Source of the DNA: Neofusicoccum parvum | Lineage: Eukaryota; Ascomycota; Dothideomycetes; Botryosphaeriales; Botryosphaeriaceae | Reading direction: 5' to 3' | Assembly: GCA_020912385.1 (NCBI GenBank) | Contig: CP087206.1 | Span: forward strand, 3,162,001-3,226,000 | Length of the DNA: 64,000 nucleotides | Shown: positions 1 to 64,000 of the stretch, in pieces | Position numbering within the stretch: position 1 is the stretch's first letter | How the letters are laid out: each line of letters starts with the position of its first letter | The notes under the pieces: generated by a model | Seen by the model: the letters and a program-made list of their open reading frames with translations, nothing else | Told to the model about the DNA's origin: nothing | Database searches by the model: none | Position numbers and translations under genes: made by a program

Positions 1-1299
1 CACGTACCTGGTACAACGGCGCTCGTTGGCCACTCGGGCTGTGGGAGTGAGAACGCAACTGAGGGATATTGTCAAGATGCCAGGTCATCGCGTCGTCCGC
101 CTGGACGGCCAAGGCCGCATGGGAAGCTCCGGACGATTGAATCGTCCCGGATGTCTTGCCGGAGACACGCCGGAGGGAAAGATGCGTCCCATTGGGGGCG
201 CATTGGGGTCGCAAGATAGGCGCCGCCATCCCGTCTGCAAGTGAGTCAATCGGTCGACCGGAAAGAGCTCACAGGAAGACGGGGCTAGCAATCGCAGAGC
301 TTGGTGATAGAGTTTGAAGGGGTCGAGAGGCCCAGCTTCAGCTCGGCTAACGGCGGCTGCGAGACCTTGAACCGCTCCCGCCTCTATCCTCATCCGTCCG
401 ATGTCGCGTCTTGTAGTCGGTTTCGCTTTGCTGCCACGGCAGCAGCACGCCAGACCAGTGGGAGGGATAGACGCAGGGATAATGGTACGATTGCTGGATG
501 CACCAGTCCCTCGGCCGACGCGAACCACTGATCGGGTCGGCGAATCCGCGCGCTGGGAACTGTTTCTTTTCCCAGAGGACTCGCTACCAGCGCCTCGCGT
601 GGAAGCGGGGAACAGGGAGCGCCAATCTGCGCGCTAGCTTGCAAGGCTGACTGATGCTCGGGTTCCGCGTGCGATGGTGTCGACAAGTGCCAAGCTGCGG
701 CACGGAGGGATAGAAGTCTGCCTTGACGGCTTCTAGAAACAAGGATGCGGCCGACGGCGAGCTGCGCGGCGCTGCTTTTGGACGGATTTGCCGGCTGGCG
801 CCCGTCACACCCTGGCGTTGCTCCGACTGCCTCGCGCTTTGACGTCGGCAGCCAGCGCCGATATGGTGTCACGGTGCAGCTGACCTTGCACGGCACCGGG
901 CGTCGTGACACGATTGCACGCGGCTGCCCCGGACTCGGATAGGTTAAGAACACAGTGCGGTGCTCCATTCTCGTCGTGCTTACTGTCATCCCTCTCTTCA
1001 CTAGGAATTGACAAACGCCCTGCCTCGGATCAGTTGATTCTCTTCCACTCTCACCCACCTTCTCGGAGCGCCTTTCACGAAGCCCAATCGGTCGACCGTC
1101 CCAGAGTTCACGCGTCACTGTAGCTCACTGTTCAGAGCCGCAGTGTCCACGGTCACCGTGTTCGATTTCGCGGTGCCGCCATTGTTTCTCTGCGCTCTGC
1201 GATTGTGCACCATCCGTCTCTTGACGCAACAAATGCCTTCCCAGCACGAGGCTCGGCCACCCTAGACCCCGCCGCCTGTGCTCCCGAGAGCTTGTTCGT
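1..1299. other. Left-edge spacer, no supported gene
   Basis: GC-rich sequence with open frames on both strands (for example 390-1118 on the minus strand). None shows a recognisable domain, a biased composition typical of protein, or splice structure. It probably contains the promoter of the gene starting at 1300 and flank of a gene outside the window. Confidence 0.5.
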
Positions 1300-2106
1300 A
1301 TGCATCCCTCGATTAGCTGTGGTGACTCTGACATGCTCATCAGCACGTCTACAGAGTTCACCCATTCCCCGTACAAGGGCCTTGACCTGCAAAGGCAGCC
1401 ATCTACAGCACCAAGCCACTGCGCGGCGACGCACGAGTCCATGCCAATGCACAACAACCACGGAACGCAGAAGAGGGCAGACAGCATGTCGGCTGCCGCG
1501 AACATGGAACCGCATTTTGAAACGGAAGCTTGCAGCTGCAAGTGCAACTGCGCAGGCTGCTACTGCAACAGGCGGGCCAGCCATGACATCAAGGGGATGG
1601 AGGCTGAGTCGGACTACATCATCCTGGACGGGTCCGGGAGCTCAGTGGATGGCTTCCCGCAAGGGGAGGAAGGGCCAGGGAGATACCCACCTGCATTCCC
1701 TTGGCGCGGCAACGGAGCAGAGGAGCACGTCGACAACCCTTTCGGCGGGTTTGAAATAACCCAGGATGGATTTCAACATTCCGGCAGCGACGATGGTGAG
1801 CCGCTGCGGCAGTCGATGATCCTGAGGGACTTGACCGCATTCAATCGGACCGGAACCCCGACTTCCCTGATGAATGAGGCCACGAGTGGAGTAGCCAGCA
1901 TGAAAAGCTCCGGTTTTCTTCCGCGACGACCTGATCCAGCGCAGAACATCCTGGACTTTGTCGGCTCCTGGGACGAAACGTCGCCTGGCCCGGGTTACCA
2001 TTTCACCGGCCAGCCGCTGTGGCTCAGTCCGTCGAGGTGGTCGCAGCGATACGACTCAGGAAACCTGGGATATCCGAAAGGAATCCGCGACGAGGATATG
2101 AAATAG
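1300..2106 (+). CDS. Hypothetical protein with CxC-rich patch
   Basis: Single open frame of 268 aa from an ATG at 1300 to a TAG at 2104-2106. I do not recognise the family. The visible landmark is a cysteine cluster at residues 78-89 (1531-1566), six Cys in twelve residues in alternating C-x-C spacing, similar in style to metal-binding patches of fungal metallothioneins. The rest is polar, Ser/Gly/Asp-rich and likely disordered. No signal peptide or membrane segment is evident. The start could lie further upstream if a 5' exon exists; no strong splice acceptor decides this. A moderately expressed lineage-specific gene is plausible, but a chance open frame in GC-rich DNA cannot be excluded. 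Confidence 0.5.
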   Translation: MHPSISCGDSDMLISTSTEFTHSPYKGLDLQRQPSTAPSHCAATHESMPMHNNHGTQKRADSMSAAANMEPHFETEACSCKCNCAGCYCNRRASHDIKGMEAESDYIILDGSGSSVDGFPQGEEGPGRYPPAFPWRGNGAEEHVDNPFGGFEITQDGFQHSGSDDGEPLRQSMILRDLTAFNRTGTPTSLMNEATSGVASMKSSGFLPRRPDPAQNILDFVGSWDETSPGPGYHFTGQPLWLSPSRWSQRYDSGNLGYPKGIRDEDMK

Positions 2107-4607
2107 CGAGTGGCTCGGTGTGTCTTGACGGCCAATCTCCTTTTGATGACAGCTGGCGGCGTTGTGCAGAGACCATGGCGTTTTCAGCGGTCGGGTCTTT
2201 CCTGGTGTACGAATAGCGGGTGGCGATTCTTTTTCTGGACCCGAGTGTGTAGAATACCGTCGGCGGCGTAGCTTGGCACCTGGCGTCGTCCCCTTCCTTG
2301 CTCTGCACTTTGCATCCGTCTCGTTATCGCTCCTGCGTTGAGACCTTCTCTTCTTGGCAGCTGGTCCAGAGATCCGGTGGCTCCTGGGGCTCGACGGCGA
2401 TATGATTTTCCTTCCTGTGCAACGTGGAGATACGAATATCAGATATCAGACTCTACGGCGCTCACCTGTGAAATTGCGGCTGGAAAGCCTGCACAAATTT
2501 GTCTTTTTCGTCAGCCGCTGAACCTGGTGTCTCGCACAGGGCCGGACTCCACGATGCAGGGCGCTTATGAAGGGCAGCGCGGCCGTCGGGTGGCTGCATC
2601 TGTTGAGGCGCGGACACAAAGCGTTGAAACGGGCCACGAGCATGCGCGCCGCCTCCCGGCACCGGCTAGGCGGGCAGGTGCATCTCCGCGCTCGCGGGGC
2701 AGAAAGTCTTATCAGACGATCTGCGCGTATCCGTGGGGCGAGGGGCCTAGCGCTGGCGGGGACTGGCGAACGCTGCAGTCGAGACTCTCGTGTCCTGCTA
2801 GCTGGCCGGCGCGCGATTGGCCGCCGGTGGCGCGCAGCAGCAATCCAGCGCGTCCCCGAGTCAATGCCATGAGGTGAGAACTGCGTGGGCAGGCGACACG
2901 TAGCGAGCGATGCCGGCTGAGGCTGGCGGCACAGCGGAAGCGGTGCCGAAGAGCCAGGCTTGCTGCCAGGAGACGCAGGTCTGCTTGCGGTGAGGGCGCC
3001 GCTGGAAGCCACGAGCCTGCGAGGCCCACTTCGTGCCCCCGGCTCGGCGCATCATCGTGAGGCTGCCGCGGGCGGACGGCTGGGCCGCCTGCATGGCTGG
3101 CTGGTCCTCAGCCAGGCGGCGCCGGCAGGCCTGTCTCATGGCACACCGCATCGCAGGCCGGCGACGTCGCGGGCACAGCGTGAGCAGCGCGAACAGTTGA
3201 GCGCGCGCGCTTCTGGCTGCTACTTATCGCGGCGCGACACCGGGGCCTCTGCGCTGCTGGGTCCCGGCTGGGACTGGGCTTGTTCTCGACCATTCCAGGG
3301 TGTGTGCAGCCCCAACCGCGCGCTGTGGAGGACAAGACACAAAAGTACTTCTTCGGCGCATGCCTGACCCTGCCGTGCCTGCCTCCGTGCTCTGCGACTC
3401 CGCAGCTCCCGTCTCTCGCGCCCACGATCCCGCTCCGGGCTGCCTGAGCCAGCGCCAACTGTTGGGCGGCGCCGATTCCCGCGTTCCTCCCACGCCCTCG
3501 TCATCGCCGCCGCCCGCCTCGCCCGCCGTCGGGGGTTCCAGCGCCTTCTCGCGCAGCTGCGGAGTCGGACCACCGCCCTGCGCAGCAGCACCCTGCACCC
3601 GTCCGCCTGGCGTCTGGGGGACAGACGGAGAACAGTGGAGCCCCAGGCCTCCTGACCGTATTATTTTGGTCGCAGCACGGCCGTTGCAAATACGGAGGGC
3701 GCGAGGCCTCCTGCCTTTTGACTCCCGCCGCACCCCTCTGCGACTCACTAGCTCTCTCGCCCAGCGTCTTGCGCGGTTGCGGCTGCGGTTGTAGAGTTTG
3801 GCGCGTTGCCTGCCCAGCGAGATCCCCCCCTCCGCCATTGGCCCCATCTGCTGGATCCTTGATCCGCCCGTCACGCGGCTCCACATTTCTCGACGTCACT
3901 GTCGCCGGCACCACCTCGACTTTTTATGATCCAGGGCCTGCCTAGCTGTCTGTAGCGCCAATTCTGTTCCAACAGCAACGTCAACCAGCGCCTTCAACCG
4001 TCCGCCTGCGTCCTTGGAGCCATCCGCACGCTGTGCCGTCGCCGAAGGTCAGTCCTGCGCCCCGACGCCCACTCCTGAGCCCCTTTCAGCTCCTCATCTG
4101 GGACGTGCTTCTGACGACGCCCTCCAGGTCGATCCAGCCATCTCTGGACTTTTCTCGGTCCCACCTCTGAGCGCACCTCGGCCGCTATAAATCCACACGA
4201 GCCCTGCAGCGCGGTCCGCCACCCTCGGCGCGCCAGCACTCCGAACAATCGCCAGACGGCCGGCCAATTGGCACATGCGAGAAAGAGCTCGGTGTTTTTG
4301 AATCCCTCGTGGCTGCAGCTGTGAGCGCACGCGACAGCCCGTGAGCGCCGTTCCGATTTTTCCCGACCGAATTCCACCCCGCAGTCGGTCGAGCGCCAAT
4401 AGTCGCGCTCCTTCTCCAATATAGCTTGGGACATGCTTTGGTGGATTGGCGACAAGGGCGTTGTATGACGGAGCTGCTGTCCTTATCATCGTTCTGCCAG
4501 CTGGTCATAGATTTGTCCGGATATCTCTTTCGATAAAAGTGGCTGCGGACTGCATATTATATTCTTACTTTCGAGGATCTCCCGGGGACTGAGTCACCGC
4601 AGTCGCC
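2107..4607. other. Long spacer upstream of the repeat-protein gene
   Basis: 2.5 kb without a supported gene. Many open frames exist on both strands because the DNA is GC-rich, but they are low-complexity Arg/Ala/Pro/Gly and mutually overlapping. The last part is probably 5' UTR and promoter of the gene starting at 4608. Confidence 0.5.
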
Positions 4608-6839
4608 ATGTCTTCCTCCCCTCCACCGAAGCGGCGCTTCCTGCCCGAGCCGGTGGAGACCACAACCAAGTCGTCGCGGAAGTTTGTTCCGGAGCCTGTG
4701 GAAACGACGACCAAATCATCCCGGAGATTTGCGCCGGAACCTGTAGAGACTACAACCAAATCATCACGAAGGTTCGCACCGGAGCCTGTGGAAATGACAG
4801 CAAAGTCAAACCGCAAGTTTGCCGTTGAGCCCGTCGAGACTACAACCAAAAGCTCTAGGAGATTCGCCCCGGAACCTGTAGAGACGACTTCCAGGAGTAG
4901 CAAGGACAAGCCGGCACCTGCGGCTGATGATGCTAAACCCCGGAGGCGGTTCGCTCCGCAGCCTGTGGAAACAACCACGAGAACTAACCGGGCTGGAGCT
5001 GGAAATGGACCCAACGGGGCTGGCGCGCGAAGTGCTGACGCGAGCCTATCCGACGCCCAGGCTTCTCCGCAGATCGACGCTGCCCCGCAATCAGGAACGA
5101 GACCCCGACGCAAGTTCTCGCCGCAGCTTATCGAAACTGCAAAACGTACCAGGAAAGCAGGTGATGTTGGCCCTGCAGTAAACCAGGCAGACAGAACCGA
5201 GGCAACACCCGAGGCGGGTACGCGCAGTCCCGGGAGACGGGAGCGCCCTCTGCCTAAACCGGTAGTTCCTGCTAACACTCCGACCAACACTCTGTCACCT
5301 AATCCACACCTGCTGGAGGCCCGCCGGATGGGCATTCCCCTGCGCAGCGACTCGATAAGCAGCAACCGTTCGCATTCTTTCAGAGTCCCTGATCTGGACA
5401 CTATAGAATCGTCGGAATCGGAGGAAGAGGGTACGCCTTCACTTTCCACGTCTCCGTCCGCGGAATCCGAATCGGAGCAGTCAAATGCGTACTACGATGC
5501 GACGCGGCGGAGAGAAAGTGTCGACGAACGTTTCTCCGGATATCTGCTGGAAATCGCAGCAAAGGCAGCCGAAAACCAAATGCGAGAAGCGGCGATGGCG
5601 GCATTTCCCAACGATGACCATCATGAGCCTGTGTCTCACTTCATGGCACATGAGGATGAGGAAGATGAAGTTGCGGACGAGATTATGGCAGACATAAACG
5701 AGGAGCGTCGGGAATCGTTCACCAAGGTCAATTGGGAGCTTTTGGCCATGCAAAAACACATGGAGGAAAAGGCAGAGAAGGAGGATGTGCGGGAAACCGA
5801 AGTCACCGAAAAAACCAAGAAAGCGGCAGATCAGCCCACGAAAAAGAACATTTGGGGTGAGCCCCAATGGGGGGCGCCTTCGAATAAGAGTGCATGGGGA
5901 GAAGGATCCACAGCAAAGAGCCCTTGGGGAAACCCATTCACCAACCAGCGCGGCCGCCCGGACGAGAGAGAGATGCAGGGAATGCAGCGAGGAGCACGAC
6001 CACCCATGCTTGGTAGCGAAATCGTTTTCCCGCGTTGCCCTTCTCCAGAGCCAGCAAGATTCGATGTTACCCAAGGCTCCGAGGCGCTACGGAACTCCAT
6101 GTGCTACCTTACCGAACAGGCCCAGCCTGATGAGCCACAGGGTCTTTGGCGGCACGACAAGAAGGGAGAGCTGCCGAAGCCACAGCCGCAGCCGCAGCCG
6201 CAGATGGTCAAACAGAACGGCTTCGCCAAAGAGGGTCGGCCGAAGCCGCCGTCCAAACTTTGGTCGAGTCCTGGCAGTCGGCCGCCGAGCCCAGGCGGCT
6301 TGTGGAATGGATGTTGCCTTGGCGCTGGCTCGAGGGAAGGCACCAAACAGGCAGGCATGCTCACGCCGCGAATTGAGGTCGACAACCCCTTCGACAGCCC
6401 ACCGCCGACTCCGGCAAGAGCCCCGCCCTCTCCTCCACCATCGAATCCAGACATGGCAAGCATAGATGACAAACTTGCGGCGCAGCAAGCTCTGGAAGAG
6501 GAGTTCAGCGACGCCTTCGTGACGCAGGTGTACAACTACCTCTCCCTTGGTTACCCGTCGCTGGCCAGAAAGTTTGATGACGAGCTGAGCAAGATCAGCC
6601 GCATCCCGGTAGAAGAGCTTCGGCAAGACGACGAGCTGGCCCAGGCCAGGGGATATATCCGGCTCGGCGAAGACAGCAACGCCAAAGACGCAGGCATCAC
6701 AGAGGACACGTGCATGCGCTGGCGAGCGTTGAGGGTTTACATTTATGAGTGGGCCAAGCAACAGCCACGCATGCTGCATGCGGGCCACGCGCTTGGTGGC
6801 TTCGGCGTTGGTGCCCGGCGTGGCAGCTGGGCCTGGTAG
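4608..6839 (+). CDS. Fungal-specific protein with tandem FxPEPVETTTKSS repeats
   Basis: Single-exon gene of 743 aa. Residues 10-99 are six tandem 15-residue repeats of the form [RK]FxPEPVETTTKSS. Two more degenerate copies follow (a FAPQPVETTTRT form and a FSPQLIETAKRT form). The middle is Ser/Glu-rich with a Trp-Gly-containing low-complexity stretch (WGEPQWG, KSAWGEG, KSPWGNP). The C-terminal ~110 residues look like a compact conserved helical domain (around EEEFSDAFVTQVYNYLSLGY, then ARKFDDELSKISRIPVEELR) preceded by a Pro-rich segment. The motif style is common in a conserved ascomycete protein of unknown function, as far as I recall. No signal peptide or transmembrane segment. The ATG at 4608 was chosen because the repeats begin immediately after it. 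Function unknown. Confidence 0.82.
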   Translation: MSSSPPPKRRFLPEPVETTTKSSRKFVPEPVETTTKSSRRFAPEPVETTTKSSRRFAPEPVEMTAKSNRKFAVEPVETTTKSSRRFAPEPVETTSRSSKDKPAPAADDAKPRRRFAPQPVETTTRTNRAGAGNGPNGAGARSADASLSDAQASPQIDAAPQSGTRPRRKFSPQLIETAKRTRKAGDVGPAVNQADRTEATPEAGTRSPGRRERPLPKPVVPANTPTNTLSPNPHLLEARRMGIPLRSDSISSNRSHSFRVPDLDTIESSESEEEGTPSLSTSPSAESESEQSNAYYDATRRRESVDERFSGYLLEIAAKAAENQMREAAMAAFPNDDHHEPVSHFMAHEDEEDEVADEIMADINEERRESFTKVNWELLAMQKHMEEKAEKEDVRETEVTEKTKKAADQPTKKNIWGEPQWGAPSNKSAWGEGSTAKSPWGNPFTNQRGRPDEREMQGMQRGARPPMLGSEIVFPRCPSPEPARFDVTQGSEALRNSMCYLTEQAQPDEPQGLWRHDKKGELPKPQPQPQPQMVKQNGFAKEGRPKPPSKLWSSPGSRPPSPGGLWNGCCLGAGSREGTKQAGMLTPRIEVDNPFDSPPPTPARAPPSPPPSNPDMASIDDKLAAQQALEEEFSDAFVTQVYNYLSLGYPSLARKFDDELSKISRIPVEELRQDDELAQARGYIRLGEDSNAKDAGITEDTCMRWRALRVYIYEWAKQQPRMLHAGHALGGFGVGARRGSWAW
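4635..4904 (+). repeat. Six tandem 45-bp coding repeats
   Basis: Six 45-bp units encode residues 10-99 of the gene at 4608. The protein period is strict at 15 residues, while the nucleotide copies differ mainly at synonymous third positions. This suggests the repeats are old and held by selection at the protein level rather than a fresh DNA expansion. Confidence 0.85.
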
Positions 6840-7368
6840 GCGCCCGAACAGGACGCAGCAGTCGTCAGGATTATCGCACTGCTGGAACAGGATGTACACA
6901 TTTTAATGGCGCCTCTTACACGAGGGCCTGGGAGCGTTTTCTTCTTGCCTCGACTAGCATTTGCCGGCGTTTTGTTGTGTTTTGTTGCTCCTGGGAAAAG
7001 CGAGCAGGGCGTTGGAGTATCGATGCGAGCATGCGCAGAGGGCCGGAGAGCGGGATTGTTGAGTGTGCCATTGAGCGAGCCTTCAAATTGACAGAGACTT
7101 CAGCCGAGCAAGCAGCCTGCGTGAACGAGCCGTGCCGACGCAGCACAGGGGCTGCATCATCGGCGGCACCCCCGCGGTGTCGTGCCGCCGCCGACCCAGC
7201 CTGCCGGGTCGGCCCAAATCTCGGCGGCGCACGGGCCGCGTGTTTCGTCGCGCGGCGACATGAGCTTCTGCCCGCTGCGCGCCCTAAACCCTCACCCTCG
7301 CCCTCGCACTTGCTCGCCCCAACCGCCCCCCGCGACGCGCCCCGCCCGCGGTGCTGCCCTCCGCCGCC
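6840..7368. other. Spacer between two same-strand genes
   Basis: 529 bases holding the 3' end of the repeat-protein gene and the promoter/5' UTR of the PWI-factor gene. No gene seen. The segment just before the ATG is C-rich, as is common in fungal leaders. Confidence 0.55.
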
Positions 7369-8907
7369 ATGCAGCTGTCCGGCGCCGACATGAAGCTCCT
7401 GAAGAGCACCAAGTTCCCGCCCGAGTTCGAGGAGAAGGTCGACACCACCAAGGTGCAGATGGACATCATGAAGAAGTGAGCCCACCTCCGCCCAACCCCC
7501 CGCGCGCCTTGCTGACGTCGCCCAGGTGGATTGCGACCAAGGTCCAGCAGATTCTCGAGACGGACGACGACATGGTCGTCGACTTCATCTACAACCTGCT
7601 TGACGGAGAGCGCTACGTATGCCCTCCCCCGACGTCCACCGCCTTGCCGGTTGCCCCGCTGACCGTCTGTCCCACAGCCCGACCCGAAAAAGCTCCAGAT
7701 CGCTCTCGGCGGCTTCCTGCACGACGATGCCCCGCGCTTCGTCAAGGAGTTCTGGGCCCTGTGCCTCAGCGCTCAGAACAACAAGGACACTCTGGGTGTG
7801 CCTCGAGAGCTTCTCGAGATGAAGAAGGACGAGATGAAGCAGGACAAGGTAAGTGCTACCCGTCTGCTTCACGCAACCACAGCTAATTCGTTGTTGCAGA
7901 AGGCACAAGAGAAAGCCGCCGAAGAGGCTCGCAGGCGCCGCGATAACGAACGTGAGCGTGAGGAAGACCTTGACCGCATCCGTGAGAGGGAACGTCGCGG
8001 GCGTGATCACGATCGGGATCGCCCTCGCGGAAGGGGTCGTGGCGGTGGCCGTGGCGGTGGCCGTGGAGGCTCCGCTTATTCGTACCGTCCTGGACGCTCC
8101 CGCTCGCGTTCGCCGCCGCCCTTCCGTCGCGGTCCTGATGATTATCGCCGCGCACCTCGTACGGACTCGTATGTTCCTGCTGGCCGGGGCAGGCGCAGAG
8201 AATACTCGCCTCGCCCCTCCGTCTCACGTAGCCGCTCTCGGTCTCGCTCTGAGACGCCGCCGCGTCGTCGCCGTCGCCCCTCGCTCAGCCGCTCGCGGTC
8301 CCGCTCTATCCCCTCGCCCCGCCGTAGCCATGGCAGTCGTCGCTATAGCAGAGACAGGTCCCGCACACGCAGCCCTGTCGGAAGATCGAGGCGGGCGAGA
8401 AGCCCCGCCCGCGGTGAAGATCGAGCCCGACCTTCTGCGTCGTCCGATAGATCTCGCTCACGCTCGCCTAGACGCCGCCGCGGCAGAGACCGTTCGCCTT
8501 CGGCTGCATCTGCCAGTCGCTCACCTCCCCCTCGCTCGCGCAGGGACCGTTCCCGGCGCCGCCACTCTCCGTCTCCGTCGATTTCTCGCTCGCGTAGCCC
8601 TCGCCGCTCTGATGCCAAGCACAAGAGATCTCCCTCATCCTCCGACGACGACAGAGACAAGCGCGCTGATGTTCGCAAGGACCGTGACCGTCGCGACCGC
8701 CGCCGTAAGCGCAGCTACAGCAGGAGCCAGAGCCCTCCTCGTAGGGACGCAAAGCGTCGCCGATCCCCTGACATGTACGAACCGGAGAAGAGGCGTAGGA
8801 ACACATCGTCCATCGAGCCAAGCTCGCCTCCCAGAGCGGACCGCAGGCCTTCAACAGCTTCAGACGCGTCCATGCATGATGCTCCTGCTAACAAGGTTGG
8901 TGAATAA
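7369..8907 (+). CDS. PWI-domain, RS-rich splicing factor (SRm160/SRRM1-like)
   Basis: Proposed exons 7369-7475, 7526-7616, 7678-7848, 7900-8907 (458 aa). The first three exons encode a PWI domain (about residues 15-105), with the K-W-I core created across the first splice junction and the typical ILETDDDMVVDFIYNLL helix. PWI domains bind nucleic acid and occur in splicing and 3'-end factors such as SRm160. Residues from about 125 are charged (EER/DRE), then an RGG box, then a long Arg-Ser domain with dozens of SR/RS dipeptides. The architecture PWI plus RS fits a nuclear pre-mRNA splicing coactivator. All introns have GT..AG ends; lengths are 50, 61 and 51 nt. Intron 3 (7849-7899) is 51 nt with no in-frame stop, so its retention would add 17 residues between PWI and RS parts. 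The ATG at 7369 is in a good context (GCCGCCATGC). Confidence 0.88.
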
Positions 8908-9396
8908 TGCTGCGGATCGAGAATCATGCCCATAATCCACGATGGACTTTCCTATTCAGTCAGAAAGGCCTCTTGTCAATTAGACGAATCAAAAAGTCGA
9001 TTCCATTACACCTCCCCAGCGTTGCTACATTGAATTTCAGAAAGGAAAAAAAACTTGGAAAACGGTGTCTACTGATTCGGTTGCCTGCTAGTGGAATTAC
9101 GCACAGCAGATGGTGCGCAGGCGCAATTTTTACTAATCAGCTGTATTTGACCTTCTGAAAAGATGGGCGGGCTAAGGGCCGAATACGGGGTCTTCTTACG
9201 AAGTACTACAAGGGCGTAGGGAGTTGAGACATTGGCCTGATTGCGGATGTGCAGCAAGTTCGACGCTTTTTGAATCCGGGCCAATGCCTCGACTCTCCAC
9301 GTGCGATGGTAACAACACATTGCGTGCGGTAGACCACAGCGTTCTTCAATTCCCCAAGACCATGCTCTTCTTCAGCGCTAGTATACAGGCAGCTAT
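8908..9396. other. Convergent spacer
   Basis: 489 bases between the 3' ends of the PWI-factor gene (+) and the metallo-beta-lactamase-fold gene (-). Slightly AT-richer, consistent with two 3' UTRs. No gene seen. Confidence 0.6.
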
Positions 9397-10650
9397 CTAG
9401 CACTCTTCACTGAAAATGGCATGGCCAGCGTGGCCTTCATAATTGACCTGAATCTTCATGCTCTCAAGCACCGCACGCTTGCAGTCCGGACGTCGAATGT
9501 CCATGCCCACGAATGCCCCGTGCGTACTCTCCCACTCGTACGGCGCGACGGCCTTCCACATGGCGTGGATCTCGGGAGGCGAAAGGGGGATCATGTTCGG
9601 GATGGACCACATGAACGAGTAGGATGTCGTACCGGGCGGGCGGTCGTGGTGGTAGAGTCCGGACTGGGGCCCGTCAGTTTTCACCGCTCACCTGGAGATG
9701 GGCATGCCGGCACCGCCGGGGTCGGGCTCGACGCATGAGGAGCCGACGTCATCCGTCCAGATCAGAGCGGCAAACCACCCGCGGCCCCCTCTGGAGGAAA
9801 GCACGTCTCCCACTTACCGGCACGGTGACGAAGGTGTCGGCGATCATGAGGTGCTTCTTCCACAGCAGCACCAGGCTTCCGGGGAAGTGCCCGCCGGCCT
9901 TGATGGCCGTCACGCCGGGGACGATGGTCGTGGCGGTGTCGGCGATGAGGCGGCGGGACGGGGTCGGGGAGACCGTGTCGGCGCGGTTGAACCAGGATGC
10001 GTCGTCGGCGGAGGTGTAGATGGGGACGGAGAAGGCGCGCGCCCATTCGAGGTGGGTCGTGTAGTAATGTGGGTGCGAGATGACGATGGCGCGGAGGGGC
10101 CCGCGGGATTTGATCTGGGAGGTGGGTGTGGGGTGTTAGGGGTTGCGGGTTTGGAGGGGGCTTTCGTCCAGTGTGTGCTCAGGTGGGTGCTTCGGCTGTC
10201 GTCTCGAGAATGGGACGTACAAATTCAATTGTTTTGTCGTCGAGGTAGGTTATCAGATCCCAGAGAACGTTTCCCTCTGGCGTCTCGATCAGGATTGCCC
10301 GTTGTCCGATGGCAAGCTTGTGGTGCATCAATATGAGTATTTCTGAAGGGGTTCCTGGGGCTCACTTTTGGCTCCGTCCAAATCGACCACATGCCCTTCT
10401 CTTGTGCATCCTCTTGCCATTTGTTCTCGTACTTGCCGCGCAATTCCGCCAGACTTGTCCATTTCTGCCCCGTGGGCGGAACGAATTGACGAGGGTCCTG
10501 GGCCCAGATGAGCATTTAGGAAGTCCGCTCGAAACGAAGGTCAAGAGAGCATACGTCACATATTCTGCAGCTTGGTAGAGGCTTGAATGCTGGCACATCG
10601 AATTGCGTGCCACAAGTGTGGCATATCAGGAGATTCTCTGCATCAGCCAT
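9397..10650 (-). CDS. Zinc-ribbon / metallo-beta-lactamase-fold protein
   Basis: Five proposed exons on the minus strand: 10650-10555, 10497-10366, 10316-10221, 10114-9818, 9663-9397 (295 aa); each junction keeps the frame. The N-terminus has a CxxC-x14-CxxC pattern (Cys 10, 13, 28, 31), a likely small zinc ribbon. The remainder resembles fungal metallo-beta-lactamase superfamily hydrolases: ISHPHYYTTH (residues 120-129), GGHFPGS (about 183-188, second metal His) and IADT (199-202, conserved Asp). The first motif is HxHxxxxH with the usual Asp of HxHxDH replaced, so metal use may differ from classical enzymes. Substrate unknown; probably cytosolic, as no signal peptide is seen. The fourth intron (9664-9817, 154 nt) is long for this locus, and a small extra exon inside it is possible but not needed. 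Confidence 0.78.
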
Positions 10651-10977
10651 GTTGAAGAAGCTGTGGTCTTTTTGGCAGCCTAGAGCACAGGCTACTTATG
10701 GTAGCGGGTTGCTGCGGGGCTAGTACGGGTCCGCCAAAGGTGGGGTTCGCGGGACACACTGAGGTCACCGGGTTCTGATCTATGCAAGAGTGGGTTTGCC
10801 TTGAAAGCTGCCCCATCCTGGCTCTGCGGATTATTTGCAAGCATCATCAGGTAAATACGGTTCAATACGATTCTGTCTAGTCATCATCCCATCTTTCGAG
10901 CATTCCGTAGGTATCATCATCCTCAACCAACGCCAAGAGGAAACAAAAAAGCCATCGCTAATCCCTAGAGTCATATC
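10651..10977. other. Spacer between two minus-strand genes
   Basis: 327 bases containing the promoter of the metallo-beta-lactamase-fold gene and the 3' region of the FAS1 gene. Nothing else seen. Confidence 0.55.
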
Positions 10978-11660
10978 TTATGCGTAGTTCAGAACACCCT
11001 TGATGATCCAGACTTCACCGTTGGCGACCTTGTCGGCGATGCTGGAAACCTCAATATCACCAGGTTGGAGCTTCACCAAAGTTAGAAGCTAGTTGAGCAG
11101 ACAGAGCTTTTAGGCGAACTCACCATCTTCTTGCCATCCTTGACCTCATACCAGACCGTATTGCCCGCAAGGGACTGGATCTTGTGGTTCTCCCTCCAGG
11201 GACTCTCCGGGACGATGTGTGCGTTGACAAAGCGCTCCAGGTTCTTCTGTGCGCGGCTGGAGCCATCAGTCCCTTCGTATGCATTTGCACCCAGAGACTC
11301 GTAGTCTCTCGGGTCCTCCCAGGGCTTGCGCGGTAGGTCGTGGAGGGCGCTGTTGTCAGGAGCCAGGATGGTGGCGTTCTGAGAGCCGTCGTTCAGACGG
11401 GAGGAGACCGAGTCGACATCGCGGGTGAAGCCGCTGAAGATGTTGATGCTCCTGTCTCGGCCCATCACGTCCGACAGGATCGGGGCATCCGGAGCGTCGT
11501 TGGATGAGGTGGGCGGCATGGCGATGTTCGGGATGTTGAAGGATGGCACTTGGTCGAGCACGCGGTCGAGCTTCTCGCGCCACAGAGGTCCGGCTCGTGC
11601 AGAGGTGGCGAGGACGAGGGTGGAGGTGAGCAGCGATCCGAGAAGCAGAGGGTGCTGCAT
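10978..11660 (-). CDS. Secreted FAS1 (fasciclin) domain protein
   Basis: Two exons, 11660-11124 and 11070-10978 (209 aa). The 53-nt intron has GTGAGT, a CTAAC branch point and an AG acceptor. Residues 1 to about 23 form a clear signal peptide (MQHPLLLGSLLTSTLVLATS, then ARA). The mature part has a FAS1 signature: a first box with ATILAPDNSAL, a central LERFVNAHIVPES segment and a terminal IEVSSIADKVANGEVWIIKG box ending in VLNYA. FAS1 domains mediate cell-surface or matrix adhesion; fungal single-domain versions are secreted or wall-associated. The start at 11660 was chosen over an upstream in-frame ATG because it opens directly on the signal peptide. It is transcribed divergently from the gene at 11954. 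Confidence 0.88.
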
Positions 11661-11953
11661 CTTGAGGGTTGAGTTGTCCGGTTTCTGGCTGGCTGGCTGG
11701 CGACTGGGCCCGCATGAGGAGACCGCCAGCCCGCCCTGCCCCGGCCGTGCGTCATCGGCGCGTCGCGCTATCTTATCGGCACGTGCAGCCTCTTCTAGCG
11801 CGCCTTCCTCTGGCGCCTGGCGCGTGTCCGAGCTTCTTCTTTTGCCGCCTCGCCCGTCCGCCTCGACACATCGCCAACTTCGCTCGGCCCTGGGCCTCGT
11901 CGCGACCTCCAACTGCACAGAGCTCGCCGGACGCGGCACGCAGATTGCCCAGC
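11661..11953. promoter_or_regulatory. Divergent promoter, FAS1 gene / DUF3807-like gene
   Basis: 293 bases separate the two divergent start codons, so both promoters must lie here. No unambiguous TATA box is visible. An open frame crosses it but carries no domain. Confidence 0.5.
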
Positions 11954-13167
11954 ATGGCCATGAGCGGCCCCGCCATCACTGAGGTACGCCATTCCTATGC
12001 ACGCTCGCATGCTCCCGCTGGATCTCAAGCTTACCATGTTTACAGGAAGACCTGCGTGACTTCCACCGCAGGCACTTCCCTGGCGCGCATATGCCGATGT
12101 TCTTCCCGTCGTTCCACGCCAGTTTCAACGCGGCTGCTGCTATGGCTGCGCCTGCCAACACCGCTGCCAACACTGCCTTTGCCGCCGGTCGCTGCGATGC
12201 TTATTACAACTCTGGTTACAACACCGGCTATTACTCCGGCTATTCTGCTGGATACTCTGCTGGACACCCTGGTGGCGACAATGCCAACGTCGACGCGACC
12301 GTAGGTGCGACCACCGATGCTTCTGCACCCACTGGAACCAAGCGCAAGCACGACAAGGTCGAAGACGAGGCCGAGCATGGTGCTGATAATGAGGGCTATT
12401 ACGAGGAATACTACGAAGAAGAGGAAGAGCAAGACTTAGGATACTACCCTGATGGCGTCAAGCGTACCCTCAGTGATGAGGATGTCGCCTTCTACCGCCG
12501 CTCCGAGATACGTGAGATGCTGAAGGAGGCCAAGCTCCGTGTCGCTGAACGTAGGGAGCGCGAGGCTGAGGAGCGAGCTGCTCAGGAGGAGCTTGAAGCT
12601 GAGAGGCTTGATGCTGTGGAGCTCGAATCCCTGGAGCTCGAAGCCCAGGAGCCCGAATCCCAGGAGCTCGAAGCCCAGGAGCTCGAGATCCAAGAGCTTC
12701 AAGCTCGGGTTGAGGCCCGGCGAGAACAGGCTGAAGATGGTGAGCAGGATGGAGAGCAAATGCCCGATGTCCTTCATGAACAGGATGCTCCTATCGACCC
12801 CGTGTATACCAACGAGCCCGGCGACCTCAAGGCCGATGCCTCTGGCCCCAAGGCTGCTAAGAATAAGGCTATCAAGTTCGAGACAGCCGAGTCAAGCGTC
12901 GAAGAAGCCGACCAGGCTAGCGCGCCCTCCGTCAACTCGCCTGCAACCTCTTCGACCCTTACTGAGGGCGACAAAAGTAAGCGTTCGGGACACCCCCTTG
13001 GAAAGAACTCGATAACTTCAACATCAGAGGCCAATAAGGGTAAGAAGCGAAAACGCATCTTACGCGACGTTGACCCTCGGCCCACTGAGGATGAAAGTGT
13101 CACATACCGCAGGATCGCTCGCGAACTGGATGACATGCCGAGCATCTCTGTCGAACTCGACTATTAA
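11954..13167 (+). CDS. DUF3807-like fungal protein, acidic and coiled-coil rich
   Basis: Two exons, 11954-11983 and 12046-13167 (383 aa), joined over a 62-nt intron. The N-terminus after splicing reads EDLRDFHRRHFPG, followed by an Ala/Tyr/Gly-rich stretch with YSGYSAGYSAG repeats. A conserved segment GYYPDGVKRTLSDEDVAFYR then EIREML resembles what I remember of the fungal DUF3807 family. Residues about 165-240 are a long acidic helix with Leu-Glu-x-Gln-Glu repeats (likely coiled coil), then a disordered region and a basic KKRKRI patch near the C-terminus, which could act as nuclear localisation signal. Function unknown. Two in-frame ATGs lie close together (11954, 11960); the first is used here. 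Confidence 0.78.
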
Positions 13168-13948
13168 TCCATCAATGATACCCATAATTACATCAGCACC
13201 AAGGTAGGCAACCAGCACGACAGGTGCCTTCTACACACGGATCTTGAGCTATAAGGTATGTTCTGTGACGTTGTTCGTAACATTTCCCGCGTGTCATGAT
13301 GAAACCCTTGTATCGTCATCCTTAGTCGTAGATCGAGACGCATGTTGCGCATTCGAGGGAGGAACGTCGTGTTGTGCACTCGTTGTACACGTGTACGGGA
13401 CCTTGAGAGCCACATGGGCAGTCTTGATAATGCCGAGCAAATAATCTTCTCTCTGATTGCACGCACTTATTACACACAAGTTCAAGAACGCTATTCTGGA
13501 CCACAACGCTAACCGAATTTCTTCAGACAGGCCCGAAAGCCACAGGTGCTCACGACCATAACTCTAGGCTTGTTATACAAATGCTTCTAGCGAAAACAGG
13601 AAGAATTGCTGGTTTACCGTGACTGTCGGACTATCGTAGTGGGAGTCGTACCTCGCTTTGAGCTCTAGTTCGTCGTGCGCTGTACTGATGCCTATGACGG
13701 CCAAGCCAGTGAATGAAAATGAGCCTCTTGTAAATAGAGCGACTTGAGGAAGTCACATTTAATACAAGAATCGAAAGCGAAAATCCTCATCTAGTGACGC
13801 TGCCACGATGTGCGTGCGTGCTGAAACCCAAGGTCTGGAGACCCTGCATGATCAAAGAGCCTCACTTTCCTGCCCCACGTCATTCCGTTTCTTTGACTCA
13901 AAACTCATCACGATTTTTCGTCCCACAACAAGCTCGAACAACGCTACT
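13168..13948. other. Spacer between DUF3807-like and CBS genes
   Basis: 781 bases; lower GC than the genes. Short frames only. Likely 3' UTR of the upstream gene and promoter of the CBS-domain gene. Confidence 0.55.
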
Positions 13949-14610
13949 ATGGCCGCTAGCACGATGTCCGCCAGTACGCCAAATGGCGTGCCGCCGCCTG
14001 CGACGAGATCTCCATGGGCCGACAAATATCGTGGGGTAAGTCTTCCAGCGCATATTATCGTCGGCGGGGCCCCTTCATCCCGGCACCACCCAACCCACCG
14101 GCCCCGCGACGCTTCCGATGACGCCCGATCCTACAGCCAGCATGCGGATAGCATTCGAACGTGACTAACCTTGGTGCGTAGGCCACGGTCGAAGACCTGG
14201 ACCCGCCCTCCGCCCTGTCCGTCTCGCCCAACGATCCGGTGTCCCACGCGCTCATGTCCGCCTTTGAGCGCGACTACACGCACTTGACGGTGCTGGCGCC
14301 GGAAAACCGCGCGCTATTGGGCTATCTCAACATACCGCGGCTCAAGGAGCTGCTCAAGGAGGGCAGGGTGCACGAGAGCAACCCGGTCAAAGACGCCATG
14401 CAACGCTTCCGCCGCCGCGGCCGCGTCTACAAGGTCATCACCATGGACACGCCGCTCGAGGAGCTGGAGGATTTCTTCGAGGGCCGCGGCAGCACCGACA
14501 GCGAAGGACAGAAGCAGGAGTTCGCCGTCGTCACGGATGCGAGCAGGCGCTTCGTGCTGGGCGTCGCGACGAGGTCGGATTTGGAGGAGTTTGTGAAGAG
14601 GAGACCGTGA
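13949..14610 (+). CDS. Small CBS-domain protein
   Basis: Two exons, 13949-14035 and 14182-14610 (171 aa), with a 146-nt intron ending in GCGTAG. The protein is one CBS pair (Bateman module): the first repeat around DPVSHALMSAFERDYTHLTV and ENRALLGYLNI, the second around VKDAMQRF, then EFAVVTDASRRFVLGVATRS and a terminal DLEEFVKR helix. CBS modules bind adenosyl nucleotides and usually regulate a partner domain; here there is none, as in several stand-alone fungal CBS proteins. Probably cytosolic or nuclear. The ATG at 13949 is favoured; a second in-frame ATG lies five codons later. Confidence 0.83.
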
Positions 14611-17288
14611 GCTACTGGAATATGCAGCATTGGTGACGGATGGGAGCGTGCATATGGCTCGGAGGAAAGCATGGGAAAGGCGTTTGGGATCTTCGTGCTG
14701 TGCGGGCAAGGCATGGTGCTGGGAGGGATTGGAATTTGTCACGCCAAGGTCAGACAGAGTACCTGCTGGCTGCGGTTAGGCTAGTATTCAACACACGGCC
14801 CGCGATCACAGTGAGAGTTACAGGAGTTGTCTTCTCTCTCTTTCGTTTGCTGTAGATGTGGGAGGGAGACGTATCCTTTCTCTCCACAAGTTGTAGTGGC
14901 GTCATGCAGAAGAAATATCACCACTCGAACTCTCCCTGCAATGTATCGCACGCTCCACTGTACTGGTTTATAGCTGGCCAGATGATGCGCGCTACATGGC
15001 TAGGCAGCCTTCCCAACCCGGAAAAAAAGATCACAGGGGCCCTTGCTTCGTGCCTGTCCGTTGCGCGATCCCCCAGATTTAGATCTGACTTTGATAAGCA
15101 TTTACACGGCCGCGTACACTCAGGGCACCGAGTCAGAGAAGGATGCCATGCTATCACACCCCAAGACCCAAAAGTAAATAAATCTACGTGCGCCACGCAT
15201 CCGAGCCGAGTTTTTGAGATCGTCCTGCAGCACTCGCAGGTAGCGGGCTTCACGTGCTTTGACTAAGCGAGTCTCTCCCGCCCGACGTCCATCGGGTCGG
15301 ACACGCCAGCCCTGCACACCCAAGTTCCGGATCACAGTCAGCCTCGAACATTTTCCACAGCCTCGCGAGCTCGATCTCCATCGAGCCATGCCGCCGTACC
15401 TCATGATCTAAAGCGTGCGCTGGACGTTTTGATCGAGCGTGTCGTGCACCCAGCCCCCGGAATTCAACAGTTCGCGCTGTGCGCTCCTCCGCGACACGAG
15501 AGCGAGACCCGCCTGCCCACAGTCCCGCGCGATCTCAGACGCCTTTTCGAACGCCGGAAGGCATCTCCAGATCATCCGCTTGGTCGTACTGAATGCCCCT
15601 CGCCGAATCTACCTCAAACCGATGACTTGTCACATCGCCGCGACCCTGGTCCAGCGCGAGGAGCGGGCACAAAGCGAACACGCGGTGTTGGACGTCGTGC
15701 ATTAGCGCTGTGTGGATGCCCGCATCTCTCAACAGGAGCACACGGCGACGCTCTGCATCTGCCAGGTCTCGGTCGCCCAGGATAACGTCGCCGCTGGAAA
15801 TTACCACGCAAGAGCTGTCTGTTTTGGAGAAGGTGGTTGTCCGCGCTGCTGGCGCAAATGCTCCGTGGCAAGCAACCTGCTGCGAGAGGCACCCATGTGC
15901 TCGTTTCCCAGGTATCCCTTGGGAGCACCTAGAGACCAGCAATCTCTTGAACCGCATGCTACACAGGTTGTAATGTGAAGCAGACGTGCTATGATGAAAC
16001 GCACAAAAACAGACGGTGAGCAGCAAGTCTCCGGTTCCAATTGAACTGCTCATTTCGTTCCGCATGCTGTCGTTCCGTTTTTTGCTTCTTCCCGGTGTTT
16101 TTGGCTACACGTAACGTAGCATTAGCCAATTGACTACTCAGTCGGGCAGTCAAGTTCGAGTTGCATAGCAGACTCTTCTTCCATTCCTAAGATTAGCCGC
16201 CCATGGAAGCTAAGCTTTCATGACATTCTCCTTTCCGCTTTCTTATTGTTCTGTCTTCATATCCCCGGATGGCCCGCCGTATCGATCGTCATCTGGGCCC
16301 CTGGTGGATTGCATGTAAGAGATGAAGGATCAGGCCGGTGAGCCATTCAAGAGCAAGGTCAACTGTCCAGGTCTTCGGGTGCACGGCGTCCAGATTGGGA
16401 GGGACGTGGTCTATCTCTAGGGCAAGTACACTCAAGCTCCACCGTTCGAGCGCATCTGATAACATGTGACAGGAGCGGATTCGCTGCCGGAACAGCCAGA
16501 TATCGAGGTAGCAAATACGAAACTATTCTGTCGTCACATCTTGACCGGATGCTCCCGCCTGGTGGCCGGCGTCCTCGCTCGGCGACGGGGCGCGTGTGGC
16601 GTGGGCCGGCCCAGGTGCCCGTGACGCGTGAGGCAGAGCTACCCCGCCCGGACGGACAGGTCGCGATGGAGTGCTTCAGGACCGGACGATGGCGCGATAC
16701 GGCACAGGGCGATCGACAAAGATTCGGTGAGGCGAAGTGTAGCCGACGACAGGCTCCTTGACCTATGCAGGCAACCGCGGGAAGCTCGGGCGCGCTGGGT
16801 TTGATGCGCCGCTCTCCTCAGCGAAGCGAACCCTCCGCCCGTCTCCAAGGCTGTCGCCCACAACACGCCCCCATCGCCCGTGCCGCCTCGACCAACAGCA
16901 CGCGCAGCTTCACCGCACGACCGACTCGCGCCCTGCATGCTCGGCGCAATTGATTGCACTGTTCGACGGCGTTGTGTCGCGCATCGCGTTGTGACGGCCG
17001 TTCGCGTCGCGTCGCGCCGCCTTGACTAAGCACCTGGGCACATTTTCCGTCGTCGTTCTTCCCCGACCTTCTGAAAACTCCCAAGGCCCATCCTCCCACC
17101 CTCCTCTACCCACGCCCGAACATCAACATCATCGCCTTCCATCCTCCCACCCCACCTCGCCATCATCGCAACACCCTTCCCGTCGCGCTCGCCAGCTGCG
17201 ACCCTTGTTTACGCCAGCCACACGCCTACACGCGTCGCCCTCGAGCCGACACACCACTAGCTCTCGCGAACCGACGCAATCTACCACA
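14611..17288. other. Large spacer, 2.7 kb
   Basis: No convincing gene. On the minus strand one frame is open from 16065 down to about 15260 except for one TGA at 15535-15537; its protein is not recognisable. No tRNA or rRNA was seen. The last ~300 bases before 17289 are a C/T-rich leader of the PWWP gene. Confidence 0.5.
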
Positions 17289-19355
17289 ATGGCCGACCAG
17301 GCTGCTGCCCCGGCTCTCGCCGCCTCGCCCAAGCCCGACGAGACCTCGGCCCCTGCTGTCGAGGTGAAGGCCACCACCGCTGACGCGACCACCGATGGCG
17401 TGGCCGCGGCCCCCAAGGAGGATACGCAGCCTGAGACTACTTCGGAGGGTAAGTGGCGCCATGAGAACGCGTCCCATAGCCAGAATACTAACGCTATGTC
17501 GTCTCTCGCAGCCAAGCCTGCCGCCGACGAACCCGCTCCCACCACTGCTCAAGATCCGGCCACCTCGGAGAAGGATGGCGAGAACGCTGAGGACAAGGAG
17601 ACTGGTTAGTATAGTTGCGAGCGAAGTCCCTGGGGCTTCACTGTCGCCGGAATGTGACGGATCTGCTGACACCTCTCTAGGGGCTGAGGCTGGTGAGAAT
17701 GCAAACGGAACACCGAAGACAAACGGCAGGCGCAAGTCTACCGGTGGCGATAAGGGCAAGAAGCAGCTCAAGAACAAGAAATCGGTGGCCAACCTCAACC
17801 TCGACGTTAAGGCCGGTACCTACTGGTGGGCTAGGATGAAGGGTTACGCCGCGTGGCCCGTGATCATCTGCGATGAGGCGATGCTCCCGGAGTCACTGCT
17901 TACCAAGCGCCCCGTCAGCGCCATCCGCCCCGATGGAACCTATCGCGAGGACTTCGCCGACAACGGCAAGAATGTGCGGGACCGTAGGTATCCAGTCATG
18001 TTCTTGGGTACCAACGAATTGTAAGTTGGCCTCGCCCATTCATCGGCAATATCCTAATTATATCGTGCAGCGCATGGCAGGTCAACACCGAGCTCACTCG
18101 CCTCGATCTCAGCGAGGTGAAAGAGGCTGTCGAGAAGAATGAGCAGGGCAAGAAGGCGAAGAACCTCTGGGAGGCCTGGAAGGTTGCTTCCGAGGGTCAC
18201 GACCTCGAGTACTTCAAGCAGCTTCTCATGGACCACGAAAAGGCCATGATGGAAGACGCGGAAGAGCGCGCTGCCAAGGAGGCGGAGAAGGCAGAGAAGG
18301 TCGCCAAGAAGGCTAAGAGGAAGAGCAAGGGTGGCGAAGACGAAGATGTGGAGATGGAGGATGCTGCTGGTAGCTCGGATTCCACCAGCAAGAAGAGCAG
18401 CGCCAAGAAGCGAAAGAAGGACGCTGATGCTGAGGCTGACGGTGAGAAGGTGAGTGTTAGATGTTTGTTGTTTCACGAGTGTTTGACTGAGTGTTTCACA
18501 GCCCGCAAAGACGCCCAAGACCAAGCTCAAGGTCAATGGCCCGAAGACGCCCGCTGAAGCTTCCGCTGCCAAGACGAAGAAGACCCCGGCTTCGAAGGCG
18601 AAGAGCACCAAGAAGGCTGAGAGCGAGTCGGCCACGCCAAAGGTTGTTGAGGAAGAGCTCACACCTGAGCAAAGGTTTGAGAAGCGCTCCAAAGCTAGTA
18701 AGTTGCTGCAAATTCTCCACTCGTATAATCGAAGCTGACTGTAGTTCTAGTTCTCTACCTCCGTCACCGTCTTCAGAAGGGCTTCTTGACGCGTGATCAG
18801 ACCCCCAAGGAAGAGGAGATGCAGCAGATGGCGGAGTACTTCACTCAGCTCGAGTCTCACCAGGACCTTGAGGAGAAGATAATCAAGGAGACTAAGATCA
18901 ACAAGGTCCTCAAGGCCATCATCAAGCTCGACTCGATTCCTAAGGAAGAGGACTACAGCTTCAAGAAGCGGTCTGGTGACCTGCTCAATGCCTGGTCGAA
19001 GAACAACGGCGGAGACTCAAAGGCCAACGGCGTCGAGAAGGAAGATACCGCAGAGGCTAAGTCTCCCGTGGACAAGGCTACCACCGAGGAGCCCAAGACC
19101 GAGGAGGCGAAGGCTGAAGAGCCTAAGGCTGAGACCAAGACCGGCGAGGCTCCTAAGGACGTCGAGATGAAGGATGCAGAGGAGACGCCTGCTGAGACTA
19201 AGACTGAGGAGGTCAAGACTGCCGAGGTTGATGTCCCCATGGAGGACGCGAAGTCCGAAAAGCCTGCTGTGGAGACCACCGAAGCTGCGAAGGAGGGAAG
19301 TGCATCAGAGAAGCCTGTTGAGAAGCCCGCCGAGGAGACTGCCACTGCCTCGTAG
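17289..19355 (+). CDS. PWWP and LEDGF/TFIIS-N-like chromatin reader (Pdp3-like)
   Basis: Six exons: 17289-17448, 17512-17604, 17681-18020, 18071-18449, 18502-18697, 18751-19355 (590 aa). Residues about 129-215 form a PWWP domain (WWARMKGYAAWPV core), which reads methylated H3K36 on nucleosomes. A coiled, Lys/Glu-rich linker follows. Around residues 395-460 is a helical TFIIS-N/LEDGF-IBD-like domain (LYLRHRLQKGFL, then KINKVLKAIIKLDSIP). The tail is a long Glu/Lys/Thr/Ala-rich disordered region. This order matches fungal Pdp3, which couples H3K36 methylation to an H3 acetyltransferase complex. The last acceptor is a tandem site (TAG at 18744 and 18750, six bases apart); using the first adds two residues. 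Introns are 47-76 nt. Confidence 0.87.
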
Positions 19356-20218
19356 AGGGTTCTGAACGTGAAGGCCGACCGGGCCAACGCGAACGAAAGG
19401 TTGCCATTCGACCGATGCTCAGCATGGAGGGTTGCTGATCACGATGGACCAGTCAAAAAGCACGTCAGTCACTAATGTTTTGAGAGAACCCCTATTCTTC
19501 TGCCTTGTTTTTCTCTTCTTTTTTGCTTTTACACACCCTTTCTCGGTTGCTGCCAGCTATCTGCAGCTCGGAGCGCAATCTCTCTTCACGGGATTTCCCC
19601 TTTTTCCCAATTGGATTTGTACATAAAGAGTCTACGGCGTGAAACGGCAATCGAATGGATGGATGGATGGATGGATGATGCAGCCCAGGTCTGCCTCGAA
19701 CAGAGCAGAGGGATTGCAAGCAGGCGATTCTAGGATCATGGATGGAGGAGGGCTAGACGAAATCGAAAACTCAGCCTATCAAAATTTTGAGTGCTTTTCA
19801 GTGATTGTGAATGGGTCAGGGTGGGTATTGTTGCGGTGTGAGGAGCAAGGCAACTCATCCGGGATGGACATTACAAATGTTCATGTGAAGATGAACCCCT
19901 CACACTCTAGTAATGCTCAGGAGTAGCAAACTAGCAGTGCAATAAGGCGAGCCGTAATTTAACAAGAAGCAACCGTTAAAACACCCCCATGATTACCGTA
20001 ATCTCTTCTTTCATCTGCGGTCTTCCCCACTCCCACTGAACCTTGGCGTTGTGCGGCAAGTCCTCTGCAGGCGTCTAAGAGCTTTGACGATGCCGGGTTC
20101 AAGATATGCCGAAGAATTCCAAAGAAATATTCCGGACAATATTTCACGAGGCTACAAACTACCAGAAACCGGTTCTACGTGACCAGGGCAGCATCTCGAA
20201 CCGAAAGACCGTCCCTGC
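19356..20218. other. Convergent spacer with tetranucleotide repeat
   Basis: 863 bases between the ends of the PWWP gene (+) and the NmrA-like gene (-). Contains an ATGG microsatellite at 19655-19676. No supported gene. Confidence 0.6.
19655..19676 (+). repeat. ATGG microsatellite
   Basis: About five perfect copies of the ATGG tetranucleotide in the convergent spacer. Confidence 0.85.
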
Positions 20219-21157
20219 TCATCTACCTACCATTTCGGTGATAGTCTCTTGCAGTGGCTTTGGCTTCCTGCCGTGCTTGGCCAGCAGTCGCTCCAGCGTG
20301 GTGTCCTTGTTCTCACATTCGTTATCACGTAATGCGTCATAGGTTGTAGACCACCATCGAGCGTAGCCGGGGCCGATGCCGCGCTGCTCGATGTAGAATT
20401 TTTCGTGTTCATCGCGGCCGACGACCTTGAGGTTGATCTGCCGGCCTTTGGCTGCCGACACCATGGAAGCCACGCCCTGCAGCGTGGCGCTAGTGGTGGT
20501 CGACAGCGTAAGCGTAACGCCCGCATAGCCCGAGGGCTGGTCGACCAGGATGCAGGCCGTGGCAAGGCCCAGGTCGTCGATGGCGGCCCAGCTGATGCGG
20601 CCGTCGCCCGCAACCACGACCTCGCCCCGGTCGTCCTGGCCGGACAGGTCCCCGTGCCCCAGGTACAGCGGCCAGGACTCGTTGTACAGGCCCTCGCGGA
20701 TGATGGTGTAGCCCGTGTCCGACAGCATGCGCAGGAACTCCTCGGTGCGGTTGTGGGCGCGCATGACGCCGGCTTTGCTGTGGGCCGCGAAGCCCAGCGA
20801 CGTGTAGTAGATGTGCTTCACGCCGGCAGCGCGGGCAGCGTCGATGGCGGCGAAGTGGTGGGCCTCGCGGCCGTGGCCGTACGGAGCGTCGTCGAAGTCC
20901 ATGCTTATCCGCGGGGTCGACACGAGGAGCAGGCGCTCGCAGTCGGCGAAGGCAGCCTCCATGGATTGCTTGTCATCGTAGCTGGCCGAGCGCACCGTGA
21001 CGCCCCGAGCCTTGATCTGATCCAAACGTGGGTCACCCGGGGAGGAAGAGGTGGTGACCACGATTTCGTGGGGTGGTAGTAGATGATAGGAGAGTAGGTT
21101 GCGTAGAACGGCGCCGCCTAGCTTGCCCGAGGCACCGGTGATCACGAGCTTGGGCAT
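20219..21157 (-). CDS. NmrA-like NAD(P)-binding oxidoreductase
   Basis: Single exon of 312 aa starting at the ATG at 21157. The N-terminus MPKLVITGASGKLGGAVLRN carries the GxxGxxG dinucleotide-binding loop (Gly 8, 11, 14) of atypical short-chain dehydrogenases. VKHIYYTSLGFAAHSK and WAAIDDLGLATA are typical of the NmrA / quinone-oxidoreductase-2-like (SDR-a5) group, which lack the classical catalytic Tyr-xxx-Lys. Members act as redox sensors or NADPH-dependent quinone reductases. Cytosolic; no targeting signal. A TATA-like element lies about 75 bases upstream. The substrate cannot be told from sequence. Confidence 0.87.
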   Translation of the reverse strand: MPKLVITGASGKLGGAVLRNLLSYHLLPPHEIVVTTSSSPGDPRLDQIKARGVTVRSASYDDKQSMEAAFADCERLLLVSTPRISMDFDDAPYGHGREAHHFAAIDAARAAGVKHIYYTSLGFAAHSKAGVMRAHNRTEEFLRMLSDTGYTIIREGLYNESWPLYLGHGDLSGQDDRGEVVVAGDGRISWAAIDDLGLATACILVDQPSGYAGVTLTLSTTTSATLQGVASMVSAAKGRQINLKVVGRDEHEKFYIEQRGIGPGYARWWSTTYDALRDNECENKDTTLERLLAKHGRKPKPLQETITEMVGR

Positions 21158-21588
21158 GGTCAGAAGTCAAGCAGTGTTGGGAGCGTGCATTGGAAGGAAG
21201 GACGGAGGGGCTGGAGGGCGGTTGCAGTCCCCTTATAAGCGGGTCAAAAGGAACCGGGCTGCGGGCCGCGGAATGGCGGGACTAAGGTCTCGGGCACGCT
21301 CGTGGTGAGTAAGAGCTGCGGTGCGGCTCGCGAGTGCTAAAGACGGTAGTCGGAGCAGCCAGGGCGAGCGCTGCGAGCGGAGCCGATTCCGGACATGATC
21401 GCGCGGGAAGGGGAGCTCCATGCAGGCTCTGGCCCTGCGATGCGGGGAAGGCGTCCTTCCTGCTGCAGCGGGCACAGCTGCAGCGGGCGTGCGGTCTCCC
21501 ATGACGCCATCCGCCTTATCGATAAGTGCAAATTATGTCCCCCGCCTCCGCTGCCGCTTTTTCTCGCGCTGGTCTGCAACGCGACACC
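21158..21588. promoter_or_regulatory. Divergent promoter, NmrA-like gene / methylthioribulose dehydratase gene
   Basis: 431 bases between two divergent start codons. A TTATAAG TATA-like box on the minus strand at 21233-21239 is well placed for the NmrA-like gene. No clear element was seen for the plus-strand gene. Confidence 0.5.
21233..21239 (-). promoter_or_regulatory. TATA-like element for the NmrA-like gene
   Basis: TTATAAG on the minus strand, about 75 bases upstream of the start codon. Position and sequence fit a TATA box, but this is a short match. Confidence 0.35.
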
Positions 21589-22424
21589 ATGGCATCCGAC
21601 GCGAGCAACGACGCGCTGGTTCACTCCAGCGACCCGGCCCACCCGGCCAATCTGATCTGCGAGCTCTGCCGCAAGTTCTACACCTTGGGCTGGGTACCGG
21701 CGCCATCCCGCTGCAACAGGCCCTGCCGCTAACCACCACCCTCTCAGGTCACCGGAACCGGCGGCGGCACCAGCATCAGGCACCATGATCACATCTTCAT
21801 CGCGCCCTCGGGCGTGCAGAAGGAGCTGATGAAGCCCACCGACATGTTTGTCATGGACTTCAACACCCGCGAGTACCTGCGCAAGCCCCAGGTGCTCAAG
21901 CCCTCCGCCTGCACCCCGCTCTTCCTGGCCGCCTTCACCCGTGGCGCCGGGTGCTGCATCCACACCCACTCGCAGTGGGCGGTGCTGGTCACCCTGCTCG
22001 TCGAGCGGGAATTCGGCAGCGAGGCCTGCTTCGAGATCGAGATGATCGAGCAGATCAAGGGCATTCCCAAGGGTCGCGCTAAAACCGGCAACCTGGGCTA
22101 CTTCGACCGCCTGCGCATTCCGATCATCGAGAACACTGCTCATGAGGAGGACTTGACGGACAGCCTGGAGGCCGCCATGGAGAAGCATCCGGACACCTAC
22201 GCGGTCCTGGTCCGGAGGCATGGCATCTATGTTTGGGGAGACAACGTGCACAAGGCAAAGACCCAGTGTGAGAGGTACGTACAACTGGCTTCAGATATAA
22301 GCCATGATAACGCCTTGCTGACCATGTGCGTTTTTGCAGTTTGGACTACATCTTCCAACTCGCAGTTGAGATGAAGAAGCTGGGACTGCCCTGGACCAAG
22401 TCATCGGATCCCTTGTGCTTCTGA
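21589..22424 (+). CDS. mde1: Methylthioribulose-1-phosphate dehydratase
   Basis: Three exons: 21589-21693, 21748-22274, 22340-22424 (238 aa). Class II aldolase/adducin fold enzyme of the methionine salvage pathway: it dehydrates 5-methylthioribulose-1-phosphate to 2,3-diketo-5-methylthiopentyl-1-phosphate, zinc-dependent, in the cytosol. Visible signatures: [19 protein letters not shown], the zinc ligands His107 and His109 in CIHTHSQWA, Glu136 in IEQIKG as the probable catalytic acid/base, and His193 in [10 protein letters not shown] as third ligand. The C-terminus [18 protein letters not shown] is family-typical. The start at 21589 is preferred because it gives the usual family N-terminus (ending [12 protein letters not shown]); an in-frame upstream extension exists. 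Introns are 54 and 65 nt. Confidence 0.94.
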
Positions 22425-22763
22425 GACAAAAGCGTACATATACCCAAACACATTATGAATCAGCTTGATATTCTCTGGTACCTTGGGATCTTCTGAGCAA
22501 AGTTACGGGCAACTGGGATTTACCTAGGGCACCCGCACCCTTTTGTATCAATGCGGCTCTTGAATTTACGGTTCGTTCGTAACTGCAACCTGACACAGCT
22601 GAACAAGAGAGCTAAGAGGGCGCCAGCTGAATCACTCGCATTGACTCAGGAAGCTTATGCTAATCAGGACCACAAGTGCACGAGTCGTCGGTTGGAGAGG
22701 CATCATTAAATTATCATTTTCACAATCGTGTCTTTCTAATGCCACACGATCGATTGCGCGAAA
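22425..22763. other. Convergent spacer
   Basis: 339 bases between the methylthioribulose dehydratase gene (+) and the second stop codon of the Pst2-like gene (-). AT-richer, likely two 3' UTRs. No gene. Confidence 0.6.
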
Positions 22764-22931
22764 TCACATTATCGAGCACTTGACCGGGAGGCCGCAGGGG
22801 CCTTCCTTCTTCTCCTTCTGCTGAGGCTCATTCGGAGACGTCTCTTGCTGCTTCGTACCAGCAGGAGCGGCCTCCTTCTTCTCGGCGCCGTTGGTCGCAG
22901 CGCCATTAGCCCCCGCCGAGCCGCCATCTAG
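22764..22931 (-). other. Putative stop-codon readthrough extension ending in CAAX box
   Basis: In-frame continuation of the Pst2-like gene past its TGA. The junction reads TGA-CTA-G, the context known to give high translational readthrough in fungi and animals. The extension is 55 codons: a Gly/Ala/Asn then Glu/Lys/Pro/Gln-rich linker, then CGLPVKCSIM at the very end. CSIM is a CAAX box (Met at the end favours farnesylation), and the Cys six residues upstream could be palmitoylated, a Ras-like dual-lipid arrangement. No intron can remove the TGA: the only GT/AG pairs spanning it would be about 20-28 nt, while introns here are at least 47 nt. Full-length product would be 261 aa. The readthrough itself is inference. 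Confidence 0.75.
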
Positions 22932-23691
22932 TCACGCAAAGTTGACCTTGGAAACGGTCTCGTAGAAGGCCTTGCCCTGGGCCTCGGCGAGCTCGAGCTC
23001 CTTCTGAGTCGGCTGGCGCGAGCCATCGGCAGCGGAAAAGGTGCCAGCGCCCCAGGGGGAGCCACCGCGAACCTCGGACAGGTCGGCCAGCAGAGCGAAG
23101 GTGTGCTTGTAGCCGAGAGGCACGTAGATGATACCGTGGTGGGTGAGGGTCGACATGGCGGCAATGGCGGTGCTCTCCTGGCCACCACCAACGGTACCGG
23201 TGGAGATGAAAAGACCGGCGTACTTGCCCCAGAAGGCACCGGTCTGCCATTGGCCACCGGTCTTGTCCCAGAAAGCCTTCCACTGAGCAGGGAAGTTGCC
23301 GTATCTTGTGGGAATGCCGAACAGGAAGGCGTCGTACTGCTCGAGGACACTGGGGTCGTTCAGGGTTTCAACGGAGGTGTCCTTGGGAGGGGCGTGCATC
23401 TTGGTGAGGACCTCCTCGGGGAGGGTCTCGGGGACCCTGATGCGGTGTTAGCAGGGGTGCTTGTTTCCAGAGGGATGGCAACGTGGGAAGCCATACTGGT
23501 AGAGGGTGACAGAGCCGCCAGCGGCCTCAATACCCTTCTTCTCGGCTTCGGCGAGGGTCTTGACATGGCCGTACATGGAGTACTGTTCAACACAAAAGCA
23601 GTCAGCACACCGGCGGCCAGTGGGTCTCGGCGAGAGCTCAGAGGAGCTTGGCGGGGTAACACACGTAGACGATGGCGATCTTGGGAGCCAT
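22932..23691 (-). CDS. Pst2/Ycp4-like NAD(P)H:quinone oxidoreductase (flavodoxin fold), short form
   Basis: Three exons: 23691-23665, 23582-23497, 23436-22932 (205 aa), introns 82 and 60 nt. Flavodoxin-like WrbA/Pst2 family enzyme; it binds FMN and reduces quinones by two electrons, protecting against oxidative stress. Typical signatures: [15 protein letters not shown] (FMN phosphate loop), [23 protein letters not shown], and [12 protein letters not shown]. The same family includes the mould allergen Alt a 7. The body ends at the expected place ([14 protein letters not shown]) in a TGA at 22934-22932. The next bases are CTAG, and the same frame stays open for 55 codons to a TGA at 22766-22764 (see the separate extension entry). 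A TATA-like box is seen about 100 bases upstream of the ATG. Confidence 0.93.
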
Positions 23692-25378
23692 TGTTGCGGA
23701 TTTCTGGGGAGTTGTTGGGAGAGGTGAGGGATGCAGAGAGGAATCTGAGGCGGATGGGGTGATGTTGCACCCCGCTTGCGGCTGGGGGGCTCTATTTAAG
23801 CAGCAGACAGTGAGGGCATAGCTCTTGCATCATGATCCGTGCGCTGCCTTAGGCGGTAAGTATCGATTGCGAGCAATTGGCAATCCCGACGACCTGCTTA
23901 ACAAATTCTTACCAATCCCTGGCAACATACCAGCCTCGCTACACTCAAGCCGTCGCTCTACGCTGCCACTCCTCGATCAGCACGCGCAGCCGGGCGCATT
24001 ACGGCGGGGGGCGGCCTCCTCATTGGCGATGATTGTTTAGCAATGCGCCGGGCGGTTCTTTTCCGCGCCCCGATCGTGGAGCTGTCGCTCGCGTTGCTGA
24101 TGAACTGCAGTGCCTGACTAGCATCTCTTTCAATACGTAGCGCGCCCGTTTGCAGCCTCCCTAGTCGTCTCCCCGCCCTGATCATCACCGGCGGGGCGCT
24201 GCGGGCGACTGCCCTTGTCGCTCTGTATAATCGCGCTTTCTCGAGGGCTCCACGACGCCGGTCCCCCGGCTCAGCCTGCTGTCGTATCGCCCCATTCTTG
24301 ATCTATCGGCCTCTGCAGAGCGGTGTGCCAGTACGACACATGCAGCCTTAGCCCGCGTGAGGCTGGCCCTCGCGTGGTTCGGGAAGCTTCTTCCCACCGG
24401 GCTCCACCTGGATGGAGCTGCTCTCCGAAAGATAGAGTATGGGGAGGCTGGGGTCCGGGCAAGCAGCTCTCGCGGCGCAGGGTCTTCTGGTATTGCCGCG
24501 TCCAAGTCCAACCCGTCACGGAGCCTCCGACGGCGGGTCAACGTTTACACGTGTTTCAGGGCCCGGAGGAAATGCGACTGCCTACTATCTCGTCACCAAT
24601 GCTCGGGCATCCGATTGGAGATCTGATCTGGAACTCGCCACACCTGCAGCCTGCCGAGCAAAAAGCGTTGCATCCCTGCCACCCCGCGCCGATCAGAACT
24701 TCGGCTTACTGACGGCCATTCTACCGCACCTGGCTATGATGCTCGTAGCCTTTCAGGTGCTTGAGTCTGCTGTACCATTGTACTTTACTTGCCACGCCTT
24801 CCTTCCGTGGTGCACTGCCCCTTTCCGCAATGAAACGTTGGCACCGTTGCTCTTAACCCCGCTCTTGGGCATTTGGTCAGCTTTTGACAATCCCGTGAAG
24901 CCTTGGACAGGATTGGCCGGCCCTTTCTGGGCTCGAAGTATTTCTACTGACCAATGATAGCGTTCCCGATTCTAGTACGAGCTCCCAGGAGCAGATGCAG
25001 CCAGTGTCTGCTAAGATGCAAGGAATCGGTCTGCCACATCCCCACCTGGCCGATGCGCATTTAGATCCTGGAACACTGGACAAGGGGCAATCTGAAGGCC
25101 TGCATACTAGTCGAGCAACGCTCTACAAAGCGAGTATGTCTAATTAGTTTTGTAGGGCCGAATGCACCCCTCACGCACGCATATATTTGTTAGCTGCCGT
25201 ATATCCTCATTGATATCACGAACTCGAAGTCACACGGCACTTCGAAGGCGTCCCATTCGACGCTGGAGAGAGGCTTCTGATTTTACCACCAAACAAGCTT
25301 CCGAAAGTCGCCGTTCGGTTTTCCGTTGAGCACATAAAGGCTGTTCTCCGATCCGGTCCTCACGAAGCAGGATAAACC
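23692..25378. other. Spacer upstream of the Pst2-like gene, to the tRNA
   Basis: 1.7 kb without a supported protein gene. A plus-strand frame at 24439-24957 is open but has no recognisable domain. The first ~150 bases carry the Pst2-like promoter. Confidence 0.5.
23793..23800 (-). promoter_or_regulatory. TATA-like element for the Pst2-like gene
   Basis: CTTAAATA on the minus strand, about 100 bases before the start codon. A short A/T match in an otherwise GC-rich promoter; plausible but unproven. Confidence 0.3.
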
Positions 25379-25482
25379 GGTTGTATAGTGTAGTGGCTAG
25401 CACTCGGGATTCTGACTTTGAGCTGCTGCAACGCAGTCCACGGCGAATTCCCGCAACCCCGGTTCGATCCCGGGTACGACCT
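25379..25482 (+). tRNA. tRNA-Gln (anticodon CUG) with intron
   Basis: Cloverleaf is clear. The acceptor stem GGTTGTA (25379-25385) pairs with TACGACC (25475-25481), with T as discriminator. D arm is GTG..CAC, anticodon stem CGGGA / TCCCG, T arm CCCGG-TTCGATC-CCGGG. Anticodon CTG is at 25412-25414. A 32-nt intron (25416-25447) sits after position 37, the canonical site for nuclear tRNA introns. Mature length before CCA is 72 nt. A T5 run at 25487-25491 follows as RNA polymerase III terminator. The internal A box (TAGTGTAGTGG) and B box (GGTTCGATCC) are intact. Confidence 0.95.
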
Positions 25483-25486
25483 GATC

Positions 25487-25491
25487 TTTTT
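25487..25491 (+). terminator. RNA polymerase III terminator of tRNA-Gln
   Basis: Run of five T residues four bases after the tRNA end. Confidence 0.8.
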
Positions 25492-26360
25492 GCGCTGCGC
25501 TGGGACGGGTAGCCAGGGAGTTGGCCGGCTGTAAGTGCTTCGAAGCCCTGCAGCGGAGTGTATGGTTGGAGACTGCTGATGCGGGGTTGCCCGGACGGAG
25601 GGCGCAGAGTTGAAATGATACGATCTTGTCTTTTTTCCCGCACCCAATGGACCACAAGAACCAACAGCCGTGGGGTATTATTTTGGATAATCTCCAAGTG
25701 CTGGAGGGCCGGTGGTCCTTCGGATGTGGGGCCATGGCTATGAAATTTTCTGTCCGGGCTTCTCGATCGATGCCGCACAAGAGGAAAGTTTGGCCGAGGC
25801 ACACGCGCTGGTGGCCGTATTGCTGAAGGAAGCTCCGGGTGTCGTGCAGGAGAAGGCCTTTGAAGGCAATCCGGGGGTTTCCTATGGGGTTTCCATGGCA
25901 GGTCTACATTCTCAGCAATGGGCCCATCGGAAGCGACTGTACCAGCTGTCGAGTGTCAAATCCGAGAGATGCCGGCCGTGCGTTGAGGGGTAGAATACGA
26001 CAGTGAGTCCAACCCACGCGGCGGGACTCAATGGGCGTGCGACCCGCATTTGTTGCTTCTTCGTTCCCGGCGAACATCGGTTGCAGACCGGTAGAGTCAA
26101 GACGAGTGACGAGGTGCGAGTGGCGGACGTGTTGGCGGCTGCGAGCGGCGCGTCGGAAGGCGAAGTGACACGCGAAACGTCCCCTGCAACGCACGTGCCC
26201 AAGCGCGCCCTTGGCAATTACGCTCAGGACGCCAAATTCTCATCGCCCGCACACACGACACCTCCACCCGCTTTCCGCCCACATATCGCGACCTTCCATT
26301 CCTTGGACCCGACCGCTTCCTTGCACCCGTTCGGCGAGACCGGCATGCAGCAGTGAGAAG
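25492..26360. other. Spacer between tRNA and RRN3
   Basis: 869 bases. A plus-strand frame (25712-25993) is open but begins at a weak start and has no recognisable domain. The last 200 bases are probably the RRN3 leader. Confidence 0.5.
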
Positions 26361-28437
26361 ATGGTCTCACTCGCCATCCCCGTCACGGCCCTGCCGTCGT
26401 CCATCGCCAAGGCGGCAATTCCAGGCCCCAGCAGCCTCAAGCGCAAGCACACCGAACCCGACTCCGACAACGACGGTTACCCCACCGGCAATGCCGCCAA
26501 GCGACCGAGAGTCTCCTTCGATGCCTCTGTGGACATTCGCTTCTTGGAAGACTTCGACGAGAAGGGAATCGAGCTCATCCGTGAGGAGGTGCGACGCGGC
26601 ATAGAGAAGCACGTCGCCGGTGACAGCACCATCTACGATGAGATCAAGACACTCTTCAAGACTCGCCCCACCGCCAAAGATGCGCCGTCGACCAAGCTAT
26701 TGGGGAAATATGTTATGGCTCTTATCGGCAACGTGAGCCTTCTGAACAAGAACTGCTCTGGACTGGCCCACGCGATTCTCGACTGTCAGTGGCTGGCGCG
26801 CGACGAAGGTTTCACGCGACTTTACTTCACGCTTCTTGCCAATCTTATGTCGGCTCATGGCGGCTACACCAGCCAGATTCTTCAGTCGCTCGTGAAGTAT
26901 TTCACTGGAAGTGCGTTAGCTCCTGCACCTCACGTCGCCTGTCACTCCCGCTGACGATCCCGTAGTTCCCTCCCCGAACACCCGCCATGCAACAGACCCG
27001 CCCGTAAACCGCTCAGAGCTTCGCCAGCGTCTGCATGGGACCCTCAGCCGCCTTCTCAAGCTCATTCCCTCAGCAAATGGTGTTCTCACCCACATCCTCG
27101 CATCGTCATTTCCGGCTACCGACGACACCGCTAAAGTATACCTTACATACCTCAACAACCTCATGGAAGTAATATCGTATGCGCCAGAGCTGAAGGGTAC
27201 CATTCTGGCTCTTATCACGGAGAAAGTGGTCAAGATCGATGTCCAAATTCAGGTCGACATGGAGGATCTTGAAGAGGAGTTCGAGGAGGCTCTTGTGCAA
27301 GAGGCTCTCTACAAGCGCGAGGAGGATGGAGAATCTGACGTGGAGGATGATGACGCTGACGAGAGTGACGACGAGTCAACCACGAGCGATGATGGTTTGG
27401 ACAGCGACGAGCAGCGCATACTACAGCTCAAAAATTCGGTCGGCAAGTTGGACGCCATTCTGGATCTTCTTTTCGACTACTACCACTCTGTCTTCGTGAA
27501 GGGCACCTATGTCGACGCCGCGGAGATGTTCGACTTCCTGCTCTCCCAGTTCATAAACATCATCCTCCCGACATACCGCTCCCGACACACACAATTCCTT
27601 CTCTTCCACTTTGCGCAAACCTCACCAGCTTTCCTTGAGAAGTTTGCAATCACACTTCTTGAGCTCGCTACGGACAAAACTCGCCCACAGATCATGCGGG
27701 TTGCTGCGGCTGCTTATCTCGCCAGTTTCATCTCACGTGGCGCCCATGTGCCTTCGTTGCTTGTCCGAGAAATGTTCCGAGCCATTGGCGAAAATCTCGA
27801 CAGCTTCAAGAGCTCCTACGAAGCCGGCTGCAAGGGGCCAGATCTGCGCCGTTACAGTTACTACTACGCTCTAGCGCAAGCACAGCTCTACATCTTTTGC
27901 TTCCGCTGGCGCGACCTCATCATCAGCAAGACTGACAGCTTTGCGGATGATGAGGAGATTCTTTTCCAAGGTGGAGAGCTGACATGGCACCTGGGTGCCA
28001 AGGAGAACATGATGCGCAACATCTACTCCAAGTTCAATCCACTCAAGATCTGCTCGCCAGGCGTTGTGACACAATTCGCACGCATTGCGCACCACCTCCG
28101 CTTTGTCTACGTCTTCCCACTTCTCGAAACAAACAAGCGGCTGCGCCTCTCGCGGTCTGTTTCGGCAGCGGTAATGTACGGCATGCAGGAGAGAGAGACG
28201 GCGCTTTCGGCGAAGAATAGCGAGAGTGCGCTTCAACTGGACTCGTATTTCCCCTTTGACCCATACAATCTCCCAAGGAGCAAGCGATGGATGGAAGGCG
28301 ACTACAATGAGTGGAAGAGCATCCCTGGTCTCGATCAGGAGGAGGCAGATGATTACAGCGATACGGACTCGCAGGCGGACGAGTCTGGAGACGAAGACAA
28401 TTTCGAGGACGGCACAGCCACCGAGGCAAGTGCATGA
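26361..28437 (+). CDS. RRN3: RNA polymerase I initiation factor RRN3 (TIF-IA)
   Basis: Two exons, 26361-26910 and 26966-28437 (673 aa), 55-nt intron with a CTGAC branch point and TAG acceptor. RRN3 bridges RNA polymerase I to the core factor at the rDNA promoter and is the growth-regulated step of rRNA synthesis. The frame shows the HEAT-like helical fold of the family: LLKLIPSANGVLTHILASSF, LTYLNNLMEVISYAPELKGT, a strongly acidic insertion (DVEDDDADESDDE), then IMRVAAAAYLASFISRGAHV and FNPLKICSPGVVTQFARIAH, which are highly conserved in RRN3. An N-terminal KRKHTEP..AAKRPRVSF patch is a likely nuclear/nucleolar signal. The C-terminus is acidic and disordered. The start at 26361 gives a complete family-length protein. 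Confidence 0.94.
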
Positions 28438-28835
28438 GGACTGGCAAAATTTCAGCACATCGAGGTGGTTTAAGGCGTTTGTGGTTCCACGGCTTAAGAT
28501 TCCCTTTCAGCGCGGAGTTTGGTAAATCAAAAAGTTCAGCAATTGCGGTCACGACACAGCATACAAGCCAGGACAGGTATTAATAGGAAGGCGTTTGGAA
28601 CGCTGGTAGATAGGCGCCGTAGATAGGCACACGGCTAGGACGGGAGTGTGTGCTCCTGCATAGACCCTGAGCGAACCAAAGCGCAGTGACAGATAAAATA
28701 CACCTTCATTCAGAAAAGCAGCATCAAACGTGAGGCCGGACGACTGCGGCCCGTAGCATCATTTCCTTGAATATCCCAATCGTCGTAGATCATTGCTCGT
28801 CTCGAATTTAGATCGCCACGCACACTGGTTGCCCC
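28438..28835. other. Convergent spacer
   Basis: 398 bases between RRN3 (+) and the Gly-rich small gene (-). No gene seen; 3' UTRs likely. Confidence 0.6.
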
Positions 28836-29277
28836 TTATTTCAGACCGAGAGGATTGCTGGCGCTGCCCCCGGCAGAGCCACTGGTGATTGCCTTCGTCT
28901 TAGACTTCAGCATGGCTGCGCTCTGGGTAGAGCCACCGGGGAGCCCCAAGGGGTTGGTGGCCGTTGGAGCGCGAGGGCCGGAGGCGCGGGTGGCGTCCTT
29001 GACGCCGTTGCCGTATCCTCGCACGCCGTCGCCCCAGCCGCGAGTCGTCGAGGCAATTCTAAAGTTTGAGTTTGAGTCAGCACGGGGACAAATAAAGGGA
29101 TTGCCGCAGAAATCGTGGGGTTGGCCCAAGAGGGAAGGGAGCGCACCCGTTGCCAATGCCTCGACCCACGCCAGAGACGCCGTTGCCCGCGCCGTTGATG
29201 ATGCCGCCCACGAGCCCGCCGGCGCCTGCAACGACGCCCTGCACTTGTCGGTTGAGCCAGTTGTCGTTGGGAGCCAT
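28836..29277 (-). CDS. Small Gly/Asn-rich fungal protein
   Basis: Two exons, 29277-29147 and 29058-28836 (117 aa), 88-nt intron. The N-terminus MAPNDNWLNRQVQGVVAGAG is followed by GLVGGIINGAGNGVSGVGRG, an alternating Gly/hydrophobic pattern that could insert in or lie on a membrane. The second half is polar with two NPLGL motifs, one at the exact C-terminus (NPLGLK). The frame is kept over the junction and the protein looks conserved in style among ascomycetes, but I do not know a function. An open upstream extension to 29939 is unlikely to be translated because it is Arg-rich and unlike the rest. Confidence 0.7.
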
Positions 29278-30051
29278 TTCTGCAAAGTGCGACGTGTGGA
29301 GTGTGCGATAGAATGAGGCAGCGCTCCTGCCGGGCGTTGCAAGCAAGATGTAGAGTAGCTTGGGGCTGACATCATGTGTGGCGGCGACCGGGGCCTTGGC
29401 CGCTGTGACTGGCCGCGGTTGCTCCTGCTGCGCAGGGAGTGGCGCGGCCCGTGCACCATTCGAAACGGGAGGATCCTGGTCGCGGATCGCGCCAGACAGC
29501 TCCCTTCAACGCGGACCCTTTCCTTTTCCTCGACCTCGCAGCCCACCGCAGCCAGCCCACCAGTCGACGCCCTCCCACCTGCGCCTACCCTGAGCCCGCG
29601 CATCCCAGCCCCGACGCAGCGCCCTTGCAGCCTGTCCGCGCGCGCCATTGTCACTGCGGCTCCTAGGGCTGGGCTGCCAGCGCGCCTGTTGCCGCCGCGC
29701 AACCCGTGACAATCTGATATCCGCCCTGGACACCCGCGACCCTGCGCCTGTTTCCCTGACCCGCAAAGCATCGTCCCCAAAGCCATGCGCGGGATCACGT
29801 CACCCGCTCTCAGCCAGCCGTTCCCCGCGTAGTCGCACTTTCTACTTCTGTAAGTCAACATCCGTCGCTTCCTCTTCCGCCCGCAGCTCCACAGCCCTGC
29901 ATCCCCCACCCGCGCCCGCAACCTTCTTCGACTTTGCACCTACCATGACATTCCGCACAGTTTCCTAGCTTCAACCGCCCGCAACCGCAACGACTCTCTC
30001 TTCGCCCCGTGCTTGTCCTGATCTTCACACGACCTCACGCTCGCCGCCACC
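29278..30051. promoter_or_regulatory. Divergent promoter region, Gly-rich protein / kinase
   Basis: 774 bases between divergent start codons. The kinase side is pyrimidine-rich before its ATG (CGCCGCCACCATGC, a strong initiation context). Overlapping GC-driven frames only. Confidence 0.5.
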
Positions 30052-33000
30052 ATGCCGGTCAGCGAACCGGCGTGGAAGACCTACCAGGGCCGGGCGAAGA
30101 AGAGCGGGGCGCAGCGGCGCCGCAGGAAGCTCACTCCAGAGCTTATTTCCTGGCCGCTAATGCGCGAGGCAGGATCTCAGCTCCCGGAGCAGCAACATCC
30201 ACCGCTACGGCGGACGCTCACGGAGCCAGAGCCCCACATTGAGATATTGCACGACGCGAAGCCTTTCTCTTCGTTCCCAGAGCCGCCACCTTCTGCGTAT
30301 CTAGAATCACTTACTGGGCCACCTACGCCCGTACCGTCGAGTCCCCTGTCAGCTCCTGATCTCGCGAAGCCTCTTCCATCGGCGCCAGCCACAACGACGA
30401 CTTTTACGGATCCGTACCCAACCCCGCCTCCATCTGCGAAATTCCCTCCCACAGTCTTCCGTGATGGTCTGCCGTTGATCGAAGCGTACCGACCGTCATC
30501 CCCGATAGAATCCGTTCCCAAGCCTCCAGAGTTTAGGTGCACCCTCACTCGAAGCAACGCTCGTCGCGACATCAACGGAAGACGCCGCTCAAGCACCAAA
30601 GCTATGGCAGCCGATTTACTGAGCCCTCGCCTCAATGGCGCCAGAGCCAAGCAGGCCGAGGCTGCGCGTGAGATGCAGCAGGCTGTTGAACACCACGCCG
30701 AACGCTCTAGTGTTGCCGCTCCAGCTTACGACTTTCTCGAGCTCATTGGCAAAGGCGCTTTTGGCAGAGTCTACAAAGGGTATGAATTGCTCCATGACCA
30801 TAACTCTTTCTGTCGTGCTGACTACTCTCCTCAGCAAACATCGTGAGAGCAATGAGCTTGTTGCGATCAAGATTTGCGATATTGACAAAGTCGACTACGG
30901 AGAGGCCAGTCATGCCCACCGCGATGAAACTATTAAGCAACTTGTCAAGGAAACCTCGATCTTGCAACAGCTTCGAGACAGTTCTGCCCAGAACGTGAAC
31001 CACTTCTACGAGTCCTTTGCGTTCCATTCCCAGCTATGGATGATTACGGAGTACGTTGCCGGTGGAAGCGTTCGGACCCTGATGAGAGCTACCCCAGGTG
31101 GAACGCCACAGAGACCAATGCCACTTGAAGAGCACTTCATTATCCCGATTGCCAGAGAAGTCGCGATCGGTCTAAAATTTGTGCACGATGCGGGTATTCT
31201 CCATCGCGACATCAAGTGTGAGTGCTTTACGAGAGCTTCGAAGAAATTTTCCCCTGGCTTATTCGTTGACTACTTACTGATGTTGGAAAACAGGCGCGAA
31301 CGTGATGATCAGTCAGGACGGCAATGTCCAGCTAATCGACTTTGGCGTATCCGGGCTGCTCGAAACCAGCTTTGACAAGCGATCTACCATCATCGGAACA
31401 CCAAACTGGATGCCTCCAGAAATGATCAAGGACCAAGTTGGAGCTGGCTACGGAACCGAGGTTGATTGCTGGGCTTTCGGATGTACAGTTTATGAGATGG
31501 CAACTGGATTGCCCCCGGACGCCGGCCGTAACTTTGAGTTCCTCGCAAACAGACGACAGGCTCCACGTTTGGAAGGAAACCAGTACTCCAACGGACTCCG
31601 GGATTTCGTTTCATTCATTCTCAAGGAACGGCCTTACGAGCGGCCTTCGGTTGCAGAAGTCCTCCAGCACCACTATGTGTATGGCACCGATGAGAGCTAT
31701 CCCAACAGCAGCCTTTCCCTTCTGGTCAAGCGCTTCCTGGATTGGCAAGATCGTGGTGGTAACAGGTCGTCTCTATGGGCAGCAGGCGGAGCCGAAGGGT
31801 TGGATGCGGAGTCATCGGATGTTGGCGAGGACTGGGTTTTCAGCACCACCGTTGAGTTTGAACGGGAATTCGCGTATGAAAAGCGCTTGTCCATGGTCGA
31901 TCCTTTTCAACAGGGCTTGGAACCACGAAGGGACGCCGAAGAGGATGCAACAGCCCCAAGGGGCCGCGGTCGGAAGTTCCAAATGCACCAGAAAGCCATG
32001 AAGGAGCAGCAGATCAAGCGTGGAGAAGAGGCCATGGGCAGGCTGTTCAATCTGAAGGCGCCGGAATACAAGTATGGCGAGGAACCGGGAATGTTGGAAG
32101 ACGACGGTCCGGATCGTTCGTCAATGTCTGATCTAGCACTCCGTAACTGGGAGCCGAACCGCGCTTCGAACAGAGTCACAATGATCGATCTGGATGCCGC
32201 GGACTCTGGCTTCGAAACTACTCCGAATTTGGACCTGGCCAACGCGAGTACGCTGCGTGCAAGCAGGATCAACAGGATCATGAAAGAGCTGGAGGATGAA
32301 GACGACGAAGAGTACACATACCAGCCTAACCGAGGTTCAAAGCGCGCCACGAAGGATTGGAAGTTCCCGAGCATGGATCCGCCGGGAGAGAAGCGTGCGA
32401 CCAAGGATTGGAAGTTTCCCATGATGGACCCGCCCGCAGCCGAGACTGCTAGACGTGCAACGAAAGACTGGAAGTTCCCAGTGATGGAACCTCCGCCTAT
32501 TCCTGAAGAGGAGACCAAAGTTCCGGAGACTAAGAACCGCCGCACGATGGACTGGACGTTCGCAACAGCAGAAGTTTCGGGCGATGAGCAGCCAGACTAT
32601 CGGACAAGCAAGCTGGTAGCGCGTCGTGGTACCAAAGAGCTGCAACTGCCTGCCTTGGCAGCCCAGTCGAACAATGCACGTAGCAGCGTACTGCCGGGAT
32701 TCTCGTTCCCAATGGCTCCAGCAGAGGGAAGCTCGGTGTCCGACAAGGGTCCTAGAGGAAGCCTCGGCCCATCGCCGCCGCTGGGAGATGCTTGGCGGCC
32801 TCAGCTTCGCCATGCTGCAACACAGCCGATCGGCCAATTTGACGACTTTCATTTCTCGCATTCAGCACCGGGATCACCAGAGCGTACCTCCATGATCGAC
32901 CTTGACTTTGCCGATATCAGCTTTGTTCCTCGTCCGCCTACTGCAAGCTCCATGGTTGACTCGTTCACCGGAAGCAACGACGCCGACATAACCACAGGCA

Positions 33001-33998
33001 ATCCTTTCGATCTTGAGGAGCAAGCCCAGCTTTCGCAGAACAACAATCGCGCTTCTTACCACCGCCAATCCCAGTCCGAGCCCCACAAACGCATCTCTGG
33101 CCTCCTGACGCCGGGAGACCAGGATGACGAGAAAGCCCAAGGGTACGTGTCAGATCATGGCCCAATGGTCGAAGGCCGTGAGGAGCAGCATCGCGTCTCG
33201 GTAGGATCGAGGAAGTCGTCTGTAGTCCGTGACTCGAACGGGTCTGTCGCTCATCGTCTGATCAACCCAAGAAGGCGCACTAGGGGCAGCGATACGAACA
33301 AGTCACTAGAGGATGCCGGCTTTGTGAGATTCTCCGGCATGATGGCCAACGCCTCACCAGATGACGGGGCCCTCAACGATGAGACTATTAAGAGTCGTCG
33401 CCAGATATCTAACATGAGCATGCCCTCGTTCAATCCCGAATCGCCTCGCACGTGGCGCTACCAGGATTCACTCTTGTCAAGCACCCCTCCCTCGACCAAC
33501 GGCTCCTTCTCGAGCAGCACTTTCGCGTCTCCCGATACTGCTTTGGTTTACGGTGGTGAAATCACTCAATTTACTACGCCCCGCACTTCTGTCACGACGT
33601 ATTCGCCTCGAAGTGCTGCAAGCTTCTCCATGCAGCTTGGTACCGCTCAACAGAGACAACGCATGCCTCTTCGCACTGCTCGTCCTACGCCACCGCACCC
33701 TACAACGCTCGATAACGCTGCTGATCACCGTATGTTAGTGACTGAGGGAAGCAGGGTCGCAAGGGACCATGTGCTCTACCTGAAGACTCTGCGCCGGACG
33801 CTCAAGGCATGCGGCTCGCAGGCTCAGGCGAGACGGGCAGGCCGGAGGCCCCGCAACGGCAGCATCAACGGCGGCCTTTCGGCAACGCACTCAGCAGCTA
33901 CCTCGGTCAGCTTGAGCAGCACGGACACAAGCGACATCGAGGGCGTAAATGGAACTGTGAAACGCGTACTACGAAGGGCAGAAAGTTCGCTCGCTTAG
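30052..33998 (+). CDS. STE20/GCK-type serine/threonine kinase with long flanking regions
   Basis: Three exons: 30052-30779, 30835-31217, 31294-33998 (1271 aa). The kinase domain spans about residues 226-500: IGKGAFGRVYKG Gly loop, Lys255 in VAIK, HRDIK (catalytic Asp368) with the next residues CANVMI restored across the second intron, DFG at 386-388, and GTPNWMPPE (405-413) as activation segment end. This GTPxWMPPE form is typical of germinal-centre kinases (Kic1/Nak1/Sps1 relatives). A 225-residue Pro-rich N-terminal extension precedes it, unusual for GCKs, which normally begin with the kinase. After it come about 770 disordered residues. They contain three to four copies of an RATKDWKFPxMDPP repeat (about 721-772) and SMIDLDxAD repeats. 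These may be docking or phosphosites. The exact GCK subtype is not resolved. Confidence 0.88.
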
Positions 33999-35417
33999 AG
34001 AGCGAGTCGAACCTGCTGACGACGCTATCTGCGGATGAGCACATGCATGGTTTGGCGTATTCCGAATACATTTGGATTCGGGCCTCTCGTTTTTTTCCTT
34101 TGCCACAGGGCTTGTACAGGACCAGTACATTTCGATTGCACAAAACGCATTTGGATGAGCAGAGATTTGGCGTGGCACTTTGCTCATCCACACTTCAATA
34201 CCTCCACGTTTTCCTCTCCTTTCAGCAGGAAATGCCCTCACATTCTCACGCAACGAGCGAGCACATTCAACAGGAGTTGTGGCCGGCCGCACCAAAGGCG
34301 TTCAACGGTGAAGCGGATCAAAAAATTGCATCATACCCCCTCTTTTCTCTCTCGACCTGTTTCCTATACCCTAGCCTTCTTCCCGCCTTCTATCACGGCT
34401 TTGTGCCGCTTTTCGACGATCAGATTGCTTTTAATATCTTGCTCCTTTCCTACGCTTTCGACTTCTGCGGACGGCAACGCGACCATTCGTCAAGCGCTAC
34501 GCGGCTACGATGCATCCGTTTCAGCTTTCCACTACACGACACACGGCTGAGGCACATGGGTAGTGGCGACGTCATCGATAATCGCGGGGCTCCTGTCTTG
34601 CCCTTGCGTCTTCCTGACTTGCGCCGCGAAACTCCCACGAAGCACTTATTCCTCTTCGCCGAAACGCAACTAGCTAACTTGCATTTTCCTTCACGGTACT
34701 TTTCTTCCTTTTATCAAGCAGGTGGCATACTTTCTTTCTTCTTCCCTCCGTCTCGGAGAGATAGCGACAGTTTAGTCTGCCTGTTTTTGTTCATCGATTT
34801 CGTTAGCCCCTTCTTTCATGTGCGTAGCATCGGATGGTCAAACGGTCTTTTCTTTCTTCACAGTCCTTTTTGTTCTTCTTCTCGAGCCCTTTCCCCTATC
34901 ACCCTGTAAGGCGGCTTGGCCATTCATCGCATTCCTCCCAGTTGCGACGCGCGATGAGGGCATACTGAGAAGAAGAAAGGGGAAAGCAGCAGGAAAGGGA
35001 TGTATTAAGGTTCACGGCGCGACTCCTAGAAAGGAAGTGGGGTTTAGTAGCTAAAGTCGTTAGTTGTACAAAAGAACAAAGTAAGGATATGGGTAATAGA
35101 TGATTTGAACAAAACGCAAAAAGGTTGCAGAGTGGTTGTTTCGGAATATGATTTGATGTCTAGGTTGCTCAAACCTACAGGTCTGATGATTGAGGAAAGA
35201 AGAGGGAGGGGGGTATCTTGAAGTTGAGAAAGACGAAGTGATGAGTAGCCGCCCCTTTTCCCATGCCGACGCCGTGGTGTGTGCATTGCAAATGAAGAAT
35301 TTCGTACAAGTATGCCCACCCAAAGCTCCCCAAAGCTCGAAAAATGAGTATCCACAGCACAGTTCACACAGCCGCCTCCAACCATCTCCATAAAGCCAAC
35401 CCACCTTCGACCCCGTT
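33999..35417. other. Convergent spacer
   Basis: 1.4 kb between kinase and PPR gene ends. Pyrimidine-rich on the plus strand in its middle part. A frame at 33809-34909 overlaps the kinase end but has no recognisable features. Long 3' UTRs are likely. Confidence 0.5.
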
Positions 35418-35646
35418 TCACCCCCTCCCCATCTCCATCGCCACCTCCACCGCGCTCTTGTCCCCGGTCGGCATATCCGCCGGCACCCTGGCCGCCCTCT
35501 TGGCGCCCTCGATGCGCGCCTCGACCTTCTCCGGCGCGTCGACGCCCCGCCGCACCAGCGCCGCGCGCACCAGCTCGCTCAGCGCGTCGAGCAGCAGCTG
35601 CGCTTTCTCCTTCTCGCCGTCGTCCGCGCTCTTTTCTTCCTCGCCA

Positions 35647-35677
<31 letters not shown>

Positions 35678-37805
35678 TGAGGCGTCGCTCGACGATGAAG
35701 CGCAGGGCGTGCAGGACCTTCTCCTGGTTGAGGCGCAGGGCGGTGGAGGCGTTGACGTCGCGGCGCTGGCGCGGGGTGCGGGCGCGGAAGCCGAGGCGGG
35801 CGATGGCGCGGGCGAGGACGGTGGCCGTCTGCTGGGTTGGGGGGAGCGGGGTCGGGGAGGCGTGGTAGAGGGCGTGCATGGCGACGAGGGCGCCGGGGAG
35901 GTCGTTCCACGCGGTGAGGGTTTTGGCGACGAGGTTGGGCAGGCGGGAGCGGCGGAGGGAGGCGAGGGTCTCGGCGGGGGTGGTTTTGAGGGAGAGGGAG
36001 GAGAGCCACGAGAGCGTGTGGCGGAGGATGATGGCTGGAGGGGGGAAGTGCCGTGAGTAGAAGCGGGAAGGAGCGGGCTGGCTGATGTGTCGTGGTTTGA
36101 TGAGGGAGGCTTCCCAGAGCCTGATGAAGGTGCCGAGGTCTGGTCGCGTCGTTGCGATTTGCGACTTGGCCTTCCGAGCTATGTCCCGCTCAAAGGTGCG
36201 CCAGACGTCGTGGAGGTGGCCGTGTTGAAGGTGGAAGGCCATCTCAGCGTTCACAGCGGAAGTGTTGGTGGGGAGTTTGGCGTGCTTGATCTGCCACGTC
36301 TTGAGGTCGAGAAGCTTGTCTTTGTTGCCCTGCGTCAGGTATATTCTAGACAGTATCTCAAAGGTATCGCTGTTGGCGAAAGGGAGGGTTCGACGCAGAA
36401 AAAGTTTCTGACGAGGTTTGAGTCGTTCTTGGAGCACATCAGAAGTCCGATCTTGCCCTTCGTTTCGACGCTGCACGAGGGCAATGCGTTCAACGACCAT
36501 CTGGAGACCTAGCGTCTCGGCCCTCTGGATATTGTCAGGATTGCCGGACCTTACCCAAGCGGCCATTAGTCTGTTGAGGGAGCGAGCTCGAGGTTGTATA
36601 CCCCTCTCGAACATAAGTTCGAACACCTGTGCTGCGGCATCCAAATGGTCAAGCCCTACCAATCGTTTGATCCATTTGTCGAAGAAGTTATCGTTCTGGT
36701 GCTTCCGTGGCAATGAAAGGAGACCGCCCAAAAAGACTTCATTGAGCTGTTCGGCACTTTTGACGGCGGAGCTCAAGTCATGGAGCCCCTGTAGGATCTT
36801 TGCACTGGCATTGCTCCCCTCGGACTTGCGCAGCTCAGGCGAGGACATCATGTCGCTAAAAACGGCCAGGGCGTGCTCTCGATACCCGGCTTTCAGAAAC
36901 CCTGCATAGCATCTCTCATAGTCGTCCAACGTGATTTTGTCACCAAGGAGACCCTGGAAGTATAGGTAAAGAGCCCAGGATAGCTTTACGTGGGCAGGAA
37001 GACCGGACCGGACATGGGCATCGAAAACATACAGGATTGCCTTAGGGTTCCATTCCGGATATGCGGCGAAGAGGTCAAGGAGAAGCTCCAGAGCTCGCGT
37101 GGAATCTCCCGCGGCAGAGTACATGTGGATTCCAAGTTCCAGGTACTCTGGCCTGTAGCTATCCTGTGTCCGGCCCTTCTGGGTCATGTACCCTTCTTGC
37201 CACTCCAGGATGGCCTCTGTCCGATCGCCTCGCCCAAACATGGTCTCAATGTGAACAAGTCGCTGCTCGAAGCTAGCCTTGTATCCTGCCTTTCGCATGT
37301 CCTCAACCAGCCGGGTCAAGTGCACGATCGTCTTTGGTTCGGCGGGGGTCCGGAGAGACTGCGTCCTCCATAGAATATTCCACGCCTTTGTGGAAAGCGC
37401 GCGCAGGAAATCGGGGACAACCAGCTGTGTCCTGATGTACCACTTCCACAACTGCTTTGCGATCTCGTGGTCCTTTGGGTCGAAGCGGGCTTGCCACAGG
37501 TACAGGTTGAACTTGTCCAAGTAGTGCCTTTTGCCGCGGGGGCACAAGCACCGGATCTGGAGGTTGTTTTCACGGGCGCGGAGGAACTCCCTCACTTGGA
37601 GAGCGGTGGCGCGCTCAAGAAGGGTGCTTGCCGCGTTGGCGCGAGCCGCCATTCCCGTTTCCAGCTCGAGGTGCTGCTCCAACTTGGTCTTCCGCGCCTT
37701 GTTGACATATGCCTGCCATGGTCTCGGGCCAGGCGAAGAGGGCGCAAGGGAAGGCCTGCATAGCCACGGCGGTCGTCGGAGAGAGGTTGGCGAAGGCCGT
37801 CTCAT
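35418..37805 (-). CDS. Mitochondrial pentatricopeptide-repeat protein (cya5-like)
   Basis: Single exon; from ATG 37805 it gives 795 aa. The same frame is open to 38312, but that part is Arg/Ser-rich and unconvincing. From 37805 the N-terminus is rich in Arg, Ser and Pro with almost no acidic residues, as in a mitochondrial presequence. An alternative ATG at 37652 would remove it. Helical pair repeats follow, for example LVEDMRKAGYKASFEQRLVH, ALYLYFQGLLGDKITLDDYE, CYAGFLKAGYREHALAVFSD, and AAQVFELMFERGIQPRARSL. They fit PPR proteins of the Neurospora cya-5 type, which act on mitochondrial COX1 mRNA expression. The C-terminal part has a polyglutamine run of nine, encoded by a pure CAG tract (35649-35675). 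Assignment to cya5 specifically rests on general pattern, not an alignment. Confidence 0.8.
35649..35675 (-). repeat. (CAG)9 tract coding polyglutamine
   Basis: Nine perfect CTG triplets on the plus strand, read as CAG on the coding strand of the PPR gene. Perfect triplets are prone to length change. Confidence 0.9.
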
Positions 37806-39192
37806 CCGGACGACTGGGGCGGCGCAAGGGGGGCGCTCGGGATGGGAGGAGGTCCAAAGCCGGCCATGGGACTGGATTGATGCGCGTCGCGGGTGTGTCC
37901 AGGCGAGGGCTGCGGTGCGCGCGCGACGGTGACGTGAATTTTCCGGCGAGTCATCGGCCAGCGCTGCGCCCAGCGTTTGTAGGGGCCGGTGCCCGCGGCA
38001 GGGACCACTAAGCTTTCGGCAACTAATTAGCGTGGGCGCCGCGCCGGCCGAGTCAGGACTCGATTCGCCGCTTGCGCAAGAAGTGCTGCGTCTCGCACAA
38101 CGCCTCTTGGCTGTTATCCTCATTCCTAATCCGAGCACAGCCAAGACTCGGCTGCGCTCTGCAGTATAAAACGGGCTGCGCTGCCTGTCCCATTCAAGCC
38201 AGCACGCATGCCGCAGCCCCCTCGACCGCAACGTCTCGTCCGTCTGCTGGCGGCTGCCTCGCGGGTGCTGCCGCGGCGAGCCTGGATCCCGCCATGGACG
38301 ACGCACCCCCACCAGCGATGGAGGCCGGCCTGCACAACCACCCTGCCCACAGTGCTCGGCGCCCCAAGGTCGCCGCCAGCCGTCGGGATTTACGTTTTGG
38401 CGGCGCGTAATGCCCGCGCAAGAAGAGCCGCACCACCACGCGTGCGGACTTATCCAGCGCCGACGACGGCAGCGGGCAGCGGGCAGCGAGACCGCTCTTT
38501 GCGCTCCCGAAATCGCCGAAGTCGCGCTCGCATCGACCTTCTCGACGGCCCTGGATGTCGCGCGCAGGGCGCTCTCCCGTCGGCAACAGGTGATTGACCC
38601 GGCTTATCCACCGCCAAGTGTCGGACCACGCACTGGCCGCCAGCCGCCTGCCACTTTGAGCCGCGAACGACGTCAATCGCTCCGTCGAGGAGCCGCGCCG
38701 CCTGCATGCTCCCGCCGTGCGCCTTATCGCTGACTGCTGCTTCGCCGTCCGTCCCGCCCGTCCGCCCGCAACAACGACCTGATAGCGGCACCTCTCCAAT
38801 CTCACTACATGGACGCCTGAAGCCGGCCAATGATCAGCTGCGCCCTCAGCTCGCCCGCTGCCTAACGCCATGCCTGCTGCAGTGCGTGGCCCGCGGGGAA
38901 GAAGCGCTCCCCGCGCTCTTCTTCTGGCAGTTCCATGCGCACGCCTGTGTCACGAATCGACACCGCCCGCCGTCGTTATCTTGTCGATCTGACTCAGGAA
39001 CCACGGACGAACGACCGCAGGGCGCGCCAAGACCGGTGTTCACCGTGGACAGTCGGCAAATATCTCACTGATTATGAATGCCGCGTGCTGTGGGTGTAAC
39101 CTCGAGGGGGTACTTAAGCCAAAAGGCGCGGGAGGAGGCCGTTTTTTTGATTCCGCAGGCCAATTCCCAAGTCTTCTCTTTGCCTCCTCACC
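37806..39192. promoter_or_regulatory. Divergent intergenic region, PPR gene / L-amino-acid oxidase
   Basis: 1.4 kb between divergent starts. A perfect TATAAAA is present on the plus strand at 38165-38171, over 1 kb from the oxidase start, and no gene directly downstream of it is convincing (frame 38208-38597 lacks any recognisable feature). Confidence 0.45.
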
Positions 39193-41333
39193 ATGGGTCT
39201 TCTCCAGTCCGCCGGTCTCCTTTCGGGCACTTTTGCTGCTGCGCTTCTGGCCGGCAATGCCGCCGCCAGTGCCATTCCCAGGTCTACGACCGTGGTCTTC
39301 AACGGCCCCTACGTTGCAGAAGCTGATGGAATGACCAACATCCACATCAGCTTCGCCGCACCCGTGGACGGCGAGCTGTCTATCCACTATGGTTCCTGCG
39401 ACATGGGAAGCCCTTTCGAGGCCCATCACCGTGTCGGCAGGACCCACGTGGGAGACCACCCTCTCGCCAAGAGGAATCTTGGCTGGGAGGACTACAGGCC
39501 AAGCCGCTTCGTCTGGCTTCCTCCTGCGAACATCCAGTCAGGCGGCTGTCTGCATGCCTTTTCTGGGGACGAATTGGTGGGCAGGTCGGACCCTTACACC
39601 GTCACGAGGAGAAAAGCCCGCCGGAGCACTTCGTTTGCCGATATCGCTGATCCGATGGGACCTTGGTTCGACGGTGTCGAGTATCTGAAGGAAAAGGAGC
39701 CTGACGCGACGTTTGTGGCCCAGTCCAAGAGCAAGAGTGTTGGCATTCTTGGTGGAGGCATGTCAGGATTGATGAGCGCTGTAAGTCATTCTTTTTTCAC
39801 GAACACAGTAGTACAGGAGTCGTTCGTCCTCTCAACTATTGCGGCTTCCCCGAAACCTGCTCAACTCAAGCTCGAGTGCATGAAGCTAATAGTCTAATAC
39901 AGCACCTCCTCGAGTCGGTTGGTATTTCTGACTGGAAGATCATTGAAGCTACCAACCGCATTGGTGGACGTGTACACACGTCTTACCTCAATGGAAGCGC
40001 CCCTGAAGATTACCAGTACCAAGAGATGGGGCCGATGAGGTTCCCTGTTAGTCTCACCAACACCACCACCAACGACACCATCCAGATCATGGATCACCGC
40101 ATGGTTTTCCAGCTCGCCGACACCCTGAACGAGATGAATGGCCATGATCCTTCTTGGTCCGTCGACTTCATCAAGTGGATTCAGAAGAGTGCAAATGACC
40201 CAACAGACACCACTGACACGGCTGCTTCTTACTCCAACGAAACGGCCGTGGAGAGTGCTTTGGAGGCGATCGACGAGTGGGACGCCTTGACCTGGGAGAA
40301 GATGCGTGACATCGCTACCAACGTTTTTGAAGCCCACAAGAAGGCCGTTGCTGAGGGCTATTTTGACTTCTCCGAGGCGGGTTACCTGCGCTATATGCTG
40401 AAGACGGACCTCAATATCACCGACCAGGCCGTCTCCACCGCCAGTGATAACCCAGAATGGCTGTACGACTCCGTCTACTTCTCCGCAACAGAGTGGCGCA
40501 CCATCGACAAGGGTCTCAGCCGACTGCCTAAGGCCTTTACACCGCTCGTCTCCAACCGTACCATCTTCGGGACCAAGGTCGAGGAGCTCTCTTTCGATGA
40601 GTCGACAGAAAAAATGACTGTGTCCTGGCGTCCCGATGGCCCCTTCAGTGATTCCATGGACAGCCTCGAGTTCGACTACACCATTGTCGCGGTGCCATTC
40701 TCCAAGGTCCGCATGTGGAAGCTCCCCTCGTACACCGGTCTTCTGTCTCGCGCCATCCAGACCCTCAACTACGAGCAATCCTGCAAGGTCGCACTCCACT
40801 ACGAAACCCGCTTCTGGGAACACCTCTCGCCACCCATTATCGGCGGCTGCGGCAGCACCAACATCACGGGCATCGGATCGATCTGCTACCCCTCCTACCA
40901 GATCAATGGTACCGGTCCCGGCGTCATCCTGGCATCCTACGAGTCTGGCACGCTCGCACGCTCGCTCGGTAGCATGCCCGAGGCCGAGCACGTCGCGTAC
41001 GTGCAGCGCGCCATGGTCGCCGTCCACGGCCAGGCCGCCGCCGACCAGTGGACCGGCAACTACGACCGCATCTGCTGGGAGAACAACGAGTACCAGTCCG
41101 GCGCCTGGGCATCCCCGCTCGTCGGTCAGCAGGAGCTGTACCTTCCCGCGTACTATCACACCGAGAAGCATACCGTCTTCGTCGGCGAGCACACCAGCTT
41201 CACCCACGCATGGATCTTCTCTGCGCTCGAGAGTGCGGTGAGAGGCACCACGCAGTTGCTGCTGGATATGGGCTTGGTTGATGAGGCCAAGCAGGTGACG
41301 GAGACCTGGATGGCGAGGTGGATCCACGTCTAA
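39193..41333 (+). CDS. Secreted L-amino-acid oxidase (flavin amine oxidase family)
   Basis: Two exons, 39193-39780 and 39903-41333 (672 aa), 122-nt intron starting GTAAGT. FAD-dependent oxidase: oxidises L-amino acids to keto acids, ammonia and hydrogen peroxide; fungal members scavenge nitrogen and act outside the cell. Residues 1 to about 26 form a signal peptide ending in an Ala-rich region. The dinucleotide-binding GGGMSGL motif (about 187-193) is split from its helix by the intron. It is followed by IIEATNRIGGRVHT and QEMGPMRFP, classic for this family. Near the C-terminus FVGEHTSFTHAWIFSALESA is the FAD-contacting motif. Many NxT/NxS sites fit secretion. The ~180-residue stretch before the FAD motif is usual for fungal L-amino-acid oxidases. 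Substrate range cannot be inferred. Confidence 0.92.
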
Positions 41334-41692
41334 GGAAGTGTAGATGACGGAACCATATAGTTAATGTCTTCAAAATTAGATATGTATTGACGATACCAAT
41401 AAAATGTACACACCAAAGTTGTCTGAAGTGAAATGTCGGGCATAAGCTCTCAGAGCGTTATCGCACAGTGACATCATAATGCCATCTTTCTGGACATATC
41501 AAGTCCCTTCCATGCACATGCAATCCACCTCGCCAGGCACGAATGTAGAAACAAGCATTCTTGCTCATGATAACAAGTGTACAATTAATTCTATCAATCA
41601 TTGCAGAGCAGTAGCAGCAGCAGCGACGCCAGCGCAGAGAAACACATAATCCCATTTTCTCAATCCGCGCGCAACCCAATCCAGTCGCAACT
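41334..41692. other. Convergent spacer
   Basis: 359 AT-richer bases between the oxidase gene (+) and the metallophosphoesterase gene (-), with an AATAAA signal near 41399. No gene. Confidence 0.6.
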
Positions 41693-43840
41693 CTACCATG
41701 CCCAAATCAACCAGAAATACCACGCCAACACCACACCGGCAACACGCAAAACGCCATCCCGCATCTCCCTTCTGAAAACGCCGTATCCCTTCTTCCTATG
41801 CTTACTTGTCGGCCGCGTATCCACCGTGAGCTTCTCCTTGATCTTCTTCTTTTTCTCCTCCTCTGCGCGATCGGGGAAGAAGCCTGCGTACGCCACGAGC
41901 GGGAGACCGGGCGGGGGTTTGGCGTGGCCGTTGCCGTTGCCGTTGCTGTTGGGGGGCAGGCCGTATCCGCCGGCCGGCACGGGGCTGGCGTGGCGGCTGG
42001 CGCGAGGCTGCTGGGAAGAGCGGGCGGAAAGGCCGGTCTTGTTGTCGTGGCTGTGGTGCGAGTTGGAGGCGCCTTCGCCCATCGAGTCAGTGCGGAAGCG
42101 GCGCGCGGCGGCGTGCGCGTCGCCGGCGAGCAGGTTCTTCTTCTCCTGCTCGGCGGAGGAGGCGGCGGTGTCGGAGGCGCGGGTGAGGGGCAGGATGGGT
42201 TGGTCGGCCGGGTTGGGGGCGGTGGAGGAGGTGGCTTTGAATTTGAGGACGGCGGCGCGGATGAAGAGGGTGAAGAGGGTGAGGCCGAAGAGTATGGCGT
42301 AGCGGATGAACATGCCTAGCTGGTCCGGCATCAGGCAGAGGTGGCTTTGGAGAGTGGGGCCGGTGGTGAGGGTTTGGCCCGCGCTGTCGACTGGGTTCCA
42401 GAGGCTGAGCATCTCGAAGCCGGGCTTGCGGACACCCATGGCCCAGGAGAGCGATTTGACCGTGATTTCTCGGATGCCGCTTGAGCCGCCTGACTGGTAA
42501 CCCTTGTGTACTACTTCGCAGTAGTCGTGGTCGTCACCGGAGAAGGCGTACGCGATATTGCCAATCTTTTCGGTGACGTCCTTGGAGACGTCCTTGGTCA
42601 AGACGTTCTGGTACTGATATCCGCCTCGCACAGCAATTGCATTGCGCTCGTCAGGGAAGACGGGGTCAGTCTGGCCTTTTGGCGGTTCTGTCGGGGGCCA
42701 ATGTTCTCTCAAAGGACCGCAAGGCGTTCCCTCAGCCCTATAGAGAGGGACGTGTGTAAGAAGAATGGTTGGGAATTCTGCATCGCCAGCATCTGCAATG
42801 GGCAGCTTCGCTTTCCCCATGTCGTCGCCGCCGACAACACTGTGCTTGTAAAGCGGGGTTGGAGGCAGGCCTTTCCGCGTCCTCAGTTCCCGGGCAACTG
42901 CACGCTTCTTCTCGGCTTGTGCCTGGTCGAGGAAGTCCTGGGTGGGTTTCCAAATATCCTCTGATCCAGCAGCGTGGCCCAGCGCGCTCAGCGACACAGC
43001 ATCTATCGAGACGAAGGTGTGGTTCGCGACAACGTCAATCCGGTTGCCATCGCCAAAGTAGGCATTGAACCTCTTCCGCACATTCGTCCGAATGCCGGCA
43101 GCGAATCCCAGGTCATGGTTCCCGGGCAGTCCAGCAATGAGCTTCCGCCCGGGCTGCCCCAACCGTGGCTCCATGCCAGCATCACCCCAGTGCCCGAAGA
43201 ATATTCTGCCGAAGCGGTCATACTCGCGCAGCCAGAAGCTGTCGCCGTACTTCTTCCATTGTTTGTCCTCGCTCACGCTGCCGTCGGCCGTCCATTCTCG
43301 GCCACCGTCAAAGAGGTCGCCCAGGAAGAACACGGTATCCGGGTAGAGGTCCTCCTGGATCAACGACCACGAGCGGCGGAGGTACTGGTCGGTATAGGCG
43401 ACGGTCAGGGTGGACAGCGGCCACGGACGGCCAGGGTAGGTGTGCGGGTCGACGAGCTGTGGGTCCGCGACGAAGACGAGGCGGTGCGGAGTGGCACCGT
43501 GGGGCTAAACATTGCGTCAGCACTCAAGCCAGCACACGCGCGAATTGCGGCATACCCAGCTCTCCCAATTGCTCCAGTCGCAGGCGGCGATGCTGTCCCG
43601 GAAGGCAGAGCGCTCGTTGGAGTACACAAAGACCAGCCAGACCAGCGTCAACACATTGGGGACCGAGAAGATCGGGCGGAAGTTCCAGGCCCGGCCCGGG
43701 GGCGCATTGGGGTTGTAGATGCCGGCGCGCGAGAGGAGGGACCTGGCGGCGGCTTGGAGGCGCTTCGCCAGCGTTGGCGGCTCGCGGAAGTGGTTGCGCG
43801 ACGACGAGACTGGATTGCCCCAGTCGTCGTAGACAGTCAT
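41693..43840 (-). CDS. Membrane metallophosphoesterase (Ted1/Cdc1-type GPI-anchor remodelase)
   Basis: Two exons, 43840-43556 and 43504-41693 (698 aa), 51-nt intron. Calcineurin-like phosphoesterase motifs in order: FVADPQLVDPH (Asp109, with Gln111 in place of His), FLGDLFDGG (Asp158), GNHD (224-226) and GDDHDY near the end of the domain. Hydrophobic segments: one near residue 60-80 (NVLTLVWLVFVYS), one after the domain (MFIRYAILFGLTLFTLFIRA) and one at the C-terminus (VAGVVLAWYFWLIWAW). This topology and DPQ variant fit yeast Ted1/Cdc1 and mammalian PGAP5, ER enzymes that remove ethanolamine phosphate from GPI glycans. The cytosolic tail between the last two membrane segments is low complexity (NGNGNG). 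Confidence 0.88.
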
Positions 43841-44771
43841 GTTGGACAGGAGGGCGGCGCAGGAGCGGGGAGCATCTTTCGGAGCGGCCCTAGAATCAGG
43901 AGGAGACAGAGGCGGTACTTGGGCGCAGTTCGTGTCGTCTCCTATGCGGACTTTGGGGCCCTGGCCCAGCTGGCGGCGGCAGAAAGCTTAGACTCGGGCT
44001 GTCTGACCTCAGGCCCCCCCGGCCAGCCCCCCCTGGCCCGCAAGCGACCGGGGTTCAACGCGTGTCATTCTGCCAGGCCGCGCAACCGCCTGCGTCAAAT
44101 GCTTTCAACACAACACGAAGCATTCTTGGCCGTTTCTTGCCTGTTGAGCCCTGATTCAGCCCCACCGCCGTGGTTTCCGTCTGCTCGCTCACTGCGCCCC
44201 GCCGCCAGTAGATCTTCGTGATGTTACTCGATCCTTCGCCTCGGCCTGCGTCCAACCGCCGCCACCGCAACTGCGCTTCCACCAGCAGCCCGCAGTTCCA
44301 TCTCCGCATGTTGCCGTTTTCATCACCGTCGATCGCAATGAGGACTGTTCTCCCCGAGCCCTCTTCGAGCCCTCTTCAGCGTCATCTGAAACGGCAGCGT
44401 GCCTGTCTTCTCAGTTTTGGCCTTGCCGAGGAACCGTCGCAGAGCACATGATGACACACATAACAGCTCCGCTCAATCTAATATCAAGCCATACCGCTCG
44501 CCATCTTCCAGATCGGTTAACGGGTTGTACAATTATAGCTGCGCGTGTAGTTGAGTGTGTCAGCCTCGTGGGGGGCCGCGCAGCAACTACAGTCACCCAG
44601 TCTGTTCGCTGGCGAGCGTGCTAATTATTGATTGACAAGCAGACGGAATTCCGGCTTTTCGCACGAGTCTATCACAGCTGCTCAATTTTGTACGCCAGAA
44701 ATGTATGCACAGCTTGACTATGCCCCGCCTTCAAATCTTCGGGAGCACCATCAGGCGTGGGCCTCTCGACT
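43841..44771. other. Spacer between two minus-strand genes
   Basis: 931 bases: promoter of the metallophosphoesterase gene and 3' flank of UBA3. No gene supported. Confidence 0.55.
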
Positions 44772-46396
44772 TCACTCCCTGAACACCAACTTGTACTTGA
44801 AGTCAGTTGCAAATGCCGGATCCGTGACAGCAACTTCTTCGCCGTTCGATACCAAGTCCGCGAGCTTCCTCTTGAGGTTGGGACGAGTCTGCTCTTCCAG
44901 GCTGGGCGGGAATTGTTGGTATAGTGTCTTGGCCTCCGACCGAATACTCGGTTTCTTGAATTGCCTATGTCCATCGTTAGTTTCGTAGCTGCTGGCTCCT
45001 TGATATTACGTACGTATCCGGCCTCTCTGCCAAGCTCTCCAAGAACTCTTCTAAGGATCTCTTGGAATCGACCTCGAGTTTCTTCGCCAATGTGCCACAG
45101 ACAGCGCAATCATCCTTCTTCTGGTGCTCAAATGTGTACGTGTACACGCTATCGTCTCCAGTGTACATCATGTAGTTGCCATTGCCCGAGTCCGGCATTC
45201 CGAGAGGAGGGTTGGTGTTGCTAGCTATCTTGAAAGCCTCATTGCAGCAGGCAGCAGCAACGATAGCATTGGTCGAAGCAATCGCAGGAATAATGTTCTT
45301 CACCACGCCCTGGGTCATCGAGTACGTGACACCGGGAATGTTAAACTCCTTAGCGCGGACAAGAGCTTTGTTGTAGAGCCAAGTAATATGCTCAGGGTCA
45401 TCAGTGTCCAGCGTGTCCTCCTTACGCTCCTCTTCCCAGGCGATGATATGGGCCCATTCGATGCAGTGTTGCGGCTGCCTGGGAATGGTTGCCAATGTAC
45501 AGAGAGGGACCGCCGCACGAGGCGCGTGCATGTCAAGCTGGCACTCGATGCAAGAAGTCATAGTTGGGAGGATCACACGTGCCTGACCTTTGAAGCCTAG
45601 TCATTTCTTTAGTGGTATTCTTGGGGTTCCTCTGGGCCACTATTTCGCGTCGGGACGACTTACCTTCCGTGCCACCGTCAATGAGTGGCTTGAGCGAGTC
45701 CGGGTTATCTCCATCGACCATTCCAACGAGCATCGCATTGATCCACCGACGCGCCTCAATGCTGTCGAGGCCGCAGACCACCAGGGTAAACTGCATATAG
45801 TAATCCTCATCCTTGTCCTGGATCTTGCCGCAGTAAGGGGTAATCTTGACGCCCTTGACGCGCTTCTCTACGAATCGAGCTGCAACCTCGGCCTTCGGCT
45901 TTCCCACATCAGACTGACGGAAGAGGAACTGGCGGTTGAGGTTCGAAACGTCGATAGTATCTGCAAACGAGGTGAGATCACGGGATTCCAGGACGTGGTC
46001 GGGACTATGGGCTCCACCGTACCCATGTCAATTACGTGGATATCTTTGAAGCCGGATAGTGCAAGATTCTTCAGTATTTCGCAGCCGAGGCCTCCAGCAC
46101 CACTGAGCGCAATTAGTAGGGCGCGGGGTAGACGGATTCAGCGTACATACATGACCCTAGCTAATGTTAGCAAATGTCCACCTCGATATTGCTTGAGAAT
46201 CGCTCACAGGATCTTCACATTCGCCAAGCTCTCAAGAGTTGTCATGCCGGGCTCCCAGTCAGGATCCGTGAACGGGCCCGTCCGGTTGATGATGTTGTGG
46301 AGGTACTTCCTGGAGGGTGTCAGCAACAGACGTCAGTCGAACCCTCGTGGTGTGATCATACCATCTCGCCGGGACGGCTTCTGCGCTGTCCGCCAT
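44772..46396 (-). CDS. UBA3: NEDD8-activating enzyme catalytic subunit UBA3
   Basis: Seven exons on the minus strand: 46396-46362, 46309-46208, 46156-46151, 46102-46023, 45960-45664, 45596-45014, 44964-44772 (431 aa). Forms the E1 with Ula1/APPBP1; adenylates NEDD8/Rub1 and hands it to Ubc12 for cullin neddylation. The ATP-binding [20 protein letters not shown] (from residue 47) is joined only through a 6-nt microexon (GGTCAT, 46151-46156). Further landmarks: [20 protein letters not shown] (zinc ligands Cys189 and Cys192), [17 protein letters not shown] with predicted catalytic Cys206, the second zinc pair in DDCAVC, and a C-terminal ubiquitin-fold E2-binding domain. All introns are 48-67 nt. 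Shares a 220-base divergent promoter with TEL2. Confidence 0.95.
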
Positions 46397-46616
46397 GGTG
46401 GTGGTGACGCGAGTCTGGTACGAGTGGATGGGCAGCAGAGGGACGGGTCGGGAGAGGTGACGGAGCCGTTGGAGATCCAATGGCGTCCAAGCTCCCGCCA
46501 CGTTATCGATAAGCGGCGTTGCCTAAAACTGGCCGCGGTTTCCCCGTGCCCAAGCTCTGCTGCTTCTTTCCCGTTCCATCTCTCTAACATCAACAACATG
46601 ACGGCAAGGTGCAGTT
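46397..46616. promoter_or_regulatory. Divergent promoter, UBA3 / TEL2
   Basis: Only 220 bases separate the two start codons, so the genes probably share regulatory DNA. A palindromic GTTATCGATAAGC-type element lies at about 46502-46514. Its role is unknown. Confidence 0.5.
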
Positions 46617-49600
46617 ATGGATGACCTACTCACCGCCGTCAGAACCACCAAGCCTAAGACTTCTGGTGCGCTTGACGGACCCTCTCCCTCACTTCAGCCG
46701 GCCAGGATTTCTGAAGTCGCGGCTGTAAGCTCTCCGGAACAGGCCTTGGCTGCTCTGCGAGAGCAACCTGACGCCCAAACCCTTCGTCTTGTCCTACGTT
46801 ACCTCCAAAATACAACCACAAGCTCCGACAGTTTCAACGTCAGAGTTCCAGGACCTCTTTCGGCACAAATTATCAACACACTTGTACACGACACTGTCCC
46901 GAATTATTGGGATTCATGGCCGGCGACAGCTGCACCTGGAAATGACAAATGCTTGCTTCTTGAATGCTTGAGAAGCATCGCCGGCCTAGGAGCCATTGTT
47001 GCACGCTTGAAAGTCTTGGTTCAGGATTTTCAACAGCAACAGCAGCAGCAGATTGCCACGTCGAGTGCCGCCGAGCAACAGATCAGAGTGCTCCTCGATT
47101 CTTTAACTCACTTACTGCGAGACTCGATCGTGCGGGACTTGTGGGTGGATGTCAATAATTTCATCGGTTCCCCCACGCAGAGGCAGCTCTTGTGGCGAGA
47201 GTTCATTTCCTTAACGGCAACCGGCAAGCTTGTGGCCGTCACAGCTCAAGCAACTGATTCGCTGAAGAGCACTGCGACCGGTAGCCCTGATCCCTGGTAT
47301 GCTTCAGGATCAAAATTCGCGGAGTGGATTGGGCGTGCCATAGCCTTTCTCACGAGCCATGGCAAGGAGCCAGCCAGTGAAGCTTCCTTGGAGTGCATCT
47401 CGTCTGCTGCTCTCCTTTTAGGGAAGTCCTTCACCTTGGGGTACATAGGTGAGGAATTACAAAGCTACTCGTCAAGGGGATGGAGGCTAATCGTTAAGAT
47501 CACGTAATCTGGGGACTTTTGGAACAGTTTCCGATCAAAGAACCAAACCAACTCCCAATTCTCCAGCAAATGCTTCAGAAACTTCGCACCCATGAACAAC
47601 GGCAGTACTTATTCTCGTTCCTGAACATACTTTCTAAGCGGATTCTTGCTGGGCCCCAAGTCCACGAGAAGGATCCCGGAGTAACATCGAAGAAGAGTTC
47701 GAGCTCTGCCGCACTACTGCAGGCAGTCACATCCAGCAGCGATGCTCTGAAAGAGGGTCTGGTTGTCTGGCTCACAAGCCCGCAAAGTGGCAATTCTAGT
47801 GTTTCCTTTGCCACAAGGCGCGTAGCTATAGCTACACTACAATCCGATGAAGGTGAGAAAATTCTTCATAAAGGGTGCCCCAATCCCAGTACTGAGACAA
47901 AGACAGACAGGATGTGCAAGGTTATGGAAAGAAGTATGGAACAGTTTGGGGATGAGCTCTTCATCAAGCACACCCCGATATTGCAACAAGAAGGTATTCC
48001 TCGCAAACACTAAGGGTTTGAACTCTTACCACTAACAAGAAACAGCCATAGCTCAAATACTTCTCATGTCCTGCGGATACATTCACCGAATGCAACCAAT
48101 GCTACTATTTACAGTGGCAAGATCAGGCGCACACATGCGAGGCACCTCGAATCGGTTGGGAACTTCTTCTTTACGCGCTCGATTTCTCGGAATGATTGCA
48201 GCAGTGGCGATTTCAGAACTTGTCGACAAGCCCGAGAACAGGCTCAAATTCGACATTCCCGAAACCGAATCTGCTGAGGCAAATTGGTACAGACAGCTAG
48301 TCAACGTACACGATGCAGTCGGCAGCATCCAAGACTTCGAGCAGCCAGCCAAAGATCATACTGCCCCGCGATCAGTTGACCCGCACCTCGGTGCGAAAGG
48401 GACTCAGAGAGTGCAAAAAACACAGGCAGAGTCCAAGAAGAAGCCAGCTTCAGGCCTGAGAATCATTGAAATCATAGATGACTCAGGTGAAGACGATGAC
48501 CTGATACCCTATGCGAAACCGGACTCTGACCCTGAAGACGAGTCCGAGGACCCGACGCAAGTCACAAGGAACAAACCAACGGCACCTGTGTAAGCCCAAC
48601 CGTGCTTATCACCCCCACAAATACTGACAGGAGACAGCTACATACGCGACCTACTAGCAGGTCTTCGAGAACACGAGGACTACGATCGGCACCAACTGGC
48701 TCTGTCGACCGCGGCAAGTCTCATTCGTCGCAAGACGAACTTCGGAAAAGAAGTGAAGGATAATGTTGAAGAGCTTGCCTCCATCTTGATCGGTCTAAAT
48801 GACCAGTTCGACCTGGAGAACTTTCAGGAAATGCGCCAGCAAGCCTTGATTGCGGTAGTTCTCGCTGAGCCAGCCGAAGCGGGTCCATTCCTGGTGAGGA
48901 GTTTCTACGCTGGGGACTATTCATTCAGCCAGCGCGTTGCCATCCTCACTGCCATAGGCCTTGGAGCACGGGAAATGGCTGGATTCAAGGATGCAATGGA
49001 GGCATCAAGATCGCTGACTGGTCCTGGCCACGAATTCCCAACCAAAATGCTCCCCGAAAAGCTCCACAGGATTTACTCGGCTGATCAGAACCCAGTCGAC
49101 GCCATTACGAATCAACTAAAGCAGACAATGATCTCCCCGCTGGCCGTCAATGCGGCGGACAAGGTGACGGGCCCGAACGCCCTCAAAGTCCGGACTTTCT
49201 CATCCCGGATGGAGGTGGAGAAGAAACGGAAGGTCATCACCAATGAGCTTGCGAAGGTTGTTGCACAGAGTTTCTTCTTTCCTCTAACCGGTGGTTGGTG
49301 GACGCACGCAAAAACACTGTAAGTTCTGTGGCTTGATAGTCTATTCCGACACCTAAGACTAATCGTTCACCAGTGGTACAAGTAATATATACTACTCTCC
49401 CATGATCCTACCAGTCTTCCTCAAGACTCTTGCAATTCTCCTCCATTCCTCCGGCACCTCGACGCTATCTCTTCCGCAGATGACCTCGGAGCTTTGGGAT
49501 CTACTACTCTCAGTTAGAACCCCCGCTCTTACCGATGCAGCAATCCTCGAGAGCGTTCTCTTCGCATTCTTGACGCTGCTAGAGGTCAATGAAGATCAGC

Positions 49601-49794
49601 AGCGTCTTGTTCAGGAACACAGCAAAGAATTGCTCGAAACACAGGAATGGGTCAAGCTTGTCTTTGATCGGACCGGCGGAGGAAGTGATGAGGAGGAGCG
49701 GGTAAGAACATTGGCAGCGGGTGTGCTTGTGAGGTGTGGCGAAGTGGTGGAAAAATACCAGAGGTTGTTGATGGGAGACATGATGGATTTCTAG
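46617..49794 (+). CDS. TEL2: Telomere length regulation protein TEL2 (TTT complex)
   Basis: Six exons: 46617-47448, 47499-47852, 47907-47993, 48046-48589, 48638-49318, 49374-49794 (972 aa); introns are 48-55 nt and frame is kept at every junction. Tel2 with Tti1 and Tti2 is the co-chaperone that stabilises PIKK kinases (TOR, ATM/ATR, DNA-PK-type). It is an alpha-solenoid. Conserved parts visible: VIWGLLEQFPI after the first junction, MERSMEQFGDELFIKHTPIL in exon 3, an acidic Ser-containing linker (IIEIIDDSGEDDDLIPY, a likely CK2 site that in other species binds the R2TP complex), and YIRDLLAGLREHEDYDRHQL, the core of the Telo2 C-terminal domain. A short polyGln run occurs in exon 1. Short exon 3 (87 nt) is well supported by family pattern. 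Confidence 0.92.
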
Positions 49795-50306
49795 CTACAG
49801 CAGAACCACCAAACCAATTCGTAAAACATTCCCACTGTTTAAAAAAAAAAAAAAGTCCGCAGGTCTTCGTGGAGATCCTTTTTGGCTGGGAAAGATCTGC
49901 GTGATGAACAGGCGGGCACGATGTGCTCAGTAGCAAGAATTGGAATTTGCGGGTTCTAGTCGGGCTTTCCTCCGCCAGCGAAACGCATAAAACAAAGTGA
50001 TGCATCCGCACCAGCTCAAGCAGTGTATCCAGCCCACTTGGCTGTCCTGATGTCGACTGCCAGGTGCCGCGTGCCCGCGGGGTGGTCATCGAGGCGCGGC
50101 CCTAAGACGGCTTAGCGCGACCTTGGCGCGTCACGTTCCGCCGCTGCAGAACATCGCCGCTCGCCGCTCCTCAGCACTGCAACGCGACAAGCTGCTCCAC
50201 CACCCACCCTTGCTCTGCTGCTGGACGGCCGCCTATACATGTCGGTCGCATAAACCGCACACCCGGCCGACCCGCACACTGGATCATCGTCGCGATTAGT
50301 CTGAAG
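49795..50306. other. Spacer TEL2 to SF3B1
   Basis: 512 bases with an A-run of about 14 at 49841-49854. Contains the TEL2 3' end and the SF3B1 promoter. No gene. Confidence 0.55.
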
Positions 50307-53300
50307 ATGTCTGACGGTAAGTTCAACACCTCAACGTCACCGGCAGAGCTAATCAAATCGGCAGCCGACTTTGAGGCCATCACGCGCCTGCAGCAGGAGC
50401 GCAATGCTGCGGCTTCAGGGAAGAAAGGTTCAAAGACTTTCGACCCGGCTAACCAGAGGACTGACAACTCAACGAAGGCCTCCCTGACGGAATCCTTTGA
50501 CACCGACCTCTATGAACGCAATGGGGGTAACAAGTACGACGGCTACCTCACCTCCATCCCGGCCAACGACGATGAGGATATGGAGGATGTCGAGGATGGC
50601 CGCAGGCTCGTCGGCCAGTACACCGCCACGCGCGCGCAGATGGACGAGTTCACCACCGGCGACGGCATGGAGGAAGACATTCTGATGGATCGGGAGAAGC
50701 AGGCTCAGATCCAGTCTCGCGAAACCGACTACCAGAGGCGCCGCTTCGAACGTGGTGGCGGCGACGAGGAGGGTCTGAGCTACAAGGACATCATGAAGAA
50801 GCGCGAGCGTGAGCGGGAGGAGCGCGAGAGGCAAGAGAAGAAAGCGAGGGGCGAGGAGGTCGAGGAACACCAGCCCACCCTCAAGGACGGAAGCGATAAG
50901 GAGAACGTGGAGAACGGCACCAACGGCGCCACCGGCGGTCGCAAGCGTAAGAAGCGTTGGGATGTCTCGTCGGAGGATGCCTCTGCTAACGGAGCCAACG
51001 GTGCCGTGGAGTCTGAGCCCAAGAAGCGCTCCAGGTGGGACCAGACTCCTTCGGTTCCTGTTCCCGGTGCTCCGGACGCCACCCCGAGGCGTAAGTCGAG
51101 GTGGGATCAGGCACCTGCGTTGGGCGCGACGCCTGTGGGCGGAACTGCCGGTCTTGCCACACCTGCACACCCATCTCAGGGCGGCGCAGCGGTCCTTTCT
51201 TTCGGCACGGATATCTCTGGTCGCAACGCTCCCATTTCCGACGAAGAGCTCGATGAGCTGCTCCCTGGAGAAGACAAGGGTTACAAGATCCTCATCCCGC
51301 CGCCTGGATATGAGCCTGTTCGCGCTCCTGCTAAGAAGGTGGCAGCCACTCCTACGCCAGCCGGGTTGGCTGGCGGCTTCATGATGCAAGAGCCCGCGGA
51401 TACCAGAGCCCTCGGAAAGCAGCTACCGAGCGAGATTCCGGGCGTTGGCGAGTTGCAGTTCTTCAAAGCGGAGGATATGCAATACTTCGGCAAGCTTATG
51501 GATGGTCAGGATGAGGAAGAGCTGAGCGTGGACGAGATGAAGGAGCGTAAGATCATGCGGCTGCTCCTCAAGGTCAAGAACGGAACGCCACCGATGCGTA
51601 AGACTGCACTCCGTCAGCTCACCGACAATGCCCGGAACTTTGGAGCTGGTCCCCTGTTCAACCAGATTCTTCCCTTGCTCATGGAGAGGACCCTCGAGGA
51701 TCAGGAGCGCCATCTTCTCGTCAAGGTCATTGACCGTGTTCTTTACAAGCTTGATGACATGGTCCGGCCATATGTCCACAAGATCTTGGTCGTCATTGAG
51801 CCCCTCCTCATTGATCAAGATTACTATGCTCGTGTCGAAGGTCGTGAGATTATCTCCAACCTTGCGAAGGCGGCCGGTCTTGCTCACATGATCAGTACGA
51901 TGAGACCCGATATCGATCATCCCGATGAGTATGTCCGTAATACGACTGCTCGTGCTTTCGCTGTCGTCGCTTCCGCTCTTGGCATCCCTGCGCTTCTCCC
52001 CTTCTTGCGGGCCGTGTGCCGTAGCAAGAAGTCATGGCAGGCTCGTCACACTGGTGTCAAGATTGTGCAGCAGATCCCAATTCTCATGGGTTGCGCCATT
52101 CTGCCTCACCTGAAGGGTCTGGTTGACTGCATTGGCGATAACCTGAACGATGAGCAGACCAAGGTGCGAACTGTCACGGCTCTAGCCATTGCTGCCCTGG
52201 CTGAAGCAGCAAACCCCTACGGTATCGAGAGCTTCGATGATATCCTGAACCCTCTCTGGACTGGAGCACGGAAGCAGCGTGGCAAGGGATTGGCCGGCTT
52301 CCTCAAGGCTGTTGGTTACATCATCCCTTTGATGGACGAGGAGTATGCCAATTACTACACTGGTCAGATCATGGAGATTCTTCTCCGTGAGTTCTCCTCA
52401 CCAGACGAGGAGATGAAGAAGGTGGTTCTCAAGGTCATCTCACAATGTGCTAGTACGGAAGGTGTCACGGCCGGTTACCTGAAGGAGAATGTTTTGAACG
52501 AATTCTTCAAGAGCTTCTGGGTCCGGCGCATGGCTCTGGATAAGCGCAACTATCGGCAGGTCGTGGAGACTACCGTTGATCTCGGCCAGAAGGTCGGTGT
52601 CAGCGAGATTGTGGAGCGGATCGTCGTCAACCTCAAGGATGAGAGCGAGCCTTACCGCAAGATGACCGTCGAGACTCTCGAGAAGGTAATTGCCAGCCTT
52701 GGTGCCGCCGACATCGGTGAAAGGTTGGAGGAACGCCTCATCGACGGTATCCTGCACGCATTCCAGGAGCAGAGCATCGAGGATATTGTCATGCTCAACG
52801 GATTCGGCACCGTTGTCAACGCTCTCGGCACCCGTTGCAAGCCCTACCTTCCTCAGATTGTCAGTACCATTCTCTGGAGACTCAACAACAAGTCTGCGAC
52901 CGTCAGACAGCAAGCTGCCGATCTGGTTTCCCGCATTGCTTTGGTCATGAAGCAGTGTGGAGAGGATTCCCTCATGGGCAAGCTTGGCACGGTTCTGTAC
53001 GAATACCTCGGTGAAGAGTATCCGGAGGTGCTGGGTTCTATTCTGGGCGCTCTGAGGTCCATCGTCACCGTGGTGGGTATCAACCAGATGCAGCCACCGA
53101 TCAAGGATCTTCTCCCGCGTCTCACGCCTATTCTTCGTAACCGCCACGAGAAGGTGCAGGAAAACACGATTGACCTGGTCGGGCGTATCGCTGATCGCGG
53201 TCCCGAGAGTGTTAATGCTCGCGAGTGGATGAGAATCTGCTTTGAGCTTCTAGACATGCTCAAGGCCCACAAGAAGGGCATCAGACGTGCTGCCAACAAC

Positions 53301-53969
53301 ACGTTCGGTTTCATCGCCAAGGCCATCGGTCCCCAGGATGTCCTCGCAACGCTCCTCAACAACCTGAGGGTCCAGGAGCGTCAATCTCGTGTTTGTACGG
53401 CCGTTGCCATCGGTATCGTTGCCGAGACTTGCGCGCCCTTCACCGTCCTTCCTGCGCTGATGAACGAGTACCGTGTTCCTGAGCTCAACGTCCAGAACGG
53501 TGTGCTGAAGTCTCTTTCCTTCCTTTTCGAGTACATCGGAGAGATGGCAAAGGACTATGTCTATGCCGTCACGCCGCTTCTCGAGGACGCTCTCATAGAT
53601 CGCGACCAGGTTCATCGTCAGACGGCGGCGTCGGTTGTCAAGCACGTTGCCCTCGGTGTTGTTGGTCTCGGTTGTGAGGACGCCATGGTGCACTTACTCA
53701 ATCTGCTCTACCCCAACATCTTCGAGACCAGCCCGCACGTCATCGACCGCATCATCGAGGCTATCGAGGCAGTTCGTGTGGCCGTGGGCACGGGCGTTGT
53801 CATGAACTACGTCTGGGCCGGTCTCTTCCACCCGGCACGCAAGGTCCGCCAGCCATACTGGCGCCTGTACAACGACGCGTACGTCCACTCGGCCGACTCG
53901 ATGGTGCCCTACTACCCCGATATGGGCGACCCAAACTGCGTCAGGCACGAGCTGAACATAATCCTCTGA
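50307..53969 (+). CDS. SF3B1: U2 snRNP component SF3B1 (Hsh155/Prp10)
   Basis: Proposed exons 50307-50316 and 50365-53969 (1204 aa). Without the 48-nt intron the frame is still open (1220 aa), but GTAAGT at 50317, a GCTAATC branch point and GCAG acceptor argue for splicing and give the N-terminus [19 protein letters not shown]3B1 clamps the branch-point helix of pre-mRNA in the U2 snRNP. Three RWD-type ligand motifs for U2AF-homology domains occur in the N-terminal region ([26 protein letters not shown]). From about residue 390 a long array of HEAT repeats begins. It includes [33 protein letters not shown], and the branch-site-adenosine pocket area, all close to the human protein. The Lys corresponding to human Lys700 is conserved. 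The C-terminus ends in HELNIIL, as expected. Confidence 0.95.
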
Positions 53970-54984
53970 GTTCCTTCTCCTCGATGGACCCAACCCTGCG
54001 GGTTGAGTCGCCGCGCGGAGCACTTTTTCTTTCTCATATTCACTGTGGGTCTTCTTTTTAGGCGAGACGAAACGGCTTTGCTTGCTCACATTGTGTTAAT
54101 CGTTCGGTACATGGGGTCTCTTTTCAAGTTTCTGGGCATCAGGGAGAGGGGTTCTTTTATTTTGTGCTGACACAAGCGGAAAGCGGGGTTCTATTTTTTT
54201 TTTGCAGTGCGAGTTGGCAAGGGCAAAGAAAAAGCGGGTTAGTTCCTTCTCTGTTTCTCTCCTCCAGCAGAGTTAGGTAGCGGAACGAATACGAAGAAAC
54301 AGATATCATGGAAAGGCAATGGCGTGTATGACAAGAGCTCTTAGCTAGCGCCGGTACCAGGACCCATGCTCTTACAGCAGTTTCACTTAGGCGGCGAGTC
54401 GAAGCACTCATCCAGATGAGTACGACGCAATGCCACCTCTGCTTTCCTCATGCGGAGCGATTCTGCAAGTGCCCATGCGAGGTATCACATTGTAGCAGGA
54501 TGGCCTGATGGCAATCATCGAACGTTCCTGCATCTTCGTACTTCGGTTGGCGCCGCATGCCCATTGGGTAGCGGCTGGTGATCACACATCCGGGGTTCAC
54601 CAACATGCTGGCTACCGTCTTGGAACCAAGGCTCCCGGCGGGTGAGCCACCGCGGTTTGCTTTTTCCCAACAGGCACCAGCCGCTGTGTTCAGATCCGAC
54701 GCAGATGTGCCCCACAGGCACCAGGGGTGCGCGGCGCCAAGCCTGCGCCGCTAAGACAAGGCAGGAGGGTGAGCGGATGGCTTAAAGGTGCCCGTCCCGC
54801 GCCGCCGTGGATTGACTTCGGTTGCTTCGACTCCCTTCCCCATCCGAGAAGTGGGTGTGGAGGGGAGGCGTGGATATTAATACACGCGCATACAACAGAA
54901 GAAGAAAAATATGTGAAGATACATGAAAATACAAAGGTGAGTGCGGCTATCAATTTTATCCATCGGCGGACGGTGCACGGCTGA
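53970..54984. other. 3' flank of SF3B1, no gene
   Basis: About 1 kb without a supported gene; a T-run at 54193-54203. Normal-looking intergenic DNA before the decayed island. Confidence 0.5.
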
Positions 54985-56240
54985 CACATTGACCTTGTCA
55001 TTACAGCAAAACTATCTAACTCTAAGGCTCGACGGTCTCTTTCGCTAAGTGCCTAATATACCGAAAGCGTACCGGTAAGGTACCTTATCGGCCGATGGAA
55101 TGGTCTAAGCAGTGCGACCGCTGCAAATTCATCTGGTGCGGGTACTTATTAAGTCGAGTACGTAAAACGCTGTTGTCTCCTCCATAAATTTAACTCACCA
55201 AGCTTTGTTCGGTCAGCAACCTACACTCTAGCTACCTAGTTCTCAGTAGGAACCTCAAAATCAGAAGGAAGTCTACGAGAGGATCAGGGTAGGCGTCCTA
55301 ATTTCATTTCTTTGCTTCTTGGCCTCCTCTTAAGATTTACCCTCCCGGTCTGTTGCAACTTGCAACCTATACATTTCTAAGTAAAGCCGGTAGGTCTATC
55401 GACCGTTAGGACCGGATTGCGAGCGAGAACGGACGCCCCCATATATGAAGACAGCTTTACCACTCTGCACCCAACACACGTGCGTATGCAGGGATCAACG
55501 GCGGGTGCGATAGCCCGTGGTCTATGAGGGTGGGTCTAAATCCGAAAGAGATGACAAGGAAGTAAAGGTGATAGATCCGCTTACTCCTACTGGTGCTTTC
55601 CCTCCTGTACGCCTTCTAATTAAACCCCTAGATACAGCCTCACCAGGGAGTCCATGTCCAGCCAAACGCCCGTTCGAGCGCCGACGACCCGGACCACAAC
55701 TACGACCACGACCACGACGAGCATCGGAACCCTGACGACGATGATAACGAGAATGAGGATGAGGACGAGGTGGTGTTTAACTCCTAGGACGATCAAACGA
55801 GGATATTGGTGTTACTTACAGCCTTTTGTACGTTCAAGTTGGCGAGCTACTCTTCTCAAAGGCGAGCAGCTGGGATTCGCTACCGGGTCTCTAGGTACCC
55901 CTTATTGGTTGGAAATACTGGCTGGCGGACTGACAGTAGGAAGAGTAAACAAGAGGAAAATCAAAAAGATAGAAAAGAAGAATAGATCAAATATTAGTCA
56001 ACATATCATATCAAAGCTTAAGAGTAGAAATAACATGCGCACACTCATTCATGTAATAACAAACCCTTCCGATGCTACTACATTAGGTAGGACAAACATA
56101 TTCGTGGCCAATTCGGTATATATCCCGCGCATCGAGGCAAAGATCGAATGTCCCGCAGACTGAAATCAAAATTAGATCATAAAAGACACCCCACGTGTAA
56201 GATTATCGACCAATCATTACTCTCAATTATCGTTTACAAT
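54985..56240. mobile_element. Decayed AT-richer island, probable repeat or gene relic
   Basis: Base composition drops against both sides and the strand is full of TA dinucleotides, stop codons and short broken frames, as in RIP-degraded repeats of ascomycetes. Inside, 55661-55789 encodes a short acidic tail in one frame (many Asp/Glu/His, ending EDEDEVVFNS and TAG), but an in-frame stop lies just upstream, so it is a fragment. A near-perfect 20-bp palindrome is at 55072-55091. No terminal repeats or intact transposase/reverse transcriptase were found, so the class is unknown. Confidence 0.4.
55072..55091. repeat. 20-bp imperfect palindrome
   Basis: CCGGTAAGGTACCTTATCGG: the inner 12 bases are perfectly self-complementary and 18 of 20 positions match overall. 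It lies in the decayed island; no function can be assigned. Confidence 0.6.
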
Positions 56241-56318
56241 TACATTAGCCTCGTAGTTTTTCTTATCCAAAGCTCCCACAACGTCCAATTTACTTCCCAA
56301 CTACATGCCTCCAAGTGC

Positions 56319-57690
56319 TTACTGAGCAGCAACGTGGTCATCCAGCCAGTTCTGAATGACTTGGTAGCCGGCCGTGGCGTTGTAGTGGGCCGTAAGCCCG
56401 TGGCCGGTGTTGGGCTGGATGTACGCCTCAAAGACTGAGGCGTTCGGGAAGAGCACCGAGGTTTGGGCTGGGATGGAGGGCGCAGCGCCACCGGTCTCGA
56501 GGCAGTCGCCACCGCAGAAGGGAACGTCGGCGTCTGTTTTAAAGCATCAGTACCGTCGCGGTGGAAACCCATTGAGGGAGGGGAAGGGGATTTGCGGTTT
56601 AGCTTACCGCCGGTGAAGACGAGAACCGGGCCGGTGAAAACGCTCGGGCCCGAGATGGCTGAGCCAATGGTGAGGAGCTCGCCTACGGTGACGGGCTGCT
56701 TGCTGTACTCGGAGAAGGCGAGGATCTCGGGGTCGAAGTAGGGCGGGAGGAAGAACTGTTTTGCAGAGAGTTCATAGTCAGCATTTATGCCTTCTTCTCT
56801 GTGTTCTTGAACAGGCTGTAAAGGACGCAAAGCGTGGAGTCTATTTACGTTGTACTGGTTCGAGCTCGCATCAGCCGAGACGAGGTATCCGTCCGGCAAG
56901 TCCAAGAAACGCAGCGGCTCGTTCAAGTTCGCTTCCTCAAAGTTTGCACCGGCAGCAAAGAAGCCCATGAAGGAGCTGTTGGTGGAGAAGCCGGTTAAAA
57001 CAATGCCTTGCGTCTCGTTGGGGTAGCGGTGGGCGAAGACGAAGGACTGGACACTCCCGTAGGAGTGGCCCACATGGACGATGGTGTCGTAGGCAGCGTC
57101 AACGCCCGGGAGCGCGCCGTTGCGCAGCTTGTCGGTCAGAGCACGCAGCGCCGCAATTTCGAGGTTGGTTTGGATCTCGTTGAGCGGGTCGCCGTGATCG
57201 GATGCGCCGATACCAAGACGGTCGTAGCTAAAAGTTGCAAAGCCAGCGGCCAGGGCAGCGTCAACGTAGGAGTAGTTGTAGTTCTCGAATGACAGATCCC
57301 AGTACCTGGGCGCCAGTCAGCATCTATCCAAATGCTTCTTTCAAACGGCGGCAGTGCTCACGTCTTGTCAAAGCCGATACCATGCGTCAAGACCTGCAGC
57401 GTAGCATTGTCGGCGGTCGTCTTGTCATCCCAGCAGAGCTGAGTGCTGATTTGGTAGGTTCCTTTCACGGTGCTGAATCCCTGCACAACCTCATTGGTGA
57501 AGTTGTGGCCCTGGCGAGTCATATTCTGCACGAACCAGGTGGCATCGATGTTCGAGTGGGGGGTAGTGCTGTTGTCGAACACAGCATTGCGGGCCTCAAT
57601 ATCGACCGGGACCGTCTGGGCGACGCACTGCTTCGTGGCCGAGGCCAGGGAGGCAAGCGCAAGGCTCGTGGCGACAGCTTTTCCGAGCAT
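56319..57690 (-). CDS. Secreted alpha/beta hydrolase
   Basis: Four exons: 57690-57362, 57305-56849, 56755-56608, 56533-56319 (382 aa), introns 56, 93 and 74 nt. The N-terminus MLGKAVATSLALASLASATK is a signal peptide. The hydrolase fold shows YDRLGIGASDHGDP after strand 4 and the nucleophile elbow VGHSYGSVQS (GxSxG serine). The last exon carries NTGHGLTAHY with the likely catalytic His. Several N-glycosylation sites fit secretion. It belongs to a broad fungal AB-hydrolase group of unknown substrate; lipase- or esterase-like activity is possible. It borders the decayed island at its 3' end. Frame continuity across all three junctions supports the model. Confidence 0.85.
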
Positions 57691-59312
57691 CGTGGGTGAG
57701 TGATATCGTGTTGTGAAAGCAACGCCAAACAATGGTGAAGGAACAGAAGAGTCCGGGCGAGCAGAGGCTGCATTGATGGTGCAGATCCAGAGCCTCTTAT
57801 ATTCGAAAGGCATCCGTGGATCCGCACGCAGTGCGCCATTGACCAGGCGTCCAAGCTTCAACGGCTCCAATGGACGCTGTGCAGCCCGGATCCCGACAAC
57901 GCCCCTCTTCTAGACAGCAAACGGCATTTTTGGAATTGAATTGCTGAGTCAGTTGCACAGTTTTGGCGATCAGTGCCGTCCGGACTGGCCTTGCGAGTGC
58001 TCTTGCAGCGGGAAAACGAGGCTTATTCAGAAAGGGGCGGCATGCCATTGGCTCGCTGCTGTGCTCCAGAGGGCAGTCTGCGGATGGTTGGTGGAAGGCT
58101 AGAGACCGTCACCACGTCGGCCTGCACGTTCTGCCGGCTCTGACGTACAAGAAAAAGCGCAGGCGCAGATTAGTGAAGCGTGCTGACGGAAAGCGCTTGG
58201 TAGGGGCCGTCAGCCATGACGCTCCGGCAGCGACGGAAGAGGCAAGGCGGTCGAGAGGTAAGGTTGGGGCGGACTGCAGAGCGGGAAGGCTTCCAGACGG
58301 ACGCCGCCGCGGATTTGGAATTGGGCGCGAGCACTGGGCGTCCGGCGGGCCGGCGGGGACAGGACGCAGAGCGGGTGCCTGGTGGTGCCGTCATGTTGCG
58401 GCGGAATGCAGTGTGGGGAGGCGCCTGGCCGATCCGCCGCCGCGAGCCCGTCTGCGCCGGCGCCAGAAGAAGCCTCGAACCAGCCCGCCCGCCTGTCGCC
58501 ACTGCTACTTCTGGGCGCGCCCGCCTCCGCGCGGTGCGTACGAGTACACGTACTGGCCACGCTGCTGCGGCTCTGTGGCCCTGTTCTGCCGCCGTGGGAG
58601 GCCGCCAACACCGCCCGCACGGCGGCCGCGGAGATTGACTCGAGCGTGCGCTGATCTTCCCTCCAGCCCGGCGCCCGGCCTCGAAGGATCCCAAGTATTT
58701 GAGATATCTCGGCGAGGAGGCCGCCTTCCAGAATCCCGTCCAAACGCTGCCCGAGCCCTGCCCGCCGAGAAATGCAGGCCCGCGCGTGCTCTTCTCAGCT
58801 TACGCCTCGCCGCAGGAAACAACTCAAATTACAACTGCCCTACTCGTGAAAAGCACAAGAGCAAACACATTATCGGCACCGCCCTGATCATCACCAAGTC
58901 CCGGCCGAGTCTCCCTGTTCTGGCTGCCCCCGCCGCCTCGACCAAAATGCCAATGCCGAGGCGGAATACGAACGTAGAAAAAGGGAACGCAACTAAGTAC
59001 AAAGCGGCGGTGAATACTCATCTTTTCTATGTGCAAAAGCCGCACCAACCCGCTTCATCCAAAACCAAACGCCTATCACAATATCCTTTGGATCGTCGTT
59101 TTGCGCGATTCACGATGCCGTGATCTTCCTTGCCCACCTCCGGCAGTTGCCCCGTCGTCGTCCTGTCCCAAAGTAACGTGTAGATACCCGAAGACGAAAA
59201 GGGGCCCTTGAAAAAACAAAAAATGACTGCAGTGCAACTCCGTGCGTGTTCGGTAGCAGTGCAAGAACAAAAGGCCTCTGTGGGCCACGGTGAAGAAGGA
59301 CAAGGACAAACC
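57691..59312. other. Spacer between two minus-strand genes
   Basis: 1.6 kb. A 386-codon plus-strand frame (57963-59123) covers most of it, but the translation is Arg/Ala/Pro/Gly-rich with no domain, and minus-strand frames overlap it equally. Treated as GC-driven chance. Contains the hydrolase promoter. Confidence 0.5.
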
Positions 59313-62300
59313 TCATTCAAACGTCATCTTCATCTCCTTCTCCTTGCCCCAGTCGGCGTCGTCGTCGTCCGCCCACGCGTTGTGTTCGAAATTCCCCAGG
59401 TTGACCGGCATCGTGCTCGACGTGCGCAACGGCGGCCTCTCGACGCTGGGCGAGCTCCATGTCGACGGTGGATTTGCCGCCTCGTGTCTCGACGCAGGCG
59501 GAGTCTCGTAAGATGTATCGAACGTCATCGAGATGTTGGCGTCTTCATTGCCGTAGTAGTGATCCGGGTTCGCGTCGTACTCGGACCCGTCGTAAAGGTG
59601 CGCTGTCTTGCTGCCGTGGTTGTGATCGACCAGGGAATCATCGAAGCTCTGCGTCTGTCGAAGGCTTGAGTGGGGGCTGTCCAATTTCATAGGCGGAAGG
59701 GTGCTTTCAAGCTGTTTTACCTCGATCCCCTGCGCCGCAATCTCCGCTGCCTCTTGCCTGATGGCATCCACGTCGAACAGCACGTTCTTCTTGTCATCGC
59801 CCTCCCCTGCCTTCATCTTCTCGTCGTACATCTCCCATTCCTTCTTCTCCGCCTGCTTCTTCTTGAAGATGTTCCACCCACTCTTCTTCTCGGGCTTCTT
59901 CTCCAGTTCCTTGCGCGCTTCCTCGATTTCGTTGATCAGCTCGCGCTGTCTTGACTCGTGGTTCTCCGGATCGGGATCCTCGATTTCGACAAACTCGTCA
60001 CTCTCCACCACCCAACCCATTTCGCGCATCAAACGCGGCATGGCTGCGCGGTACGCCATGTGGCCGTTGACCAACTCAGTGACGTTGTAGTTCTCGATTC
60101 CTTGAGCGTCGACTGGGTTGAGACCAGCGACTTTCATGATTCCTCCGCTGGTGGCGCGGAAAAGATATCCGAGAATCCAGTCATTCGTGGCGTAGCCGTT
60201 GACGAACCGGCCAGCGACGACTGACCTAGCCTTGAGATACTCATCCTTTTTAGCCACTATAGGCGACCCGAAGAGGAAAACGTTTTGAACCAGACCGTAT
60301 GCACCTCTCTTTGCGAGTTCTTGTAAGCAGTAGAAGATGACGCGGGAGCCCAGTGAGAAGCCAACAAGGGTAGCAGGGCGAACACCAAGGTTGCGGTCGA
60401 TGAGTGAGTCGGCCAGAATCAGGCCAGCCAACTCAGCCCTTGCCAATGACACATTCCAAGGGTTGTCAATGAGGTAGGATAGCTTCGTAAGGACGATTGG
60501 GAGTTGCAGCGCACCCATCAGAGCAACAAGGATGGTGCTGCCAAGGACCTGTTGCAAGCCTTGCGTGAGAGCCTGGGATAGATTAGCAGCACGTCTATAC
60601 CTGTGAATCAGTGCCATTCTTACCTCTGTTGCCAGAATGTTGATAGTATCACCCATACTTTGCAGCATCTCCGGCTCCCAGAATACAGAGTAAATGTCTC
60701 CCATCACCGGATCAACGGTGCTAAAAGGCAATCGGACATCGTCAATCTTGCCATTCATCCACCCAGATACCGTGATAACCATGTTCACCCGCTTATTGTT
60801 GTGGAGTGGCCTGTACTCGAAGGTCTTGACAGCTCCCGTTCTTCTGTTCGAAGCTCGCACGCCGACGGTGCTTCCGGAGATGACACCGGTGGTGGTGATG
60901 ATAGCTGCACCTCCAGCGCCTGCAAGGAAACTGCTAGTTCCCGCCACGCCGATGGTTGTGAATCCGGCTGCGAGACCAGCGCCGATGACTGGGGCGAGAA
61001 GACCGGCGGAGAGACCAATGACCAGCCCGCCACCGACGGTGGCCAACCCCATCATTACCATTCGCCGGTTTCTCTGCATCTTAGCACGGCTTTCCAGATG
61101 GCCGTCGTCCTTCCAATTTTGATCGTTTGCCGCTTCTTGCATCTCAAGAGCGTCCGTAACACGCTTCTCGAACCTACAAATGTCGATCCCAGGCACTTGC
61201 AGGTATTGCCCCACACTCTCCAACAAGTGTCGTGACCGTGCATCATAGACAGAATCAGCAATCAGGACTAGGAAGAGATCGCAAAGAATGGTCCATCTGA
61301 GGTCAATGTCGATGTTCGTGGTTGTGGGCAGCTGTGAAGGCGTGCGAACTTCTGGCATATCTTCTCCACCATGGTCCTCGTAAGCCGGTACGCCCGGTGT
61401 GTCAGGCATTGGGGTAGATGGGGCGCTCGACGTGGAACTAGGCCGCGGTGAGGAGACTGATGGTCGACTTGATGTGGTCTCCTCAGCTACAGGATTCTTG
61501 ACTCGAGCGTTCTGCATGAGGGCAGGTGTGAGGTCGCTAGGCTGCACTCCGTGCTCTCCCAGCTGCTCGATCATAATCTGCTCTGCAGATTCAATCTCCA
61601 TGTGGCTGTACAACCGAACCATCATCTTCTGGCTCCACATCTTCATAGCCTCCGCAGAAAGGTCCATCTGCTTCTTGATGCCCTTTGTTCTCTCCATCTT
61701 GTCCAGCTCCTTGACCATCTCCGCCATGGAGAGTCTGACGACACCAACATATGCGATCCTCTGGCCTTCGGTGAGCAGGTCCTTGGTAGCCTGCATCTGC
61801 GACAGCGGGTCCCGCGCTTCCTCGTCGTCATCCGCAGCAACGTTTGTGCTTTTGGTTCCCTTAAACAGGTATGCCGTGTTGTCGTCCATGCTCGTGGCCG
61901 ATTCCGCATCCTCGTCTATTTGAACCCTCGTGTATCCTTTACCGGCGCCGCCTAGAGCGCCGTATTGCATGACCTCTTCGTCACTCAGATCTGGCGCCTC
62001 CCGTGCGATCAGTCTGTTGTCGTCGTTGTACATATCGTATGACGCGTAAGCGGGCATGTCCTGCCACTCGTCGTCCGACTCGTCCTTGCGAACCTCCTTC
62101 ATCGGGGCCAGCTGCATGTGCGACCACTCCGAGACTCCACCCGCTTCCATGTCATGCTTCACGCTGTTTGCGGTGGGCTGCGGGTCCGCGTGATTGGCAT
62201 TGTCCCCGGCCGTCGCGTGCTCGCCCGAAGCCGCCGGCACCGGCTTGACGTCCACCTTCACGGCCGCGTTGCCGTCAGCACGCGGCGAACTCGGCCCCGG

Positions 62301-62624
62301 CGGCGGCGCAGAAGCCTGCTCCGCGGGCGCCGTTGGTTCTGAGGCATGTTGCCGCGCTCCCCCGGCTGGCGGGGTGCTGTCCGCCTTCGCGAGCTCGCCT
62401 GCGGGCTGCGCTCCTTCGACGGGCCTCCGTAGGTTCTCCTCGCTGGCCTCGGAGATCAGACGGCGCGCGGGCTTCTTCCGTATGGGCAGGCCGAACTCGT
62501 CGAGCTCGACATCCAGGCCGACGGGGTCCAGCTTCGGCGCGGGCTGAAGAGTGGACTGAGGAGCTTGCGGCGCGGGGAGACCGTGTTCGGGTTGGGGAGG
62601 AACGTGGGCGGCGTCGGAGGACAT
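59313..62624 (-). CDS. DUF726 membrane lipase-like protein (Mil1/TMCO4-like)
   Basis: Two exons proposed, 62624-60624 and 60572-59313 (1086 aa). The 51-nt intron (60573-60623) has GTAAGA, a GCTAAT branch point and CCCAG; it has no stop and length 3n, so a plain ORF call reads it as 17 extra residues. Splicing restores NILATEALTQGLQQVLGS, the form I expect for this family. Domains: ~430 disordered, acidic, Pro-rich residues, then a helical region, a hydrophobic Gly-rich segment (TVGGGLVIGLSAGLLAPVIG and following), likely membrane-associated, and the DUF726 alpha/beta-hydrolase core with the VGFSLGSRVI elbow (Ser about 740). The yeast homologue Mil1 interacts with the clathrin adaptor AP-1; human TMCO4 is related. 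A coiled, Lys/Glu-rich tail ends in acidic residues. Confidence 0.88.
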   Translation of the reverse strand: MSSDAAHVPPQPEHGLPAPQAPQSTLQPAPKLDPVGLDVELDEFGLPIRKKPARRLISEASEENLRRPVEGAQPAGELAKADSTPPAGGARQHASEPTAPAEQASAPPPGPSSPRADGNAAVKVDVKPVPAASGEHATAGDNANHADPQPTANSVKHDMEAGGVSEWSHMQLAPMKEVRKDESDDEWQDMPAYASYDMYNDDNRLIAREAPDLSDEEVMQYGALGGAGKGYTRVQIDEDAESATSMDDNTAYLFKGTKSTNVAADDDEEARDPLSQMQATKDLLTEGQRIAYVGVVRLSMAEMVKELDKMERTKGIKKQMDLSAEAMKMWSQKMMVRLYSHMEIESAEQIMIEQLGEHGVQPSDLTPALMQNARVKNPVAEETTSSRPSVSSPRPSSTSSAPSTPMPDTPGVPAYEDHGGEDMPEVRTPSQLPTTTNIDIDLRWTILCDLFLVLIADSVYDARSRHLLESVGQYLQVPGIDICRFEKRVTDALEMQEAANDQNWKDDGHLESRAKMQRNRRMVMMGLATVGGGLVIGLSAGLLAPVIGAGLAAGFTTIGVAGTSSFLAGAGGAAIITTTGVISGSTVGVRASNRRTGAVKTFEYRPLHNNKRVNMVITVSGWMNGKIDDVRLPFSTVDPVMGDIYSVFWEPEMLQSMGDTINILATEVRMALIHRYRRAANLSQALTQGLQQVLGSTILVALMGALQLPIVLTKLSYLIDNPWNVSLARAELAGLILADSLIDRNLGVRPATLVGFSLGSRVIFYCLQELAKRGAYGLVQNVFLFGSPIVAKKDEYLKARSVVAGRFVNGYATNDWILGYLFRATSGGIMKVAGLNPVDAQGIENYNVTELVNGHMAYRAAMPRLMREMGWVVESDEFVEIEDPDPENHESRQRELINEIEEARKELEKKPEKKSGWNIFKKKQAEKKEWEMYDEKMKAGEGDDKKNVLFDVDAIRQEAAEIAAQGIEVKQLESTLPPMKLDSPHSSLRQTQSFDDSLVDHNHGSKTAHLYDGSEYDANPDHYYGNEDANISMTFDTSYETPPASRHEAANPPSTWSSPSVERPPLRTSSTMPVNLGNFEHNAWADDDDADWGKEKEMKMTFE

Positions 62625-63001
62625 GGCTGTCCTCGCTTCTGGCGGCGCGGGAGGGAGGGAGGGAGTGTGCGAGAGCGAGGCGAATTCGCTATGCTACGAG
62701 GGAGCGCAAGGCGGCATTGAAGGCGTCGGGGTGAGTGCTGCTCGTGCGCGAGACAAGAGAGACAAGAGGGCGGTCATCCCGGGCTGTCTGCTGCCCCATC
62801 CGCCCGGCACTGCCCCTGCCCTTCGAGCCATTGCGTAGGCAGGCACGCCGCCGCGTTGCGCACGGGCCAAAGCTTAAACTTTTGAGAGCCACCGTTTTTG
62901 CTGCGCTGCGACGCTGCACGCATCACGAGCCCGCGCGCCCCAGACCTTTTTTTGCGTCCGGCTGTCCAGCGAGCTGTCCCGGCTCCACGCACACAGCAAC
63001 C
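62625..63001. promoter_or_regulatory. Divergent promoter, DUF726 gene / UTP23
   Basis: 377 bases between divergent starts. No TATA box seen. An open frame crosses it but is unsupported. Confidence 0.5.
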
Positions 63002-63942
63002 ATGCGCGGCAAGCGGGCGAAGCAGTACCGCAAGCTGATGCACCAGTATGCCCTCACCTTCGGCTTCCGCGAGCCCTACCAGGTCCTGGGTGCGTACACT
63101 CTGCCTCCACCACCGCCGCCGCCGCCGACGGCCCATTGCACACGCTGACACGCCCCGCAGTCGACGCCGAGATCGTCCAGGACGCGATGCGCATGAAGAT
63201 CGACCTGGCCACCTACCTCACGAACACGCTGCAGGGCAAGGTCAAGCCGATGATCACGCAGTGCTCGATGCGGCACCTGTACGCCGCGAAGGACCAGTCC
63301 GTCATCAGCGCCGCCCAGGCCTTCGAGCGCCGCCGCTGCGGTCACCACACCCTCGACGAGCCCCTCTCCACCCTCGACTGCGTCCGCTCCGTGCTCGACC
63401 CCAAGGACTCCAAGACCAACAAGCACCGCTACGTCGTCGCCACCCAGGACCAGAAGGTCCGCGCCTACCTGCGCCAGATCCCCGGCGTGCCCCTGATCTA
63501 CATCAACAGGAGTGTCATGATCATGGAGCCCATGGCCGGTGCGACTGAGGACGTACGGGACAAGGCCGAGAATGACAAGTTCCGGGCGGGTCTGAAGACC
63601 CGGCCAAGTGCGACGGTGGCTGCGGCTAAGAGGAAACGGGACGATGACGGAGAAGGAAGCAGTGACGGGGAGGGGAAGGAGGCAGGCAAAGAGACAACGG
63701 TGGCACAGCCAAAGAAAAAGAAGACGAAGGGACCCAAGGCACCAAATCCGCTGAGTGTCAAGAAGCCTAAGAGGAGGCCGGACGAGAAGGCAAAGCAGGC
63801 TCCAGCAAACAAGCCGAAGGCTAACAGAGTGCCTAGCGAAGGAACATCCGAAGAGCAGGCCAAGCGGAAGAGAAAGCGGAAGAACAAGACTCGCGCAGAT
63901 GGGGAGGCAATGGAGCAAGCACAAATCGCACAAGAGGCATGA
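63002..63942 (+). CDS. UTP23: Small-subunit processome protein UTP23
   Basis: Two exons, 63002-63089 and 63161-63942 (289 aa), 71-nt intron. Utp23 is a PIN-fold, nuclease-inactive component of the 90S pre-ribosome; it acts with snR30 in early 18S rRNA processing in the nucleolus. The N-terminus MRGKRAKQYRKLMHQYALTF, then FREPYQVLVDAEIVQ across the splice junction, is diagnostic. Also seen are the Cys/His residues of the zinc site (QCSMRHLYA, RRRCGHHT, DCVRSVL), YVVATQDQKVRAYLRQIPGV, and the C-terminal APNPLSVKKPK motif with a long Lys/Arg-rich tail. The protein stops 58 bases before the window edge. Confidence 0.94.
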
Positions 63943-64000
63943 TGATACTCTATTCTGCCAGCGGGCGTCTGCAGCTGAAGCATCCATTCGGCGGATTTAT

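Follow-up and report, generated by a model that had tools for sequence, protein, structure and literature searches.

A UGA CUA G stop in a Neofusicoccum parvum quinone reductase gene may permit readthrough into a conserved CAAX tail

In fungi, programmed readthrough has chiefly been described as a means of sending glycolytic enzymes to peroxisomes. For these enzymes, readthrough of a UGA stop followed by CUA yields peroxisomal isoforms (PMC4207609, PMC3798809), and the TGA CTA G context is reported to be leaky in both fungi and animals (PMC4207609, PMC4359377). In Drosophila, the extension that readthrough adds to Syx17 is predicted to carry a farnesyltransferase signal (PMC3840789). Another related system is the flavodoxin-like family of Candida, which is located at the plasma membrane and thought to keep ubiquinone reduced, and which in Candida albicans includes Ycp4, a protein with a C-terminal extension of approximately 90 aa that ends in a CAAX box (PMC4556627). 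Here we describe a quinone reductase gene of N. parvum that shares features with each of these systems. The gene lies in a 64,000-nucleotide stretch of DNA, hereafter the window, to which all coordinates refer unless a contig is named, and the window is part of contig C1 in an assembly of 44.0 Mb and 18 contigs.

The N. parvum locus resembles the fungal glycolytic genes in its short UGA CUA (G) context and, if its stop is leaky, would also resemble them in having a soluble major enzyme, a hidden C-terminal signal and one gene that serves two locations. The locus differs from them in that its enzyme is a quinone reductase, its extension of 55 residues includes an old conserved tail, and its hidden signal is a CAAX box, predicted to direct lipid anchoring, rather than a PTS1. 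The likeness to Syx17, which is already a membrane protein, is that a readthrough extension is predicted to end in a prenylation motif. However, Syx17 is a different protein from a different phylum and represents a single prediction, and it is not known to have a family of homologous sense-coded tails. Like Ycp4, which is found at the plasma membrane, the N. parvum product is a flavodoxin-like quinone reductase with a C-terminal extension ending in a CAAX box. In contrast, Ycp4 is encoded by its own gene beside Pst1-Pst3 and its tail is described without any stop, whereas N. parvum has one locus in which a TGA at 22934-22932 interrupts the sense frame before the tail. The occurrence of a separate Ycp4 gene with a CAAX extension suggests that yeasts may use separate genes where N. 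parvum has one.

The coding sequence of the short form consists of three exons on the minus strand. Exon 1 (23665-23691) provides codons 1-9 (MAPKIAIVY), which match annotated 205-aa N. parvum proteins, and is followed by an 82-nt GT-AG intron (23583-23664, GTGTGT...ACAG) whose removal restores the family sequence. Exon 2 (23497-23582) is separated by a 60-nt GT-AG intron (23437-23496, GTATGG...TCAG) from exon 3, which covers 22935-23436 up to where the short form has its final sense codon (...SKVNFA), or 23436-22932 with the stop included. NCBIfam assigns the sequence to the WrbA/type IV quinone oxidoreductases, with the 205-aa enzyme scoring 203.4 bits against the equivalog model TIGR01755 (cut-off 132.5) and 209 against NF002999 (cut-off 141), which identifies the product by family assignment as an NAD(P)H:quinone oxidoreductase of type IV (WrbA/Pst2). 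The product is identical to the protein of N. parvum UCRNP2 and differs by one residue from a second N. parvum record and by three from a record of N. ribis. A search of the 44.0 Mb genome at E 0.01 returned this single locus for the Pst2-type enzyme. A second locus, on the minus strand of contig C10 (1235323-1235790), matches Pfam FMN_red, and the Pst2-type enzyme gave no match there at E 0.01.

The best solved relatives of the 205-aa enzyme are Saccharomyces Pst2 (PDB 5mp4, E 1.1e-78) and bacterial WrbA (E 1e-51), whose chains (198 aa) are covered by the alignment nearly to their termini, with no space left for a CAAX tail. Alt a 7 and Cla h 7, which are minor allergens of Dothideomycetes, are close relatives by name and approximately 63-90% identical; among the listed records they are mostly short forms, and the tail occurs only in some gene models. 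Two other genes lie nearby in the window. A class II aldolase/adducin-domain gene (PF00596; 21733-22424, plus strand) runs towards the quinone reductase gene, with approximately 340 bases between its apparent stop and the end of the extension, and a gene for an NmrA-like NAD(P)-binding protein (PF05368) forms one long open frame on the minus strand at 20219-21166.

The original prediction, made from the sequence of the window, held that the enzyme reaches its family-typical C-terminus at a TGA followed by CTAG and that the same frame then stays open for 55 codons, and both statements were confirmed. The coding sequence ends in SKVNFA, the next codon is TGA (22934-22932), and CTAG follows, such that the stop is UGA followed by CUA and then G (22928-22934, minus strand), which is the motif presumed to be leaky (PMC4207609, PMC4359377). 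The 55 in-frame codons (22767-22931, minus strand) encode a linker rich in Ala, Gly, Lys, Glu and Gln and then the tail GPCGLPVKCSIM (22767-22802), which contains an upstream Cys and the CAAX box CSIM and is followed immediately by a second TGA (22764-22766). The Cys of GPCGLP, which lies six residues before that of the CAAX box, is a plausible site of palmitoylation. The extension frame contains no ATG before its last codon and so is not a separate AUG-started open reading frame. Frameshifting was also considered and was set aside as unnecessary because the tail sits in frame 0.

We evaluated how unusual these features are within the window. With codon scores trained on 22 uncurated long open frames, the extension frame scored 0.222, which is the best of its six frames, and 362 of the 366 open 55-codon runs that follow a TGA in the window, the extension itself being counted among the 366, scored below it. 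Long runs are common, as at least 55 open codons follow 364 of the 1867 TGA triplets in all frames of the window, and TGACTAG occurs there five times against 4.29 expected, which shows no enrichment. The case consequently rests on homology rather than on length or motif count. Predicted RNA structure 3' of the stop was ordinary (z -1.27), with 18 of 200 shuffled sequences folding equally well. The stops of the GAPDH and PGK genes in the N. parvum genome are TGA GGA, TAA CTC (at the end of the second GAPDH, which may be an unspliced intron) and TAA ACT; none is UGA CUA, and the genome therefore offers no positive control. At the PGK locus (contig C1, 1771622-1772368, minus strand) the TAA stop overlaps a GTAAGT donor, and a 75-nt GT-AG intron would yield the PTS1-like end ...ALSRSESRL, which fits alternative splicing for a peroxisomal PGK as reported for A. 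nidulans.

To place the extension among relatives of the enzyme, we used a set of 175 proteins that comprised the listed best matches of two overlapping searches (120 each, of 6938 and 5449). GPCGLP was present in 24 of these 175 relatives, and all 24 end in GPCGLP.KC plus three residues (GPCGLPxKCxxX), with a last residue of Q in 11, M in six, L in five and S in two; none of the remaining 151 has a Cys at position -4. In single comparisons, the extension matched the tail of the Phyllosticta long form P0014 over most of its length (BLASTP E = 1e-13) and a Neocosmospora tail over 18 residues near the extension's end (E = 1e-8). A degenerate DNA pattern for the tail occurred once in the 44 Mb genome and not at all when read backwards. 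The tailed records among the listed matches come from Phyllosticta, Teratosphaeria, Alternaria, Pyrenophora, Aureobasidium, Colletotrichum, Fusarium/Neocosmospora, Podospora, Rhypophila, Aspergillus, Penicillium and Rutstroemia. They span several classes, with Eurotiomycetes, Sordariomycetes and Leotiomycetes among them, whereas most of the named short forms belong to Dothideomycetes. A protein search with the tail region by itself (residues 200-261) yielded five candidates and no matches. In viral and prokaryote contigs scanned for stray fungal DNA, the tail pattern matched once and four times, respectively, none of these matches coming with a flavoprotein by tblastn, and the enzyme itself had no match among the viral contigs.

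Judged by these alignments, the extension is homologous to the conserved C-terminal tail of annotated long forms and is more than a chance open frame. The linker had been predicted to be selected coding sequence, and this homology bears that claim out, such that the stop is followed by a conserved coding extension that ends in a known signal. The comparison further indicates that the tail is an old feature of the family, annotated as protein in other classes, rather than an invention of the N. parvum gene.

We also investigated where the relatives terminate. Nine other Botryosphaeriaceae records and one of Aplosporella stop at the same position as the N. parvum enzyme; the nine are P0002 and P0003 (N. 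parvum, on contigs smaller than the window's own), P0004 (N. ribis), P0005 and P0006 (B. dothidea), P0007, P0030 and P0052 (Diplodia) and P0013 (Lasiodiplodia). Short forms, defined as proteins of at most 216 aa without the tail, make up 126 of the 175 listed relatives. All 126 end within two residues of the N. parvum stop, 76 of them exactly on it, and their C-terminal letters are VNFA in 59 cases and KAHP in 29. From the shared position we conclude that the stop, on the evidence of these alignments, is real and old, which suggests that the frame of the tail has been preserved, open and complete, next to a long-standing stop.

Further evidence came from 68 environmental relatives, which were hand-picked from the listed matches and are known only from jgi, lgn or ena contigs. 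These proteins align without gaps across the junction of intron 1 in 67 of 68 cases and across that of intron 2 in all 68, all 68 end within three residues of the N. parvum stop, and none carries the tail. Their intron-free full-length frames, on contigs mostly of 0.7-1.4 kb, point to transcripts, and the gap-free junctions together with ends near the stop make them look like spliced transcripts that retain it. A further 18 proteins, 390-456 aa in length and drawn from jgi, lgn, ena, eukprot or mmetsp, were kept apart from the 68. Proteins P0008-P0012 and similar ones of approximately 390-456 aa, some from Symbiodinium, match the enzyme family and possibly consist of two fused WrbA-like domains.

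We next compared eight tailed gene models from Dothideomycetes (P0014, P0019, P0057, P0097, P0115, P0124, P0127 and P0173) with the short forms, inferring the junctions from protein rather than DNA. The eight models appear to depart from the enzyme sequence at five points, with two of the five inside Alternaria: after AQAQ in two Alternaria, after AKAH in a third Alternaria, after FYEA in Pyrenophora, after KVSF in Teratosphaeria, and after a Lys in two Phyllosticta and Aureobasidium. In both Pyrenophora and Teratosphaeria, the model is short in one species and tailed in another. Such differing exit points fit gene predictors that skip a real stop. The junctions after Lys, seen in three of the eight Dothideomycete models and in Colletotrichum, would also fit a real AAG/GT intron in those lineages. 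In the two Alternaria species, the join AQAQ/DDGK would need NNA GAY at a GT-AG acceptor, which we infer would correspond to the CTA GAT signature of N. parvum. Among the Fusarium models, P0093 and P0107 read VANSQAKAA at the start of the tail and P0106 reads VANQAKAA, a one-residue difference as from tandem splice acceptors, which suggests a true intron at that point in Fusarium. Lineages may thus reach the tail by different routes, a pattern that reviews report for peroxisomal PGK and GAPDH.

The observations above raise the possibility that splicing, rather than readthrough, joins the enzyme to its tail, with a minor mRNA losing the TGA as for the peroxisomal PGK of A. nidulans and the short form representing the unspliced message. 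Splicing and readthrough form a mosaic across fungal species as routes to PTS1 tails (PMC4973966, PMC3798809), and in the quinone reductase family the join follows a Lys codon in the long models of Phyllosticta, Aureobasidium and Colletotrichum, while the Fusarium models differ as at tandem acceptors. We enumerated introns in the N. parvum gene with donors at most 200 nt upstream, lengths of at least 35 nt and acceptors before the tail motif, and found 60 in-frame GT-AG pairs that would excise the TGA yet keep the tail. Twenty-eight of these pairs use one of two weak donors near the stop, GTCAAC or GTTTCC, and the other 32 use donors at least 131 nt upstream, from which conserved enzyme sequence would be lost. 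The gene does contain the weak donor AAG/GTCAAC with in-frame acceptors and one CTAAT branch-like site; however, GTCAAC lacks a purine at +3 and a G at +5, and the donor that overlaps the stop, GC/GTGACT, has no in-frame acceptor. Accordingly, the gene revealed no donor, either overlapping the stop or preceding it, that would be usable together with an in-frame acceptor in the manner of the A. nidulans PGK gene. Donor quality was taken as a simple count of consensus positions, and the donor of the gene's second intron, GTATGG, also departs widely from the consensus. In addition, none of the 68 transcript-like relatives is spliced there, though a minor isoform could escape such a sample, and the junctions are inconsistent within Alternaria. 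Because the 60 pairs include no good donor near the stop, we rejected splicing as the leading route in N. parvum and kept it as a rival that we consider unlikely for this gene, while it is a live rival elsewhere in the enzyme family.

Other explanations bear on the stop itself. If the TGA had truncated an ancestral tailed protein, the tail would be an untranslated remnant, and a stop gained within the Dothideomycetes may be indicated by the class assignments, with tailed listed forms in Eurotiomycetes, Sordariomycetes and Leotiomycetes and short ones mostly in Dothideomycetes; the lack of TGACTAG enrichment in the window points the same way. Yet the stop is common to the Botryosphaeriaceae and Aplosporella while 55 codons remain open beyond it, the codon use of the extension is coding-like, the GPCGLP.KC residues common to the 24 listed tails have all been kept, and a second stop comes directly after the CAAX box, which together make a relic very unlikely in our judgment. 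A-to-I RNA editing could convert UGA to UGG during sexual development and thereby permit continued translation, and stop-loss editing of this kind is described in filamentous ascomycetes, but it prefers U at position -1 and hence UAG and UAA (PMC11156358). The A of UGA has G at -1, and editing would leave the CUA-G context unexplained, such that we regard this route as highly improbable. The original prediction had named a sequencing error or a recent nonsense mutation at the TGA as its main alternatives. The presence of the homologous tail in sense in other records would suit either, but nine other Botryosphaeriaceae records ending at the same position refute both, and we leave them a negligible chance. 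Readthrough accounts jointly for the shared stop, its context, the open frame and the missing intron, and we consider it likely that UGA-CUA-G readthrough gives a minor isoform with a CAAX box, the prelamin-like CSIM, beside a soluble major form.

Under the readthrough model, one gene would encode a WrbA/Pst2-type NAD(P)H:quinone reductase in two versions. Most ribosomes would terminate at the UGA and release the 205-aa soluble enzyme. Termination in the context UGA CUA G would be weak enough for a small share of ribosomes to insert an amino acid at the stop and so to add a flexible linker of approximately 40 residues and the conserved tail GPCGLPVKCSIM. The original prediction described UGA-CUA as a strong readthrough context, which agrees with the publication of TGA CTA G as a high-readthrough sequence (PMC4207609, PMC4359377). 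The extension ends in CSIM, a C-terminal C-a-a-X sequence of the kind accepted by prenyltransferases, and the proposal that it is a prenylation motif gains support from a yeast assay in which CSIM, the CAAX box of human prelamin A, was prenylated: it was modified fully by human farnesyltransferase and partly also without that enzyme, and it can be modified in part by GGTase-I (PMC11152559). The CAAX box would accordingly be farnesylated after readthrough, with possible palmitoylation of the Cys that lies six residues upstream. The minor form that bears these lipids would sit on membranes and could there maintain ubiquinone in its reduced state, a role proposed for flavodoxin-like proteins at the plasma membrane of Candida.

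The class of mechanism is known, and exposure of a CAAX box in a quinone reductase would do for prenylation what readthrough and splicing in fungi do for peroxisomal signals. It had been suggested that readthrough-exposed prenylation was undescribed in this enzyme family. This part stands within the scope of our literature search, which most subscription papers lie outside: none of the matches listed describes a CAAX box revealed by readthrough in a quinone reductase of fungi, and prenylation is unmentioned in PMC5100048 and PMC4999894. As a general mechanism, however, such exposure has a precedent, in the form of a prediction, in Drosophila Syx17 (PMC3840789).

If the readthrough model is correct and the case conserved, readthrough would act as a switch for C-terminal addresses in general, with lipid anchors among them. 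The model would also explain why some annotations of an allergen family include a tail and others omit it, as gene predictors would be avoiding a real stop. Readthrough at UGA-C has been suggested to respond to oxygen (PMC4207609), and because the enzyme family counters oxidative damage, the gene would then make a simple test system for oxygen-responsive UGA-C readthrough. We give about even odds to a broader reading, in which Dothideomycetes at large would use a programmed leaky stop in one quinone reductase gene, that of the Alt a 7 / Cla h 7 family, to divide the enzyme between cytosol and membranes. The stop would then represent a conserved case of readthrough exposing a prenylation signal, possibly tuned by oxygen through UGA-C, where yeasts would assign the two locations to distinct genes, Pst2 and Ycp4, and filamentous fungi of other groups would always translate the tail or splice it in.
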